Part shown: positions 1 to 64,000 of the stretch, piece by piece
Layout of the letters: each line of letters opens with the position of its first letter
Position numbering within the stretch: the first letter of the stretch is position 1
Source of the DNA: Gemmatimonadota bacterium
GTDB lineage: Bacteria > Gemmatimonadota > Gemmatimonadetes > Gemmatimonadales > Gemmatimonadaceae
Length of the DNA stretch: 64,000 nucleotides
Reading direction: 5' to 3'
Assembly: GCA_031127075.1 (NCBI GenBank)
Contig: JARIFA010000005.1
Location: 1-64,000, forward strand
Translations under genes and position numbers: made by a program
Notes under the pieces: model-generated
What the model was told of the DNA's origin: nothing
The model's input: the letters and a program-made list of their open reading frames with translations, nothing else
Databases searched by the model: none

Positions 1-1
1 G

Positions 2-208
2 CTCGGCGAAGCGCGCCGCATCCAGGGACGCGACACGAACGTGATGGCGGCGATCTATCACGTGGTCGAGCACTTCTCGACGCATACGGGGCAGCTCATC
101 CTGATCGCGAAGGCGACTGCGCCCGAGGGCGCGATCCGCTTCTATGACGACACCGGCGGGCTCGCGCGCCCGCTCTTCCTCCCGCCGGGCGTCAGCGATG
201 CGCCCTGA
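2..208 (+). CDS. DinB-like protein, C-terminal fragment
   Basis: The frame is open from the window edge and ends in TGA at 206-208, giving 68 residues of a longer protein. The segment HVVEHFSTHTGQLI looks like the last helix of the DinB/DUF1572 four-helix fold, where spaced histidines bind a metal and a GQ pair follows. The last 25 residues are a variable tail. The N-terminal part is outside the window, so the exact subfamily cannot be told. The next gene starts 31 bases downstream on the same strand. The enzymatic role of this family is mostly unknown (thiol transferases or metal-dependent hydrolases). Confidence 0.6.
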   Translation, partial: LGEARRIQGRDTNVMAAIYHVVEHFSTHTGQLILIAKATAPEGAIRFYDDTGGLARPLFLPPGVSDAP

Positions 209-239
209 CCCGACCCCCTTCACGCTCTCAGGACACCAG

Positions 240-1769
240 ATGCGCGATCCCCGACGTTCCATGCGAGTCGTCCAGTCAGCGCTGCTCGCAATCCTTCTGC
301 TCGTCGGGTGCCGAGCCCCGGACGCCCGTGAGCGCGTCGACCTGCTCATCCGCGGCGGGATCGTCGTCACGATGGACTCCGGTCGGCGCGTGCTCGAGGA
401 CGGTGCGGTGGCGGTCCGTGGAACACGCATCGTCGCGGTCGGTCCGACCGCCGAGGTCGCCGCACGATTCGTCGCCGACGAGACGATTGACGCGGCGCGG
501 CAGATCGTGATGCCGGGGCTCATCGATGGCCACGGCCACGCCGGGCACGGGCTCGTGAAGTCGCTTGGGATGGACACCGACGCCTTCTACCCGGCCACGG
601 AGGCGATCTATGCCCGCGGGTCGACGGTGGAATTCTGGCGCGCCGAGGCGTTCCTCACGGGGGCGGAGCGGGTGCGGTTCGGCGTCACCACCTCGCTCAG
701 CTTCCTGGGTGGGGGCGACATGGTGATGCGCACCGATGATGCCAAGTACGGCGATGCGTATCTGCAGGCGATGGAGCAGGTGGGCCTTCGCTTCATCCTC
801 GCCGTCGGGCCGCGGCGCCCGCCCTTTCCGCAGCGCTACGTCGAGTGGGTGGGCGACAGCGCGCGTCCGGTCGACGTGAGCTTCGACCAGCAGCTCGCGG
901 TCTCGGAAGAACTGATCCGCGCCTGGCATCGGAAGGGGGATGGGCGCTTGCAGCTCGCGATGGCGTTCCCGACCCATCATCCGGAGCAGACGCCGCTCCG
1001 CGGCGGCGCGCTCGACTCCCTCGTCGCGCAGGCGCGCGCCACCCGCGCCCTCTCGAAGACCCACGGTCTCCTCTTCACGCAGGACGGCCACTCGAAGTAC
1101 AGCGTGAAGTTCGCCGACGAGGTCTTCGACATCCTCGGCCCCGACGTCCTCCTCTCGCACGCCACCGGGATGACCGACGAGGAGATCGCCATCGTCGCGC
1201 GCACGGGGACGAAGGTCGTGCATAACCCCAGCGCGAACGCCGCCATGCGTGAGCGGTTCCGGCTCGTCGAGCTTCTCGACGCGCGGGTCACCGTGATGCT
1301 CGGGTCGGATGGTGTGGCGCCCGACCGGAGCTATGACATGTTCCGGCACGTCTTCCAGGCGATGCGCTATCACCGTGCGGCGTGGCAGGATACCAAGGTC
1401 CTCCCCGCTGGGAAGGCGCTCGAGATGGTGACGGTCGACGCCGCTCGGGCCCTCGGGATGGCCGACGAGATCGGGTCGCTCGAGGCGGGGAAGCGTGCCG
1501 ATATCATCCTCGTCGACGCCGCGCGCCCGCACATGATGCCGGCGCAGATGCCGCTCTATCGGCTCGCCTACTTCGCGAACGGCAACGACGTCACCACGAC
1601 CATCGTCGACGGCCGCATCCTGATGCGCGACCGCGTCCTCCAGACCGTGGACGAGCGCCGCGTGGTGGATGACGCGCAGCGGGAGGCCGACCTCGCGATC
1701 CGTCGGACGGGACTCGACTCGCTGCTGCAGACCCCGGACGGCTTCTGGGGGCGGAGCCGACTCCCCTAG
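240..1769 (+). CDS. Amidohydrolase lipoprotein (AtzA/TrzN, SAH-deaminase-like)
   Basis: A 509-residue metal-dependent hydrolase of the cyclic amidohydrolase superfamily. After a basic n-region and hydrophobic stretch there is a lipobox (LLVGC, Cys24), so it is probably anchored in a membrane on the periplasmic side. The HxH metal motif is in PGLIDGHGH. Later motifs typical of the ATZ/TRZ branch are SHATGMTDEE, VVHNPSAN and GSDG. The C-terminal EIGSLEAGKRADIILVD is the family's usual composite-domain return strand. ATG 240 was chosen because AGGA lies 7 bases upstream; ATG 261 has no such site. Family members hydrolyse amino or chloro groups on purines, triazines or related rings; the substrate here cannot be read. 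Secretion of this branch is unusual. Confidence 0.85.
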   Translation: MRDPRRSMRVVQSALLAILLLVGCRAPDARERVDLLIRGGIVVTMDSGRRVLEDGAVAVRGTRIVAVGPTAEVAARFVADETIDAARQIVMPGLIDGHGHAGHGLVKSLGMDTDAFYPATEAIYARGSTVEFWRAEAFLTGAERVRFGVTTSLSFLGGGDMVMRTDDAKYGDAYLQAMEQVGLRFILAVGPRRPPFPQRYVEWVGDSARPVDVSFDQQLAVSEELIRAWHRKGDGRLQLAMAFPTHHPEQTPLRGGALDSLVAQARATRALSKTHGLLFTQDGHSKYSVKFADEVFDILGPDVLLSHATGMTDEEIAIVARTGTKVVHNPSANAAMRERFRLVELLDARVTVMLGSDGVAPDRSYDMFRHVFQAMRYHRAAWQDTKVLPAGKALEMVTVDAARALGMADEIGSLEAGKRADIILVDAARPHMMPAQMPLYRLAYFANGNDVTTTIVDGRILMRDRVLQTVDERRVVDDAQREADLAIRRTGLDSLLQTPDGFWGRSRLP

Positions 1770-1791
1770 GGCGTCGCGCCGCCCGCCCGCG

Positions 1792-3216
1792 TCAGCGCGG
1801 GAACATCCCGATGTACGCCTCGGCATCGAACTTCTCCCGCGCCCGCGCGAGGCTCATCGGACGGATCACGCCGAAGACCGGTTTGTCGAACCAGGGCCGG
1901 TCGAACTTCCCGAAGCACCACTGGATGCCGCCGTAACTCGACGGGTCGCGCCCGTCGAGCGCCCACTTGTTGTTGAGGTGGATCAGGTGCTCGAGCGCGT
2001 GCTTGTAGCGCGCCGTCCAGAGCAGCACCGACTTTCCCCAGAGCATCCGCACGACGTTGTGCATGTGCCCTGTGCGCACCATCTCCCGCTGCGCCGCGTT
2101 CCAGAGCTCGTCGTGCGTCTCGGCGCGCTCGAGCTGCTCAAGCGAATAGACCGCCTCGCGTGGGTCGTCGGTGTGCGCCGCCATCGTGCGATGCACCCAG
2201 TCGGGGAGCCCCTTCAGCTTGCCGAACTCGGGGTTCCGCAGGCAGAAGTTGAGCGCGAGTTCGCGCCAGGTGACGAGCTCGTCCTGGAACTTCGCCGCCG
2301 ACTCGGCGTGCCCCGCCGCACGCACGGTGCGCAGCACCTCAGCGGCCGAGATCTGGCCGAAGTGCAGATAGGGCGAGAGGCGCGACGAGCCTGCCGTGTC
2401 GGAGGGTTCGTTGCGGCGCTCGGCGTAGTCCGCGAGCGCGCCGTCGCAGAAGGCGTGCAGCCGCGCGCGTGCGCCGTCGAGCCCACTCGCGAACGGGACC
2501 GGCGGGACCGTGTGGTCGATCTCGCAGCGCGCGACCTCCGCGGCCACGTCGAGGCGCTCGAGGTCGAGCCGGTCGACCTCGAGCGAGCGCCAGACGGCCT
2601 CCGGCAGCGCCCGCGCCGCCGGGCGGTCCTCGACCGGCTCGAGCGCGAGGTCGAGGAGCTTCGCGATCTTCGGTCGGATGGTCCGCGCGGCGTACTCCTC
2701 CTTCACGAACGCCCCCGAAGGGACGATCCCGTGCGACTCCACCGCGTCCACCCGGCAGGGGGCACGCTCGGCGAAGCGGGCGGTGCGTTCCGCGATTCCG
2801 GCGGTGGGGAAGCGGTCGGTGACCACGAGCGCCGCGCGCGCGGCGAGACGGTCCACCACACGACGGTCATCGTCGCGGCGGCGCCGCAGCACGAACTGAT
2901 ACGAGAGCCCGAGGGACGCGGCGCGGGCGTGGAGGGCGCGGGCGTTCTCGAGGATGACCGTGTGGATCCGGTCGCTCGCGTGCTCGTAGGTGGGGTCGAG
3001 TCCCTGATGGATCAGGAGGGGTTTGTTGAGACGGTCGGCGTGGAGGACCGCCTGGCGGAGCGCCCAGTTCTCCTCGAACCGGTGTGTGCTCTGCATCCAG
3101 TAGAGGACGTATTCCCCCTCGGGTTGGGTCCGGACCTCGTTGAGGGTGACCGTGCGGAGGGCGAGCTGGTCCCGGACGAAGTCGGACTCAAGGGGATGGG
3201 GGCGCGCCTGGCTCAT
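1792..3216 (-). CDS. phr: Class II CPD photolyase
   Basis: About 474 residues, the usual length of class II cyclobutane pyrimidine dimer photolyases, which use FAD and light to split UV-induced dimers. The protein opens with the class II N-terminal motif VLYWMQSTHR. The FAD domain has SRLSPYLHFGQIS and MHNVVRMLWGKSVL, and the C-terminal signature is KWALDGRDPSSYGGIQW. Class II enzymes are distinct from the E. coli PhrB type, and these motifs fit class II best. ATG 3216 is taken as start; a TTG 9 bases upstream is possible and neither has a clear Shine-Dalgarno site. The gene converges on the amidohydrolase with 22 bases between stops. Confidence 0.92.
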   Translation of the reverse strand: MSQARPHPLESDFVRDQLALRTVTLNEVRTQPEGEYVLYWMQSTHRFEENWALRQAVLHADRLNKPLLIHQGLDPTYEHASDRIHTVILENARALHARAASLGLSYQFVLRRRRDDDRRVVDRLAARAALVVTDRFPTAGIAERTARFAERAPCRVDAVESHGIVPSGAFVKEEYAARTIRPKIAKLLDLALEPVEDRPAARALPEAVWRSLEVDRLDLERLDVAAEVARCEIDHTVPPVPFASGLDGARARLHAFCDGALADYAERRNEPSDTAGSSRLSPYLHFGQISAAEVLRTVRAAGHAESAAKFQDELVTWRELALNFCLRNPEFGKLKGLPDWVHRTMAAHTDDPREAVYSLEQLERAETHDELWNAAQREMVRTGHMHNVVRMLWGKSVLLWTARYKHALEHLIHLNNKWALDGRDPSSYGGIQWCFGKFDRPWFDKPVFGVIRPMSLARAREKFDAEAYIGMFPR

Positions 3217-3388
3217 CCTCGGCAAAGTCCGCGGGGGTGGCGCCGGGTTCCCGTGCCCGCTATGATTGACCTATCGGCGGCCCCGCCCAGACCCACCGGA
3301 CGGGGCCGTTGGCGTGACGGGAACCTTGGCCGCTCGTCCGGGTATGTGTGGGCTGGACGAGGGGTTACGCGGTGGACCGACACGATGC

Positions 3389-3461
3389 GGGGCTGTAGCT
3401 CAGCTGGGAGAGCGCTGCAATCGCACTGCAGAGGTCAGGGGTTCGATCCCCCTCAGCTCCA
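3389..3461 (+). tRNA. tRNA-Ala(CGC)
   Basis: A 73-base cloverleaf with discriminator A. The 7-bp acceptor stem pairs GGGGCTG with CAGCTCC; the D stem is GCTC/GAGC; the anticodon stem CTGCA/TGCAG encloses loop ATCGCAC with anticodon CGC; the T arm is AGGGG TTCGATC CCCCT. No CCA is encoded. It reads GCG, a preferred codon in this GC-rich genome. It is a singleton between divergent photolyase and convergent BstA-like genes. Confidence 0.96.
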
Positions 3462-3583
3462 TATAGTTGGTTGAGTAGTCGCTGGTCCGTATGACACAAC
3501 TGAAGCCCGCCGCCGTTCGGTAGGACGGAGAGTTCCAATGACGGCGTGCGTGGCAAGTGTCACACGAGTCCAGCATCCCCAGG

Positions 3584-3612
3584 CGCCGCGAACCTTTGGG
3601 TTCGCGGCGTTT
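3584..3612. terminator. Hairpin terminator between tRNA-Ala and BstA-like gene
   Basis: An 11-bp perfect stem (3584-3594 with 3599-3609) with loop TTTG, followed by TTT on the plus strand. It is placed to end both the tRNA-Ala transcript and the converging gene at 3637-4167. The T-run is short. Confidence 0.6.
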
Positions 3613-3636
3613 CGCGTCTCCGGGGAGCACGAGTCC

Positions 3637-4167
3637 CTACCAGCCCTCGCGCATCCGTAACCCGGTGACGTGCGCCGTGTGGTGCCGTCCGTGCCACGCA
3701 TACAGCGCCAGCAGCATCTCGAGCGTCTGCGGCCCGTTCACCGGATGCACGTACGGGCGCGCGAACTGGTCCGGCGTCATCGCCTCGAACAGGGAGACGA
3801 GCCGCGCGTGTGTCCCCTCGATGATCTGCAGGGAGGGGCCGAGCGGCAGTCGCGCGTCCGCCAAGGTCGCGAACCCCTTCTCGCTGTACGGGCGGATCGT
3901 CGGGTTCTCCTCGGTCAGGGCAAGCTTGAGCCGGATGAGGGCGTTGGTGTGGGAGTCCGCGAGATGATGGACCACTTGCCGGACCGTCCAGCCATCGGGA
4001 CGGTACGGGGTGTCGAGCTGGGCGTCCGTGAGCCCGTGGAGGGCGCCGTGGAGCTCGGTCGGGAGGTCGCGGATCCGGGCGATGCGCTCGACGCGATCCT
4101 CGGTCGTGGACGTGGCGGGGCGCTCGAAGCGGCCCAGCGGGTACGCGAGATCGATGGTCATCCGCAA
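3637..4167 (-). CDS. BstA/YfiT-like DinB superfamily protein
   Basis: 176 residues. The core PDGWTVRQVVHHLADSHTNA and the C-terminal YAWHGRHHTAHV carry the three histidines that bind metal in the YfiT/BstA branch of the DinB superfamily. In Firmicutes, BstA moves bacillithiol onto electrophiles; here the thiol partner is unknown, so only a metal-dependent thiol transferase or hydrolase role can be inferred. A TTG start at 4167 is chosen because GAGGG lies 6 bases upstream; ATG 4161 would remove two residues. The frame is flanked by hairpins and lies between two tRNA genes on the other strand. Confidence 0.82.
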   Translation of the reverse strand: MRMTIDLAYPLGRFERPATSTTEDRVERIARIRDLPTELHGALHGLTDAQLDTPYRPDGWTVRQVVHHLADSHTNALIRLKLALTEENPTIRPYSEKGFATLADARLPLGPSLQIIEGTHARLVSLFEAMTPDQFARPYVHPVNGPQTLEMLLALYAWHGRHHTAHVTGLRMREGW

Positions 4168-4250
4168 AAGCTACCCTCGGAAGGGTTGCCCGGCGGGATG
4201 GCTCGGTCTAGACTTCGGATTCCCGAAGAGCTGCACGCTCATCGGGTCTC

Positions 4251-4323
4251 TGCCCCTTGGTGTAACTGGCAACACGCCTGACTCTGGATCAGGAGAGTCC
4301 TGGTTCGATCCCAGGAGGGGCAA
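4251..4323 (+). tRNA. tRNA-Gln(CTG)
   Basis: A 73-base cloverleaf. The acceptor stem pairs TGCCCCT with AGGGGCA, with discriminator A. Anticodon stem CCTGA/TCAGG encloses loop CTCTGGA with anticodon CTG. The T arm is CCTGG TTCGATC CCAGG. It reads CAG, the same codon that is heavily repeated in the poly-Q tract of the fibre operon at 13.5 kb. No CCA is encoded. Confidence 0.95.
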
Positions 4324-4329
4324 CTCGCA

Positions 4330-4361
4330 GGGCCCGTTCATCGTACACGATGAGCGGGCCC
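4330..4361. terminator. Strong hairpin after tRNA-Gln
   Basis: An inverted repeat, GGGCCCGTTCATCG at 4330-4343 with CGATGAGCGGGCCC at 4348-4361: 14 pairs including one T-G, with a TACA loop. It begins 7 bases after the tRNA and probably ends or trims its transcript. No T-run follows, so intrinsic termination is uncertain. Confidence 0.5.
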
Positions 4362-4387
4362 TCGGCGTTTCGGCCTATCTTCCCCCG

Positions 4388-4897
4388 ATGCTCGCCACCC
4401 TCGCCCTCGCCATGACCCTCGCCGGGCCCGCCGACTCCCTCCGGTTCCCGACGGTCACCTCCGAGAACCTCGAGGGGCGCACCCTCACCCTCCCGGCCGA
4501 CTTCTCCGGCGACCGTAACGTCGTCTTCGTCGCCTTCCTGATGCAGCAGCAGAAGGACGTCGACACCTGGAGCCCTTGGCTCCGGCAGACGCTCCCGAAG
4601 CATCCCGGCTCGGATTTCTACGAGATCCCGACCATCCAGCGGATGGTCGCGCCGATGCGCTGGGTGATCAACCGCGGGATGCGCGGCGGCATCCCCGACC
4701 GCGCGGTGCGCGAGCGCACGGTCACGCTCTACATCGACAAGGCGCCGTTCAAGGCCGCGCTCGGGATCACCGCCGAGTCGGCGATCCACGTCCTGCTGGT
4801 GAATCGCGCGGGGCGCATCCTCTGGCGGACGACGGGGGCCTTCACGCCGGCCAAGGCCGCCGAGCTCGACCGCGCGCTCGCCACCGAGCGGCGATAA
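4388..4897 (+). CDS. Exported thioredoxin-fold protein, ATP10-like
   Basis: 169 residues. A short hydrophobic N-terminus (LATLALAMTLAGPADS) looks like a signal peptide. The pattern NLEGRTLTLPADFSGDRNVVFVAFLMQQQKDVDTW matches the start of ATP10/peroxiredoxin-like thioredoxin folds, and HVLLVNRAGRILWRTTGAF matches their last strands. There is no CxxC or any cysteine, so it is unlikely to be a redox enzyme. ATP10 assists ATP synthase assembly in mitochondria; bacterial relatives are uncharacterised, so that role must not be assumed. ATG 4388 fits the signal peptide; the frame upstream runs through the tRNA and is not coding. Confidence 0.65.
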   Translation: MLATLALAMTLAGPADSLRFPTVTSENLEGRTLTLPADFSGDRNVVFVAFLMQQQKDVDTWSPWLRQTLPKHPGSDFYEIPTIQRMVAPMRWVINRGMRGGIPDRAVRERTVTLYIDKAPFKAALGITAESAIHVLLVNRAGRILWRTTGAFTPAKAAELDRALATERR

Positions 4898-4944
4898 GCG
4901 ATCCGGGATGCGAGGCCGCAGGGCCGAGGGCATATTCCCGCATC

Positions 4945-6042
4945 ATGCCGCCCGCCTCGGACTCCGATCAGCGCCCCTCCGTCCTGATCGTCGAAGACAC
5001 CCCCGATCATGTGCTCCTGTTGCATGGGTTGCTCAAGGATCGGTACCGCCTGCAGGTGGCGACCAGCGGCGCGCGCGCCCTTGAGCTCGTCCAGGCCGCG
5101 CCGCCCGACCTCATCCTGATGGATCTCCTGCTGCCGGGGATGAGCGGGTTCGATGTCTGCGAACGGCTCAAGGCTGATCCGACGACGCGGGCGATCCCGG
5201 TCATCTTTCTGACGTCGAGCACCGAGGCCGAGGATGAGGAGCGCGGCTTCGGCGTCGGCGCCGTGGATTTCATCGGCAAACCGTTCGCGGCCTCGGTGGT
5301 GCGGGCGCGCATCGCGACGCATCTCGCCCTGCAGGACGCCTCCGATCGACTCCGCAGTCAGAATGTGGTGCTCGAGGAGGCCGTCGCGCAGCGGACCTCC
5401 GAGCTCGCCGTCAGCCAGGATGTGGCGATCCGCGCACTGGCCTCGCTGGTGGAGACCCGCGACAACGAGACCGGCTTCCACATCCTGCGCACGCAGCACT
5501 ACGTGCGTGCCCTCGCCGAGCAGCTGCGGACGCACCCGGGGCTCGGAGCGCATTTCACGCCGGCGTCGATCGAGGCGCTCTTCAAGTCCGCCCCGCTCCA
5601 CGACATCGGCAAGGTGGGCATCTCGGATGACATCCTCCGGCATCCCGGCAAGCTCTCGCCTGAGGCCTTTGAGATCCTCAAGACCCATACGACGCTCGGG
5701 CGCGAGGCACTCGAGCGCGCGGAGCGGGAGATCGGGGTGACGGTCGGGTTCCTGGCGTATGCCAAGGAGATCGCGCAGTCGCACCACGAGCGCTGGGACG
5801 GCGCCGGCTATCCGCACGGATTGGTCGGCGAGGCAATCCCGGTGGCGGCGCGACTGATGGCGCTGGCGGACGTCTATGATGCGCTGCGCTCCCGGCGCGT
5901 CTATAAGGAGGCGTATCCCGCCGAGGAGGCGGAGCAGATCATCCGCGGTGGGCGCGGGACGCAGTTCGATCCAGCGGTCGTGGATGCCTTCGAGGCGGTC
6001 CGAGCCGAATTCCGTGCGATCGCCGACCGATTCCAGGATTAA
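4945..6042 (+). CDS. Response regulator with HD-GYP phosphodiesterase domain
   Basis: 365 residues, cytoplasmic. Residues about 13-130 are a receiver domain (VLIVEDTPDH, phospho-acceptor Asp in LILMDLLLPG, Lys in FIGKPF). A short coiled linker leads to an HD-GYP domain: PLHDIGKVGI holds the HD pair and HHERWDGAGYP the GYP signature. HD-GYP enzymes hydrolyse cyclic-di-GMP through a two- or three-metal site, and all the key residues are visible. The gene is followed after 3 bases by the hybrid kinase, its likely phosphodonor, and then by a diguanylate cyclase, so the cluster can both make and break c-di-GMP. Confidence 0.95.
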   Translation: MPPASDSDQRPSVLIVEDTPDHVLLLHGLLKDRYRLQVATSGARALELVQAAPPDLILMDLLLPGMSGFDVCERLKADPTTRAIPVIFLTSSTEAEDEERGFGVGAVDFIGKPFAASVVRARIATHLALQDASDRLRSQNVVLEEAVAQRTSELAVSQDVAIRALASLVETRDNETGFHILRTQHYVRALAEQLRTHPGLGAHFTPASIEALFKSAPLHDIGKVGISDDILRHPGKLSPEAFEILKTHTTLGREALERAEREIGVTVGFLAYAKEIAQSHHERWDGAGYPHGLVGEAIPVAARLMALADVYDALRSRRVYKEAYPAEEAEQIIRGGRGTQFDPAVVDAFEAVRAEFRAIADRFQD

Positions 6043-6045
6043 GCC

Positions 6046-9000
6046 ATGCCCGTTCGCGACCTGAAGTTCGTCTCCAAGACGATGGCGGAGTTCCGGCTCT
6101 GGTTCGGGGCCGGGGCCGCACTGGTGTTCCTCGCGCTCGCGTTCCTCCAGTCGCAATCCGGTGGGGTCGGGCTCGCGGGTGGTGATCCGCTGATTCTCGT
6201 GGAGCTGACCATCGCCCTCCTCTGCACGATGGACGTCTGGTGGCTCGTGGTGCGTCGGCGTGGCTCCCCGCTTGCGTCGGGGATTCCCATCCTCGCGATG
6301 GGGGCGGCGCTGCTCTCGTTGTGGATCAACGGCGAAGGGAACCTCATCTACGTCCTCGTCTGTACGGGCTTGGTGTTCATCTTCCTGCCGCTCCGCCTCG
6401 CGCTGGGGGTCTCGCTTGGCGCGCTGGTGCTCGCGTACGGCATCCTCTCGATCCGCTGGGCGGCCGATGGCTGGGTACTCATCCGGGTGGTCATCGCGAA
6501 CGGGACGGGGCTGGGGATCTGTTTGCTCTCCCGGTCGGCCTTCGACCGGCTCTCTGCGGGATATCGTCAGACGGTGCAGCTGCTCGAGGATTCCCTCGAG
6601 GCGTCGGAGCATGGCATCGGGGTCATCGGCAGCGATGGAGCAATCAAGGTCTACAATGAGCGGGCCGCAGCGATGTTCGACGCCCCGCCCTGGCTGGGCG
6701 AGGCCTTCCGGGCGGGGCGCACGGTCACGGTCCAGGACCTCGTGGCCCTGCAGCGGAGTCGAGGCGAGATTGCGGTGGTGGCCGAGTCGTCACCGGACGC
6801 GGCCCGTGCGATCGAGTACGGCGCGAATGTCTTCGATCCCGATTTCCCGCAGCGTTTCGTCCGGAAGTCGCTGCAGGGGCGCTGGATCGAGGTGATCACC
6901 CGGCCGATGCCGTCCGGGGACCTCGTGCGGAGCTATGCGGACGTCACCGCCTATCAGGAGGCGCTGGTCGCTGCCGAGGCCGCCGCCTCGGCCCGGACGC
7001 TGTTCCTCGCCAACGTCAGTCACGGGTTTCGGACCCCGTTGAACGCGATGCTCGGGCTGAGCCACCTCGCGTTGGAATCCGACCTCTCCCCTCGGCAGCG
7101 ACAGTGGGTCGAGCAGATCCAGACCGCTGGGCACGAGCTGCTCACGCTCGTCGAGGACGTCATCGACCTGACCGGCCTCGAGAGCGGGGCGTCGCAGGTC
7201 GTGCGGGCGCAGGTGGCGCTGGAGGATGTGTTGTCGCCCGTCCAGCGGCTCGTGGCGCCGTTCTGCGTCGCCCGCGGGACACCCTTTACGATCTCGGTCG
7301 CCCCGGACGTGCCTGCCGAGGTCAGCGTGGATCCGGCGCGACTCATCCGGGTGCTCGGGGTGATGGTCCGCCAGGCGGCGCGGACCCAGGCCTCACTCCC
7401 GCTCGAACTCGCCGTCACCGCCGGCGACGATCCGTCGCAGGGCGCCAGCATCCGATTCGCGCTGCGTGCCGGAGCCTTCGATGCGATGCGCGACGCATCG
7501 ACCGACGTCGCGGACCCACTGCGGGCGAGCGCGTTCGGTGCCGCGGCCGGAGACGAAGCGACCGATGCGCAACGCATCGCCGTCTGCAAACGCTATGTGG
7601 CCCTGATGGGCGGGTCGTGCGGCGTCGACCCCGCCGAGGATGGGGCGACGTCATTCTGGATCACCCTGCCGCTTGCGGCGACGGTGCGGCCATCGGCGCG
7701 AGTGTCCGGGCCGACCCCGGTGGTGACGATCGAGGACCGCCGTCCGGCGGTGCGTCCCGCGTCGCCCGATGCGCCAAGGCCCAGGGACCCGTCAGCCTCG
7801 TCACGTCTGCAGGCGCTAATCGCATCAGTCGGCAACGCCGCCGGGGCCTTGGTCGACCTGCCGTACCGTGGATGGGTGCTGGGCACGCTGGTGGTCGGCA
7901 TCGGGATGATCGGGATGTCTGGATTGACGGCGCTCTTCGCCGGGTGGGAGCCTTCGCAGACCACGTGGCGGCGTGTGGTGCTCCCGGCCGCCGGCATCGG
8001 CGTCGGCCTCGTGCTCGTCGCCTGGTGGCACCGGCGCTTCGATCGCGAGTCGTCGCGGATGCGCGTCATCGTGGCCGCGGTGATGATGGGGATCTTTGTG
8101 TTCGCCGTCGGCTTGAATGGGGCCTCGGCAGCCATCTTCCTCTCTGCGGCGGTGCTCTATACCTACGTCAGCTTCCCGCTCGCCACGGCACGTGGGTTGT
8201 GCGCGTTCCTGATCGCCGCTGTCTCGCTGCGATTCGCCCTGGTGCCGACGGAGTTTCTCGTCTTCACGCGAGCGCTGACGGCGGGGCTCCTGACCGTCTT
8301 TCTGGCGGATCAGCTCCTCAGGGCCTTGCAGCTCTCCGGTGTTGCACTCGACGAGACCGCCGTGGCGCTTCGGAGTGCCTCCGGGGCCCTGCTGGACGAC
8401 AACGCCGCCCTCGTCCGACGGTCCGAGGCCGCCCAGTCGGCACTCGACCGCCGGACCGAGCTGATGGGCGTGGTCAGCCACGAGATCCGCACGCCGATGA
8501 ACGCGATCCTCGGGCTGACACAACTCGCGCTGCAAAGCGATCTGGCGGGCCGACAGCGGGAGTGGATGGACCGCATCCGGCGTCACGGCGTCCACCTCAC
8601 GGGGTTGGTGCACAACATCCTCGACGCCACGCGGATCGAGGCCGGGAAGATGACCCTTCGCGTCGGCAGCTTCGACCTCGACGACGTCGTCCGGCAGGTC
8701 GGCGACGTTCTGGCGTCGGAGGCGGAGGCGAAGGGATTGCGGACCGGTATCGACATCGCCCCCGACGTTCCGCGCTGGATCCAAGGCGACATCGTGCGGT
8801 TCACCCAGATCTTCCATAACCTGATCACCAACGCCGTCCGCGCGACCGCGGAGGGCGAGGTGCGCGTCCGCGTGCGACGCGCGTCGGAGGCAGGACCGGG
8901 ACTCTGGCTCCGCCTCGAAGTCCAGGATACCGGGAGCGGCCTCTCGGCGGAGGCCCAGCGACAGATCTTCGCGCGCCGGCCTCAGCTCGAGGCCCGAGCG

Positions 9001-10248
9001 GATCAGGTGCGGGGGGCTGGGCTCGGGCTCCCCATCACGAAGTGGATCGTCGATCAGATGCAGGGGGAGATCGGCGTGCGGAGCGAACTCGGGGTGGGCT
9101 CCACCTTCTGGTGCGTGGTGCGCGTCGACGAGGGAACGCCTGCGTCGCGGCCCGCGGGCGAGGAGCGCCCGCCGGTGCCACCGCGCGAGGGGCGGCATCT
9201 GCGGCGGGCGGTGCGTCGGCTGCGGGGCGCACGCGTCCTCGTCGTGGATGACAATCGCATCAACCGGGAGATCGCGGTCGAGCTGCTCCGAAACGTCGGG
9301 CTCGAGGCGGAGGAGGTCGGGGATGGGGCGATCGCCGTCGATCGGGCGATCGCGGAGCCCTTCGATCTCGTCCTCGTCGACCTGCAGATGCCCGGACTCG
9401 ATGGTCTGATGGTCACCGAGCGCATCCGCCGGAGGAAGTCGGCCGAGGTGCTTCCCATCGTCGCGATGACGGCGAGTGTGACGTCGGAGGACCGGGTGCG
9501 GTGCCTCGCCGTGGGGATGAACGACCATATGGCGAAGCCGTTCGATCCGGAACAGCTCTGGGCGATGCTGCTGCGTTGGATCCCTCCCCGCGTCGATGCC
9601 ACGCCCGCGGGCGCGGAGCCCTCCACCGGACCGGGGGTGACCGCCACGGCAGTGGCGGCGTTCCCACGGGTCCGTGGGTTGCACGTCGAGCAGGGGCTGC
9701 GTCGGGTGCTTGGGAATGAGACGCTGTATCGCCGCCTGCTGTCGGAGTTCCTCCTGGGTCAGTCCGACGTCATCGCGCGTCTGCAGGCGGCGGTACGCGG
9801 AGGCGACCTCGTCGCCGCAGGGCGTCTCGGGCATACGCTCGCCGGCGTCGCCGGGGGAATCGGGGCCATCGAGGTCGCTGATGCGGCGGCGGCGTTGGAG
9901 CGCAACGTGCGCCGAGGGGGCGAGCCGCGGGAGGTCCAGGCGGCGGTCGAGCGCATCCGGCTTCAGATCACCCCGCTCTTGGCCGACTTGGATGCGTTCC
10001 TGGGCTTCGTCGAACCGCTCGAGGGCCGTCTGCCGGTCGGATGGTCGGCAGCGGAGGTCGTCACGCTCCTCGATACGTTGGAGGCGCTGCTCGCGGCGAG
10101 CGATCCCGAGGCGCGGGACTGGCTCGTGCAGCATGGGGGCGTGCTCGATGGGTTCGGGCCTGAGGCATCCGCCGCCATCCGTGAGGCGGTCGAGCGGTAC
10201 GATCTCGCCACGGCCGCGTCGCGCCTGCGCGCGGCACGTGCCGCGTGA
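6046..10248 (+). CDS. Double hybrid histidine kinase with receiver and Hpt domains; first kinase half degenerate
   Basis: 1400 residues. The order is: several membrane helices (about 18-165), a PAS-like region (about 185-300), a first HisKA helix with His326 in SHGFRTP, a degenerate ATPase-like region, a second membrane block (about 600-770), a second HisKA with His812 in SHEIRTP, a full HATPase (N-box NLITNAVRA, G1 DTGSG, G2 GAGLGLP), a receiver with Asp1112 in LVDLQMPG, and an Hpt domain with His1263 in GHTLAGVAG. The first half lacks the acidic residue next to the histidine and has no recognisable N- or G-boxes, so it probably senses or regulates rather than phosphorylates. The Hpt can pass phosphate to the HD-GYP receiver encoded 3 bases upstream. 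The two halves share pattern and membrane layout, suggesting an ancient duplication. Confidence 0.93.
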   Translation: MPVRDLKFVSKTMAEFRLWFGAGAALVFLALAFLQSQSGGVGLAGGDPLILVELTIALLCTMDVWWLVVRRRGSPLASGIPILAMGAALLSLWINGEGNLIYVLVCTGLVFIFLPLRLALGVSLGALVLAYGILSIRWAADGWVLIRVVIANGTGLGICLLSRSAFDRLSAGYRQTVQLLEDSLEASEHGIGVIGSDGAIKVYNERAAAMFDAPPWLGEAFRAGRTVTVQDLVALQRSRGEIAVVAESSPDAARAIEYGANVFDPDFPQRFVRKSLQGRWIEVITRPMPSGDLVRSYADVTAYQEALVAAEAAASARTLFLANVSHGFRTPLNAMLGLSHLALESDLSPRQRQWVEQIQTAGHELLTLVEDVIDLTGLESGASQVVRAQVALEDVLSPVQRLVAPFCVARGTPFTISVAPDVPAEVSVDPARLIRVLGVMVRQAARTQASLPLELAVTAGDDPSQGASIRFALRAGAFDAMRDASTDVADPLRASAFGAAAGDEATDAQRIAVCKRYVALMGGSCGVDPAEDGATSFWITLPLAATVRPSARVSGPTPVVTIEDRRPAVRPASPDAPRPRDPSASSRLQALIASVGNAAGALVDLPYRGWVLGTLVVGIGMIGMSGLTALFAGWEPSQTTWRRVVLPAAGIGVGLVLVAWWHRRFDRESSRMRVIVAAVMMGIFVFAVGLNGASAAIFLSAAVLYTYVSFPLATARGLCAFLIAAVSLRFALVPTEFLVFTRALTAGLLTVFLADQLLRALQLSGVALDETAVALRSASGALLDDNAALVRRSEAAQSALDRRTELMGVVSHEIRTPMNAILGLTQLALQSDLAGRQREWMDRIRRHGVHLTGLVHNILDATRIEAGKMTLRVGSFDLDDVVRQVGDVLASEAEAKGLRTGIDIAPDVPRWIQGDIVRFTQIFHNLITNAVRATAEGEVRVRVRRASEAGPGLWLRLEVQDTGSGLSAEAQRQIFARRPQLEARADQVRGAGLGLPITKWIVDQMQGEIGVRSELGVGSTFWCVVRVDEGTPASRPAGEERPPVPPREGRHLRRAVRRLRGARVLVVDDNRINREIAVELLRNVGLEAEEVGDGAIAVDRAIAEPFDLVLVDLQMPGLDGLMVTERIRRRKSAEVLPIVAMTASVTSEDRVRCLAVGMNDHMAKPFDPEQLWAMLLRWIPPRVDATPAGAEPSTGPGVTATAVAAFPRVRGLHVEQGLRRVLGNETLYRRLLSEFLLGQSDVIARLQAAVRGGDLVAAGRLGHTLAGVAGGIGAIEVADAAAALERNVRRGGEPREVQAAVERIRLQITPLLADLDAFLGFVEPLEGRLPVGWSAAEVVTLLDTLEALLAASDPEARDWLVQHGGVLDGFGPEASAAIREAVERYDLATAASRLRAARAA

Positions 10249-10278
10249 CCGCTCCGCACTGACCCAGCTCGCCCCCCG

Positions 10279-11517
10279 ATGACGCCCTCGCGCGACCCGT
10301 CGCTCTCTCGTCCCCTGCCGCTCGCAGAGGCCGAGCCGGTCGCGTTGGCGATGGGGGAGGGCGGGACCGGGTGGTTCAGCTCGCTCGATGACACCGCGCT
10401 CCTGGACCGCCTCTTGCCGGAGGAGGCGCGGGCGGTCCGGGAGCGGATCGGTCGCGAGATGGCGGCGGCGATCTCGGTGCTCGCCTGGCTGACGATCCCC
10501 GTGAGCCTCCTGCTGCTCAACCTCGACGTGATGCGGTGGCAGCAGGGGTACTTCGACCCGGCGCGGAACCCGCTCGCGCCGTGGTGGGTCGCGACGGTGG
10601 TGGCGCATATCGCGTTCGGGCTCTCGGTGGTGCCGGCGGTGATGATCTGGCGCCTGCGGCGCCTGCACGGCGCGCGGTCGTTCCGGCAGCTGCAGGCGCT
10701 GCACGTGACGCTGATGAGCGCTGGGGTCCTCGGGATGGCACTGCTGGCCGTCTGGACGCGTCCCACGTCGCACGACCTCACGGTGGCCGTGGTGATGGGG
10801 AACCTCCTCTACCACCTGCCGCGCCGTGGTCGACGGTTCTTCAACGTCGTCGTCGTGGCGGTTGGGGTCGCCATGGTCTGGCAGACCGCCCGGCTCGCAG
10901 CGGACGCGGTGGAACCGGCGGTCCGGCTCGTGGAGGTGTGGGGGATCGGTGTGCTCGCGCTGCTCGGCGGCTACGTCGTGCGGCGCCAGCGCATCCGGGC
11001 GTTGCTGATGGAGCATCGACTGGGGCGGCTCGCGCTGGTGGACGCGCTCACCGGGCTCGCCACGCGGCGTCGGGTGGAGGAGTTGGCCGCGGTGGCGATT
11101 GATGCCGCGACGCCGGCCGCGCCGCTCGCGGTGATCCTGCTCGACGTCGATGAGTTCAAGTCGATCAACGACACCTTCGGGCACAATGTCGGTGACGAGG
11201 TGCTACGCGGGATCGCCCGGATCGTCCAGCAGCGCGGGCGGCTGAGCGATGTGGTCGGTCGTTGGGGGGGCGAGGAGTTCATCATCCTCTGTCCCGAGAC
11301 GCCGGTGACGGGGGCGTTGGGGCTCGCCGAGCAGCTGCGGGCGCGCATCGCACGGCAGGAGTTCGCCGGGGTGGGGCGCCGGACGGCGAGCTTCGGTGTG
11401 GCGGAGGCGGCGCCGGGGGAGATGCTGCTGGAGGTGGTGGCGCGGGCCGACGCGGCGCTCTACGAGGCGAAGCGCGCGGGGCGGAACCGGGTGCGCGAGG
11501 CGTCGCCGGCGGGCTGA
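10279..11517 (+). CDS. Membrane diguanylate cyclase (GGDEF)
   Basis: 412 residues. Six or so membrane helices fill residues about 65-245 without a recognisable sensor domain. A GGDEF domain fills residues about 250-405: DALTGLATRR at the start, LLDVDEFKSINDTFGH for metal and substrate binding, and the active site RWGGEEF. The inhibitory RxxD site is present as RLSD, five residues before GGEEF, so product inhibition by c-di-GMP is expected. It makes c-di-GMP from two GTP at the inner membrane. It starts 30 bases after the hybrid kinase stop and likely shares its transcript. Confidence 0.95.
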   Translation: MTPSRDPSLSRPLPLAEAEPVALAMGEGGTGWFSSLDDTALLDRLLPEEARAVRERIGREMAAAISVLAWLTIPVSLLLLNLDVMRWQQGYFDPARNPLAPWWVATVVAHIAFGLSVVPAVMIWRLRRLHGARSFRQLQALHVTLMSAGVLGMALLAVWTRPTSHDLTVAVVMGNLLYHLPRRGRRFFNVVVVAVGVAMVWQTARLAADAVEPAVRLVEVWGIGVLALLGGYVVRRQRIRALLMEHRLGRLALVDALTGLATRRRVEELAAVAIDAATPAAPLAVILLDVDEFKSINDTFGHNVGDEVLRGIARIVQQRGRLSDVVGRWGGEEFIILCPETPVTGALGLAEQLRARIARQEFAGVGRRTASFGVAEAAPGEMLLEVVARADAALYEAKRAGRNRVREASPAG

Positions 11518-11533
11518 GCGGCTGACGCGGGGT

Positions 11534-11554
11534 GAGCCGGCGCGGCGCCGGCTC
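11534..11554. terminator. Palindromic hairpin between convergent genes
   Basis: A perfect 10-bp inverted repeat around one central base (GAGCCGGCGC and GCGCCGGCTC). It lies between the stops of the GGDEF gene (+) and the Thr-Pro protein gene (-), so it could end both transcripts. There is no T-run on either side. Confidence 0.5.
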
Positions 11555-11600
11555 GGGGTGACTCACATGATGGCGCGGCGGACCGCGTGGCGGCGGCCGA

Positions 11601-12451
<851 letters not shown>

Positions 12452-12452
<1 letters not shown>

Positions 12453-13057
12453 CACGGCGTCGTCAGCGTCAGGGTGATCGGCATGCTGTAGCTCCCCGGC
12501 GGATCGCCAGTCCACGACAGCGTCGTCCACCAGTAGAGCGTCGTGATGTTGCTTCCCGAGGCGGCGCCGGCGCTCCCGGAGGCGATGGTCGCGGCCGTCG
12601 TCGACAGCCCGGTGCCTGATCCGGAGTTCACGGTCGAGAAACGGATGCTGCTCACCGGCTTGTCGGCTCGCGCCAGCGATCCGGTCGCTGTGAAGGTCGT
12701 GTTCCCGCTCGCGGTGATGATCCAGGTCCGGTTCGCACGGACTTCCACCGTCATCGTCTGCGTCTCGGTTTTCCCGGCGTTCAGGTCGGCGATCGACGGC
12801 GTGGTGTTCCACGTCGTCGGCGAGACGGTCATCTCGAGCAGCGTGGGGGCGAGAAAGCCGGTGGCGTTCTCGCCCGTCAGGGACGGCGCAGCGGTGCAGG
12901 ACTTCGGCCCACTGGAGCCGGTGCCGATCGTTTGTGTGGTGCACGTGGACTGCGCATCGGACGGCACGCTGCAGAGGGCGAGGCAGAGCGCGACCACGAT
13001 GGCGCGCTGCCTCGGAGTGGAGGACCGAAGGCGTCCCACGCTCGATGGGTGGCTCAC
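12452..13057 (-). CDS. Secreted spore-coat-U-like fibre subunit
   Basis: 201 residues with a signal peptide (VVALCLALCSVPSDAQ). The mature part is rich in Ser, Thr and Gly beta-strand patterns, with VEVRANRTWIITASGN in the middle and a C-terminal strand GSYSMPITLTLT, as in SCPU/chaperone-usher subunits that donate a strand to the next subunit. Two cysteine-containing stretches (STCTTQ, KSCTAA) lie near the N-terminus. The GTG start at 13057 is supported by a 4-base GTGA overlap with the lipoprotein stop; upstream TTG extension would cover that gene. Likely a structural subunit of the same surface fibre. Confidence 0.7.
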
Positions 13058-13493
13058 CGGACTCTCGCCGCGCGGAACGTCCCCGATGCCGGTGCACTCC
13101 CGCTCTGCACCCAATCGCCCACCAGCGAGTCACCTCGGAGTTGAGACAAGTGCGTCCGAATCTGCCCTCCCGCGAGCGTCACCTCGAGCCGAGCCACCCC
13201 CGAGCCCACGACGCTCCCGCCCACGAGTCCTGACACCGGCGAGCGCTGGCCGCTCATCTCCACGAGCTCGGCGCTGAACGATCCCTCGATCGAGCCGGTC
13301 TCCGCGCCATCCAACTGGAGCTGTCCAACTAGCTGGGCCGTCGACCCGGAGATCTGCGCCTCGTACCGCCACGCGCCATCGAAACGCGCATCCCCCTCGC
13401 CGGTGCCCGTCGGCCCTTCGCAGGCGGCGACGAGCGCACCGGCGACGAACGCGCCGATGCGCCGGACCAGCTGAGGAAACGAGCAGCGCAGCA

Positions 13494-13494
<1 letters not shown>
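13054..13494 (-). CDS. Small lipoprotein of the fibre operon
   Basis: 146 residues. The N-terminus LVRRIGAFVAGALVAAC ends in a lipobox (LVAAC), followed by EGPTGTGEGD, so it is probably a membrane-anchored lipoprotein. The mature part (FDGAWRYEAQISGSTAQLVGQLQLDG, then RTHLSQLRGDSLVGDW) looks like a small beta-barrel made of repeating strands, similar in style to calycin-like lipoproteins, but I do not recognise a family. ATG 13494 overlaps the TGA of the large upstream gene (TGATG); a GTG one codon earlier is also possible. Its position suggests an accessory or anchor role in fibre assembly; this is inference. Confidence 0.7.
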
Positions 13495-16264
<2,770 letters not shown>

Positions 16265-16265
<1 letters not shown>

Positions 16266-16741
16266 CAGGTGCACTGGTTCGCGTTGTTGAGCCGCCGCCC
16301 GGTCACGGAGAAAGTCAGGCTCGGTCCGATGTACGTGTTCGGCGCATCCGTCCAGTCGATCGGGGTGCGGAAGTACAGCACCCCCGATCTCGTCCGGTTC
16401 GACGTGGTCAGAAAGAGGCTGCCGACCGCGTTCGCGGAGGTCGTCAGCGTCACGTTCTGGTTCGTGGCGTTCGCCCCCCACTTGATCTCACCGACGGCCT
16501 TGTCGCCCCCCGCCTGGGTCGCGCCCCGCACGTACACCGTCGCGCAGACGCTGGTGCTCCCACCATTCAGCGTCACCGTGTACGTCACCGGCGTCGATCC
16601 GATGATGAACCCCTGCGCGTAGTCGTCGAGCGTCGCGTCCTGCATCAGCGAGCCGGCATCGGTCACGGTGAGCGTGACCGTCTGCGCCGCGGCATCCGCG
16701 GCGAGGAGGCTGAGCAGGAGGACGACGGCCCGGCGGAACAT
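16265..16741 (-). CDS. Secreted fibre subunit-like protein
   Basis: 158 residues with a signal peptide (VVLLLSLLAADAAAQ). The rest is a beta-rich domain: VTYTVTLNGGSTSVCATVYV, then VTLTTSANAVGSLFLTT and a C-terminal strand SLTFSVTG before a short tail ending in Cys-Thr. The cysteine pair (one mid-domain, one next to the C-terminus) could close a disulfide, as in pilus subunits. It is weakly like its three sister proteins. The start overlaps the chaperone TGA by one base and its stop overlaps the start of the usher-like gene, so it is translated as part of the same unit. It could be a tip or initiator subunit. Confidence 0.65.
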
Positions 16742-17589
16742 CAGGGGATCTCGAGCAGGGCCTGGGCCGCGAGGATCTCCTCGGTGCCGATCTCGAGGAG
16801 CAGGATCACGGCGTAGCGGCCGGCGGGCATCGCGGGGAGCGGGGTGCGTACCACGCGGCGTGCGCCACCGAGCACGGGGAACTCTTCGACGTCCACGCGT
16901 TGGGCGACCGAGTCGTCCTCGCGGCGGATCTCGATGTGACCGCGGGCCAAGGACTGCACGAGCCCCGTGTTCCGGAAGGTGGCGACGAGGGTGTCGGCAC
17001 GGGCGCCCGAGGCGGTCAGGCCGCTGGCGATGACCGCCTCGGTGAGCTCGCCGGCGGCCGGCGCGTCTGGCTCCACATACACCTTGATGCCGTAGCGGAG
17101 GTTATATGTGAGGGCGGCGCCATTCCGGTTCGCCTGCGCCGGCGGGGGCGGCATCTCGACGAAGAGGATGCTGTGGCACGGGGTCGCGTTCGCCGGCAGG
17201 GAGACGCGGATCTCCTCCGACCGTCCCGCCTCGATGCTGAGCGTCATCGGGAAGATGGTCAGCGCATCGCGGCAGGAGCCGGCGATGGTCCCGGTCTCGA
17301 AGTACCGATTCTCTCCGGTCTCGGAGCGGTCCCAGTCCGAGGTGCGGATGGTGACCTGCACCGGCGCGTTCGAGACGTTGTTGATGCGGAACGACTGGGT
17401 GGTGGGCTCGGCGGTGCCGAGCGTGAACTTCACTTCGAGTTGTTCGATCGAGATCTGGGCGGCCACCGGGGTGGCGGCGATCAGGGTCCCGACGAGCAAC
17501 CCGGTGAGGGCGCCGAGGCGCCCCCACCGGGTTGCGCTGCCCACGGGACGGCCGGTCAGGGCCCGAGCGTTCGCGGGCAGGAGGGTCAT
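16741..17589 (-). CDS. PapD-like periplasmic fimbrial chaperone
   Basis: 282 residues. A signal peptide (LLVGTLIAATPVAAQ) after a 30-residue basic leader is followed by two Ig-like domains. The first has the PapD-like strands FRINNVSNAPVQVTIR and IFPMTLSIEAGRSEEIRVSL, and the junction has RYGIKVYVEP, corresponding to the region before domain 2 in pilus chaperones. Such proteins hold single subunits in the periplasm and hand them to the usher by donor-strand exchange. It is the second gene of the operon, right after the main subunit. The ATG at 17589 overlaps the preceding TGA; a longer upstream frame exists but covers the subunit gene. Confidence 0.82.
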   Translation of the reverse strand: MTLLPANARALTGRPVGSATRWGRLGALTGLLVGTLIAATPVAAQISIEQLEVKFTLGTAEPTTQSFRINNVSNAPVQVTIRTSDWDRSETGENRYFETGTIAGSCRDALTIFPMTLSIEAGRSEEIRVSLPANATPCHSILFVEMPPPPAQANRNGAALTYNLRYGIKVYVEPDAPAAGELTEAVIASGLTASGARADTLVATFRNTGLVQSLARGHIEIRREDDSVAQRVDVEEFPVLGGARRVVRTPLPAMPAGRYAVILLLEIGTEEILAAQALLEIP

Positions 17590-18137
17590 CACGGCGCGAC
17601 GAGCGTGAAGGTGACGCCGAGCGAGTAGGCGCCGGGCTGGTCCTTCGTGATGTCGTACAGCGTTCGGTACGAGACCGTCTTGTTGGCCGAGCTGTTCACC
17701 GCAGAGCCGCTGCCGATGTCGGCCGGGGTGTCGGTGATCGCCAAATAGGAGCCGGCGTCGACCTTCCACGCGAGGTCGGCGATCGGCTTCGCATAGGTCG
17801 CGGCGCCGCTCTGCGCGGTGTGCGAGAAGGTGCCGGCGTCGGCGCTGATCTGCACGCGGTACGAGCGGTTCGAGCGGACCGAGAAGGTCGGACCGGTCGT
17901 GACGGTCGTGTCGACACCGGCCGCGCTGAAGGCGGCGATGTTGGCCGGAGCGTCGAGGCTCACGGTGGTGCCGCCGAGCGTCAGCTGCATGATCGACGGG
18001 ACGGTCATCGAGAGGGTCGTGCCGACGGTGCAGCTCACGGTGGAGCCGGCGGCGTCAGCAACGGTGCAGGAGGACTGCGCCTGCACGGGAGCGGCGGCGA
18101 AGAGCGCGACGGCGACGAACGGGACGAACTTCCGCAT
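17589..18137 (-). CDS. Major fibre subunit, spore-coat-U-like
   Basis: 182 residues, first gene of the fibre operon. Signal peptide MRKFVPFVAVALFAAAPVQAQ; the mature start has SSCTVADAAGSTVSC with two cysteines, as in SCPU-domain subunits. FSVRSNRSYRVQISAD lies mid-domain and GAYSLGVTFTLVAP at the C-terminus is the likely donor strand. AAGGAG lies 7 bases before ATG 18137, the strongest ribosome site in the operon, which fits a major subunit made in excess. The 260-base AT-rich stretch upstream holds the candidate promoter and operator. SCPU proteins build thin fibres or coats in Acinetobacter (Csu pili) and Myxococcus. Confidence 0.78.
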   Translation of the reverse strand: MRKFVPFVAVALFAAAPVQAQSSCTVADAAGSTVSCTVGTTLSMTVPSIMQLTLGGTTVSLDAPANIAAFSAAGVDTTVTTGPTFSVRSNRSYRVQISADAGTFSHTAQSGAATYAKPIADLAWKVDAGSYLAITDTPADIGSGSAVNSSANKTVSYRTLYDITKDQPGAYSLGVTFTLVAP

Positions 18138-18224
18138 GGTGTTTCTCCTTGAGAGAAAAAAGGTGAAATGCCGGTGGGGTGTTCGGCGTCGGTGCCGTGT
18201 CCGCTTTGGCTGACTCTTTATAGA

Positions 18225-18239
18225 GGAAGGTCCGTGCCA
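18225..18239 (-). promoter_or_regulatory. Possible sigma-54 promoter of the fibre operon
   Basis: Read on the minus strand, TGGCACGGACCTTCC matches the -24/-12 consensus (TGGCACG, four bases, TTGC) except for C in place of the conserved G of the -12 part. It lies about 88 bases upstream of ATG 18137. A TATAAA follows directly downstream and could serve a different sigma factor, so this call is weak. Confidence 0.3.
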
Positions 18240-18296
18240 AAGTCGGAGAATGTATAAAATCTCGACAGTTAGCCTAAAATCAACCGAAATTTGCCT

Positions 18297-18322
18297 ATTT
18301 TTGTGATAAATATTACAAAAAT
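18297..18322. promoter_or_regulatory. AT-rich 26-bp palindrome, CRP/FNR-like operator
   Basis: A dyad with 11 of 13 paired positions. Its core is TGTGA, six bases, TTACA, one base from the CRP consensus TGTGA-N6-TCACA. It sits 160 bases upstream of the fibre operon in an AT-rich island within GC-rich DNA. The stem is too AT-rich for a good terminator, so an operator for a CRP/FNR-type regulator is more likely. Confidence 0.5.
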
Positions 18323-18397
18323 GCTATTTTCCGGCGTCCGTAAGATCCGGTGAAACGCAATCCACTATTGCACGGTATTGCATCCTGCCACACCAAA

Positions 18398-18895
18398 CTA
18401 CGGGCGCTTATCCACCGTCGTCACCTCGATCACCCCGAATTCGTGCCCTGGGCCATACATCTGCACCCCACGGTTCTGGTCCAGATACCGCAGCTCCACC
18501 AGCTTCCCCGCCGGTACCATCCGCAACACCTCCAGGTCGGGCTGCCGGATCCCATCTACATATAGAACGACCTCGGTCGCCCCACCCCCGGCCCCCCCGA
18601 ACACGTTCGACGACGCCACATCCCCCACCGGCGGCCGCAGCCACTGCGGCCGGAGCAGTCGGACCGCGTCCTGCGCGGTCACCATCGCCGACCCAGCCTC
18701 GTCCAGCTCGATCCGCGTCAGCTTGTTCCGGTCCCCCCGTCGACGCGCGGCCTGCCCCTCGGCGTCCCCCACCACGAGCGCCAGCAGCACCCCGAGGACT
18801 GTCACCCGCCACGCCGCCCTGCGCCCGAGTCCAGTCACGATCCCCCGCACCAGCCCGAGCAGCCCGCTCATCCGTTCGGTTTGCATCGCCCCCAT
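18398..18895 (-). CDS. Small secreted TonB-plug-like protein
   Basis: 165 residues. A hydrophobic stretch (WRVTVLGVLLALVVGDAEGQ) near residues 30-50 looks like a signal peptide or anchor. The C-terminal part VVLYVDGIRQPDLEVLRMVP, followed by VELRYLDQNRGVQMYGPGHEFGVIEV, has the shape of the plug domain of TonB receptors (name a ligand loop, strand, YG and GVI motif) but without a barrel. It starts 6 bases after the DUF5916 gene and is probably cotranscribed. Similar mini-plugs might be partner or regulatory proteins. Three in-frame ATGs exist; the first is used. Confidence 0.6.
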   Translation of the reverse strand: MGAMQTERMSGLLGLVRGIVTGLGRRAAWRVTVLGVLLALVVGDAEGQAARRRGDRNKLTRIELDEAGSAMVTAQDAVRLLRPQWLRPPVGDVASSNVFGGAGGGATEVVLYVDGIRQPDLEVLRMVPAGKLVELRYLDQNRGVQMYGPGHEFGVIEVTTVDKRP

Positions 18896-18901
18896 CCCCG
18901 A

Positions 18902-21178
18902 TCAGCCGCCTGAGCCGATCTGCTTGGTGTACTTGATCGTCAGCGACCGCGCGACCGGCTCCCGCCACCGCGTGAAGCTGTCCGCCTGCTCCCCATCATT
19001 AAATACGATGAACAGCCCGGTCCCGGCCGTGTTCAGCCAAGCGAACCGGAGATTCGCCGTGAAGATCTCCGCCTGATTGTTGTACTGCGTCAGCGTCTGT
19101 ACGAAGATACGGGGCGTGAAGAAGTACGCGAACTTCACCCCGATCAGCTGCCGGATGAAATCCCCCTGCGGCAGGTCCACGTCCTGATAGTCGAGCGTCA
19201 GGGACGACGAGATCGAGGCCCCCCGACGCGCGGTGAAGGTCACGTTCCCCCCCGACCGCGTTCCACTGTAGAACTCCCCGGACTCGAGCCGCGCGAGGAA
19301 CGAGAGCGGCGCGCTCGGGTCGGTCCCCCAATCGATCCCCGGGAGCGCGAACCGATACTGCCCCGCCGGGAGCACCACCCCGGGGGCGATGGTGAAGGGC
19401 GCCTGCAGCCCCTCCGTGTACACGTTGATGTCCGGCCCGAATCGGGCGCCGCTGTTGAACTCGGCCTCTGTCAGGTCGATGTGCGCCCACGACGACTGCA
19501 GGAAGCCATCGGTGCCCACGTAGCGCCGGAGCGAGATGTGCGGGTTCCACTGCCGCACCCGCGTCCACTTGGGACTCCGGACGAGCCGCATCAGCATCAG
19601 CTCGTCGAACCGATACCCGGCGGGCCGCCCCATGAAGCCGACCTCGGGGTTGAACGCCTCCCCCACCTGCAGCACACGCGCCGAGTGATTCCAGTCGCGC
19701 GTCTGGAACGCCACCCGGCTGCTCCACGACCAGGGATCCCCCGCGCGCCCCGGTGTCTCGGATCGTCCGACCCAGGCATCGGCCGTCCAATCCTGCCCGA
19801 TCCCGACGCGCGCATCCGCACCGATCACCCGGTTGTAGTTGCCGCCATCGGCCGTGCTCTGCCGCTGCACGGCGATCACCCCCACACGCGACCGCGCCGA
19901 GATCTCCTTCAGCACACGCGCCACGGAGTATGAGTTCCCCGCCGTCGCCCCCACATCGTCCGTCACCATCTGCAGCGCGCCCACGGTGAGCCCGCCGATC
20001 CGCCCGGTGAGGCGTCCACCGCCGAGGATGGGCTGCGGCTGCCCCGTCGCGGCATCGATCCCGATGCGCCGCGTGAAGAAGAGATCCACCGCCTGCGGCG
20101 TCCCCGCCGAGAAGACCCCAGCGTTCTCGAGGAAGAAGGGGCGCTTCTCAGGGAAGAAGAGGGGGAAGCGCGTCAGGTTCGTGCGCTGCTCGTCCACCTC
20201 CACCTGCGCGAAGTCGGTGTTGTACGTGAGGTCGAGCGTCAGGCTCGGCGTGATCCCGTACTTGGCGTCGACGCCGAACTCCGCGATTCCACGATAGGCG
20301 TTCTGCGTGGCGAAGTTCCGCGACGTGCTCCCGAGCGAATACGGCGTCACCGTCGCGATCCGCTGCGCGGGGACGGCGAGCCCCTCGAGCATCCCCGCCT
20401 GCGAGAGGCGGTTGATGCTGAACTGCCGCGAGACGCGACTCCAGAGCGCCTCCTCGTTCCGGCGGCGGATGCCGCGCATGATGTTGAGCCCCCAAGTCTG
20501 CACATCGCCGCCACCATACCGGATGGTGGAGAAGGGGATCCGGAACTCAGCGTACCAGCCGAGGGAGTCCTGCGAGGTACGCACGGTCCAGCTCGCGTCC
20601 CAGTTCACGTTGATGCCGCCGAGGGCGCCGGCTTGCGCGCGGTTCTGCCCACCGGCGAAGACGCCGCCCCCCTCGCCCTCGCGGATGATCTGTTCGTCGT
20701 GCTCGATCCCCGACGGCGTGGTACCGAAGAGGAAGCCGTTCTGGCGGTCGTGGTAGGTGTCGAGGATGAAGGCGAAGTAGTCGCTGTTCGTCAGCGTGAC
20801 GTCGCGAATCTTCTCGCTCGGCACGATGAGCTGCGGCTCACGGTCGTAGAGCCAGGCGCCGACATAGAGCGCCTCACCGTCGGTGAGGATGCGTACCTCG
20901 GTGCGCTCGGTGACGGGGGTCCCCTCGAGGGGCTCGCGCTGCACAAAGTCGGTGAAGAGCGCCCCCTCGCGCCAGATGGCGTCGTCGAGGCGGCCATCGA
21001 GGGTCGGCGCGGTGCGGACGACGGTGGCGCGGCCGATGCGGCCCGAGCCGCTGGTCGTGGGGACGTTCATCGACTGCGCGGAGAGCACGCCGGCGCCGGC
21101 GAGCGTGAGGAACACCCCCAGCGCGATGGCGCGGCGGTACGGACGATACAGGGCGGCGACAGCGGTGGCAGCGGGCAC
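18902..21178 (-). CDS. DUF5916 outer-membrane protein with CBM9-like N-terminus
   Basis: About 758 residues. A signal peptide (ALGVFLTLAGAGVLSAQ) is followed by a carbohydrate-binding family-9-like region at about 45-200 (APTLDGRLDDAIWREGALFTDF, YVGAWLYDREP), then a long barrel with the DUF5916 hallmark FPLFFPEKRPFFLENAGVF. The C-terminus ends in strands typical of outer-membrane proteins. Function is not known; family members occur widely in Bacteroidetes and Gemmatimonadota and may bind glycans or peptides. There is no good ATG; GTG 21178 is chosen since it leaves a proper signal peptide, with no clear ribosome site, so the start is uncertain. Confidence 0.85.
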   Translation of the reverse strand: MPAATAVAALYRPYRRAIALGVFLTLAGAGVLSAQSMNVPTTSGSGRIGRATVVRTAPTLDGRLDDAIWREGALFTDFVQREPLEGTPVTERTEVRILTDGEALYVGAWLYDREPQLIVPSEKIRDVTLTNSDYFAFILDTYHDRQNGFLFGTTPSGIEHDEQIIREGEGGGVFAGGQNRAQAGALGGINVNWDASWTVRTSQDSLGWYAEFRIPFSTIRYGGGDVQTWGLNIMRGIRRRNEEALWSRVSRQFSINRLSQAGMLEGLAVPAQRIATVTPYSLGSTSRNFATQNAYRGIAEFGVDAKYGITPSLTLDLTYNTDFAQVEVDEQRTNLTRFPLFFPEKRPFFLENAGVFSAGTPQAVDLFFTRRIGIDAATGQPQPILGGGRLTGRIGGLTVGALQMVTDDVGATAGNSYSVARVLKEISARSRVGVIAVQRQSTADGGNYNRVIGADARVGIGQDWTADAWVGRSETPGRAGDPWSWSSRVAFQTRDWNHSARVLQVGEAFNPEVGFMGRPAGYRFDELMLMRLVRSPKWTRVRQWNPHISLRRYVGTDGFLQSSWAHIDLTEAEFNSGARFGPDINVYTEGLQAPFTIAPGVVLPAGQYRFALPGIDWGTDPSAPLSFLARLESGEFYSGTRSGGNVTFTARRGASISSSLTLDYQDVDLPQGDFIRQLIGVKFAYFFTPRIFVQTLTQYNNQAEIFTANLRFAWLNTAGTGLFIVFNDGEQADSFTRWREPVARSLTIKYTKQIGSGG

Positions 21179-21319
21179 GAGCGGCGGGGCGCGGGTGGAT
21201 GAGCGGGCGTGGAACGTGGGAAGGTGCGGATTCTGGGCGGATGACGCTACCGGAACCCCGACGTGCGCTCCACGAAATGCCTGACGCACACGCCCCACCC
21301 ATCGTTGCACCTTGGCCTC

Positions 21320-21883
21320 ATGCGCCCCCTCTCCCTCCTCCTGCTCGCCGGCGGACTCGCTGCCTGCGGCCCCTCCATCCGCTACGAGCGCGCGCCGGAT
21401 CGGGTCGTTCCCGCGGATGCGCGATGGGCCTGGAGTCCGCCCGACTCCGATGGCTATCCGGTGACCGCGGGCGGGACGGCCGTCCCGGACACCATCGATC
21501 GGGCGATCGCCGATGCCATCGAGAACGAGCTCGTCGCGCGGCGCTTCCAGCGCACGACGCCGGAGCTCGCCGAGTTCCTCGTCCACTACCACCTCGCCCG
21601 TCGGGCGCGCGTGGATACCCTCCCGCCGCGTGACGACACGGCCTGCCCGCCGGGCTGCACGCGGCGCTGGGATCCGTGGTGGTGGTACGGGACGCCGGAG
21701 GAGATCGAGTCCCGCACGGTCCGGTGGGACGAGGGGACGCTCGTCATCGACGCGGTGACGCCGGACGGGAAGATTGTCCTCTGGCGCGGCGTGATGTCGG
21801 CCGAGGTGAGCGAGCGGACGATGCGGGAGGCAGGGCCGGCGATCCGCGACGGGGTGAAGCGGGTGCTGCGGGGGTTTCCGTGA
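21320..21883 (+). CDS. DUF4136-type lipoprotein
   Basis: 187 residues. MRPLSLLLLAGGLAAC gives a clear lipobox with Cys16. The body has the DUF4136 layout: ARWAWSPPDSDGYPV, DRAIADAIENELVARRFQ, DFLVHYHL-like strand (EFLVHYHLA), then GTLVIDAVTPDGKIVLWRG and VKRVLRGFP. The function of this family is unknown; it is often found as small outer-membrane lipoproteins. A hairpin of heptameric repeats begins right at its stop. The divergent DUF5916 gene lies 141 bases away. Confidence 0.85.
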   Translation: MRPLSLLLLAGGLAACGPSIRYERAPDRVVPADARWAWSPPDSDGYPVTAGGTAVPDTIDRAIADAIENELVARRFQRTTPELAEFLVHYHLARRARVDTLPPRDDTACPPGCTRRWDPWWWYGTPEEIESRTVRWDEGTLVIDAVTPDGKIVLWRGVMSAEVSERTMREAGPAIRDGVKRVLRGFP

Positions 21884-21956
21884 AGGTTGAAGGTTGAAGG
21901 CTGAAGGCTGAAGCGGGCCGTCGTTCGCCTTCAGCCTTCAGCCTCTAGCCTTTAGC
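21883..21956. repeat. Facing heptamer arrays forming a hairpin
   Basis: Four GGTTGAA or GGCTGAA units (21883-21913) face GCCTTCA-type units (21927-21956). A perfect 15-bp stem joins 21899-21913 with 21929-21943, with a 15-base loop. It starts at the stop codon of the lipoprotein gene and could end its transcript, although no T-run follows. The same unit recurs at 30321 and 36124. Confidence 0.85.
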
Positions 21957-22020
21957 TCATCGCCCGGCGTAGGTTCTGGCGGTCTCCCGCTGGTCCCTCC
22001 CCCCTGCGTCGAGGTTTCGG

Positions 22021-22740
22021 ATGCCCGTTCCGACCCCGCCCGCCGCGCGCCGCAGTTCCCGATGGTCCGGCGTCGCCCTCCTCCTCGTCTCGACTGCGTT
22101 GACTGCCGGCGCGCAGCTCCCCGCCGGCACCCGTGCCGGTGAGTGGCAGGATCTCCTCGCCGGCGGCGCCGCCCGGCACTGGCGGGAGTACCGGCAGGAG
22201 ACGCTCCCCGCCGGCTGGCAGTACGATGCCGCCACCAACACCCTGACGCGGCGGAGCGGGAAGGACATCATCACCCGCGAGCAGTACGGCGACTTCGAGC
22301 TCGAGCTCGAATGGCAGGTCGGCCCCAAGGGGAACAGCGGAATCTTCTACCGCGCGACCGAATCGACCGACGTGATCTACGAGAACGCGACGGAGATGCA
22401 GGTCCTCGACAACGCGGGGCACCGCGACGGCGCGAGCCCCCTCACCTCCGCGGGCGCCAACTACGCGCTCTACGCCCCGGTTCGCGACGTCTCGCGACCG
22501 GCCGGCGAGTGGAACCGGGTCCGCATCGTCGCCGTCGGCCCGCACGTGGAGCACTGGCTCAACGACGTGAAGATCCTCGAGTACGAGGCGTGGACGCCGG
22601 AGTGGACGGCGAAGGTGAAGGCCTCGAAGTTCGACCAGTGGCCGCCGTATGGGCTCGCGCGGCGCGGGCATATCGGCCTGCAGGAGCACGGCGACGTGGT
22701 CTCGTTCCGCAACATCCGCATCCGGGAGCTGGCACGATGA
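22021..22740 (+). CDS. Secreted DUF1080 (3-keto-disaccharide hydrolase-like) protein
   Basis: 239 residues. A signal peptide ([16 protein letters not shown]) is followed by one DUF1080/PF06439 domain: [45 protein letters not shown] and [20 protein letters not shown], ending in [20 protein letters not shown]. This jelly-roll fold is found in enzymes that cleave 3-keto-glycosides, and is common near sugar oxidoreductases. It is the first of a run followed by an MFS transporter (ATGA overlap), a Gfo/Idh/MocA protein and CutC. This supports hydrolysis of oxidised sugars in the periplasm before uptake. Confidence 0.88.
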
Positions 22741-23948
22741 AAGCCAAACTCGGTGCGATGATGTTCCTCCAGTACTTCATCTGGGGGGTCTGGTTCGTCA
22801 CGATGGGGACCTACCTCGGGCAGACGCTCGGGTTCGACGACCAGCAGATCGGCCTCGCCTACGGCGCCACCGCGATCGCGGCGCTCGTCTCCCCCTTCTT
22901 CATCGGGGCCGTCGCCGACCGCTACGTGCACAGCGAGAAGCTCCTCGCGGCGCTGCACCTCGCCGGCGCGGCGGTGATGTGGATGGTCTCGCGGCAGGCG
23001 TCGTTCGACACCTTCTACCCGCTGCTGATCGTCTACGCGCTCTGCTTCATGCCGACGCTCTCCCTGACCAACGCAATCTCGTTCTATCACGTGAAGGACG
23101 CGGCGAAGGAGTTCCCACTCATCCGCGTGCTCGGCACGATCGGGTGGATCGCCGCAGGGATCCTCGTCGGCAAAGTCCTCAAGGCCGACAAGTCGGCGCT
23201 CCCGATGCAGCTCGCCGCCGGCGCCAGCGCGGTGATGGGGCTCTTCGCCCTCGCCCTCCCGGCGACGCCCCCCACCGCGGCGGGCCGCGCCTTCTCGGTG
23301 CGCGACGCGCTCGGCCTCGACGCGCTCCAGCTCCTCCGGCACCGCGACTTCCTCGTCTTCACGCTGGGGAGCTTCCTCCTCTGCATCCCGCTCCAGTTCT
23401 ACTACACCTTCACCAACCCCTTCCTGAACGAGATCGGGGCGCCGGAGCCGGCGTTCATCCAGACCTTCGGGCAGATGAGCGAGATCGGCTTCATGGTCGT
23501 GCTCCCCGTCCTGATGTCGCGGTTCGGCATCAAGGGGATCATGCTCGGCGGGATGGCGGCGTGGGCGCTGCGCTACTTCGCCTTCGGTGCCGGCGACGCG
23601 GGGCAGGGGATGTGGCTCATCTACGCCGGCATCCTCCTGCACGGCGTCTGCTACGACTTCTTCTTCGTCGGCGGGCAGATCTACACCGACCAGCGCGCCG
23701 GTGCGTCGATCCGCGGCGCGGCGCAGGGGTTCATCAACTTCGTCACCAACGGCCTCGGGTACTTCGTCGGCGCCTTCGTCTCGGGCCGCGTGGTGAACCA
23801 GTACGCGAGCGTCGACCCCGTCACCGGGACGACGGTCCACGACTGGGCTCGCATCTGGCCGATCCCCGCCTACGGGGCCCTCGCCGTCCTGCTCCTCTTC
23901 GCGCTCACCTTCTCGGCCAAGGACGCGAACGCGTCCGCGGCCCGCTGA
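22737..23948 (+). CDS. Nucleoside:H+ symporter-type MFS transporter
   Basis: 403 residues with 12 predicted membrane helices. The N-terminus [24 protein letters not shown] and the motif [10 protein letters not shown] match the NupG/XapB nucleoside proton symporter family (PF03825). Its ATG overlaps the TGA of the DUF1080 gene (ATGA), so translation is coupled. In this kind of neighbourhood these carriers sit next to Gfo/Idh/MocA and DUF1080 genes, and may import sugars or sugar derivatives rather than nucleosides; that is inference. Confidence 0.88.
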
Positions 23949-23961
23949 TTCGGAGATCCTG

Positions 23962-25299
23962 ATGACCCCACTCGATCGTCGTCGTTTCGTCGGCGGGATG
24001 GCCGCCGCCGGTGCCGTGGCCGCGATGCCGCGTGCCCTCCACGCCCTCGCTGACACCCCGGTGCAGCCCAACCAGAAGCTGCGCGTCGCCTGCATCGGCG
24101 TCGGCGGGATGGGCTTCAGCGATGTGCGCGGGATGGCGGACGAGCAGCTCGTCGCCTTCGCCGACTGCGACTGGCGCTCCGCGGAGCGCGCCTTCCGCAC
24201 CTGGCCGACGGTCCGGCGCTACAAGGACTTCCGCGAGATGCTCGAGAAGGAGGCCAACAACATCGATGCGGTCACCGTCTCGACGCCTGACCACGTGCAC
24301 GGCGCTGCGGCGATGATGGCGCTCAAGATGGGGAAGCACGTGTACTGTCAGAAGCCGCTCGCCCGCACCATCGGCGAGGTGCGCGCGCTCAAGACCGAGG
24401 CGGCACGCCGCCCGCGACAGGCCACGCAGATGGGGAACCAGGGGCACAGCGCCGAGGGGATCCGCCTCATCCGGGAGTGGGTGGAGGCGGGGCTCATCGG
24501 CCCGGTGCGCCGCGTGGAGTACTGGACCAACCGGCCGATCTGGCCGCAGGCGGTCAACCGCAGCACGCAGGCGCACAACGTGCCGGAGACGATGGACTGG
24601 AACCTCTGGCTCGGTCCTGCGGCGATGCGGCCGTACAATCCGTCGTATGCGCCGTTCAACTGGCGCGGCTGGCTCGATTTCGGCACCGGCGCGATGGGCG
24701 ATATGGCCTGCCACCTGATGGACGCCGCCTACTGGACGCTCGGGCTCAAGTATCCGTCGAAGATCATCCCGGAGAGCACGCTCCTCTACAGCGAGAGCTT
24801 CCCGGCGGCGGAGCGGATCACGTATGAGTTCCCGGCGATCGGGAACCGTCCGGCGGTGACGCTCGTCTGGCGCGACGGCTCGATCTTCCCGCCGGCGCCC
24901 GAGGGGTGGCCGGCGGACCAGGATTGGCCGTTCGACCGCGAGGGCGGACAGGTCTGGATCGGCGACAAGGGGATGATCCTCGCAGGGACGTACGCCGAGA
25001 ACCCGCGGCTCCTCGACACGAAGGTCGCCGCGGAGGTCGCGGCGCGTCCGGTGCCGCCGAAGTACGCGCGGACGCGCGGCGTCTACCAGGAGTTCATCAC
25101 CGCCTGCAAGACGGGTGGGCAGGGGGGGAGCGACTTCGCCGGCTACGCGGGCCCGATGACGGAGATGATCCTCATCGGCGTGCTCGCGGTGCGGATGGGG
25201 CGGACGCTGGAGATGAACCCCGACACGGGGGCGATCACGAATGCGACGCCGCCGAGCGAGTGGGTGACACCGACGTTCCGGAGTGGGTGGTCGCTCTGA
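23962..25299 (+). CDS. Tat-exported Gfo/Idh/MocA oxidoreductase
   Basis: 445 residues. The twin-arginine signal DRRRFVGGMAAAGAVAA is followed by an NAD(P)-binding Rossmann domain (RVACIGVGGMG) and the family's catalytic EKP-like site as QKPLA in YCQKPLARTI. The second domain holds YWTNRPIWPQ, MDWNLWLGPA and GAMGDMACHLMD. Exported members of this family bring their own tightly bound NAD cofactor. GGAG lies 6 bases before ATG. Position after the DUF1080 and transporter genes suggests redox chemistry at C3 of a sugar; the glutamate normally seen in EKP is replaced by glutamine here, as in related secreted members. Confidence 0.88.
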   Translation: MTPLDRRRFVGGMAAAGAVAAMPRALHALADTPVQPNQKLRVACIGVGGMGFSDVRGMADEQLVAFADCDWRSAERAFRTWPTVRRYKDFREMLEKEANNIDAVTVSTPDHVHGAAAMMALKMGKHVYCQKPLARTIGEVRALKTEAARRPRQATQMGNQGHSAEGIRLIREWVEAGLIGPVRRVEYWTNRPIWPQAVNRSTQAHNVPETMDWNLWLGPAAMRPYNPSYAPFNWRGWLDFGTGAMGDMACHLMDAAYWTLGLKYPSKIIPESTLLYSESFPAAERITYEFPAIGNRPAVTLVWRDGSIFPPAPEGWPADQDWPFDREGGQVWIGDKGMILAGTYAENPRLLDTKVAAEVAARPVPPKYARTRGVYQEFITACKTGGQGGSDFAGYAGPMTEMILIGVLAVRMGRTLEMNPDTGAITNATPPSEWVTPTFRSGWSL

Positions 25300-25955
25300 T
25301 CGTCGAAGCGTATGTGGATCAGCTCGAGACCGCCGTCGCCGCGGCGGCGAACGGCGCGGGGCGGCTCGAGCTCTGTGGCCCGGGGGAGGGAGGTCTCACA
25401 CCATCGCCGGAGCTCCTCGCCTCGGTGATGGGTGCGGTCACGATTCCGGTGCACGTGATGATCCGCCCGCGCACCGGGGACTTCGTCTACACCGACGCGG
25501 AGTTCGCGCGGATGTGTGACGAGGTCGCGATGGCGAAGGCGGCTGGGGCGGCGGGGATCGTCTTCGGGATCTCGCGTCCGGACGGCACGCTCGATCTGCC
25601 CCGGATGGCGGCGCTCATCGCCGAGGCGCGTCCGCTGCGCATCGGGATCCACCGGGCTTTCGACGGGACGCCCGATCCTTACATGGCGCTCGACCAACTC
25701 ATCGCGCTCGGCGCCGACGTGATCCTCGCGGCGGGGCACGCGGCGACGGCGGAGGAGGGAATCCCCTGTCTGGCCCGGCTGCACGCGCAGGCGGCGGGCC
25801 GGACCGTAATCATGCCGGGGGGGAGTGTCCGAGCGCACAACGTGCAGCGCATCCTACGCTACACGGGCGTACACGAGGTGCACGCCCGTGCGTCGGATCC
25901 TGCGGTGTTCGCCGCGCTCGTGCGCGCGGCGACCCAGCCCGAATACCGGCCCTAG
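25287..25955 (+). CDS. cutC: CutC family protein
   Basis: 222 residues, about the usual size. It is a TIM barrel of the CutC family: ALIVEAYVDQLETAVAAAANGAGRLELC at the start, IPVHVMIRPRTGDFVYTD, GIVFGISRPDGTLD, IHRAFDGTPDPY and IMPGGSVRAHNV at the end. CutC was linked to copper homeostasis in E. coli but the true reaction is not known. The start lies inside the end of the previous gene: GTG 25287 overlaps by 13 bases; a CTG at 25296 would give a 4-base CTGA overlap. No other start is available. It ends the sugar run on this strand. Confidence 0.88.
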   Translation: MVALIVEAYVDQLETAVAAAANGAGRLELCGPGEGGLTPSPELLASVMGAVTIPVHVMIRPRTGDFVYTDAEFARMCDEVAMAKAAGAAGIVFGISRPDGTLDLPRMAALIAEARPLRIGIHRAFDGTPDPYMALDQLIALGADVILAAGHAATAEEGIPCLARLHAQAAGRTVIMPGGSVRAHNVQRILRYTGVHEVHARASDPAVFAALVRAATQPEYRP

Positions 25956-25971
25956 CGCCGGCCCTCGGCGC
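25955..25971. terminator. Short hairpin between convergent genes
   Basis: GCGCCG at 25955-25960 pairs with CGGCGC at 25966-25971 across a 5-base loop, right at the stop of cutC and before the stop of the converging oxidoreductase gene. Extra CCGG-rich sequence around it may lengthen the stem. No T-run. Confidence 0.4.
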
Positions 25972-25982
25972 CGGCCGTCAGC

Positions 25983-27215
25983 TCAGGGCTTCCAGGTCCC
26001 CTTCGCCACCGCCGGCACGAACTTCTCGATCCCCTTCCCGGGGTACGCCACGGTGCGACCGGTCTCGGCGCTCTGGTACGCCGTCATCAGCATCTTCACG
26101 ACCTCGACGCCGTCGTCGAAGGTGAGCATCGGCTGCTCCTTCCCGAGGAAGGCCCGCACGAAGTGGCGGTCCTCGCCGGTGTAGCCGTACGCGAGGTACT
26201 CCTCGGGCACGACGGGCATCACCCCCTGCTCGGCGTTCTGCTTCTCCACGAGGTCCTCCCCCGCGCGGCCGGTGACCTCACGCGAGAAGAAGAGCTGCAG
26301 GCCGCTGTCGAGGGAGTTCCACTTCATCGAGTACTCCGGGCCGAGGAGCTCCGCCGAGAGGCGCAGCCCCGCACCGACGAAGCTCCAGCTCGTCGTCGCC
26401 TCACCGATGACCTTCTGGCCGTCGGCGGTCTCGAACTCGATCATCACGCTCGCGAAGTCCTCGCTCGGCCGCTTGGTGTAGTCGGCCTGCATCGTCGCCT
26501 TGAGCTTCTTGGCGTAGGCGGGGCGAGACCACTTGAGCGAGGCGATGTGCCCGGTCACGCGGACGGGCTTCACGGTACTGAGCGGCTTCCCCGGCTCGGT
26601 GAGCAGGTGCCGCACGAGGAGCGCCGAGTGGCACATCATGTCGTTGAGCACGCCGCCGCCCTGGAGGGCGCCGTTCCAGAACCAGGGCATATGTGGCCCC
26701 GCGTGCTCCTCACCGGCACGGGCGAGGTAGGGGCGGCCGGTGGTGGCCGCGCCACGCGCCCAGAGGAGCTTCTTCCCGGCTTCGACGTGCGGCGCGAAGA
26801 GCTGGTTCTCGAGGTAGCCGGTCATCAGGCCGACACTCTTCGCGAGCCGTGCGACCTCCTTGGCCTCAGCGACGTTACGGGCGAGAGGCTTCTCGCAGGC
26901 GATGCCGCGGAGGGTGCCGCGCCCCTTCTTGATCGCGTGGACGATCTCCTCGACGTTCTCGATGCGGGCCTGATTGGGGCCGCAGAGCCAGAGGGCGTCG
27001 ATCGCTGGGTCGGCGACCATATCGCCGATGCTCTTGTAGGCCTTGGCCGCGCCGACGTCGAGCGAGCGGGCGAGCTGGGCCGCGGAGGCGGCGTTCTTCG
27101 GGTTAGGCGACCAGACACCGAGGACGTCGGCGTCACGGACGCCCTGCCAGGCCTGGATGTGGAAGCGGGTGTTGAAGCCGGAACCGATGAAGCCGACGCC
27201 AAGCTTGGGGGACAT
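25983..27215 (-). CDS. Gfo/Idh/MocA family oxidoreductase
   Basis: 410 residues, no signal peptide, so cytoplasmic. The Rossmann start is KLGVGFIGSGFNTRFHIQAW, and the catalytic EKP is present in IACEKPLARN. The second domain has GGGVLNDMMCHSALLVRHLL, where the His is the usual acid/base. Length fits the dehydrogenase branch acting on inositol or hexose derivatives. Unlike the exported member at 23962 it keeps the EKP glutamate. It is likely the cytoplasmic partner for imported oxidised sugars, though the substrate cannot be told. The start ATG is followed upstream by the GGGGTCA repeat array, with no clear ribosome site visible. Confidence 0.88.
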   Translation of the reverse strand: MSPKLGVGFIGSGFNTRFHIQAWQGVRDADVLGVWSPNPKNAASAAQLARSLDVGAAKAYKSIGDMVADPAIDALWLCGPNQARIENVEEIVHAIKKGRGTLRGIACEKPLARNVAEAKEVARLAKSVGLMTGYLENQLFAPHVEAGKKLLWARGAATTGRPYLARAGEEHAGPHMPWFWNGALQGGGVLNDMMCHSALLVRHLLTEPGKPLSTVKPVRVTGHIASLKWSRPAYAKKLKATMQADYTKRPSEDFASVMIEFETADGQKVIGEATTSWSFVGAGLRLSAELLGPEYSMKWNSLDSGLQLFFSREVTGRAGEDLVEKQNAEQGVMPVVPEEYLAYGYTGEDRHFVRAFLGKEQPMLTFDDGVEVVKMLMTAYQSAETGRTVAYPGKGIEKFVPAVAKGTWKP

Positions 27216-27354
27216 GAGGGGTCAGGGGTCAGGGGTCAGGTCGCAGGTGACGGGTCAGGCTCGACGCCACGGAGAGATAGCTGCCAGATGGGGCGCTCAC
27301 CAGCGCTCAGGCCACCGTCCGACCCGCCGATTTCTGACCCCTGGCCCCTGACCC
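27216..27354. repeat. Facing GGGGTCA and TGACCCC arrays
   Basis: Three perfect GGGGTCA heptamers at 27218-27238, followed by looser copies to 27258, face TGACCCC-type units at 27335-27354. Twenty bases pair with one mismatch (27219-27238 with 27335-27354) across a 96-base loop. The pair fills most of the gap between the start of the oxidoreductase gene and the stop of the upstream outer-membrane protein gene, both on the minus strand. Confidence 0.85.
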
Positions 27355-27369
27355 GCCGGCCCCCGGCTC

Positions 27370-28785
27370 CTAGAAGAAGAAGAACGAGAACCGGCCCCCG
27401 CTCGATCCGAGCGAGCTGAAGCGCTGGTTCACGATGGTGTTGTAGATCGACCCGAACGTGTACCGGATGCCGATGTTCGTGGTGATGCGGAACCCGGTCT
27501 GCAGGGCCTGACGCTGGAGGAGGATCTCCTCCTCGGTGTTCCCGGCGATGGGGAGGTAGATCTGGTCGCGGACCCGCGCCGCCGACCCGTTGATGTTCAG
27601 CGAGAAACCGCGTCCGAGGCGGAGGTCGGCGTTGCTCGTGAAGGTGAGGGCGTGGCGGTCGAAGTCGTGCAGGTAGTTCAGCCAGTCGAGGGAGAGGTTG
27701 AGCGTCCCCCACTGCTGCCGCGAGACGAACGAGGCCGTGAGCTGTTGCGAGAAGCGAAGCTCTGAGGTCTCACCGAATACCGTCTCGCGCTGGTAGTCGT
27801 AGTAGTTCGGTCCGATGTTGTAGAGAAAGGTGAGCTGCCGGCGCGTCTGTTCGGTCCACGGGAAGACGTTGTACTCGACGGCTGGCTGCATCCGGATCGC
27901 CGCGTCCTGGTTCAGGAAGTCCGAGTACCCCGCGCCGACCTTGAGCCCCGCCGACCAGTGGTCGGAGAGGGAGCGCACGGTCAGCGAGTTGATGTTGTAC
28001 GTCCGCTGCTCGTTGGTGACGGTGAACTCTGGGCGGGTGGCCGTGGCCGGGATGTTGAATCGCGAGGAGTTCACATTGCCGCTGACCGAGAAGTTGAGCT
28101 TCCATTCGGCGGTGTTGCGGTTGGCCGAGAACGAGAGCGAGCCGTTCACCTGCTGCTGCCGGTCCTCGGCGCGCACGAAGGTGTTGAGGTTGGTGGAGTA
28201 GGTCCAGAGGTTCCACGGGTCGCGCAGGTTCGCAGCCCCGACCTGCGGCTGGCGTTGCACGCCGAAGGGCGCGGCGTAGGCGACCTGCATTCGCGTGGCG
28301 ATCGGCGAACGCGCGACGTACCGGGTGAGCCCGAGCTTGAAGAGCCGGGCGAGCTCGCGCCGAACCTTGTCGTCCGCGTCGTTCGGCAGGGTGTTCAGCG
28401 TGAGGGTGTCGGCCATCCCCTCGAACCGGTTCCGGCCGATGAAGGTGACGGTGTACTCGCTCCCCCCACCCCCGTTCGTGAGGGCCTGGGCGAGGATGAG
28501 CACGTCCGCGTCGAATCGGTCGCGCATCCAGTTCACGAAGTTGATCTCCGTGACGAAGAAGTCGCGGTCACAGCCGCGGGCGCGCCCCTGACAGTCGAGG
28601 AAGACCCGGATGGCCTGTGACTGGAGCGTCAGCGAGTCCGGTCCCGCGGGCGTGGCGCCGGCCGCCCCGGCGGCGATGCCGGGCGGCGGCCCCCCGGGAC
28701 GGGTCGGCGCCTGGGCGGCAAGCGACGTCGTGAGGAAGACGAGGGCCAGCAGCGTGGGACGGTGCAGGAGGGACGGGGAGGGCAT
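27370..28785 (-). CDS. Conserved outer-membrane beta-barrel protein
   Basis: 471 residues. A signal peptide (TLLALVFLTTSLAAQ) precedes a soluble domain with FLDCQGRARGCDRDFFVTEINFVNWMRDRFDADVLIL and EYTVTFIGRNRF. I recall the same pattern in unnamed proteins of Bacteroidetes (inference, not checked). The rest alternates strands with aromatic ends such as WKLNFSVSGNVNSS and GFRITTNIGIRYTF, and stops with FSFFFF, a strong barrel-assembly signal. Function unknown. ATG 28785 gives the signal peptide; a start at 28824 would add 13 residues. Confidence 0.75.
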   Translation of the reverse strand: MPSPSLLHRPTLLALVFLTTSLAAQAPTRPGGPPPGIAAGAAGATPAGPDSLTLQSQAIRVFLDCQGRARGCDRDFFVTEINFVNWMRDRFDADVLILAQALTNGGGGSEYTVTFIGRNRFEGMADTLTLNTLPNDADDKVRRELARLFKLGLTRYVARSPIATRMQVAYAAPFGVQRQPQVGAANLRDPWNLWTYSTNLNTFVRAEDRQQQVNGSLSFSANRNTAEWKLNFSVSGNVNSSRFNIPATATRPEFTVTNEQRTYNINSLTVRSLSDHWSAGLKVGAGYSDFLNQDAAIRMQPAVEYNVFPWTEQTRRQLTFLYNIGPNYYDYQRETVFGETSELRFSQQLTASFVSRQQWGTLNLSLDWLNYLHDFDRHALTFTSNADLRLGRGFSLNINGSAARVRDQIYLPIAGNTEEEILLQRQALQTGFRITTNIGIRYTFGSIYNTIVNQRFSSLGSSGGRFSFFFF

Positions 28786-28879
28786 CGGTCGGGTCCGTGA
28801 AAGGGCTCGGCGAGGCAGAGGCACCCCGCAGCCTCGACAAACGTCTGAGCGGCCTCGGCGGTGCCATTCGCCTCAGTCC

Positions 28880-28914
28880 TGACCCCTGACCCCTGACCCC
28901 TGACCCCTGACCCT
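28880..28914. repeat. Tandem TGACCCC array
   Basis: Four perfect TGACCCC heptamers and a fifth ending in T (TGACCCT), placed two bases before the stop codon complement of the M20 peptidase gene. It is the same unit as at 27335 and the complement of the GGGGTCA units at 27218, 1.6 kb away. Confidence 0.9.
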
Positions 28915-28915
28915 C

Positions 28916-30349
28916 CTACCTGCCCCCCGCCAGCCGCTCCACCAACCGCCGCGTGAAGTCCACCAACCCCTCGTAGGCCGCGACCGGCACCCGCTCGTCC
29001 GTCGCGTGGGCGGTCCCGATTAGCTCCTCGGTCACGAAGAGCCCGATCACGCCGAACACGGGGACCCCGATGTTCCGCAGATAGATGCCGTCGGTGGCCC
29101 CCATCTCCATATACGGGATGACGGGCACCGCCCCCACCTGTTCGCGCACCGTCTCCTCGAGCGCGCGCTGCAGCACGGGGGTGAGGACGGAGGGCGGGCT
29201 CGGCGTCGCCGGCGTGCGCACCGTCACCTCGACACCGTCGGGCGCGACCAGTCGCCGCAGCGCAGCCACGATGGAGTCGGCCGACTCCCCGGGGACGATG
29301 CGGCAGTTCACGTTCGCCTCCGCCGCCGAGGGGATCGCGTTGGGCGCTGTCCCGCCCCGGAGCAGGGTGGAGATGCAGGTGGTGCGGAGGATCGCGTTCC
29401 CCTGCGGGGTCCGGGAGACGACCGCCTCCGCGGCCGCATCGCGCGGGTTGCGGGCGAGTGCCGCCATCGCTGTCCCGAGCGTGCCGCCGGCGAGGGGCGC
29501 GCGCCGACGCAGGTACTCGCGGGAGACGGGGGTGAGCCGTATCGGGAAGCGGTGCCGCCCGATGCGGTCGAGGGCACCGGCCAGCCGGTCGATCGGCGAC
29601 GGGCCGTCGGGGAGGGAGCTATGCCCACCGGGACCACGGGCCGTGAGCGTGACGTCGAGATAGACCTTCTCGGCGGCCTGCACGTTGAAAGCCACCGGGC
29701 GGCCGTTCACGACCTCGCCCGAGCCGCCGTCGGCGTTGATGACGAACTCCGCGCGGACGAGCTCCGGGCGGTTCGCGACGAGCCACTGGACGCCGTTGTC
29801 GCTGCCCCCCTCCTCACCGGCGGTGAGCGCGAGGATGAGATCGCGCTCGGGAGTCACCTGCCGACGCACGAGATCGAGGAACGCCGCGGCGAGTGCGGCG
29901 GCCGGCCCCTTATCGTCCTGCACGCCGCGGCCGTAGAGCATCCCGTCGCGTTCGGTGAGCACCCAGGGATTCGTCTTCCAGGCGGCCGAATCGACCTCGA
30001 CCACGTCCAGGTGCGCGAGGAAGAGGCGCGGAGCCGCGGTGCGGTCGCGCCCGCGGAGTCGCACCACGAGGTTGCGGTTCCGCTCGCCCGCACCGAGGAC
30101 CATCACATCCGCCGCGGGGACGCCGGCCGCGCGGAAGCGCGCGGCGAGCGCCTCGGCGAGCGGCGTGGTGTTCCCGTCACCGGTGGTGCGGGCGGCGATC
30201 ATCTGCGCCAGCATCGCGCGGGCGTCGGTGCGCACGATCGGGCTGTCGGCGAGGCGCGCCGGGGCGGGCTGCGCACCGAGCATGGCGGCGCACGCGTTCA
30301 CGAGCACGACCGCCGCGGCGTTCAGCCTCCAGCCTCCAGCCTTCAGCAT
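28916..30349 (-). CDS. Secreted M20 family metallopeptidase
   Basis: 477 residues. Metal and catalytic motifs of the M20/ArgE/DapE/CPG2 family are present: LAHLDVVEV (His, Asp), YGRGVQDDKG (bridging Asp), TAGEEGG (catalytic and metal Glu), INADGGSG and a C-terminal GTAHATDERV with the last His. The dimerisation domain (GGHSSLPDGPSPIDRLA) sits in between. Family members remove C-terminal or amino-acyl groups with two zinc ions. The signal peptide begins with MLKAGGWRLN, which is encoded by four copies of the intergenic heptamer repeat. It starts 4 bases after the subunit-3 gene stop, so it is in the GMC operon. Confidence 0.9.
   Translation of the reverse strand: MLKAGGWRLNAAAVVLVNACAAMLGAQPAPARLADSPIVRTDARAMLAQMIAARTTGDGNTTPLAEALAARFRAAGVPAADVMVLGAGERNRNLVVRLRGRDRTAAPRLFLAHLDVVEVDSAAWKTNPWVLTERDGMLYGRGVQDDKGPAAALAAAFLDLVRRQVTPERDLILALTAGEEGGSDNGVQWLVANRPELVRAEFVINADGGSGEVVNGRPVAFNVQAAEKVYLDVTLTARGPGGHSSLPDGPSPIDRLAGALDRIGRHRFPIRLTPVSREYLRRRAPLAGGTLGTAMAALARNPRDAAAEAVVSRTPQGNAILRTTCISTLLRGGTAPNAIPSAAEANVNCRIVPGESADSIVAALRRLVAPDGVEVTVRTPATPSPPSVLTPVLQRALEETVREQVGAVPVIPYMEMGATDGIYLRNIGVPVFGVIGLFVTEELIGTAHATDERVPVAAYEGLVDFTRRLVERLAGGR
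30321..30348. repeat. Heptamer array inside the 5' end of a gene
   Basis: Four tandem heptamers (TTCAGCC, TCCAGCC, TCCAGCC, TTCAGCA on the plus strand) match the RGCTGRA unit seen at 21883 and 36124. Here they form the start codon region and the first ten codons of the M20 peptidase. Confidence 0.85.
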
Positions 30350-30353
30350 CTGC

Positions 30354-30974
30354 TCACAGCCCCAACGTCCGCATCACCTCAGGCGGCGTCCCCTTCCACT
30401 CCGCCACCGGCCGGTTCCCGGTGTAGCCGAGATCCGCGATGCCGATGCGACTCGAGTAGAAACCGCTCGCGGTGAGGTTGCGGAGGTTGTTGAAGAACTC
30501 CACTCCCGCCTTCACGTCGGCCGCCGCGCGCTTCGGGAAGGCGATGGCATCGAGGATCTCGCGCCGCTGCGCGTCGGTCGCGCTGACGAACGACTTCCCG
30601 AAGCGCTTCCGACTCTCGGCGTGCATCCACCCGAGGCCGTTCCGCATCCAGGTGCGCATCGAGGCGTACTCGCCGAGCATGAAGTCCATGAACTCGGGGA
30701 CGCCGGCATCCGTGGCGCTCCCCGAGCGGGCGTCGCGCGGGATGAGGTAGTCGACGAGCATCCGGACGAGGCGCCATTCGTCGGGGGTGAACTGCTTCGG
30801 CACATAGGGGCGCGGGCGCGCGGGCTGCGCGGCGCCGGCCTGGGCCTGTCCCTGTGGGTCGAGGGCGGCGTGCACGTGGTCCGCCGCGCGCTCGAGCGCG
30901 TCGGGGGCGATGGCGATCCCCGCGGGGACGGCGAGGAGGTGCTGAAGCGCGTCGCGCCGGTTCATCTCGCTCAT
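30354..30974 (-). CDS. Gluconate 2-dehydrogenase subunit 3 family protein
   Basis: 206 residues. The N-terminus MSEMNRRDALQHLLAVPAG holds a twin-arginine-type signal. The domain (FTPDEWRLVRMLVDYLIPRD, ATDAGVPEFMDFMLGEY, GFYSSRIGIADLGYTGN) is the Gluconate_2-dh3 family, the small subunit that helps a GMC flavoprotein export and dock to the membrane. It follows the GMC gene with a TGATG overlap, and the pair resembles fructose, gluconate or glucoside-3-dehydrogenases. No cytochrome c subunit gene is next to it, so the electron acceptor must be encoded elsewhere. Confidence 0.9.
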   Translation of the reverse strand: MSEMNRRDALQHLLAVPAGIAIAPDALERAADHVHAALDPQGQAQAGAAQPARPRPYVPKQFTPDEWRLVRMLVDYLIPRDARSGSATDAGVPEFMDFMLGEYASMRTWMRNGLGWMHAESRKRFGKSFVSATDAQRREILDAIAFPKRAAADVKAGVEFFNNLRNLTASGFYSSRIGIADLGYTGNRPVAEWKGTPPEVMRTLGL

Positions 30975-32665
30975 CAGAGGGCCCCCGCGCGGCGCTGCCG
31001 CGTGATGTAGTCGCTGACGCGCATCGAGAGCGCCAAAATCGTCCAGGTGGGGTTCTTGTCGGCCTGCGAGACGAACGATCCGCCGTCGGCGACGAAGAGG
31101 TTGTCGCAATCCCACGCCTGGCACTGCGCGTTGAGCGCGGAGTCGCGCTCCGAGGCACCCATCCGCACGCAGCCGAGTTCATGGATGATCGCGCCGCCGT
31201 TCGCGATGCCGTAGCCCTGCTCGCGCGTCGGCATCGGGCTCCAGACCTCGCCCCCCATCTCGCCGATCAGGGCGCGGAAGGTCTCCTGCATGTGCTTCAC
31301 CTGCCGGTACTCGGTGTCGCGCCACTCCCAGTGGAAGCGGAGCACCGGGATCCCCCACTTGTCCTTCACCTCGGGGTCGAGCTCGCAGTACGACTTCTCG
31401 TTCGGGATCATCTCGCCGCGGCCGGAGAAGCCGACCGTCGCGCCCCAGTAGCGCCGGTACTGCGCCTTGAGGTCCGCGCCGTAGCCACCCCCCTCGGGAT
31501 AGCTCTGGATGCCGCCCATGAAGCCGTACGACGGCATCCCGAGGCCGCCCCACACCTCGATGTGATAGCCGCGCGGGAAGTCGAGTTTGGCGTTGTCGAG
31601 CCACCACGGCATGTAGATGTGCCCGCCGCCGACGCCGTCGGCGTTGTGGGGCGGCACGTCGACCAGGCGCGGGATGAACCCCGCCACGTCGGTACCGGTG
31701 GTGTCGGTTAGGTACTTCCCGACGACGCCGCTCGCGTTGGCGAGGCCGTTCGGGTGTCGCGTCGACTTCGAGTTGAGCAGGATGCGCGCCGATTCACAGG
31801 CGCTCGCGGCGAGCACGACGATGCGCGCACGCACCTCGCGATCCTCACCGGTGCGCTTGTCGATGTACGAGACGCCTGTCGCGCGCCCATCGGGCCCTGT
31901 CATCACCTCGCGCGCCATCGCATCGGTGATGAGCGTGAGGCGCCCGGTGCGCATCGCGGGGAAGATCAGGACGTTCGGCGACGAGAAGTTGGAGTTCGTC
32001 ATGCAGCCGCGGTTGCACTGCCCGCAGTAGTGGCAGGGGGCGCGGCCGTTGAGCGGCTTGGTGATGACCGAGAGGCGGGCCGGGATGCAGGTGACCCCCA
32101 TCCGGTCGCTCGTCTGCTTGACCAGGTGCTCGTAGTAGCGGGGCGCCGGCGCGGGATGGAAGATCCCATCCGGGTGGTTCGGGAGGTTCTCGACGCTTCC
32201 GAAGATCCCGATGAGTCGGTCGACTTCGTCGTACCAGGGCTTGAGGTCGTCGTAGGAGATCGGCCAGTCATCCCCGAGACCGTCGCGGGTCTTGCCGCGG
32301 AAATCGTCGGGGCCAAAGCGGAGCGAGATGCGGCCCCAGTGGTTCGTGCGGCCGCCGAGCATCCGGCCGCGCCACCAGTCGAACTTCGTCCCCTCGGCCT
32401 TGGTGTACGGCTCGCCGGGGATGCTCCACCCGCCGATGCAGGCGTCCCACTCGCCGAACGGTCGGTCCGGCGTCGAGGCCCCTCGACGCGGCGAGTCGTA
32501 CGGCATCTTGAGCATCGCCGAGTCCTTCGTGTTGTCCCACATCCCGCCGGCCTCGAGGAGCACCACGCGGGCGCCGGCCTTGGTCAGCTGGTAGGCGGCC
32601 ATGCCGCCGCCGGCGCCGGAGCCGACGATGGCGACGTCATAGAGGTCGTTGCGGGGCTGGGACAT
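30974..32665 (-). CDS. GMC oxidoreductase, sugar (glucoside-3-) dehydrogenase-like large subunit
   Basis: 563 residues. The FAD-binding N-terminus is YDVAIVGSGAGGGMAAYQLT with VVLLEAGG; GRTNHWGRIS follows. HYCGQCNRGCMTNSN is a cysteine cluster typical of the glucoside 3-dehydrogenase/gluconate dehydrogenase branch. The C-terminus HELGCVRMG and ADKNPTWTILAL carries the active-site region. It lacks a signal peptide and probably is exported in complex with the Tat-signal small subunit encoded next to it. Such enzymes oxidise C3 of glycosides, or gluconate; together with DUF1080 and Gfo/Idh/MocA genes nearby the C3 role is favoured. Confidence 0.9.
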   Translation of the reverse strand: MSQPRNDLYDVAIVGSGAGGGMAAYQLTKAGARVVLLEAGGMWDNTKDSAMLKMPYDSPRRGASTPDRPFGEWDACIGGWSIPGEPYTKAEGTKFDWWRGRMLGGRTNHWGRISLRFGPDDFRGKTRDGLGDDWPISYDDLKPWYDEVDRLIGIFGSVENLPNHPDGIFHPAPAPRYYEHLVKQTSDRMGVTCIPARLSVITKPLNGRAPCHYCGQCNRGCMTNSNFSSPNVLIFPAMRTGRLTLITDAMAREVMTGPDGRATGVSYIDKRTGEDREVRARIVVLAASACESARILLNSKSTRHPNGLANASGVVGKYLTDTTGTDVAGFIPRLVDVPPHNADGVGGGHIYMPWWLDNAKLDFPRGYHIEVWGGLGMPSYGFMGGIQSYPEGGGYGADLKAQYRRYWGATVGFSGRGEMIPNEKSYCELDPEVKDKWGIPVLRFHWEWRDTEYRQVKHMQETFRALIGEMGGEVWSPMPTREQGYGIANGGAIIHELGCVRMGASERDSALNAQCQAWDCDNLFVADGGSFVSQADKNPTWTILALSMRVSDYITRQRRAGAL

Positions 32666-32804
32666 CGGTCCTCGGGGGAGAGGCGGGACGGGAACGACGG
32701 GCAGACTCGGCAGGCAAATCTACCACCCGGGTACGGCATCGGCCCGACTGTGGCGGGGTGCAGCCGTGGGCACCCTTCGGGACACCCACTCACCGGAGCC
32801 ACAG

Positions 32805-33287
32805 ATGACGCTGACCAAGACCCCGTCCTCCCCCATCACCCGCGATATCACCCGGATGCGCAACCGCATCCAGCGCTTCCTTGAGGAGCCCTTCGGCTTC
32901 GACCTCCCGTTCCCCTCGGTCGAGGAGCGGCGGTGGGAGCGGACGATGTGGTCACCGGCCGTCGAGGCCACCGAGACCCCGGCCGAGTACGTCGTGACCG
33001 CCGAGCTCCCCGGCATCGACCCGAGCGAGGTCGAGGTGGAGATGGCCAACGGGATGCTCTCCCTCAAGGGGAAGAAGGCGGAGGAGCGCCGCGAGGAGGA
33101 CAAGGATCGCGCCTGGCACCTGTGGGAGCGCAGCTATGGCAGCTTCGAGCGCACCTTCCGATTCCCGCACGACGTGAATGAGGGGAAGGTGCACGCGGAG
33201 TTCGCGAACGGCGTGCTGACGGTGAAGGTGCCGAAGAGCGAGGTCAGCCACCCGGCGGGGCGGAAGATCCCCGTGATGAAGAAGTAG
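32805..33287 (+). CDS. hsp20: Hsp20 small heat-shock protein
   Basis: 160 residues. The alpha-crystallin domain at about 48-150 has YVVTAELPGIDPSEVEVEM, SLKGKKAEE, YGSFERTFRFP and the final FANGVLTVKVPK. ATP-independent chaperone that holds unfolding proteins. The ATG at 32805 has CGGAG six bases upstream. It is alone between the GMC operon (divergent, 139 bases apart) and the convergent isomerase gene. I see no clear CIRCE or ROSE-like element in the leader. Confidence 0.93.
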   Translation: MTLTKTPSSPITRDITRMRNRIQRFLEEPFGFDLPFPSVEERRWERTMWSPAVEATETPAEYVVTAELPGIDPSEVEVEMANGMLSLKGKKAEERREEDKDRAWHLWERSYGSFERTFRFPHDVNEGKVHAEFANGVLTVKVPKSEVSHPAGRKIPVMKK

Positions 33288-33341
33288 CGCCGTGCCGACC
33301 GCCGTCGAGAAGCGGTGCGTCCGTCGGCGGTCGACCTCGGC

Positions 33342-34229
33342 TTACAATCCCACCGTGCGTAGGTGCGCGCGCCCGGCGGCCGCCGTGGCCCAGGCGTCCG
33401 CCGGGTTGTCGTGCTCCACGTAGACGTTCGTCACGCGACCCGCGCGCGCGGCGGTCAGGATGGCGCGCCAGTCCATCACGCCGGCGCCGACATCACGCTG
33501 CTCGTGCGCCGGTCCACCTGCGGAATCCTTCAGGTGGAGCATCGTGATGCGGTCGGCGTGCCGACGCAGCAGGGCGACGGGATCCTTCCCCGCCTTGAAC
33601 GCCCAGTAGCAGTCGAGCTCGAAATCGACGACCGCGGGATCGGTCTCCGCGAGGAAGAGCTCGACGCGGTCGCTCCCGCCCAGTGGCTGGAACTCGTAGT
33701 CGTGGTTGTGATAGCTCGTGCGGATGCCGGCGCTTCGGCCCGCGCGCCCCGCCTCGGTGATCACGCCCGCGGTGCGCTTCCAGGCGTCGAGCGTGCCGTT
33801 CTCGGCCGCGGTCGTCGACGCGACGATCAGCGTGCCGTGCCCCATCGCGGCGGCCGTCTCGAGCGTGCGCCCGAGGCGGTCGGGCTGCAGCGCATCGAGG
33901 CCGAAGTGCGCGGAGGGCGCGCGGAGGCCGTTGGCCTGCAGCGCCGCGCGGAGCTGCGCCGGCGTGCGGCCCCATTCGCCCCACCATTCGATCTCGGTGA
34001 AGCCGAGCGCGGCGATCCGTGCGAGCGTCCGCTCCGGGTCCTGTCGCATCTGGTCGCGTAGCATGTAGAGCTGCACGCCGACACCGTGCAGGGCCGCGGT
34101 CGCGGGGGCGGTGTCCGTCTCCGGACGGGTCGCGGCGGTGCCGTCGAATGCGTGCGTCATACGGGTGGCGAGTCCGGGGCCGAGGGCGAGGGCACCGGTG
34201 GCGAGGAGGAAGTCGCGACGGGAGGTCAT
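33342..34229 (-). CDS. Tat-exported sugar phosphate isomerase/epimerase-like TIM barrel
   Basis: 295 residues. A twin-arginine signal (SRRDFLLATGALALGPG) precedes an AP-endonuclease-2/xylose-isomerase-like TIM barrel: VGVQLYMLRDQM, FTEIEWWGEWGRTP, RTSYHNHDYEFQPLG, DFELDCYWAFKAG and MLHLKDSAGG hold the His, Glu and Asp metal ligands. Exported members often sit in 3-keto-sugar loci, where they may interconvert or eliminate oxidised glycosides. This gene is at the edge of that region. It lies 25 bases upstream of (that is, after) the acyltransferase stop. Confidence 0.85.
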   Translation of the reverse strand: MTSRRDFLLATGALALGPGLATRMTHAFDGTAATRPETDTAPATAALHGVGVQLYMLRDQMRQDPERTLARIAALGFTEIEWWGEWGRTPAQLRAALQANGLRAPSAHFGLDALQPDRLGRTLETAAAMGHGTLIVASTTAAENGTLDAWKRTAGVITEAGRAGRSAGIRTSYHNHDYEFQPLGGSDRVELFLAETDPAVVDFELDCYWAFKAGKDPVALLRRHADRITMLHLKDSAGGPAHEQRDVGAGVMDWRAILTAARAGRVTNVYVEHDNPADAWATAAAGRAHLRTVGL

Positions 34230-34254
34230 TCGGGAAGAATGCAAGGCGGCGGGA

Positions 34255-34899
34255 TCAGGCGCGAGGCGGCGCACCGCCGCCGAGGTACTGCGCCGGGAAC
34301 TTCGCCATCGACGGCCGATAGAGCGCCTGCAACGCCGCGACGTCGCGGTCCAGATTGCCTGTGACGGTGAAGAGCGGATGGAAGACGATCGTCTTGCGTG
34401 CGTAGTCGAACCCAATCGGGAGGATCGGCAGCTGTCCCCGCTCGGCGATCCGATAGAACCCCGATTTCCAGCGCGTCGTCAGGCGGCGCGTCCCCTCAGG
34501 GGAGAGCACGATCAGCGCGCCGGGATGCGTCTGCACGTGGCGGACGGTCTCGCCGACCACGTCACCGGCGGCGGCACGGTCGACGGGGACGCCGCCGAGG
34601 AAGCGCATCAGCACGCCGAGCGGGAAGCGGAAGAGCGTGTGCTTGCCGAGGAACGTGCCGCGGATACCGAGCGCGTACATCGCCATCACCCCGATCGGGA
34701 AGTCCCAGTTGGAGGTGTGCGGCGCCACGATGAGCACGCACTTCGGGACATCGGGGAACGGGCCTTCGAAGCGCCAGCCGATGAGGCGCATCCCGGTGGT
34801 CGCGAGCCACGTGGTGAACGTGTTCCCGCGGCGTGGGACCTGCGCGCCGATGGCGGGCACGTTCACCCGCCCGCCGTGGGCCGGCGTGGCGGGGGTCAC
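34255..34899 (-). CDS. 1-acylglycerol-3-phosphate acyltransferase-like protein
   Basis: 214 residues. The PlsC-type HX4D motif is in APHTSNWDFPIG, and the second motif is SPEGTRR, both parts of the acyltransferase active site. The family moves acyl chains to lysophospholipids or related acceptors at the inner membrane. The GTG start at 34899 is supported by a 4-base GTGA overlap with the stop of the MFS gene just upstream; a longer upstream frame would read through that gene. The two genes are probably cotranscribed. Confidence 0.88.
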   Translation of the reverse strand: MTPATPAHGGRVNVPAIGAQVPRRGNTFTTWLATTGMRLIGWRFEGPFPDVPKCVLIVAPHTSNWDFPIGVMAMYALGIRGTFLGKHTLFRFPLGVLMRFLGGVPVDRAAAGDVVGETVRHVQTHPGALIVLSPEGTRRLTTRWKSGFYRIAERGQLPILPIGFDYARKTIVFHPLFTVTGNLDRDVAALQALYRPSMAKFPAQYLGGGAPPRA

Positions 34900-36104
34900 C
34901 GCGCCGCCTCCCGGCGCCAGCGCGCGTCGAGGCCGCCGAGGATGCGCGCGCTCAGGAGGCCGAGCGCGACGAGTGTGATCCCGACCGAGGCGAAGATCGT
35001 CGACCAGCGCGGGGTGCCGGCAGCGTCCCGCACCGTCTCGACGAGGAGCCCGCCGACCACCGGGCCGGCGAGGAAGCCGAACGATCCCGCCACCTGGAAG
35101 GCGCCGAAGAGCCCGTCGCCCGCCCCGCGCCGCGCGAACTCGCTCACGAGCACGAGGCTCGGCGAGAACATCAGCGCGCTGAGCGTGCCGGAGAGCACCA
35201 TCGCCACCGGGAGCCAGGCGAGGGGGAAGAGGCCATACGTCGCATACACGAGGCCGAAGCCGACGTTGCCGATGATGAGGAGCCGGAACCAGCCGAGGCG
35301 GTCGGCGAGTCGTCCGGCCGGCCAGTTCAGCAGCGCGAAGGGGAGGAGGAAGAGCCCCATCAGCATCCCGCGCTCGCGCACCCCCACGCCGTGCTGCTCG
35401 GCGAGGAAGATCGTGAAGGAGGAGGAGAAGACGCCGATGAGGAAGCGGTCGGCGAATCCGTAGGCGAGGGGCATCCAGCTCGCGAGATCGGAGCGGTCCC
35501 ACTGGTACCGGCTCGGCGCGGCGGGAGAGGCCGGCGCGCTGGACTCGGCGGCCGTCGGGACGCCGATGGCCGCGAGCGCGGCGACGCCGAGGAGGACCAT
35601 CCCCACCGGATAGACGAGGAGGGGATCGCGGGCGGCGAGGATGCCGCCGGTCGGGAGCCCGACGCCGACGCCGAACATCAGGGCGGTCGCGACGAGGCCG
35701 AGGGAGGCGCCGCGGCGAGCACCGCCGGCCCGGTTAGCCGCGATCATCAGGAAGGTGAGGGCGGGGAGGTGCGCGAGGCCGTCGAGCGCGCGCCAGGCGA
35801 AGAGGGCGGGGAGGGACTCGGCGCGCCACATCCCGAGGAAGGCGATCGCGTCGAGGGCGAGGAGGGCGATGACCCACCGACGGGTGGTGCCGAGCCGGCG
35901 GTGCCACCGCATCGCGAACGGGACCGCGATGATGCCGGCGAGTTGATTGAGCGCGACGAAGAGGTGCGCGTGGAACCGGGTCCCCCCGTGGCGGTCGACG
36001 ACCAGCTCGGTCAGCGCCGGGACCAGCAGGGTCAGCGGGACCAGGGTCAGGAAGGTCGCGATGGCGATCGGGGCCAGGGCGGCCGGCCGGGGCGGGACGG
36101 GCAT
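34896..36104 (-). CDS. MFS transporter
   Basis: 402 residues with 12 predicted membrane helices in two halves separated by a short loop (SAPASPAAPSRYQWD). The usual MFS loop residues are seen after helix 2 (MRWHRRLGTTRRW) and in the second half (GRLADRLGWFR). Substrate cannot be told. It overlaps the acyltransferase start and may serve lipid or drug export. A heptamer-repeat hairpin lies just upstream of its ATG. Confidence 0.85.
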   Translation of the reverse strand: MPVPPRPAALAPIAIATFLTLVPLTLLVPALTELVVDRHGGTRFHAHLFVALNQLAGIIAVPFAMRWHRRLGTTRRWVIALLALDAIAFLGMWRAESLPALFAWRALDGLAHLPALTFLMIAANRAGGARRGASLGLVATALMFGVGVGLPTGGILAARDPLLVYPVGMVLLGVAALAAIGVPTAAESSAPASPAAPSRYQWDRSDLASWMPLAYGFADRFLIGVFSSSFTIFLAEQHGVGVRERGMLMGLFLLPFALLNWPAGRLADRLGWFRLLIIGNVGFGLVYATYGLFPLAWLPVAMVLSGTLSALMFSPSLVLVSEFARRGAGDGLFGAFQVAGSFGFLAGPVVGGLLVETVRDAAGTPRWSTIFASVGITLVALGLLSARILGGLDARWRREAAR

Positions 36105-36123
36105 CAGGGGAATCTAGCGGGGG

Positions 36124-36246
36124 GCTGGAGGCTCAATGCTGGAAGCTGAAAGCTGGATGCTGAAAGCTGGAAGCTGGGGCCCCCGTGACACACCTTTCTT
36201 GCGTCGTTCAGCTTTCAGCTTTCTGCCTCCAGCCTTTAGCCTTTCG
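36124..36246. repeat. Facing RGCTGRA heptamer arrays
   Basis: Seven or so units of AGCTGAA, AGCTGGA, GGCTGGA and similar (36124-36178) face TTCAGCT, CCAGCCT-type units at 36207-36246. Thirteen bases pair perfectly (36143-36155 with 36209-36221). It fills the gap between the divergent MFS and lipoprotein genes, so it sits at two promoters rather than at gene ends. Confidence 0.85.
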
Positions 36247-36253
36247 CCTCCCT

Positions 36254-36697
36254 ATGCGCTCCCTCCTCCCGATCGCCCTCCTCCTGACCGCCTGCCAGAC
36301 CACGCGGTCCACCTCGACGACCATCACCGGGACGCCGGAGCTGCGGCCCGCTTCCGCGCCGGCGGGGGCCACCGTCGCGGCCGCGTCTCCCGCGGCGCCG
36401 GTCGTCCAGCCCGCCGGGAAGTGGCTCGTCACCCTCTCGGCGCAGGGGAGCCCGATGGACGTGCAGGTCGAGCTGATCCGGCTCGACGATGGCTCGTGGA
36501 CGGGCACGGTGACCAGCGCCGCCTTCCCGCCCTTCCCGGTCTCCAAGGCCGTCCTGACGGGGAACAAGATGGTCGCGACGCTCGCCATCCCGACGGGCGA
36601 CACGGCGACGATGACGCTCGAGTTCGACGGGGACACCGTCACCGGCGAGTGGGCGATGCCGGGCGACGGCTCGCGGCTCAGCGGGAAGCGCCGCTGA
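36254..36697 (+). CDS. Small lipoprotein of unknown function
   Basis: 147 residues. MRSLLPIALLLTAC is a short signal with lipobox (LLTAC, Cys14), then a Thr/Ser- and Ala/Pro-rich linker. The body GKWLVTLSAQGSPMDVQVELI, DDGSWTGTVTSAAFP, KMVATLAIPTGDTATMTLEF and GDTVTGEWAMPGDGSRLSGKR looks like repeated strands of a small beta-sandwich, similar to that seen in many secreted hypothetical proteins. I do not recognise a named family. Confidence 0.75.
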   Translation: MRSLLPIALLLTACQTTRSTSTTITGTPELRPASAPAGATVAAASPAAPVVQPAGKWLVTLSAQGSPMDVQVELIRLDDGSWTGTVTSAAFPPFPVSKAVLTGNKMVATLAIPTGDTATMTLEFDGDTVTGEWAMPGDGSRLSGKRR

Positions 36698-36710
36698 GCT
36701 GATGCGTGGT

Positions 36711-36739
36711 GCCGCGCCGGCCGGTGGGCCGGGCGCGGC
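36711..36739. terminator. GC-rich hairpin between convergent genes
   Basis: GCCGCGCC (36711-36718) pairs with GGCGCGGC (36732-36739); the loop contains a second GGCC pair. It lies between the lipoprotein stop and the ABC exporter stop. No T-run. Confidence 0.5.
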
Positions 36740-36742
36740 GCC

Positions 36743-38575
<1,833 letters not shown>

Positions 38576-38627
38576 GGGCGGTGCGTGTGCCGGAAGGATC
38601 GATCAGCGGACTGACTGGAACATAAAC

Positions 38628-38661
38628 GAAGCGGGGTGGGCCTCTCGGCCCACCCCGCTTC
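38628..38661 (-). terminator. Rho-independent terminator of the TonB receptor gene
   Basis: A perfect 15-bp stem (38628-38642 with 38647-38661) with a 4-base loop. On the minus strand it is followed by GTTTATG, a short T-run, 20 bases after the TonB receptor stop. Confidence 0.85.
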
Positions 38662-38681
38662 GCCTGCGGTCCGAGGACCGA

Positions 38682-41558
38682 TCAGAAGGTGTACGAGAGC
38701 CGCGTCGTTACGAGACGCCCGACCTGCGGGACGCCGATGAACGAGTTCACGCGGGTGTCGAGCAGGTTCTGGGCGTTCACGGCCCAGCGGGTGTTCTGGA
38801 GCCACGGCACCGAGACGGAGAAGCCGGCGTCGATGAACAGGTTCGACGGGACCTCTTCGTAGGCGATCGGGGTGCTCTGGTTGTACGAGTTGTAGACCCC
38901 CGAGTTCGCCGGGAAGCCACCGGTGTAGCGGGTGCGGAACTCACCCGTCATCCCGCGCGCCTGGTTGTCGTAGCGGAGCGTGACAGTGCCGCGGTTCTTC
39001 GCGGCGTTGGCTGTGAGCGGATTCGCCGCCGTGGCGCCGGACGCGTCCGTCCAGACGTTGCGGTTCAGGTTCGAGTACGTGGCCGCGATCGAGTAGACGT
39101 CGTTGAAGAGGTAGTCGACGGCGATGTCGATGCCGCGGACGTCGATCTGCCCGATCGCGTTCTGGTAGGTGAACACCAGGTAGTTCTTGTCGTAGAGCGG
39201 GCTGTCGAAGTTGAGCAGGCCGCCCGGGACCTGGGCGAGCGAGGTCACCCAGTTGGTGACGACGGTCGAGACGGCGGGCGCCGGGACGCCATTGGCGACC
39301 AGCGTCGGGCCCATCGCGGCGCCGAGGTAGGAGCCGAGGGTGGTCGGATCGAGGAACACCGCGTCGTCGAGGTTGACGACCTGGGTGGCCGGGTCCGCCG
39401 GACGGATCTGGTACCAGAAGTCGACCGCGACGCGGAGGTTGTTCTTGATGACGCCCTTGTAGCCGAGCTCCCAGGTGTTCGAGAAGTTCGCGGAGAGCGG
39501 GGCGAGGTTCTGCGGGTTCGTCCACGGCACGATCGGGGTGCCGGGGGCGCCGAGGTTCCGGAGCACGCCGCGCACCTGCGTGGAGGTGGGGGCCAGCCCG
39601 CGGAGGGCCGTGGCGACGTTCGCGACGGCGGGGGCCGGGAGGCCGAGGGCGGCGAGGCCGCCGGCGAGCTGACCGGCGAAGGCGGCCATGATGCCCGGGA
39701 CCATCACGTGGCCAGAGGCGGCCACCGGGGCGGCGCCACCGAACGGCGAGCGCATGCAGAGCCCGCCGTTGATGCCGGCGTCGCAGCTGCGGTCATAGTT
39801 CCAGCCACGCTTGGACGGGTTGCCGAAGATCTGGACGTCGACGTTGCCGAGCGCCGGGCCGAGGTTCACGCGCTGCCCCGAGAACTGGTCGAGGCCGAAG
39901 GCGAACGAGGCCGGCGACCCGAAGGCACGGTTGTACGTGAAGCGGAAGTTCTGCGTCGGCGAGACCTTGTAGACAAAGGCCGCGCGCGGCGAGAACTGCT
40001 CGCCCTCGAGGCGCGAGTTCTGGTCGCCGCGGGCCGCGAGGGTGAAGTCGAGGCGGTCGGTGAGGGGGTGCGTCAGCTGGAGGTAGGCGCCCACCTCGGT
40101 GATGGCGTCGTCATCCTCGTTCCGCCCCATGATGGTGCCCTCGGTCACCGGGTTCGTCGCGATGTAATCCGCGCCCGCGGTGAACTTCGTGTCGCCGAGG
40201 TTGAAGCCCTGCTGCAGCTGCCCGACGAGGACGGTCGAGTTGTCGACGACTGGGAGGCCCGTGCGGAGGTAGAAGGTGCCGTTGTCGTCCGTCGCGCTCG
40301 CGTTGCCGGCGTTCGACGCGTTGTAGAAGACCTGCGCGAAGAACTTCTTCCGGCGGAAACGCTGCTGGATGTTGGTGTAGCTCCAGTTCTTGATCTGCGC
40401 GGCGCCGAAGGTGCCGGTGATCTCGAGGGCGCTGCCGATGTTCGAATAGCCAATCGTCGTGATGGCCTCGGTCTCCGCGTTCGGCCGCCAGTCGAGGCGC
40501 GCCTCACCGGAGTACTTCTCGAGGTCGTAGTTGCGGAACTTGTTCTGGCCGAGGCGCGAGGTCGGGACGCGGGTATCGAGGGTCCCGGTCGGGCCGACGC
40601 CCCAGAGACCGTAGTTCGCCCGGGCCTGCGGGGTCGCGTTCGGGCCGAGATCCACCTCGTTCGGGTCCGTGTACGTCCAGTCCTTCGCGGTGAAGTACTC
40701 GCCGGAGAACTTGAAGCCGATGGTGCTGCCGATCGTGCCGGCGTGGCGCATGCCGACGCGGGCGAGCGAGCGCTCGCCGCCGTCGAGGGTGATCGAGGTC
40801 CCCTGCGAGTTGAACGGGGACTTCGTGATCACGTGGAGCACGCCGGCGCCGGAGTTCGGGCCATACAGCGCCGAGGCCGGACCCTGCAGCACTTCGATAC
40901 GGTCGATGTCGTCACCGGTCCCCGTGAACAGGAAGGGGACGTTGACGCGGAGCGACGGGACGCCGGCGAACCGGTAGTCCTGCAGCATCAGCATCGCGGT
41001 CGAGAACGCGTTGTTGAAGCCGCGCGAGACGATGTTCGCCTGCACGATGCCGCCGTTCGAGATCGAGAGGCCGGGGGCCGCCTTGATATGGTCGGTCACC
41101 GTCACCGAGGGCCGCTCGGCGATCCGCTCCGCCGTCACGACGGAGATCGCGTTCGGCGAGTCGAGGATCTTCTCCGGCTCGGCGCCGCGCGTCGCGGTCG
41201 TCACGACCTGATTCAGCTGGGCGGCGAGTTCCGACATCTCGGCGTTCACCGTCGCGGTCCCGCCCGCGGTCACTCGCACGCCGTCCACGCGCTTCGCGGA
41301 GAAGCCGATGCGGGTGATGACGACGGCGTAGGTCCCGGCCGGCACGTTGCCGATCCGGTAGTTGCCGTCCTCGGCGGACTGGCCCACGGCGACGCGGGCG
41401 GATCCGGCGAGCACCTGGACCTGCGCCGTGGCGACCGGATTACCGGTGCCGGACTGCGTGACGCGTCCCGCGATCGAGCCAGCCTGCGCCTGTGCCGCCG
41501 TCGCCGAGACGACGAGCCCGAGCAGGGCCAGGGCCGAGCTGAGGAAACGAATGCGCAT
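38682..41558 (-). CDS. TonB-dependent outer-membrane receptor
   Basis: 958 residues. A signal peptide (FLSSALALLGLVVSATAAQAQ) is followed by a carboxypeptidase-regulatory-like domain (GSIAGRVTQSGTGNPVATAQV), then a plug domain (VVTTATRGAEPEKILDSPNAISVV, IEVLQGPASALYGPNSGAGVLHVITK) and a 22-strand barrel ending in LVTTRLSYTF. Two extra Ala-rich segments sit in barrel loops (about 39540-39705 and 39241-39320), each with a (L/V)PAPAV core. Substrate unknown; no siderophore, cobalamin or SusD-like gene is adjacent. A GAGG site lies 10 bases upstream of ATG 41558. Confidence 0.95.
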   Translation of the reverse strand: MRIRFLSSALALLGLVVSATAAQAQAGSIAGRVTQSGTGNPVATAQVQVLAGSARVAVGQSAEDGNYRIGNVPAGTYAVVITRIGFSAKRVDGVRVTAGGTATVNAEMSELAAQLNQVVTTATRGAEPEKILDSPNAISVVTAERIAERPSVTVTDHIKAAPGLSISNGGIVQANIVSRGFNNAFSTAMLMLQDYRFAGVPSLRVNVPFLFTGTGDDIDRIEVLQGPASALYGPNSGAGVLHVITKSPFNSQGTSITLDGGERSLARVGMRHAGTIGSTIGFKFSGEYFTAKDWTYTDPNEVDLGPNATPQARANYGLWGVGPTGTLDTRVPTSRLGQNKFRNYDLEKYSGEARLDWRPNAETEAITTIGYSNIGSALEITGTFGAAQIKNWSYTNIQQRFRRKKFFAQVFYNASNAGNASATDDNGTFYLRTGLPVVDNSTVLVGQLQQGFNLGDTKFTAGADYIATNPVTEGTIMGRNEDDDAITEVGAYLQLTHPLTDRLDFTLAARGDQNSRLEGEQFSPRAAFVYKVSPTQNFRFTYNRAFGSPASFAFGLDQFSGQRVNLGPALGNVDVQIFGNPSKRGWNYDRSCDAGINGGLCMRSPFGGAAPVAASGHVMVPGIMAAFAGQLAGGLAALGLPAPAVANVATALRGLAPTSTQVRGVLRNLGAPGTPIVPWTNPQNLAPLSANFSNTWELGYKGVIKNNLRVAVDFWYQIRPADPATQVVNLDDAVFLDPTTLGSYLGAAMGPTLVANGVPAPAVSTVVTNWVTSLAQVPGGLLNFDSPLYDKNYLVFTYQNAIGQIDVRGIDIAVDYLFNDVYSIAATYSNLNRNVWTDASGATAANPLTANAAKNRGTVTLRYDNQARGMTGEFRTRYTGGFPANSGVYNSYNQSTPIAYEEVPSNLFIDAGFSVSVPWLQNTRWAVNAQNLLDTRVNSFIGVPQVGRLVTTRLSYTF

Positions 41559-41665
41559 ACGGAGAACACCTCAGGGAGCTTGGGGTATGATCGGCCGCCC
41601 TGTCGGACGGCACGGTCCGAACTCCCCCTACAAGGTTGGGGGCGTTCGACCCTCAAATGTCCCCC

Positions 41666-41684
41666 CGGTAGGGGTCCCAGTCAA
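41666..41684 (-). promoter_or_regulatory. Possible -35 region upstream of the TonB receptor
   Basis: TTGACT (minus strand, 41684-41679) stands upstream of a GGACCCC/GGGG-rich stretch and a weak -10 candidate, about 120 bases before ATG 41558. No riboswitch-like conserved box was found in this 169-base leader, only two short GC hairpins. Confidence 0.25.
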
Positions 41685-41727
41685 TACGTCCCGGAGGGGC
41701 GGCTCGGACGACCGAGCGCGCCCAGGG

Positions 41728-42357
41728 TCACCGCACGCCTGTCACCTTGTGCGTCTGGACCGAGAGCCGCCAGCGCGGATTGGCGAGGCAGTAGGCCACC
41801 GCTGCCGCTGTGTTGGATGCCAGCGCCGGGCCATCCATAGGTTGTAGGAGGAAGTGAGAGAACCCGAGGTCCGTGAACCGCTCGGGCGGGGCTAACTCCT
41901 GTGGATACACCAACTTGAGCTCATCGCCGCCGGTCACCACGAGCGGGGCGTCGGCCTTCGGACTCACGCACACCCAATCGACCTCCGCCGGCACCGGCTG
42001 CGTCCCGTTCGTCTCCACCGCGACCTCGAACCCCTCCGCCTGGAGCGCGGTCACTGCCGGCGCGTCCAACTGGAGCAGCGGCTCCCCGCCAGTGCAGACC
42101 ACATACGGCCGTCCGCCGGCGCCCGACGGCCAACGCGAGGCCACGGCCGCCGCGAGTGCCTCCGGCGTCGCGAACCGGCCACCGTCCGGACCCACTCCCA
42201 CGAAGTCCGTGTCGCAGAAGGTGCAGGTCGCCGTCCCCCGATCCGCCTCACGACCGGTCCAGAGGTTGCACCCGCTGAACCGGCAGAAGACCGCCGGCCG
42301 CCCGGCCTGCATCCCCTCCCCCTGCAGCGTGTAGAAGATCTCCTTGACCGTGTACAT
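41728..42357 (-). CDS. queE: 7-carboxy-7-deazaguanine synthase
   Basis: 209 residues. Radical SAM enzyme that turns 6-carboxytetrahydropterin into 7-carboxy-7-deazaguanine in queuosine synthesis. The cluster cysteines C30, C45 and C48 have the C-x14-C-x2-C spacing of one QueE subgroup, and VCTGGEPLLQ is the SAM-binding GGEP motif. VETNGTQ and SPKADAP follow. It starts directly after the queC stop (TAG then ATG) and ends the operon. QueD and QueF genes are not in the window. Confidence 0.94.
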   Translation of the reverse strand: MYTVKEIFYTLQGEGMQAGRPAVFCRFSGCNLWTGREADRGTATCTFCDTDFVGVGPDGGRFATPEALAAAVASRWPSGAGGRPYVVCTGGEPLLQLDAPAVTALQAEGFEVAVETNGTQPVPAEVDWVCVSPKADAPLVVTGGDELKLVYPQELAPPERFTDLGFSHFLLQPMDGPALASNTAAAVAYCLANPRWRLSVQTHKVTGVR

Positions 42358-43056
42358 CTACGCCGCGCCCGCCTCGGCGAACCCCTTGGCGCGCAGGGCG
42401 CACGCATCGCAGCGGGCGCAGGGATCCCCCGACGGCGATGGGTCGTAGCAGGAGATGGTCTGCGCGTAGTCCACGCCGAGCGCGAGGCCGGTGCGGATGA
42501 TGTCGGCCTTGGAGCAGGCGAGGAGTGGGGTGAGGATCCGCGTCCGTGCCGTCCCCTCCACCCCCGCCTTCGTCGCCAGGTTCGCCATCGCCTCGTAGGA
42601 CGCGATGTACGCGGGCCGGCAGTCGGGGTAGCCGCTGTAATCGAGGGCGTTCACGCCGATCAGCAGGTCGGTCGCGCCAAGGACCTCGGCCCACGCCAGC
42701 GCGAAGGAGAGGAAGATCGTGTTGCGCGCCGGCACGTAGGTGATCGGGATCCCCTCGGCCATCGCGGCGGCGTCCCGGTCCTTCGGGACCTCGACGTCCG
42801 CGGTGAGCGCGGACCCGCCGAACTGCCGGAGGTCGATGTCCGCCACGACGTGTCGCGCCACGTGATACCGCTCGGCGAGCGCCCGCGCCCGGTCGATCTC
42901 CACGCCGTGCCGCTGGCCGTACCGGAAGGTGAGGGCGTTCACCGCGTACCCCGCCTCGGTGGCGAGCGCGAGCACGGTGGCGGAATCGAGCCCGCCGCTC
43001 AGCAGCAGCACGCCCGGCGTGCCGGATGGCACGGGGGCCAGCGTGGCGAGCGGCAT
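42358..43056 (-). CDS. queC: 7-cyano-7-deazaguanine synthase
   Basis: 232 residues. The PP-loop SGGLDS at 20-25 binds ATP, and four cysteines (C203, C213, C216, C219 in [19 protein letters not shown]) bind zinc. The enzyme makes preQ0 from 7-carboxy-7-deazaguanine, ammonia and ATP. The ATG at 43056 overlaps the TGA of the agmatine deiminase gene (TGATG); an upstream extension would lie inside that gene. It precedes queE with no gap. Confidence 0.95.
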
Positions 43057-44135
43057 CAGGAGGCCGCGGCTGCAGGCTGCTGCTGCGTGAGGCAGTGCAG
43101 CGTACCGAGGCCCCAGACGAGGTCGACCGCGTGGATCCCCACGACCTGTCGGTCCGGAAAGCACTCGGCGAGGGTGTGCAGGGCGATCCGGTCGTTCGCG
43201 TCGTTGAAGGTCGGCACGATCACGACGCCGTTCGCGATGTAGAAGTTCGCGTAGCTCGCCGGGAGCCGCGTGCCGTCCATCACGACGGGACGCGGGTAGG
43301 GGAGCAAGATGGTGCGGAGCGGCGCGCCCGTCGCATCGGTCGCGCCCTGCAGGCGGCGCACGTTGTCGGCGGAGCGGGCGTGATTCTCATCCGCGGGGTC
43401 GGGCTCGTGCGCGAGCACCACGACGCCCGGCGCCACGAAGCGCGCGATGTCGTCGACGTGGCCGTGGGTGTCATCCCCCACGCACCCCTCGCCGAGCCAG
43501 ATGGTCTTCGTGATGCCGAGCTGCTCGGCGAACAGCCGTTCGTAGTCGGCGCGGGTGAAGCCGGGGTTCCGCACCTGCACGTCGGAGAGGAGCCACTCCT
43601 CGGTCACGAGCATCGTGCCGCGACCGTCGGTCTCGATGCCGCCCCCCTCGAGGACCACGCGCCCGCGCCCATCGTGGCGCTCCGGCTGCGTGACCGGGAT
43701 CCCCGTGTGTGCGGCCACGAAGCCCCCGATCCGCGCGTCGGCCGCGTGGTTGTCGTACTTGGCCCATGCGTTGAACCCCCAGTGCCGCCACTCCACCGAC
43801 CCGTCGACACGGTGCACGCCGGTGGGGCCGGAGTCGCGGAGCCAGACGCGGTCGGTTGGGCAGCGGTGCAGGTGCACGCGCCCCTCGGGGACCTCGTGCA
43901 TCGCGAGGCCGTGTCGCGCCTCGGCCTCGGTGGCGTCGTCGTGGACGAGGATGTGCACCGGCTCGTGCGCCGCGAGGACGCGCGCGATCTCCGCGTAGAC
44001 CCACGGGATGGGGCCGAACTTCCCCGGCCAATCCGGCTCGTGGTGCGGCCAGGCAATCCAGGTGGCATCGTGCCGCTCCCACTCCGCCGGCCAGCGCACC
44101 GCCGCTGCGGCCGCGCCGGTCGTGGCCGCGGTCAC
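43056..44135 (-). CDS. aguA: Agmatine deiminase
   Basis: 359 residues, normal for the family. Agmatine is converted to N-carbamoylputrescine and ammonia. Guanidine-modifying fold residues are visible: Asp101 in WLRDSGP, EGGG near 163, DTHGHVDD with His224 and the nucleophile Cys348 in GTLHC. GTG 44135 is used since it overlaps the aguB stop by 4 bases (GTGA); a GTG 12 bases upstream is less likely. It works with the product of aguB to make putrescine from arginine-derived agmatine. Confidence 0.95.
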
Positions 44136-45070
44136 GACCCGAGCCACCGGCTGAGGATCGGCTCGTAGGCGTCGACGCGACGGTCGCGCAGGAAGGGCCA
44201 GTTGCGGCGCGTGTACTCGATGAGCGCCGGATCACAGGTGGCGATCAGCGTCGTCTCCCCCGTCTCCGCCTGCGCCACATAGCGCCCATAGGGGTCGCAG
44301 ATGAACGAGTGGCCGAAGAACTCGAGGCCGTCGGTGCCGGCCTCGGGCTCGAAGCCCGTCCGGTTCGGCGCCGCGACATACACCCCGTTGGCGATGGCGT
44401 GCGCGCGCTGGGCGGTCCGCCAGGCATCGACCTGTGCGGCGCCCCACTCCGCCTTCTCCGCCGGATGCCAGCCGATGGCCGTGGGGTAGATCAGGAGGTC
44501 GGCGCCGAGGAGCGCCGTGATGCGCGCGGCTTCAGGATACCACTGGTCCCAGCAGATGAGCACGCCGATCGTCGCGTAGCGCGTCTTCCACACCATGAAG
44601 CCGCCGGCTTCGGCGTCGGGGCCACGGGCGCCCGCGGGCTGCACCGGCCGGTCCGACTCCCCGGGCGCGAAGTAGTACTTCTCCTCGAAGAGCGGATCGT
44701 GCGGGATGTGCATCTTGCGATACACGCCGAGAAGCGCGCCGTCGGCGTCGATCACGGCGGCGCTGTTGCGGTAGACGCCGGCCGCCTGCCGCTCGTAGAA
44801 CGGGACGACGAGGACGACGGCGAGCTCGCGCGCCACCGCCTGCAGGCGCGTCAGCGTCGGGCCGTCGACCGGCTCAGCGAGGTCGAAGCGCGACGCGTCG
44901 AGGCGCTTGCAGAAGTAGGGCGCGTTGAAGAGCTCTTTCAGGCAGATCACCTGCGCGCCCTGCGCGTGCGCCGCGCGGATACGCGCCTCGGTCGCGACGA
45001 GCGTGGCGTCGGCGGTGGCCTCGACGCCGTCCTGGATGACGGCGAGGGTGAATGGGGCGCGAGCGGTCAT
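44132..45070 (-). CDS. aguB: N-carbamoylputrescine amidase
   Basis: 312 residues. Nitrilase-superfamily triad Glu46 (KELF), Lys119 (YRKMH) and Cys173 (ICWDQWYPE) is complete. It hydrolyses N-carbamoylputrescine to putrescine, carbon dioxide and ammonia. It overlaps aguA by 4 bases; the glycerate kinase gene ends 18 bases upstream. The plant-type pathway (AguA then AguB) is thus complete here, although agmatine formation by arginine decarboxylase must come from elsewhere. Confidence 0.95.
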   Translation of the reverse strand: MTARAPFTLAVIQDGVEATADATLVATEARIRAAHAQGAQVICLKELFNAPYFCKRLDASRFDLAEPVDGPTLTRLQAVARELAVVLVVPFYERQAAGVYRNSAAVIDADGALLGVYRKMHIPHDPLFEEKYYFAPGESDRPVQPAGARGPDAEAGGFMVWKTRYATIGVLICWDQWYPEAARITALLGADLLIYPTAIGWHPAEKAEWGAAQVDAWRTAQRAHAIANGVYVAAPNRTGFEPEAGTDGLEFFGHSFICDPYGRYVAQAETGETTLIATCDPALIEYTRRNWPFLRDRRVDAYEPILSRWLGS

Positions 45071-45088
45071 CCGCGAAATCTCACGGGG

Positions 45089-46381
45089 TCAGGAGCGGAT
45101 CGCCACCACGAGATCCATCACGTTCGTGCCCGTCGCACGCGCCGGGAGGAGCGCCCCCACCGCGGCCAGCACCGGGTGCGCGTCGCACCGCCGCAGGGCG
45201 GACCGGCGCGCCGACGGGGCGATCGGCGTGGCCTCGTCGACGATCGCGCCCGCCGCATCGGTGGGGCCGTCGCGGCCATCGGTGCCCGCGGCCAGCAGCG
45301 TCACCGGCACCAGCGCTTCCACGAAGGCCTCGGTCGCGGCGAGCGCGAGCTGCTGACACCGTCCCCCGAGCCCGTGGGGATTGGGGAGCCGCACGGCGGT
45401 CTCGCCGCCCCAGAGGAGGACCGTCCCTGGCGCCGCGCGCCGGGCGAGGTGCGCCACCACGTGACCCGCCGCCGCGGCATCGCCGTGGAGCGGCGTGGAT
45501 CCCGTGCACACGTCCCAGCCGCGCTCGCGGGCGGCGGCCGCCGCGCCGGCCAGCGCGAGGGCGTTGCCGCGCACGACCGGCTCCACCACCGCCGCGAAGG
45601 CGGGATCGCCGGGCTTCGGTGTCTCCCGCGCGGCATCGGCGCGCATCGCGCCCAGCGTGGAGGCGATCGAGAGCGGGAGTCGCGTCGCGATCCCCGCCTC
45701 GCGGAGGACGCGCTCGACCTGCGCCGCCGTGAGCGGGTCCGGGGAGATGGGCCCCGAGCCGATCATCGCCGGGTCCTCGTTCGGGACGTCGGCGAGCAGG
45801 ATCGGCACGACTCGCGCGTCCCGGAGCGCGACGGCGAGCCGCCCGGCGCCCCAGCGGGAGAAGCGCTTCCGGACCGCGTTGATGCGGCTGATGGGGACGC
45901 CCGCGCCGAGCAGCAGGGCGTGGAGCGTGGCGAGGTCGGCGGGTCGGATCCCCTCGATCGGGGCACCGAGGAGGGCCGACGTGCCGCCGGAGACCAGGAC
46001 GAGCACGACGTCGTCGGGCGCGATGCGGTGCGTGAGATGCTCGAGCGCCGTCGCCGCTGCCGCCGATCGTGGCCCAGGGACCGGGTGATCGCCATCGACG
46101 TGCTCGAGAGGGTCGCCCGGCGCGCGCTCACCGCCGGTCCCCACCACGAGCCCGCCCGCGAGGGCGCGCCCCTCGGCGGTGCACCACGAGCGCGCGGCGC
46201 GCGCCATCGCGGGGGCCGCCTTCCCGACGGCGATGATCCAATGCGGATGATGCGCCGACGGCTTGAGGGCCGCGGCGTGCGCCGCGAGCCCTTCGAGGAC
46301 GACCTGTGCCGGGTCGGCGGCGGCGACGGCCGCCTCGTAGAGCGCGAGCGCGAGGGCTCGGCGCTCCGCGCGGTCCGTCAC
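45089..46381 (-). CDS. Glycerate 2-kinase (MOFRL/DUF4147 family)
   Basis: 430 residues. DUF4147 N-terminal and MOFRL C-terminal domains: WIIAVGKAAPAMARA, VLVLVSGGTSALLGAP, RINAVRKRFSRWGAGRLA, LADVPNEDP and SGPISPDP, ending in LLAAGTDGRDGPTDAAG and GTNVMDLVV. The enzyme phosphorylates glycerate at O2 with ATP; older annotation calls it hydroxypyruvate reductase. The GTG at 46381 overlaps the TGA of the peroxiredoxin gene by 4 bases (GTGA), which also shows that this peroxiredoxin gene ends at a true stop. Confidence 0.92.
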   Translation of the reverse strand: MTDRAERRALALALYEAAVAAADPAQVVLEGLAAHAAALKPSAHHPHWIIAVGKAAPAMARAARSWCTAEGRALAGGLVVGTGGERAPGDPLEHVDGDHPVPGPRSAAAATALEHLTHRIAPDDVVLVLVSGGTSALLGAPIEGIRPADLATLHALLLGAGVPISRINAVRKRFSRWGAGRLAVALRDARVVPILLADVPNEDPAMIGSGPISPDPLTAAQVERVLREAGIATRLPLSIASTLGAMRADAARETPKPGDPAFAAVVEPVVRGNALALAGAAAAARERGWDVCTGSTPLHGDAAAAGHVVAHLARRAAPGTVLLWGGETAVRLPNPHGLGGRCQQLALAATEAFVEALVPVTLLAAGTDGRDGPTDAAGAIVDEATPIAPSARRSALRRCDAHPVLAAVGALLPARATGTNVMDLVVAIRS

Positions 46382-46941
46382 CGTCCGGAGGCCCGCCTCA
46401 CCGCCGCCCCGAGCTCCGTGTACGCCTCCGCGGAGAGCTCGCGGAACGGCCGCATGATGTGCGCGATCCGTCCGTCCGGCCCGACGACGAAGACGACGCG
46501 CCGGTAGAGATTGAGGGCCGGGAACTTCACGTCGTAGGCCGAGGCCAGGGCGCCGCCGGTGTCGCTGACGAAGGTGACGGGGAAGTTCTTCTCCGCCGCC
46601 CACGACTGCTGGTCCGCGACCGCGTCGGTGCTGATGGCCAGGACGGTGACGCCGGTCCCGTTGTTAAAGAGCGTGGCGTACTGATCACGGTACGCCTCCA
46701 TTTGAGCCGTTCAGCCACCGGTCCTCACCTTCGGGAAGAAGGCGAGGACGACGGTCTGGCCGCGGAGGGCCCGGAGGTTCACCGGCGAGGGCCGGATCCC
46801 GCTCTTGGTGGAGGCCGGAAGGGTGAAGTCCGGCGCGAGGTCGCCGACCTTCGGCCCGCCATCGGTCGCACCCTGCCCCTGGGCGGGTGCGGCGAACGCG
46901 AGGAGCGCGAGGGCCGTGACGAGAGAGAGTGGGCGTCGCAT
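46378..46941 (-). CDS. Exported peroxiredoxin, probable selenoprotein (Sec77 encoded by UGA)
   Basis: 187 residues when the in-frame TGA at 46711-46713 is read as selenocysteine. A signal peptide (SLVTALALLAFAAPAQGQ) and the AhpC/TSA start KVGDLAPDFTLP lead to VVLAFFPKVRTGG, then UGA, then TAQMEAYRDQYATLF. Cys homologues have GCT at this place, so the UGA is at the peroxidatic residue. The second half (VLAISTD, FPVTFVSDTGG, RRVVFVVGPDGRI) is fully conserved in style and in the same frame. The protein has no cysteine at all, so without Sec it would be inactive. A hairpin with a G-containing loop follows the UGA. It heads the operon with glycerate kinase. Nonsense mutation is the alternative. 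Confidence 0.8.
46675..46696 (-). promoter_or_regulatory. SECIS-like hairpin after the UGA codon
   Basis: A perfect 7-bp stem (GGCGTAC with GTACGCC) and the 8-base loop CGTGATCA. The loop starts 22 bases after the UGA and has a G at its second position, both as expected for bacterial SECIS elements that recruit SelB. It lies inside the coding region, as bacterial SECIS elements must. Confidence 0.65.
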
Positions 46942-47092
46942 ACGCGGAAGTGTGGGGCGGCCCACGGCGGGCCGCAATCGGTGAACGACCGGAGGTGGCG
47001 CTTCGTGCCCGCCCGGACACGCGACGCCGATCGTCCCGTCGAGGCGGAGGGCGGTGCCGGACGAGGCGTGTCGGGACGCGCCGTCGTGCGAC

Positions 47093-47969
47093 TCAGTCCG
47101 CGACGACGCGGAGCGCCGCCGGCACGCTCGCCACCTCGACCGTCGCGCGCGCGGCCTGCCGCAGTTCCCCGTCCGCCTCGATCACCGGTGGTGCCGGGAA
47201 GGTGAGGGTGACGTGCGCCGTGCGACGATGCGCCACCGCCGGGTGCGCGAGGTGTGCCCCCCGCATGGCGCGCAGGAGGACCGGGAGGCGCGCGACTCCG
47301 GGGAGGTCGTCCACCACGACGAGGTCGAGCTGCGCATCGTCGATGCGCGCGTCGGGGGCGATGCGGAACGCCCCACCGAAGTGCGCGCCGTTCGCGGCGA
47401 CCGCGAGGAGCCGTCGCCGCATCGGAGCCCCATCGACCCCGATCGCGAGGCCGTCGTAGCGGAAGAGCTCGCCGAGCGCGGCCGCCACGTAGCGCGGCGC
47501 GCCGGGGAGGGGCCGGAGCCGCTCAGCCGCCGCGTTGCACGCGACGTCGAACCCCATCCCTACGACGTTCAGGAACCAGATGTCGTCGACGCGGCCCATG
47601 TCGACGCGTCGCTCGGCGAGGCCACCGTCCGCGAGTCGCTCGGCGAGGGCGCGCGCGTCGCGTGGGAGAGTGCCGAGGTTCTTCGCGAAGTCGTTCCCCG
47701 TACCGGCCGCGAGGATGGCGAGCCGTGCGGGACTCCCGGCGCGCGCGAGCGGGACGGCGCAGTTGGACCAGGTCCCGTCGCCCCCCGCGACGACGAGGGT
47801 CTCGACGCCATCGGCGATCGCTTCCGCGACCAGCCGCGCTTCGTCGCCCGCGTGGCGCGTGCCGCGCACATCCGTGAACCCACACCGGGCGAACGCGGCA
47901 CGGATGCCGACGATCGCCCGGGCGCCGCGTCCGGAGCCGGACGCGGGATTGTAGAGGAGGCGGACCGCC

Positions 47970-47980
<11 letters not shown>
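47093..47980 (-). CDS. Diacylglycerol/lipid kinase family protein
   Basis: 295 residues of the DAGK catalytic (YegS/DgkB-like) family. The nucleotide-binding motif is GGDGTWSN, preceded by LYNPASGSG; AAGTGNDFAKNLG is the third conserved motif and FLNVVGMGFDV the fourth. It phosphorylates a lipid alcohol with ATP. Most members associate with the membrane from the cytoplasm. GTG 47980 overlaps the end of the aconitase gene by 11 bases, so it is likely translated with it. Confidence 0.88.
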
Positions 47981-50702
<2,722 letters not shown>

Positions 50703-50776
50703 TGGGGGGAAAGGCGACAGAATGAGGCGGCATTCCCGTCAGCGCTTCGTCGACGGGCGACGTTAACTTCTGCGAG

Positions 50777-52012
50777 ATGAAGCTAACACGTGGTGCGGCC
50801 TCTCTGCTCTGTGGGCTCGCGCTCCTGGATGTCACGCCGCTGCGTGCGCAGGCGCGGACCCTCACCCTCGACGACGCGGTGCGGCGCGCGGCGACGGTGT
50901 CCCCCGCGGCGGCCGCGGCGGTCGCACGGCGGCAGGAGCTCGTCGGGCGGGCGCGGACCGACGCGCAGTGGGCGAATCCGCTGATCGAGCTCCGTCGGGA
51001 GAATGAAGGGGCGCCGATTCCGTACGATGATTTCGCGACGGTGACGCTGCCGGTCGGCCTGACGGGCCGTCGCGTCGCGCTCCGGTCGGCGCTGACCGCG
51101 ACGCGCGAGCGCGCGAGCGCAGACTCGCTCGAGGTGGTCCGTGCGGCGGGGTTCGAGGCGGCCCGCGCCTGGTGGGCGTACTGGGCGGCGCGCGCCGAGG
51201 CGCTGATCGCGACGGAGCAGGCGGGGTTGCTCGACCGCATCGCCGCGCTCGATTCCCTCCGCGCGGCGGAGGGAGAGCTCGCTGAGGCGAGCGCGTTCCG
51301 GATGCGGATCGAGGCGCAGCGGGGCCGGCACGGGGCGGCGCAGGCCGCGGCCGCCGCGGCGCACGCCCGGGCCCGACTCGCGGCGCTCGTCGACGAAGGG
51401 GACCCGGAGGCGATCGACGTCGCCGAGCCGACGGACGGTGCCTTCGCGCTCCCCGTCGTCTCCGATGCGCTGGCGGTGGCGATGCGCGACCGCCCCGACC
51501 TCCGCGCCGCGACGGCGGCGGTGCGTGCCGCCGATCGGCGGCGGACCGCCGAGCGGCTCGGGACCCTCCCCGACGTCGGCCTCACCGGCGGGTACAAGGG
51601 GACGGGCGGGTTCGAGACGGCGTTGTTCGGCGTGATGGTGACGGCGCCGGTGTTCAATACGAATGGCGGGAACCGCGAGCGCGCGGCCGGCGAGTGGTTG
51701 ATGGCCGACGCCGAGCGGCGCGCGATCGAGCGGCGCGTCACGACCGAGGTGCGCGCCGCGCGCCTCGCGGCGCAACTGATCGACGAGGGGACCGCGGGGT
51801 TCGACGCGGTCTTCGTGGGCCGGGCCGATGTCGTCGCCGCGGCCGCGGAGGCCGCGTACCGCGAGGGGGCCGCCTCGCTCATCGAATTGTTGGATGCCTT
51901 CCGGGCCGCCGCCGACGCGCGGACCGCCCGGGTGCGAGGTCTGCACGACCGTGCCCTCGCCCGACTCGACCTGCGGCGCGCGATGGGCGCGCCCGCCGTG
52001 GAGACCCCGTGA
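50777..52012 (+). CDS. czcC: TolC-like outer-membrane factor of a heavy-metal efflux pump
   Basis: 411 residues. A signal peptide (ASLLCGLALLDVTPLRAQ) precedes a TolC-type fold with two halves of coiled coil (TLDDAVRRAATVSPAAAAAVARRQ; VSDALAVAMRDRPDLRAA) and short strands (NPLIELRRENEG). It forms the outer-membrane channel of a tripartite RND pump with the two genes downstream. Its stop overlaps the next gene by TGATG. Long coiled coils are rich in Ala and Arg. Confidence 0.9.
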   Translation: MKLTRGAASLLCGLALLDVTPLRAQARTLTLDDAVRRAATVSPAAAAAVARRQELVGRARTDAQWANPLIELRRENEGAPIPYDDFATVTLPVGLTGRRVALRSALTATRERASADSLEVVRAAGFEAARAWWAYWAARAEALIATEQAGLLDRIAALDSLRAAEGELAEASAFRMRIEAQRGRHGAAQAAAAAAHARARLAALVDEGDPEAIDVAEPTDGAFALPVVSDALAVAMRDRPDLRAATAAVRAADRRRTAERLGTLPDVGLTGGYKGTGGFETALFGVMVTAPVFNTNGGNRERAAGEWLMADAERRAIERRVTTEVRAARLAAQLIDEGTAGFDAVFVGRADVVAAAAEAAYREGAASLIELLDAFRAAADARTARVRGLHDRALARLDLRRAMGAPAVETP

Positions 52013-53220
52013 TGCCGATGGCCCGTCGTTCGATCGTTCCTCTTGGCCTCCTGCTCGTCCTCGTCGTCTCCGCCTGTGGCGACACCCCAGAGGCCGCGAC
52101 CGATGGGGCGGTGGTCGCCGACACCGCGCTCGTCGCGTCGGAGGCGGTCGCGATCGCAGAGTTCCAGTTCGCGGCCGTCGCGGAGACCGAGTGGCGCGAC
52201 GCCTGGCAGATGCCGGCGCACGTGAGCCTCGATCCCGGGGCGACGCAACCCCTGGGCAGCATCGTCGAGGGGCGCGTGCTCGAGGTGCGGGTCTTCCCGG
52301 GTGACCGTGTGCGCGCCGGCGACATCGTCGCCGCCATCCACTCGCACGAGGTGATGGATGCGCGTCAGGCGCTCGCCGCCGCGCAGGCGGGGCGTATCAC
52401 GGCGGACAGCGCCGCGGCGGTCGCCGAGGCCGCCGCCGGTCGAGCGGAGCGCCTCCTCGCCGCGCGCGCGCTCAGTCCCGCCGAGGTCGAGCGCGCCAAG
52501 GCCGCGCGGGCGGCTGCGGTCGCGGCGCGGGCCGCCGCTCACGCCGAAGAGGAGCGCGCCGAGGCGATGATGGCTCATCTCCTTGGTGATGCGCCCGCCG
52601 CGGGGGTCGACGAGCACGCCGCGCTGATCCGCGCGCCCTTCGACGGGGTCGTCACCGGGCGCACGGCGCAACCGGGCCAGGTGGTGCTCGTCGGGCAGCC
52701 GCTCGTCACCGTGGCGCGCGAGGGCCGTTTGGGGATCCTGATGCATCTCCCCGAGGAGGCGGTGGCGAGCGTCGCGCGCGATGTCGCGGTGCGCTTCACC
52801 GTCCCTGCGTATCCCGACCGCACCTTCCGGGCGCGGGTGATGCGCATCGCCCCGGTGGTGGACTCGATGAGCCGCGCGATGGAAGTCTGGGCCGCGATCG
52901 ACGGGGACGGGCAGCGGCTGCTCCGCGCGGAGATGACCGCGAACGCGGAGCTCGACGGGGTGCGCGGCGCGCGCGTCCTCACCGTCCCTGCGGGGGCGGT
53001 GCAGGTGATGGACGGCGATACCGTCGTCGTTGTGGGGCGTCGAGTGGGTGACGGGATGCTGCTCGAGGCGCGCCCGGTGCGACTCGGGCGCCGCTCCACC
53101 GACCGCGCCGAGCTCCTCGGCGGTGTCGCCATCGGGGATTCGGTGCTCGATCGCGGGGCCGCGATCGGGAAGGCGGAGCTGTTGAAGCGCCGCGCGGCCC
53201 GCGGCGGCGCGGGCGAATGA
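52012..53220 (+). CDS. czcB: RND periplasmic adaptor (CzcB/CusB-like)
   Basis: 402 residues. A lipobox (LVVSAC) follows the signal peptide, so it is a lipid-anchored adaptor. GSIVEGRVLEVRVFPGDRVRAGDIVAAI is the first half of the lipoyl domain and ALIRAPFDGVVTGRTAQPGQVV the second, with an Ala-rich hairpin between them (about 115-190). The beta-barrel and membrane-proximal domains follow. ATG 52012 overlaps the previous TGA; ATG 52018 is an alternative. It links the inner-membrane pump with the outer channel. Confidence 0.92.
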   Translation: MPMARRSIVPLGLLLVLVVSACGDTPEAATDGAVVADTALVASEAVAIAEFQFAAVAETEWRDAWQMPAHVSLDPGATQPLGSIVEGRVLEVRVFPGDRVRAGDIVAAIHSHEVMDARQALAAAQAGRITADSAAAVAEAAAGRAERLLAARALSPAEVERAKAARAAAVAARAAAHAEEERAEAMMAHLLGDAPAAGVDEHAALIRAPFDGVVTGRTAQPGQVVLVGQPLVTVAREGRLGILMHLPEEAVASVARDVAVRFTVPAYPDRTFRARVMRIAPVVDSMSRAMEVWAAIDGDGQRLLRAEMTANAELDGVRGARVLTVPAGAVQVMDGDTVVVVGRRVGDGMLLEARPVRLGRRSTDRAELLGGVAIGDSVLDRGAAIGKAELLKRRAARGGAGE

Positions 53221-56200
53221 GGCGGCTCCTCGCCTTCTCGCTCCGCCAGCGCGCCTTCGTCATCGGCGGCGTCCTCTCGCTCGTCGTCGCCGGGCTCTAT
53301 GCCCTCACGCATATCCCCTTCGACGCCTTCCCCGACCTGACGGGGACCCGCGTCGAGGTCATCACCCCCGCGCCGGGGATGCCGCCCGAGGATATCGAGC
53401 GGCTCGTGACGTATCCGATCGAGTCGGCGCTGATGGGGATCCCCGGCGCCGAAGGGGTCCGCTCCGTCTCCAAGCAGGGGCTCTCGCTGGTGATGGTCGC
53501 CTTCCCCGACAACGTCGACATCTACTTCGCGCGCACCCTGGTGCAGCAGCGGCTCGCCGACGCCAAGGGCGCGCTCCCCGCCGGGATCGAGGCGGGGCTC
53601 GGGCCCGTCACCACGCCGATGGGGGAGCTCTATCAGTACACCGTCACGAGCGACTCCCTGACGCTGACGGAGCTGAAGACGCTCCACGACTACACGATCC
53701 GGCCACGGCTGCGCAGCGTCCCCGGCGTCTCCGAGGTGAACTCGTGGGGCGGGTTCGTCGAGCAGATCCACGTGCAGATCGATCCCGCGAAGCTCGCGGT
53801 GCGCGACCTCACGCTCGCCGACGTGCACGACGCGCTCGAGGCCAACAACCGGACCTTCGGCGGCGCGTACGTCGAGACCGCGGGGGAGCGGTTCACCATC
53901 CGCGGCGTCGGGCGCGCCGAGACGCGCGACGAGATCGCGCGGATGGTGGTGGCGCAGCGGGGCGGGGCCCCGGTGCTCGTCCGTGACGTGGCGACGGTGG
54001 TGACCGGCGCCCTCCCGCGCTTCGGCGTGGTGACGCAGGACGGGACGGGGGAGGTCGTCACCGGGATGGTCCTCAAGCTGAACGGGGCGGATTCGCGCCG
54101 GGTGATCGACGCCGTCGCCGCGAAGTTGGAGGAGGTGCGCGCGAATCTCCCGGCCCACGTCCGCATCACGCCGTTCTACGACCAGACGCAGCTCGTGCGT
54201 CGCACCACGCAGACGATCGCGAAGAACCTCATCGAGGGCGGGCTCCTCGTCATCGCGGTCCTCTTCCTCTTCCTCCGGAACGTCCGCGCCTCGCTGATCG
54301 TCGCGTCGGTCATCCCGCTCTCGATGCTCATCGCCTTCGGCGGGATGGCGGTCTTCGGGTATTCGGCGAACCTGATGAGCCTCGGCGCGCTCGACTTCGG
54401 GCTGATCGTCGACGCGTCCGTGGTGATGGTGGAGAACTTCGTGCGACGGCTCGAACGCCAGCAGGCCGGGGACCGCGACCAGCTCTTCCTCGACGCCGCG
54501 GTCGAGGTCGGTCGCCCCATCCTCTTCGGCATCGCGATCATCGTGGCGGTCTACATCCCGCTCTTCGCGCTCGACGGAATGGAAGGCCGGATGTTCAAGC
54601 CGATGGCCTTCACCGTGGTGACGGCGGTGCTCGGCTCGCTCTTCCTCGCCCTCACGTATGTGCCGACGGTCTCCCACCTGCTCCTGCGGCACGCGCACGA
54701 GCAGCCGAACCGCTTCTTCGACCGGCTGCGCGACGCCTACGGGCGCGGGCTCGACTGGGTCTTCGCGCACGCCCGTCCGGTGGTGACCGGCGCCGTCGCG
54801 CTCGTCGTCGCCGCGCTCGCCTCCTTCGCGTGGATCGGCACGGAGTTCATGCCGAAGCTCGACGAGGGGAACATCCTCATCACGACCCGTCGGCTCCCGA
54901 GCATCTCGCTGGAGGAGGCGACGCGCCTCTCCTCAGCGGTGGAGCGGATCCTCACGCGGTTCCCTGAAGTCATCACCGTCGTCACGAAGGAAGGGCGTCC
55001 CGACCTCGCGACCGAAGCGATGGGGCTCTTCGAAGGGGATACCTATGTGATCCTGAAGCCCCAGGCGGAGTGGACGACGGCCACCGACCGGGACGGCCTC
55101 GTCGCCGCGTTCGACTCCGCGCTCGCCGTGGTGCCGGGCCTCGAGACCTCGTTCACGCAGCCGCTCGCGATGCGGCTCGATGAGGCGGAGAGCGGGATCC
55201 GCACCGACCTCGGCATCAAAGTCATCGGCCCAGACCTCGTGCAGAACGAGGCGCTCGGTGAGCGGATCCGGTCGATCGTCGCCGGAGTGTCGGGGGCCGC
55301 GGACGTCGCCGTGGAGATCGCCGAGGGGAGCGGTCAGTACCGCGTGGAGATCGACCGGGCCGCGCTCGCGCGGCACGGCGTCAGCGTGGCCGACGTGCAG
55401 GATGTGCTCGACCTCGCCACCGGGATGCGTGCCGCGACCGAGCTCGTCGACGGACCGCGCCGCATCGGCGTGGCGGTGCGACTCACGCCCGCGGCCGCCG
55501 CCGACCTCGAGGCGCTGCGGCGGCTCACGGTGCGCACCGCGACCGGGGGCCTCGTCCCCGTGGGTTCGCTCGCGCGGCTGACCCCGGTGATGGGGCCGGA
55601 GCTCATCGCCCATGAGGACGCCCAGCGGCGCACGCTCGTGATGGCGAACGTCCGCGGTCGCGATCTCGGCAGCTTCGTCGCGGAGGTGCGGGCGAAGGTC
55701 GCCGCGGGGGTGCGCCTCCCGTCGGGGGTCTTCCTCGAGTGGGGCGGCCAGTACGAAAACCAGCAGCGCGCCCTCGGGCGGCTCGGGATCGTCGTGCCGG
55801 CGGCGCTCCTGCTCATCTACCTGCTGCTCTTCCTCTCGTTCGGCTCCGTCACGCAGGCGGGGCTCGTGCTGCTCAACGTACCGTTCGCCCTCGTGGGCGG
55901 CGTCGCGGCGCTCTGGCTGCGCGGGCTCAACCTGAACCTCTCCGCGAGCATCGGGTTCATCGCCCTCTTCGGCATCGCCGTGTTGAACGGCGTCGTGCTC
56001 GTCGAGCACCTGAACCATCTGCGCGACGACGGGCGCGATCTCGACGACGCGGTGCGTGAGGGCGCGCTCGACCGCCTCCGCCCCGTGCTGATGACCGCGC
56101 TCGTCGCGAGCCTCGGATTCGTCCCGATGGCGCTCTCGCACAGCGCGGGGAGCGAGGTGCAGCGGCCGCTCGCCACCGTCGTCATCGGCGGGCTGCTCAC

Positions 56201-56330
56201 CTCCACCGTCCTCACCCTCTTCGTACTGCCGATGGCGTACCGGGCCCTCACGCGGTGGGAGTCGGCGCGCGAGGCGCGCGCACAGGCCGCCGACGCCGCC
56301 CGCGAGGCCGCGTGGGAGGCCGGGCGGTGA
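53217..56330 (+). CDS. czcA: Heavy-metal RND efflux pump (CzcA/CusA family)
   Basis: 1037 residues with 12 membrane helices and two periplasmic loops. The heavy-metal RND helix-4 motif DFGLIVDASVVMVEN holds Asp393 and Asp399, the proton-relay pair equivalent to D402 and D408 of CzcA; Glu in the same stretch completes it. The start motif PDLTGTRVEVITPAPGMPPEDIE is typical. It exports divalent or monovalent metal from periplasm or cytoplasm by proton exchange; the metal cannot be read. ATG overlaps the CzcB stop (ATGA). There is no regulator gene or sensor kinase beside it. Confidence 0.94.
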   Translation: MRRLLAFSLRQRAFVIGGVLSLVVAGLYALTHIPFDAFPDLTGTRVEVITPAPGMPPEDIERLVTYPIESALMGIPGAEGVRSVSKQGLSLVMVAFPDNVDIYFARTLVQQRLADAKGALPAGIEAGLGPVTTPMGELYQYTVTSDSLTLTELKTLHDYTIRPRLRSVPGVSEVNSWGGFVEQIHVQIDPAKLAVRDLTLADVHDALEANNRTFGGAYVETAGERFTIRGVGRAETRDEIARMVVAQRGGAPVLVRDVATVVTGALPRFGVVTQDGTGEVVTGMVLKLNGADSRRVIDAVAAKLEEVRANLPAHVRITPFYDQTQLVRRTTQTIAKNLIEGGLLVIAVLFLFLRNVRASLIVASVIPLSMLIAFGGMAVFGYSANLMSLGALDFGLIVDASVVMVENFVRRLERQQAGDRDQLFLDAAVEVGRPILFGIAIIVAVYIPLFALDGMEGRMFKPMAFTVVTAVLGSLFLALTYVPTVSHLLLRHAHEQPNRFFDRLRDAYGRGLDWVFAHARPVVTGAVALVVAALASFAWIGTEFMPKLDEGNILITTRRLPSISLEEATRLSSAVERILTRFPEVITVVTKEGRPDLATEAMGLFEGDTYVILKPQAEWTTATDRDGLVAAFDSALAVVPGLETSFTQPLAMRLDEAESGIRTDLGIKVIGPDLVQNEALGERIRSIVAGVSGAADVAVEIAEGSGQYRVEIDRAALARHGVSVADVQDVLDLATGMRAATELVDGPRRIGVAVRLTPAAAADLEALRRLTVRTATGGLVPVGSLARLTPVMGPELIAHEDAQRRTLVMANVRGRDLGSFVAEVRAKVAAGVRLPSGVFLEWGGQYENQQRALGRLGIVVPAALLLIYLLLFLSFGSVTQAGLVLLNVPFALVGGVAALWLRGLNLNLSASIGFIALFGIAVLNGVVLVEHLNHLRDDGRDLDDAVREGALDRLRPVLMTALVASLGFVPMALSHSAGSEVQRPLATVVIGGLLTSTVLTLFVLPMAYRALTRWESAREARAQAADAAREAAWEAGR

Positions 56331-57232
56331 GCGCGGTGCGGTGGACCGCCGCGGTCGCCGCCGCGCGCGCGGCGGGACGCCCCGTCGTCGCGCTCGAGAG
56401 TTCCGTGCTCGCGCAGGGGCTCCCCGTCCCCGCGAACCGCGAGGCGGAGCGGCGGATGCGCGACGCCGTCATCGCGGGCGGCGCCGTCCCCGCCGTCACC
56501 GCGGTGGTGCAGGGGGTCCCCACCCTCGGCCTCGAGGGGGAGGCACTCGAGCGATTCCTCGCCCGTGACGGCGTCGCCAAGGTCTCGGCGCGCGACCTCC
56601 CGGTATCCATGGCGCAGGGGCGTGATGGCGCGACCACCGTCGCCGCGGCCCTCACCCTCGCCGCGCAGGGCGGCCTCGACGTCTTCGCCACCGGTGGAAT
56701 CGGTGGCGTGCACCGTGACGCCCCCTTTGACGAGTCGGCGGACCTCGCCGAGCTCGCGCGGACCTCGGTGGTCACCGTCTGCGCGGGGGCGAAGTCGATC
56801 CTCGACCTCCCCGCGACGCTCGAGCGGCTCGAGACCCTCGGCGTGACCGTGGTCGGATTCGGCACCGACGAGTTCCCGGGGTTCTTCACCGCGCGCACCG
56901 GGCTGCGCGTCCCGGCGCGGGTCGATGCCCCGGAGGAGGTCGCCCGGATTCTCCTCGCGGCGCGCGCGCTCGGGCGCCCGGGCGGCGTGCTCGTGGTGCA
57001 GCCCCCGCCGCCGGACGCCGCCCTCGACGCGACGTTGGTCGACGAGGCCGTCCGCGAGGCGCTCCGGATCGCCGCGGCCGCCGGGGTGCGTGGGCCCGCC
57101 GTCACCCCGCACCTCCTCGCGGCGGTGGAGCGGGCGACCGGGGGCCGCTCCCTCGCTGCGAACCTCGCGCTCCTCGAGGCGAATGCCGGGCTCGCGGCAC
57201 GGATCGCCGTGGCCCTCGCGACCGCCCCCTGA
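56327..57232 (+). CDS. psuG: Pseudouridine-5'-phosphate glycosidase
   Basis: 301 residues. It splits pseudouridine 5'-phosphate into uracil and ribose 5-phosphate. VVALESSVLAQGLPVPANRE carries the catalytic Glu region; VATGGIGGVHR-type motif (FATGGIGGVHRD) and VCAGAKSILDLPATLE with the catalytic Lys follow; GFGTDEFPGFF is the last family signature. The GTG at 56327 is supported by a 4-base GTGA overlap with the pump gene. It has no pseudouridine kinase (PsuK) next to it, which is usual for the pair, so the phosphate donor step must be elsewhere. Confidence 0.93.
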   Translation: MSAVRWTAAVAAARAAGRPVVALESSVLAQGLPVPANREAERRMRDAVIAGGAVPAVTAVVQGVPTLGLEGEALERFLARDGVAKVSARDLPVSMAQGRDGATTVAAALTLAAQGGLDVFATGGIGGVHRDAPFDESADLAELARTSVVTVCAGAKSILDLPATLERLETLGVTVVGFGTDEFPGFFTARTGLRVPARVDAPEEVARILLAARALGRPGGVLVVQPPPPDAALDATLVDEAVREALRIAAAAGVRGPAVTPHLLAAVERATGGRSLAANLALLEANAGLAARIAVALATAP

Positions 57233-57362
57233 GCGGGCGTCGCGCGGCGGGCGGTGACCGGAGGTTCGTGCGGTGCGCCGTCGGGCGCGTCCCGGCTGTC
57301 GCCCGCCGTGCGGCGATGATAGGTTCCGGCGCATCACTCTCGCGCCGGAGGTCGGATCCCCT

Positions 57363-58472
57363 ATGCCCTCTCCGTTCCTGAGTTCCGAAGAGTACGACGA
57401 GCGCGCGCACCAGCTCTACAACGAGGGGGAGTACGAGGCCGCGCTCGCGACGCTGCGCGAGGGGCTCGCTCTCTATCCGAACGCCGTCGAGCTGCACGTG
57501 GGGGTGGGCTATGCCCGCCTCGCCCGTGACGAATATGCTTGGGCGCGTCGCGCCTTCGAAGAAGCCCTCCTCCTCGACGCCGAGCACGAGGATGCACTCG
57601 CCGGCCTGGGTGAGACGCTTCTCAAGTTCGGGCAGACGCCGCAGGCGTTGAAGGCGTTCCGTCGGATCCTCGACCTCGGCTACGGGGACGACGTCGAGCT
57701 GATGCTGCAGGTCGGGCGCACCTGCTTCCGCGAAGGGCTCGCCGCCGAGGCGAAGGAATTCTTCGAAGTCGCCCTCCGGCAGGTCCCCGACCACGCCGAA
57801 GCGGTCGCGATGGTCGGCTACGCTGAGCATCGCCTCGGGCAGGACGACGCGGCGGTCGAGACGCTCAGACGCGCGCTGCAGCTCGATCCCGCGCACGCCG
57901 AGGCGCGGATCTACCTCGGGAACCTCCTCTACGACCGCGAGGAGTTCGAGGCGGCGCTCTTCCAGCTCGAGCAGACGAAGCCGGATGAGCACTGGGATGA
58001 GCTCGGGATCTGGCGCCTCCTCGAACTCAAGAAGTCGCACTGCCGGATGCAGGATGGCGATCCGGCGTTCCAGCCGTGGGAGGCGCGGCTCGAGGAGCTC
58101 GCCCCGCCCGCGGATTCGATCGATGAACTGCTGGCCGAGCTCGAGGCGCGCGCGGCGGAGCGGGAGGAGGTCGAGGCGCGGCAGCAGCTCGAGCTCTTCG
58201 GTGCGCTCCTCGCCGGCGCGGCCGATGCGAAGCAGGCGCCCCCCGAGGCGCATCGCGTGGTCGCCCGGGATGGGCGCCGCTACGAAGGCTCGTGGGAGGA
58301 GATCGTCGTCGCGATGCGCGACGCCGCCGACGGCGAACGGCCGCTCGACGAGTTCATGCAGGCGGAGGCCCGGCGGGGCTTCGCCCTCACCGGGCGCCTG
58401 ATCCCCACGAAGGACGCCGAGAGCTTCCTGCGGGCCAGCGCCGACGCGGGCCTGCTCCGTATCGTCTCCTGA
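57363..58472 (+). CDS. TPR-repeat protein
   Basis: 369 residues, no signal peptide, so probably cytoplasmic. Residues about 5-210 hold five or six tetratricopeptide repeats (NEGEYEAALATLREGLALYP, YAWARRAFEEALLLD, AKEFFEVALRQVPDHAEA, DAAVETLRRALQLDPAHAEAR). An acidic and alanine-rich linker with a coiled coil (about 245-290) follows, then GRRYEGSWEEIVVAMRDAA and a C-terminal region ending in TKDAESFLRASADAGLLRIVS. It is a likely scaffold. Its stop overlaps the start of the M16 protease gene, suggesting joint translation. Confidence 0.88.
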   Translation: MPSPFLSSEEYDERAHQLYNEGEYEAALATLREGLALYPNAVELHVGVGYARLARDEYAWARRAFEEALLLDAEHEDALAGLGETLLKFGQTPQALKAFRRILDLGYGDDVELMLQVGRTCFREGLAAEAKEFFEVALRQVPDHAEAVAMVGYAEHRLGQDDAAVETLRRALQLDPAHAEARIYLGNLLYDREEFEAALFQLEQTKPDEHWDELGIWRLLELKKSHCRMQDGDPAFQPWEARLEELAPPADSIDELLAELEARAAEREEVEARQQLELFGALLAGAADAKQAPPEAHRVVARDGRRYEGSWEEIVVAMRDAADGERPLDEFMQAEARRGFALTGRLIPTKDAESFLRASADAGLLRIVS

Positions 58473-61090
58473 GCGCGCTCGACCCGATCCTCCCGCCGGC
58501 GTCGGTCCGCCGGACGCGGCTGCCGAACGGTCTCACCGTGCTCGTGCGCCGTGATCCGTCGGCGCCGGTCGTCGCGATCGTCACCTGGGTGCGGGCCGGC
58601 TACTTCGACGAGCCCGACGACCAGGTCGGCATCGCCCACGTCCTCGAGCATATGTATTTCAAGGGGACGCCGACGCGCGCCGCCGGCGAGATCGCGCGCG
58701 CGACGAAGGCCGCTGGCGGCTACCTGAACGCCGCGACCATCTACGATCACACGCACTACTACACGGTGCTCCCCGCGGCCGGCTTCGCGGCGGGGCTCGC
58801 GGTCCAGGCCGATGCCTTCGCGCACTCCGTCATCGACGCTGACGAGCTCGCTCGCGAGCTCGAGGTGATCATCGAGGAGACGAAGCGGAAGGCCGACACG
58901 CCCGCCGCCCTCGCGGTCGAGACGCTCTTCGAGGTGCTGCACGATCGGCACCGGATTCGGCGCTGGCGGATGGGGCGCGAGGCGGGGCTCCGCGCCCTCA
59001 CCCGCGACCAGCTCGTCGCGTTCTACCGGCGGCTCTATCGGCCGGCGAACACGGTGCTCGCCATCGTCGGGGACATCGATCCCGATGAGGCGATCGCCCT
59101 CGCGGCGCGGCACTACGGCGCGCTCCCCGGCGCCGACGTCGGCCGCTCGCTGAGCCCCGCCGAGGTCGCGCCGCCGGGCGTGCGCGTGCGCGAGTGGGAA
59201 GGGGACATCGCGCAGGCGGAACTCGTCTTCGGTTGGCGGACGCCCCCGCTGCTCGACGCCGCGTCCCCCGCCCTCGACATCCTCGCGACGGTGCTCGCCG
59301 GCGGACGCGCGTCACGGCTCTCTCGCGCCGTGCGGGACCGCCGGCTCGCCGCGAGCGTGTCCGCCTACAACTACACGCCCACGGAGCTCGGCGTCTTCAT
59401 CATCCACGCCGGCCCCTCGGGGGCGCGGATGGCCGACGCGGCCGGAGCCATCTGGGACCAGCTTCGGCGCGTCCGTGCGGGGGAGGTGACCGCGGACGAG
59501 ATCGCACGCGCGCGCCGCGTGGTGGAGGCGCAGGCGCTGCGTCGCTTCGAGTCGCCTGACGGGCAGGCGAACTTCCTCGGCGCCTGGGAGCTCCACGGGG
59601 ATTGGCAGCGGGGCGTCGCGTATCACGATGCGCTCCTCGCCGTCGACGCCGCGCAGGTGACGGCGGTCGCGCGCCGTTGGCTCGATCCCGACCAGGTCTC
59701 GATCGTCGCGTATCGCCCGCGGGGCACGGCACCGCTCGGCGCGGATGCCGCGGCGGTGCGGGCACGCCTCGACGCGGCGCGGCCGGCCCCGCTCGACCCG
59801 ACGACCCCGTCGCTCGCGGCGCCGGCGCTCGTCGGGCGCGGGGCGCGGCCTGAACGCACCGTCGACGGGGTACACGTCTTCCGCACCGCCGAGGACGTGC
59901 CGATCCTCGTCCGCCGCCGTCCGGGCGCCGCGCTGGTGCATCTCGGATGCGTCGTGAGCGGTGGGGTGGTGGAGGAGCGCGACGACGAGGGTGGACTCTC
60001 CTCCCTCGCGACGCGCGCGATGCTGCGTGGCACCGCGCGGCGCACCGCGGCTCGGCTCGCGGAGGATGCCGAACTGATCGGCGGTTCGCCCGCCGCACGT
60101 GCCGGGACCGAGGCGATGCAGTGGACGCTCGGGATCCCCGCGCGTGCCACGGCGGAGGCGGTGGAGCTCCTCGCCGACATCGTCCTCGCGCCCACGTTTC
60201 CCGCCGATGGGGTGGAGGCGGAGCGCGCCGCGATGGTCGCGGCGATGGGCGCGCTCCGCGACGACATGTACCGCCAGCCGATGCGGCTCGCCGCCGAGGC
60301 CGCCTGGCCGGAGCATCCGTACGGCCGGCCTACGCTCGGGACGGAGGCATCGCTCGCGCGGCACACGCCCGAGGCGCTCGCGGCGTGGCACGCGGCTCGG
60401 GTGGCAGGAGCGTCCGCGGTGCTCGTCGCCGTCGGGGATGTGGAGCCGCAGGCGATGGCCGATCTGATCGCCGGGCGCTTCGCGTCGCTGCGCGGGGCGC
60501 CGTCGGCGCTCGTGCGTCCCGCGCCATGGCCCATCACGTCGACGGAGCGCGTCGAGGCGCGGGAGAAGGCGCAGTCGGCGATTGCGCTCCTCTTCCCCGG
60601 CCCCGCCCGCGACGACGCGACTCGATTCGACCTCGCGCTGCTCGCCGGCGTCGCAAGCGGGCTCGGCGGCCGGCTCTTCGAGGAGCTGCGGTCCAGACGC
60701 TCGCTCGCCTATACCGTGCTCACGCGGCCCTTCGTCCGTCGGCGCGGGGGGGCGTTCGCGGCCTACATCGCCACGTCGGCGGAGAAGGAGGCCGAGGCGA
60801 GAGCTGGGCTGTTGGACCAGGTGCTGCGACTCACCGAGGCCCCGGTCTCCGACGACGAGCTCACCCGGGCGCGACAGGCCGCGCTCGGCGCGTGGCAGAT
60901 GCGGCAGGCGTCAGGGGCGTCGGTGCTCGGCGACCTCGCCGACGCGTGGTTGCACGGTACGCTCGCGGACCTGACCGAGTATCCGGCGACCTTGGCCGCC
61001 GTGACGCCGGCGCGGATGCTCGACGCCGCGCGCCGGTGGGTCGATCCGAGCCGGCGCGTAGAAGGCATCGTTCGCGGTCGCGTCGGCTGA
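58469..61090 (+). CDS. Two-domain M16 family zinc protease, likely CTG start
   Basis: 873 residues. The first half has the inverted zinc site HVLEH (His57, Glu60, His61) and the downstream Glu in VIIEETKRKAD. The second half has lost the HxxEH motif and carries the C-terminal-type RSRRSLAYTV, so one chain holds the active and the inactive M16 halves (about 430 residues each). No ATG, GTG or TTG exists near the N-terminus of the domain; CTG 58469 overlaps the TPR stop by 4 bases (CTGA). It has no signal peptide in this frame. Related proteases act on peptides in cytosol or periplasm. Confidence 0.88.
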   Translation: MSALDPILPPASVRRTRLPNGLTVLVRRDPSAPVVAIVTWVRAGYFDEPDDQVGIAHVLEHMYFKGTPTRAAGEIARATKAAGGYLNAATIYDHTHYYTVLPAAGFAAGLAVQADAFAHSVIDADELARELEVIIEETKRKADTPAALAVETLFEVLHDRHRIRRWRMGREAGLRALTRDQLVAFYRRLYRPANTVLAIVGDIDPDEAIALAARHYGALPGADVGRSLSPAEVAPPGVRVREWEGDIAQAELVFGWRTPPLLDAASPALDILATVLAGGRASRLSRAVRDRRLAASVSAYNYTPTELGVFIIHAGPSGARMADAAGAIWDQLRRVRAGEVTADEIARARRVVEAQALRRFESPDGQANFLGAWELHGDWQRGVAYHDALLAVDAAQVTAVARRWLDPDQVSIVAYRPRGTAPLGADAAAVRARLDAARPAPLDPTTPSLAAPALVGRGARPERTVDGVHVFRTAEDVPILVRRRPGAALVHLGCVVSGGVVEERDDEGGLSSLATRAMLRGTARRTAARLAEDAELIGGSPAARAGTEAMQWTLGIPARATAEAVELLADIVLAPTFPADGVEAERAAMVAAMGALRDDMYRQPMRLAAEAAWPEHPYGRPTLGTEASLARHTPEALAAWHAARVAGASAVLVAVGDVEPQAMADLIAGRFASLRGAPSALVRPAPWPITSTERVEAREKAQSAIALLFPGPARDDATRFDLALLAGVASGLGGRLFEELRSRRSLAYTVLTRPFVRRRGGAFAAYIATSAEKEAEARAGLLDQVLRLTEAPVSDDELTRARQAALGAWQMRQASGASVLGDLADAWLHGTLADLTEYPATLAAVTPARMLDAARRWVDPSRRVEGIVRGRVG

Positions 61091-61120
61091 CCGCGGACGC
61101 ACACACCAACACCTGACCGT

Positions 61121-61137
61121 CGTCCGCCTGCCGGACG
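61121..61137. terminator. Weak hairpin between convergent protease genes
   Basis: CGTCCG (61121-61126) pairs with CGGACG (61132-61137) with a 5-base loop, in the 68-base gap between the M16 and M28 genes. No T-run; weak. Confidence 0.3.
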
Positions 61138-61158
61138 GGTGTCCGTCGGGTGGCGGCG

Positions 61159-62496
61159 TCAGCGCGGCCGGGTCGCCGCGGCCGGCGCGAGTCGCGCCCC
61201 GCCCGGCGCCCCCACGACCGTCGTCAGCGAACGGTGTCCATCAGCGCCGACGGCGCGGACCCCGACCCAGACGTCGTCGAGTTGCTCATCGAGGAGGAAC
61301 GCCGTCTCCGTCCCCGCGTCCACGATCCGCGTGTAGGTCGGGGCCGTCGTCCGTCGCACGAGAAGCTCATAGCGCGACGCGCCCGGCACCGGGGACCAAC
61401 GGATCTGGAACGATTGGCCACCGGAGGCGCGGTCGCGGGTGTACGCCGTCTGCGCCGGGCGATCCGGGGCCGCAGCGAGCGCGGCGACCGAGGCGAGGTT
61501 CAGTCGGGCCACGTCTGCGACATAGGCGAAGTCGACGTCCGCGAGGGAATCGGTCGGGAGATGCTGCCGCTTGTAGTTCTCGAGGCGCTCCGAGAAGCGG
61601 AGGCCCGGGATGCCGCGTTCGACGAACGGGCGATGGTCGCCGCCGCGGCCGAGCCGATCGAGCCGCAGCACTGGGAGCACCTCGAACCGCGGCTGGTACC
61701 GCGCGCCGATCGCCCAGACGTAGCGAGCGAGCTCGCCGCCGCCGACGGCGAGCGAGTCGATGGCGAAGACGCGCACCGAGCGGTCGTTCCGGCGCCCGTC
61801 ATCGGCGACGACGTTGCCGATGATGTCGTCGGTGAAGGCGGCGACGACGCGCTTCCCCTCACGTGCCAGTCGTTCCGCGAACTGCGTCGAGCCGAGGAGC
61901 CCCTGCTCCTCGCCGGTGTAGAGGACGAAGGCGATGGTCGCGTCGAAGCCGGAGGGGAACCGTCGCCCCATCACGCGGGCCAGCTCCATCACCGCCGCCG
62001 TCCCCGAGCCGTCGTCGTCCGCCCCGGGGGCGTCGCTGACCGCGTCCATCGCGTTGGTGGAGCAGATGCAGGAGTCGTAGTGCGCGCCCATCACGACCAC
62101 GCGCGAGGTGTCGCGGCCCGGAAGCCACGCCACGACGTTCCAGAGGGCGACGGTCGGCCGCTCGGGGCTCCGGCCCACGACGGCGCGCCCGGTGTCGAAT
62201 TCGACGCGGAGACATCCCCCGCACGCCGCGCTCGCCGCGGTCAGCTCCGCGTGGATCCAACGGCGTGCGGCGCCGATGCCGCGCGAGGGCGAGAGCGTGT
62301 CGCTCATCGTGTGGCGCGTACCGAAGGCCACGAGGGTCGAGTCGATCCGACGGAGCGCCGGTGGCGAGACCTCGCGCATCGCCTCGACGATCCGCGCGTC
62401 GCGGACGAGGCCGAGCGTGCTCGGGCGACCACGTTGCGCCGTGACGAGCGTCGGCGCGAGGAGCAGGAGCGGGAGGAGACGATGGAGGAGGCGCAT
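61159..62496 (-). CDS. Secreted M28 family aminopeptidase
   Basis: 445 residues. A signal peptide (LLHRLLPLLLLAPTLVTAQ) is followed by the M28 domain: MGAHYDS (metal His and Asp), APGADDDGSG (bridging Asp), YTGEEQGLLGS (catalytic and metal Glu), FTDDIIGN (metal Asp) and GRGGDHRPF (last His). The last 95 residues form a fibronectin-III-like domain (QIRWSPVPGASRYELLVRR). Cysteines in ACGGC and SCICS might form disulfides. It removes N-terminal amino acids in the periplasm or outside. The start is ATG 62496; longer frames run through GC-rich non-coding sequence. Confidence 0.9.
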   Translation of the reverse strand: MRLLHRLLPLLLLAPTLVTAQRGRPSTLGLVRDARIVEAMREVSPPALRRIDSTLVAFGTRHTMSDTLSPSRGIGAARRWIHAELTAASAACGGCLRVEFDTGRAVVGRSPERPTVALWNVVAWLPGRDTSRVVVMGAHYDSCICSTNAMDAVSDAPGADDDGSGTAAVMELARVMGRRFPSGFDATIAFVLYTGEEQGLLGSTQFAERLAREGKRVVAAFTDDIIGNVVADDGRRNDRSVRVFAIDSLAVGGGELARYVWAIGARYQPRFEVLPVLRLDRLGRGGDHRPFVERGIPGLRFSERLENYKRQHLPTDSLADVDFAYVADVARLNLASVAALAAAPDRPAQTAYTRDRASGGQSFQIRWSPVPGASRYELLVRRTTAPTYTRIVDAGTETAFLLDEQLDDVWVGVRAVGADGHRSLTTVVGAPGGARLAPAAATRPR

Positions 62497-62628
62497 CGAT
62501 CGGGGCGGGCGGGGGAGAGTGGAGCGGCGGACGCCGGGGCAGGGGCGGGCGGTGGGCGGTGGGCGGGTCGACACCGCCGCCGCATCGCCGCGATTGAGCA
62601 GACCGTCCCCCGATTCTAGCTTCCCGAG

Positions 62629-63117
62629 ATGCATGCCGCCTCCCGCCTCCGCCGCGTCGGTCTCGCCCTGATGCTCGCCACGCCGCTCGCGGCGCAGGCG
62701 CCGGTGCGCGCGTTGCCTCAGCGCGAGACTCGACTCGACGCCGTGGTGACGCCCGGCGGCGGCGTCCTCGCGGGGGTCGGCGTGAACCGGCGGTTCGGCT
62801 GGTATGCTCGCGGGGGCGCCACGCTCAGCGTGGGTGCGGTGCGCGCGGGGGACGGGTGGGCCGCGATGCAGCGCGTCGAAGTCGTCTCGCGATTCCTCTT
62901 CGATCCCTTCGGCGAGCACCGCCGTGGCGTGTACGGCGGGGCGGGGGTCGCGGTCCGCCATCTCGCGGGGGATGTCACGCGTCCCGAACTGGTGCTCGTC
63001 GCCGGGGTCGAGGGGCCGCGCGTCGGGAGCGCGCCGATCCCGTCGGTCGAAGTGTCGCTCGGTGGCGGCCTGCGGATCGGCATGGTCTTGCGTCGGCAGC
63101 GGCCGGTCGGGCGCTGA
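62629..63117 (+). CDS. Small predicted outer-membrane beta-barrel protein
   Basis: 162 residues. A signal peptide (VGLALMLATPLAAQ) is followed by paired strands (TRLDAVVTPGGGVLAGVGVNRRF, WYARGGATLSVGAVRAG, RGVYGGAGVAVRHLA, LGGGLRIGMVLR) typical of small eight-strand barrels. Similar short proteins are seen often next to GC-rich genomes of this kind, but I recognise no named family. It has its own downstream terminator. Confidence 0.7.
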   Translation: MHAASRLRRVGLALMLATPLAAQAPVRALPQRETRLDAVVTPGGGVLAGVGVNRRFGWYARGGATLSVGAVRAGDGWAAMQRVEVVSRFLFDPFGEHRRGVYGGAGVAVRHLAGDVTRPELVLVAGVEGPRVGSAPIPSVEVSLGGGLRIGMVLRRQRPVGR

Positions 63118-63132
63118 GCCCGCGTGGAACGA

Positions 63133-63164
63133 CGAAGGGCCCCGCGAACCCGCGGGGCCCTTCG
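63133..63164. terminator. Strong bidirectional hairpin
   Basis: A perfect 14-bp stem (63133-63146 with 63151-63164) and a 4-base loop AACC, between the barrel gene (+) and the small protein gene (-). Strong enough to end both transcripts, though the T-run is short. Confidence 0.8.
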
Positions 63165-63190
63165 TGCGTCCGTGCGATCGCCGACCGAGG

Positions 63191-63454
63191 TCAGGCGCTC
63201 ATCGGCTCCGGGCGCTTGGCCGGGGTGGCGAAGCGCTCGCCCAGGGTCCGGAGGTCGGCGATGTCCCGCGCGCCGAGCTCGTGGTACCGCTCCGCCATGT
63301 ACTTCATCGTCTCGTCGAACCACTCGCGCACGTGCTCGGGGTCGGCCCCGACCACACCGCAGCGCATCACATGCTGGAACAGCTCGTCGCGCGCCTGATC
63401 GAACGGCGACGGGGCGGAGGGCGTCGAGCCACCGCGGGTTTTCTGTCGGCTCAT
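63191..63454 (-). CDS. Small conserved-looking cytoplasmic protein
   Basis: 87 residues. A basic, low-complexity start (SRQKTRGGSTPSAPSPFDQ) is followed by a mostly helical part (ARDELFQHVMRCGVVGADPEHVREWFDETMKYMAERYHEL, then DIADLRTLGERFATP). No signal peptide or membrane helix. I do not recognise the family. The codon use and helical periodicity look coding; the frame on either side is open only by GC bias. It converges on the barrel gene and diverges from the DsbA-like gene, 160 bases away. Confidence 0.65.
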   Translation of the reverse strand: MSRQKTRGGSTPSAPSPFDQARDELFQHVMRCGVVGADPEHVREWFDETMKYMAERYHELGARDIADLRTLGERFATPAKRPEPMSA

Positions 63455-63613
63455 CTCATCCGGATTGAGGTCAGCGAGGTCGGCGGACGCCACGCGGGCG
63501 CCGCAGCCGTGAGGAGAAAGGTAACCCCGCGCCGGACGAACTCCTACCCCGCGCAGGGCCCGTGATGCCAGATTTCCCGCCTCGTCTCCCACCCTGCTGC
63601 ACTGAGGTCTCCC

Positions 63614-64000
63614 GTGGCCCCGACCGTGCGTTCCTCCAATAAGTCCTTCGGTACCCTCCTCGTCGCCGTCGCCGTCATCGGCGTCGTCGTCCTCGGCTAC
63701 GTGGTGTCGCGTCCCGCCAAGGTGATCACCCTCGATCCCGCCGCCGCGGCCGGACTCACCGCCGCCGGCATCGTGATCGGCAGCCCCGACGCGCCCGTCG
63801 AGGTCACCGAGTACGCCGACTTCGAGTGCCCCGCCTGCGGCAACTTCGCCGTCCTGCAGGAGCCCGACGTCCGGGCGCGCCTCGTCGAGACCGGGCGGAT
63901 GCGCTTCCGGTTCGTCGATTTCCCGCTCGCGATGCACGCCAACGCGGTCGCGGCGCACAACGCGGCACACTGCGCGAACGAGCAGGGGAAGTTCTGGGAG
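63614..64000 (+). CDS. DsbA-like thioredoxin-fold protein, 5' part
   Basis: The first 129 codons are present; the rest is beyond the window. An N-terminal membrane segment (TLLVAVAVIGVVVLGYVV) anchors the protein in the inner membrane facing the periplasm. GSPDAPVEVTEYADFECPACGNFAVL contains the redox CPAC motif of the DsbA/PF13462 family; FRFVDFPLAMHANAVAAHNAAHCA is the following helical part. It is expected to form or reshuffle disulfides in exported proteins, of which this window encodes many. GAGG six bases before GTG 63614 supports the start. Confidence 0.88.
   Translation, partial: MAPTVRSSNKSFGTLLVAVAVIGVVVLGYVVSRPAKVITLDPAAAAGLTAAGIVIGSPDAPVEVTEYADFECPACGNFAVLQEPDVRARLVETGRMRFRFVDFPLAMHANAVAAHNAAHCANEQGKFWE

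Follow-up and report, generated by a model that had tools for sequence, protein, structure and literature searches.

A heptamer repeat array that probably supplies the start of an M20 peptidase gene in a Gemmatimonadota bacterium

Genes and repeat arrays around the M20 peptidase start

The window analysed here was a stretch of 64,000 nucleotides (assembly GCA_031127075.1, contig JARIFA010000005.1) from a Gemmatimonadota bacterium of the family Gemmatimonadaceae, whose genome is referred to as G000. It carries an M20 peptidase gene, its upstream neighbours and several arrays of 7-base units (Table 1). The signal peptide of the M20 peptidase was judged from charge and hydropathy counts, not with a trained predictor. 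The start of the Gluconate_2-dh3-family gene was placed at MSEMNRR by reading the sequence, and the 206 aa form was used in comparisons; the stop codon of the GMC oxidoreductase gene overlaps the start of the next gene as TGATG.

Table 1. Genes and repeat arrays in the window discussed in the text
Feature	Position	Strand	Remarks
M20 peptidase gene, 477 aa	28916..30349	minus	Pfam PF01546 (E 1.3e-29), PF07687; apparent signal peptide
Start codon ATG (putative)	30347..30349	minus	its TG is shared with the first array unit
Heptamer array, family A	30321..30348	minus	TGCTGAA GGCTGGA GGCTGGA GGCTGAA, 4 units
Possible relic of a GTGA start overlap	30343..30357	minus	GTG AGC AGA TGC TGA
Upstream gene, Gluconate_2-dh3 family	30354..30974	minus	Pfam PF13618; stop 30354-30356
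GMC oxidoreductase	30974..32665	minus	Pfam PF05199, PF00732; first of three same-strand neighbours
Family B array, GGGTCAG x5	28879..28913	minus	directly after M20 stop; family A here in G001
Family B array, left arm of inward pair	27219..27239	plus	
Family B array, right arm of 27219 pair	27334..27354	minus	family A at this junction in G001
Family A array, left arm of inward pair	21885..21912	plus	G001 nearly empty at this site
Family A array, right arm of 21885 pair	21930..21957	minus	
Family A array, left arm	36123..36178	plus	family B-like repeats at this junction in G001
Family A array, right arm of 36123 pair	36207..36241	minus	

The array at the M20 start begins 5 nt after the upstream stop codon. 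A first-pass annotation had described it as four RGCTGRA heptamers; four units are indeed present, but only units 2 to 4 match RGCTGRA exactly, the first (TGCTGAA) having T in the first place. The same annotation had assigned to the array the start codon region and the residues MLKAGGWRLN of the peptidase, which agrees with the minus strand from 30349 to 30320 (ATG CTG AAG GCT GGA GGC TGG AGG CTG AAC) at the head of the PF01546 gene. Two bases of this stretch fall outside the array, the A of the ATG and the final C of the AAC codon for N. Across the whole junction the minus strand reads GGGGCTG TGA GCAG ATG CTG AAG GCT GGA GGC TGG AGG CTG AAC GCC. The possible relic frame is closed by a stop within the first array unit, and GTGAGC lies over the upstream stop in the window as it does in the related genomes G014 and G011. 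A scan for promoters and terminators round the M20 junction found none. Scanning the window against Rfam returned two tRNAs only, the arrays matching no family at gathering thresholds.

Abundance and placement of the heptamer arrays

A two-unit pattern allowing at most one mismatch was found 17 times in the window, compared with 0.13 expected and a largest count of 1 in shuffled sequences. Exact two-unit matches numbered 78 (34+44) in the G000 genome, on 20 contigs, while the same pattern read backwards gave 0 matches across that genome. The sister genome G001 had 51 exact two-unit matches genome-wide, the M20 site among these. In a sample of 394 genomes from the class, nine had three exact tandem units: G000 (37 matches), G001 (23), G012 (35) and six more with at most three each; G004, with 20 two-unit matches, lies outside this class sample. 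Exact family B pairs were present in 8 of 31 genomes. Such pairs were also seen in two order-level relatives, G038 (C17, C78) and G044 (C71, C212), in which exact family A pairs numbered zero or one.

Array placement was read at 22 loci plus the window in G000, 18 loci in G001 and 20 loci plus L032 in G012, with genes taken from our own simple codon-score calls. The G000 loci comprised all sites of its genome-wide match list and those of the other two genomes a part (left out were C7, C16, C27, C53 and C59 of G001, and C32 of G012 plus unlisted places). This yielded 97 arrays of at least three units, 91 of family A (RGCTGRA) and six of family B (GGGTCAG); since the loci were nearly all picked for family A arrays, densities are not genome-wide and family B is under-sampled. 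Ninety-five arrays lay between genes, a midpoint up to 30 nt inside a gene being allowed, and two were at locus edges. The earlier description of the array as purely intergenic elsewhere was too strong, as 17 of the 97 overlap the stop codon of a neighbour; 12 of these 17 hold one to five codons of that gene. More than half (57/95) were within 10 nt of a gene, and in 77 of 95 the G-rich strand was directed away from the nearer gene (31/37 in G000, 21/21 in G001 and, most weakly, 25/37 in G012). Four-unit arrays made up 13 of 37 in G000, 8 of 23 in G001 and 19 of 37 in G012 when arrays of at least three units were counted and two-unit ones excluded. At L059 3204-3238, L075 632-652 and L095 2540-2567 a gene takes its final residues and its TGA stop from the array; L059 (G000) and L075 (G001) are one and the same junction.

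Start codons in frame within an array occurred at five places in the 97 arrays. The idea that arrays frequently make gene starts was rejected: beyond the window and its G001 orthologue there were three TTG candidates only, two of them antisense, and no other convincing array-derived gene start was found among the 97 sampled arrays. The three paired-array stretches of the window are predicted to fold as strong hairpins when transcribed to RNA (21885-21957, z -8.2; 36123-36241, z -5.7; 27219-27354, z -3.9). A hairpin role for the M20 array was likewise discarded, as 30300-30370 folds no better than shuffled sequences (z +0.59). The array at M20 is best seen as the usual sense, just-after-stop array of the upstream gene, with no spacer before the next start.

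The junction in related genomes

The M20 protein was searched in 61 genomes and then in 17 genomes of the same genus (G000 included), nine of which matched at E <= 1e-125; G004, which had a closer partial match (7.4e-113), was added. The upstream gene stood beside M20 in eight of these ten genomes (G000, G001, G012, G013, G004, G014, G002 and G011). G016 and G006 were left out of the junction count, the upstream gene not being beside M20 in the stretch examined.

No array was found at any of the six same-genus outgroup junctions with kept gene order. The junction was TGATG in G012 and G013, a GTGA overlap in G014, G011 and G002, and TGATCGCCATG in G004, so that the M20 start codon is in contact with the upstream stop, shares bases with it or comes 5 nt past it. 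The sister genome G001 alone shares the array, with four units in the same open frame: its junction reads TAA, GG, then GTG CTG AAG GAT GGA GGC TGG AAG CTG AAA GCC, followed by 90 bp, in frame, that are absent from the window. A FastTree tree of M20 proteins paired G000 with G001 (support 0.995). Both sit in a clade of five genomes (1.000) together with G004, G012 and G013, which are array-free and branch weakly among themselves (0.384). One gain of the array on the G000/G001 branch would be the simplest history.

These comparisons support the first-pass proposal that a repeat at the 5' end of the gene became coding, insofar as the frame appears to be translated. It had suggested aligning the N-terminus with relatives lacking the array, and all six outgroup proteins start differently, with N-termini that have an ordinary signal-peptide look and no likeness to MLKAGGWRLN. 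The same N-terminus in a repeat-free genome, which it had named as contrary evidence, was not seen; the one genome sharing it is G001, with its 51 two-unit matches. As a separate observation, the G013 orthologue (L037 1115-2307) matches the M20 query in two frames, at query residues 16-134 and 189-474, and would be either a broken gene or a sequence error.

Evidence for translation of the array

In the M20 frame up to residue 60, ATG, GTG or TTG codons occur at positions 1, 15, 17, 23, 39, 46 and 50, the first four being ATG1, GTG15, GTG17 and ATG23. The frame is closed by a TGA nine codons ahead of the ATG, indicating that the start is not far upstream. With the ATG start, the most hydrophobic window begins at residue 14 and is preceded by a net charge of +2. 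A start at GTG15 leaves no preceding charge and a hydropathy of 1.78 versus 2.41 with ATG, and the best window reaches 1.19 when translation begins at 17 or 23; all three leave zero net charge ahead of the core. The nine M20 N-termini compared, with starts as taken, had net charges of +1 to +7, those of G012, G013, G004, G014, G002, G011 and G006 being +1 to +3. Since the other in-frame starts lack a charged n-region, the array probably supplies both the start codon and the charged n-region of an export signal. No good Shine-Dalgarno sequence was found by eye at the M20 start; reinitiation after the nearby upstream stop is assumed as the route of translation.

The start triplet is 45 nt from a shared signal-core anchor in the window and 135 nt from it in G001; for a conserved block beyond the anchor the distances are 159 and 246 nt. 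Both differences, 90 and 87 nt, are multiples of 3, for which the chance in one comparison is 1 in 3; stop-to-start spacing is 4 nt in the window and 2 nt in G001. The residues GRR before the signal core are kept in G001 as in G013 and are missing from the window, so the array-coded K3 and R8 seem to be their substitute. With the array start, 36 residues precede the core in G001, which is unusually long, and a further GTG lies 16 codons upstream in the array frame of that genome. Within the ten codons that follow the start, the window and G001 differ at three, each time with a change of residue; apart from its charge and open frame, the array peptide thus gives no hint of purifying selection.

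Alternative explanations

The array could be an untranslated, normal after-stop array, with the true M20 start at GTG 15 or 17 and the ATG frame accidental. Our simple codon-score start caller trimmed the M20 start to residue 15, the sampled arrays lie mostly between genes, and four units place few TGR codons in each frame, so that openness is weak evidence. However, a start at 15 gives VLVNACAAMLGA, which lacks a positive n-region, with residue 17 or 23 as the start no core of similar hydropathy remains, and in the six outgroup orthologues the signal-peptide-like N-termini begin at or beside the upstream stop. We judge an untranslated array to be unlikely, and translation from the array is the reading that the charge and hydropathy patterns favour.

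In heptanucleotide contingency loci, short repeats lie at gene 5' ends and a change in their length can shift the frame. It would be compatible with such phase variation of M20, in which the gene is toggled by gain or loss of one unit, that 7 is not a multiple of 3, that the putative start precedes the array, and that G000 and G001 have unequal numbers of units at other junctions. The M20 site nevertheless differs from contingency loci in having only four imperfect units, and nothing points to variable length there; the count is four in both genomes, and the frame is shared. Phase variation was also deemed unlikely for analogous repeats by Rehm et al. (PMC4692102), and we consider it improbable here. 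Although G000 is a fragmented metagenome bin (98 contigs, 81.5% complete), we give hardly any credence to the array being an assembly artefact, because the separate assembly G001 carries it at this junction too, with flanks that differ in detail.

Proposed origin of the gene start

A lineage-specific heptamer array, of a class frequent directly after stop codons, may have arisen or inserted after the Gluconate_2-dh3-family stop codon in the common ancestor of G000 and G001. As the M20 start lay on or beside that stop, the array would have fallen on the M20 5' end, and its first triplet would have become the M20 start codon, now ATG in the window and GTG in G001. In the window, 90 bp between the array and the hydrophobic core would then have gone, most simply by in-frame deletion. 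After this loss the array-coded K3 and R8 would form the positive n-region of the signal peptide of a presumably exported enzyme. We regard this account as a whole, from array gain and start codon capture to the 90-bp loss and the K3/R8 n-region, as likely.

Array turnover between sister genomes

Among 75 orthologous junctions in the fetched loci of G000 and G001, 58 had no array (of at least two units) in either genome. The other 17 had family A in both (10 junctions), an array in one genome only (four) or different families (three). The switched junctions were 27215-27370 and 28785-28916 (family B in G000, A in G001) and 36104-36254 (A in G000, B in G001); in the two that are paired both arms seem changed, the second arms in G001 having been recognised by eye where the script found one arm. 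Between G000 and G012, 13 of 18 junctions were array-free, two had family A in both and three had an array in one only. This junction sample from the three genomes is biased to arrays, and it suggests that arrays appear, vanish and change unit while the flanking genes stay. At about 87372-87472 of C2, G001 also has a family B array, an inverted pair by eye, where the window (34229-34255) has only about 25 bp.

It is conceivable, if rather doubtful, that some active process places inward-facing arrays at gene ends and is able to swap the unit family at a junction, in both arms together. One such event would have given a secreted peptidase its new start codon and n-region, and the repeats would be a recurrent source of new protein ends.

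Comparison with known heptamer repeats

GGGNATC heptamers were reported in Xanthomonas and Nostoc, and that report leaves their function open (Rehm et al. 2015, PMC4692102). According to the same text, 83% of the Xcc repeats are in the same context in Xac and 16% are absent or strongly mutated. The arrays described here resemble them in being tandem 7-base units dispersed genome-wide, mostly intergenic and near ORFs, with the G-rich strand away from the nearer gene, convergent pairs and a four-unit mode, whereas the units, RGCTGRA and GGGTCAG, belong to another sequence family. Different families occupy three of our sister junctions, a switch not reported for GGGNATC in the portion of PMC4692102 available. 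Unlike the GGGNATC unit, which is able to form a three-tier G-quadruplex, RGCTGRA has GG tracts at most, so such a quadruplex cannot explain its common four units; family B has GGGG runs.

The TAACTGA heptamers of Beggiatoaceae are direct repeats, mainly intergenic near start codons (MacGregor 2015, PMC4679880); some are in coding ends, one of them towards the very start of a corrinoid ABC permease. They differ from our arrays in unit, in lying mostly just 5' of starts, and in having stops in all three frames of the forward units. Literature searches on Gemmatimonadetes or Gemmatimonadota repeats and on heptameric intergenic repeats turned up no title or abstract opening that deals with these arrays, and the main text of a phylum-wide Gemmatimonadota study (PMC10581226) has no words starting with "repeat" or "heptamer". 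Judged by unit sequence, the RGCTGRA and GGGTCAG arrays are newly described, in a layout already known from GGGNATC heptamers.

Significance

The wider array set extends a Xanthomonas-like heptamer layout to another phylum with a main unit that has no GGG tract, which weakens the quadruplex explanation of the four-unit preference, and it puts sister-genome junctions with different unit families on view. The M20 junction is a well-placed case, with array-free outgroups, one apparent shared gain and two carriers that differ by 90 bp in frame. Here non-coding repeat DNA has apparently come to encode the N-terminal residues of an enzyme that is conserved and probably exported.
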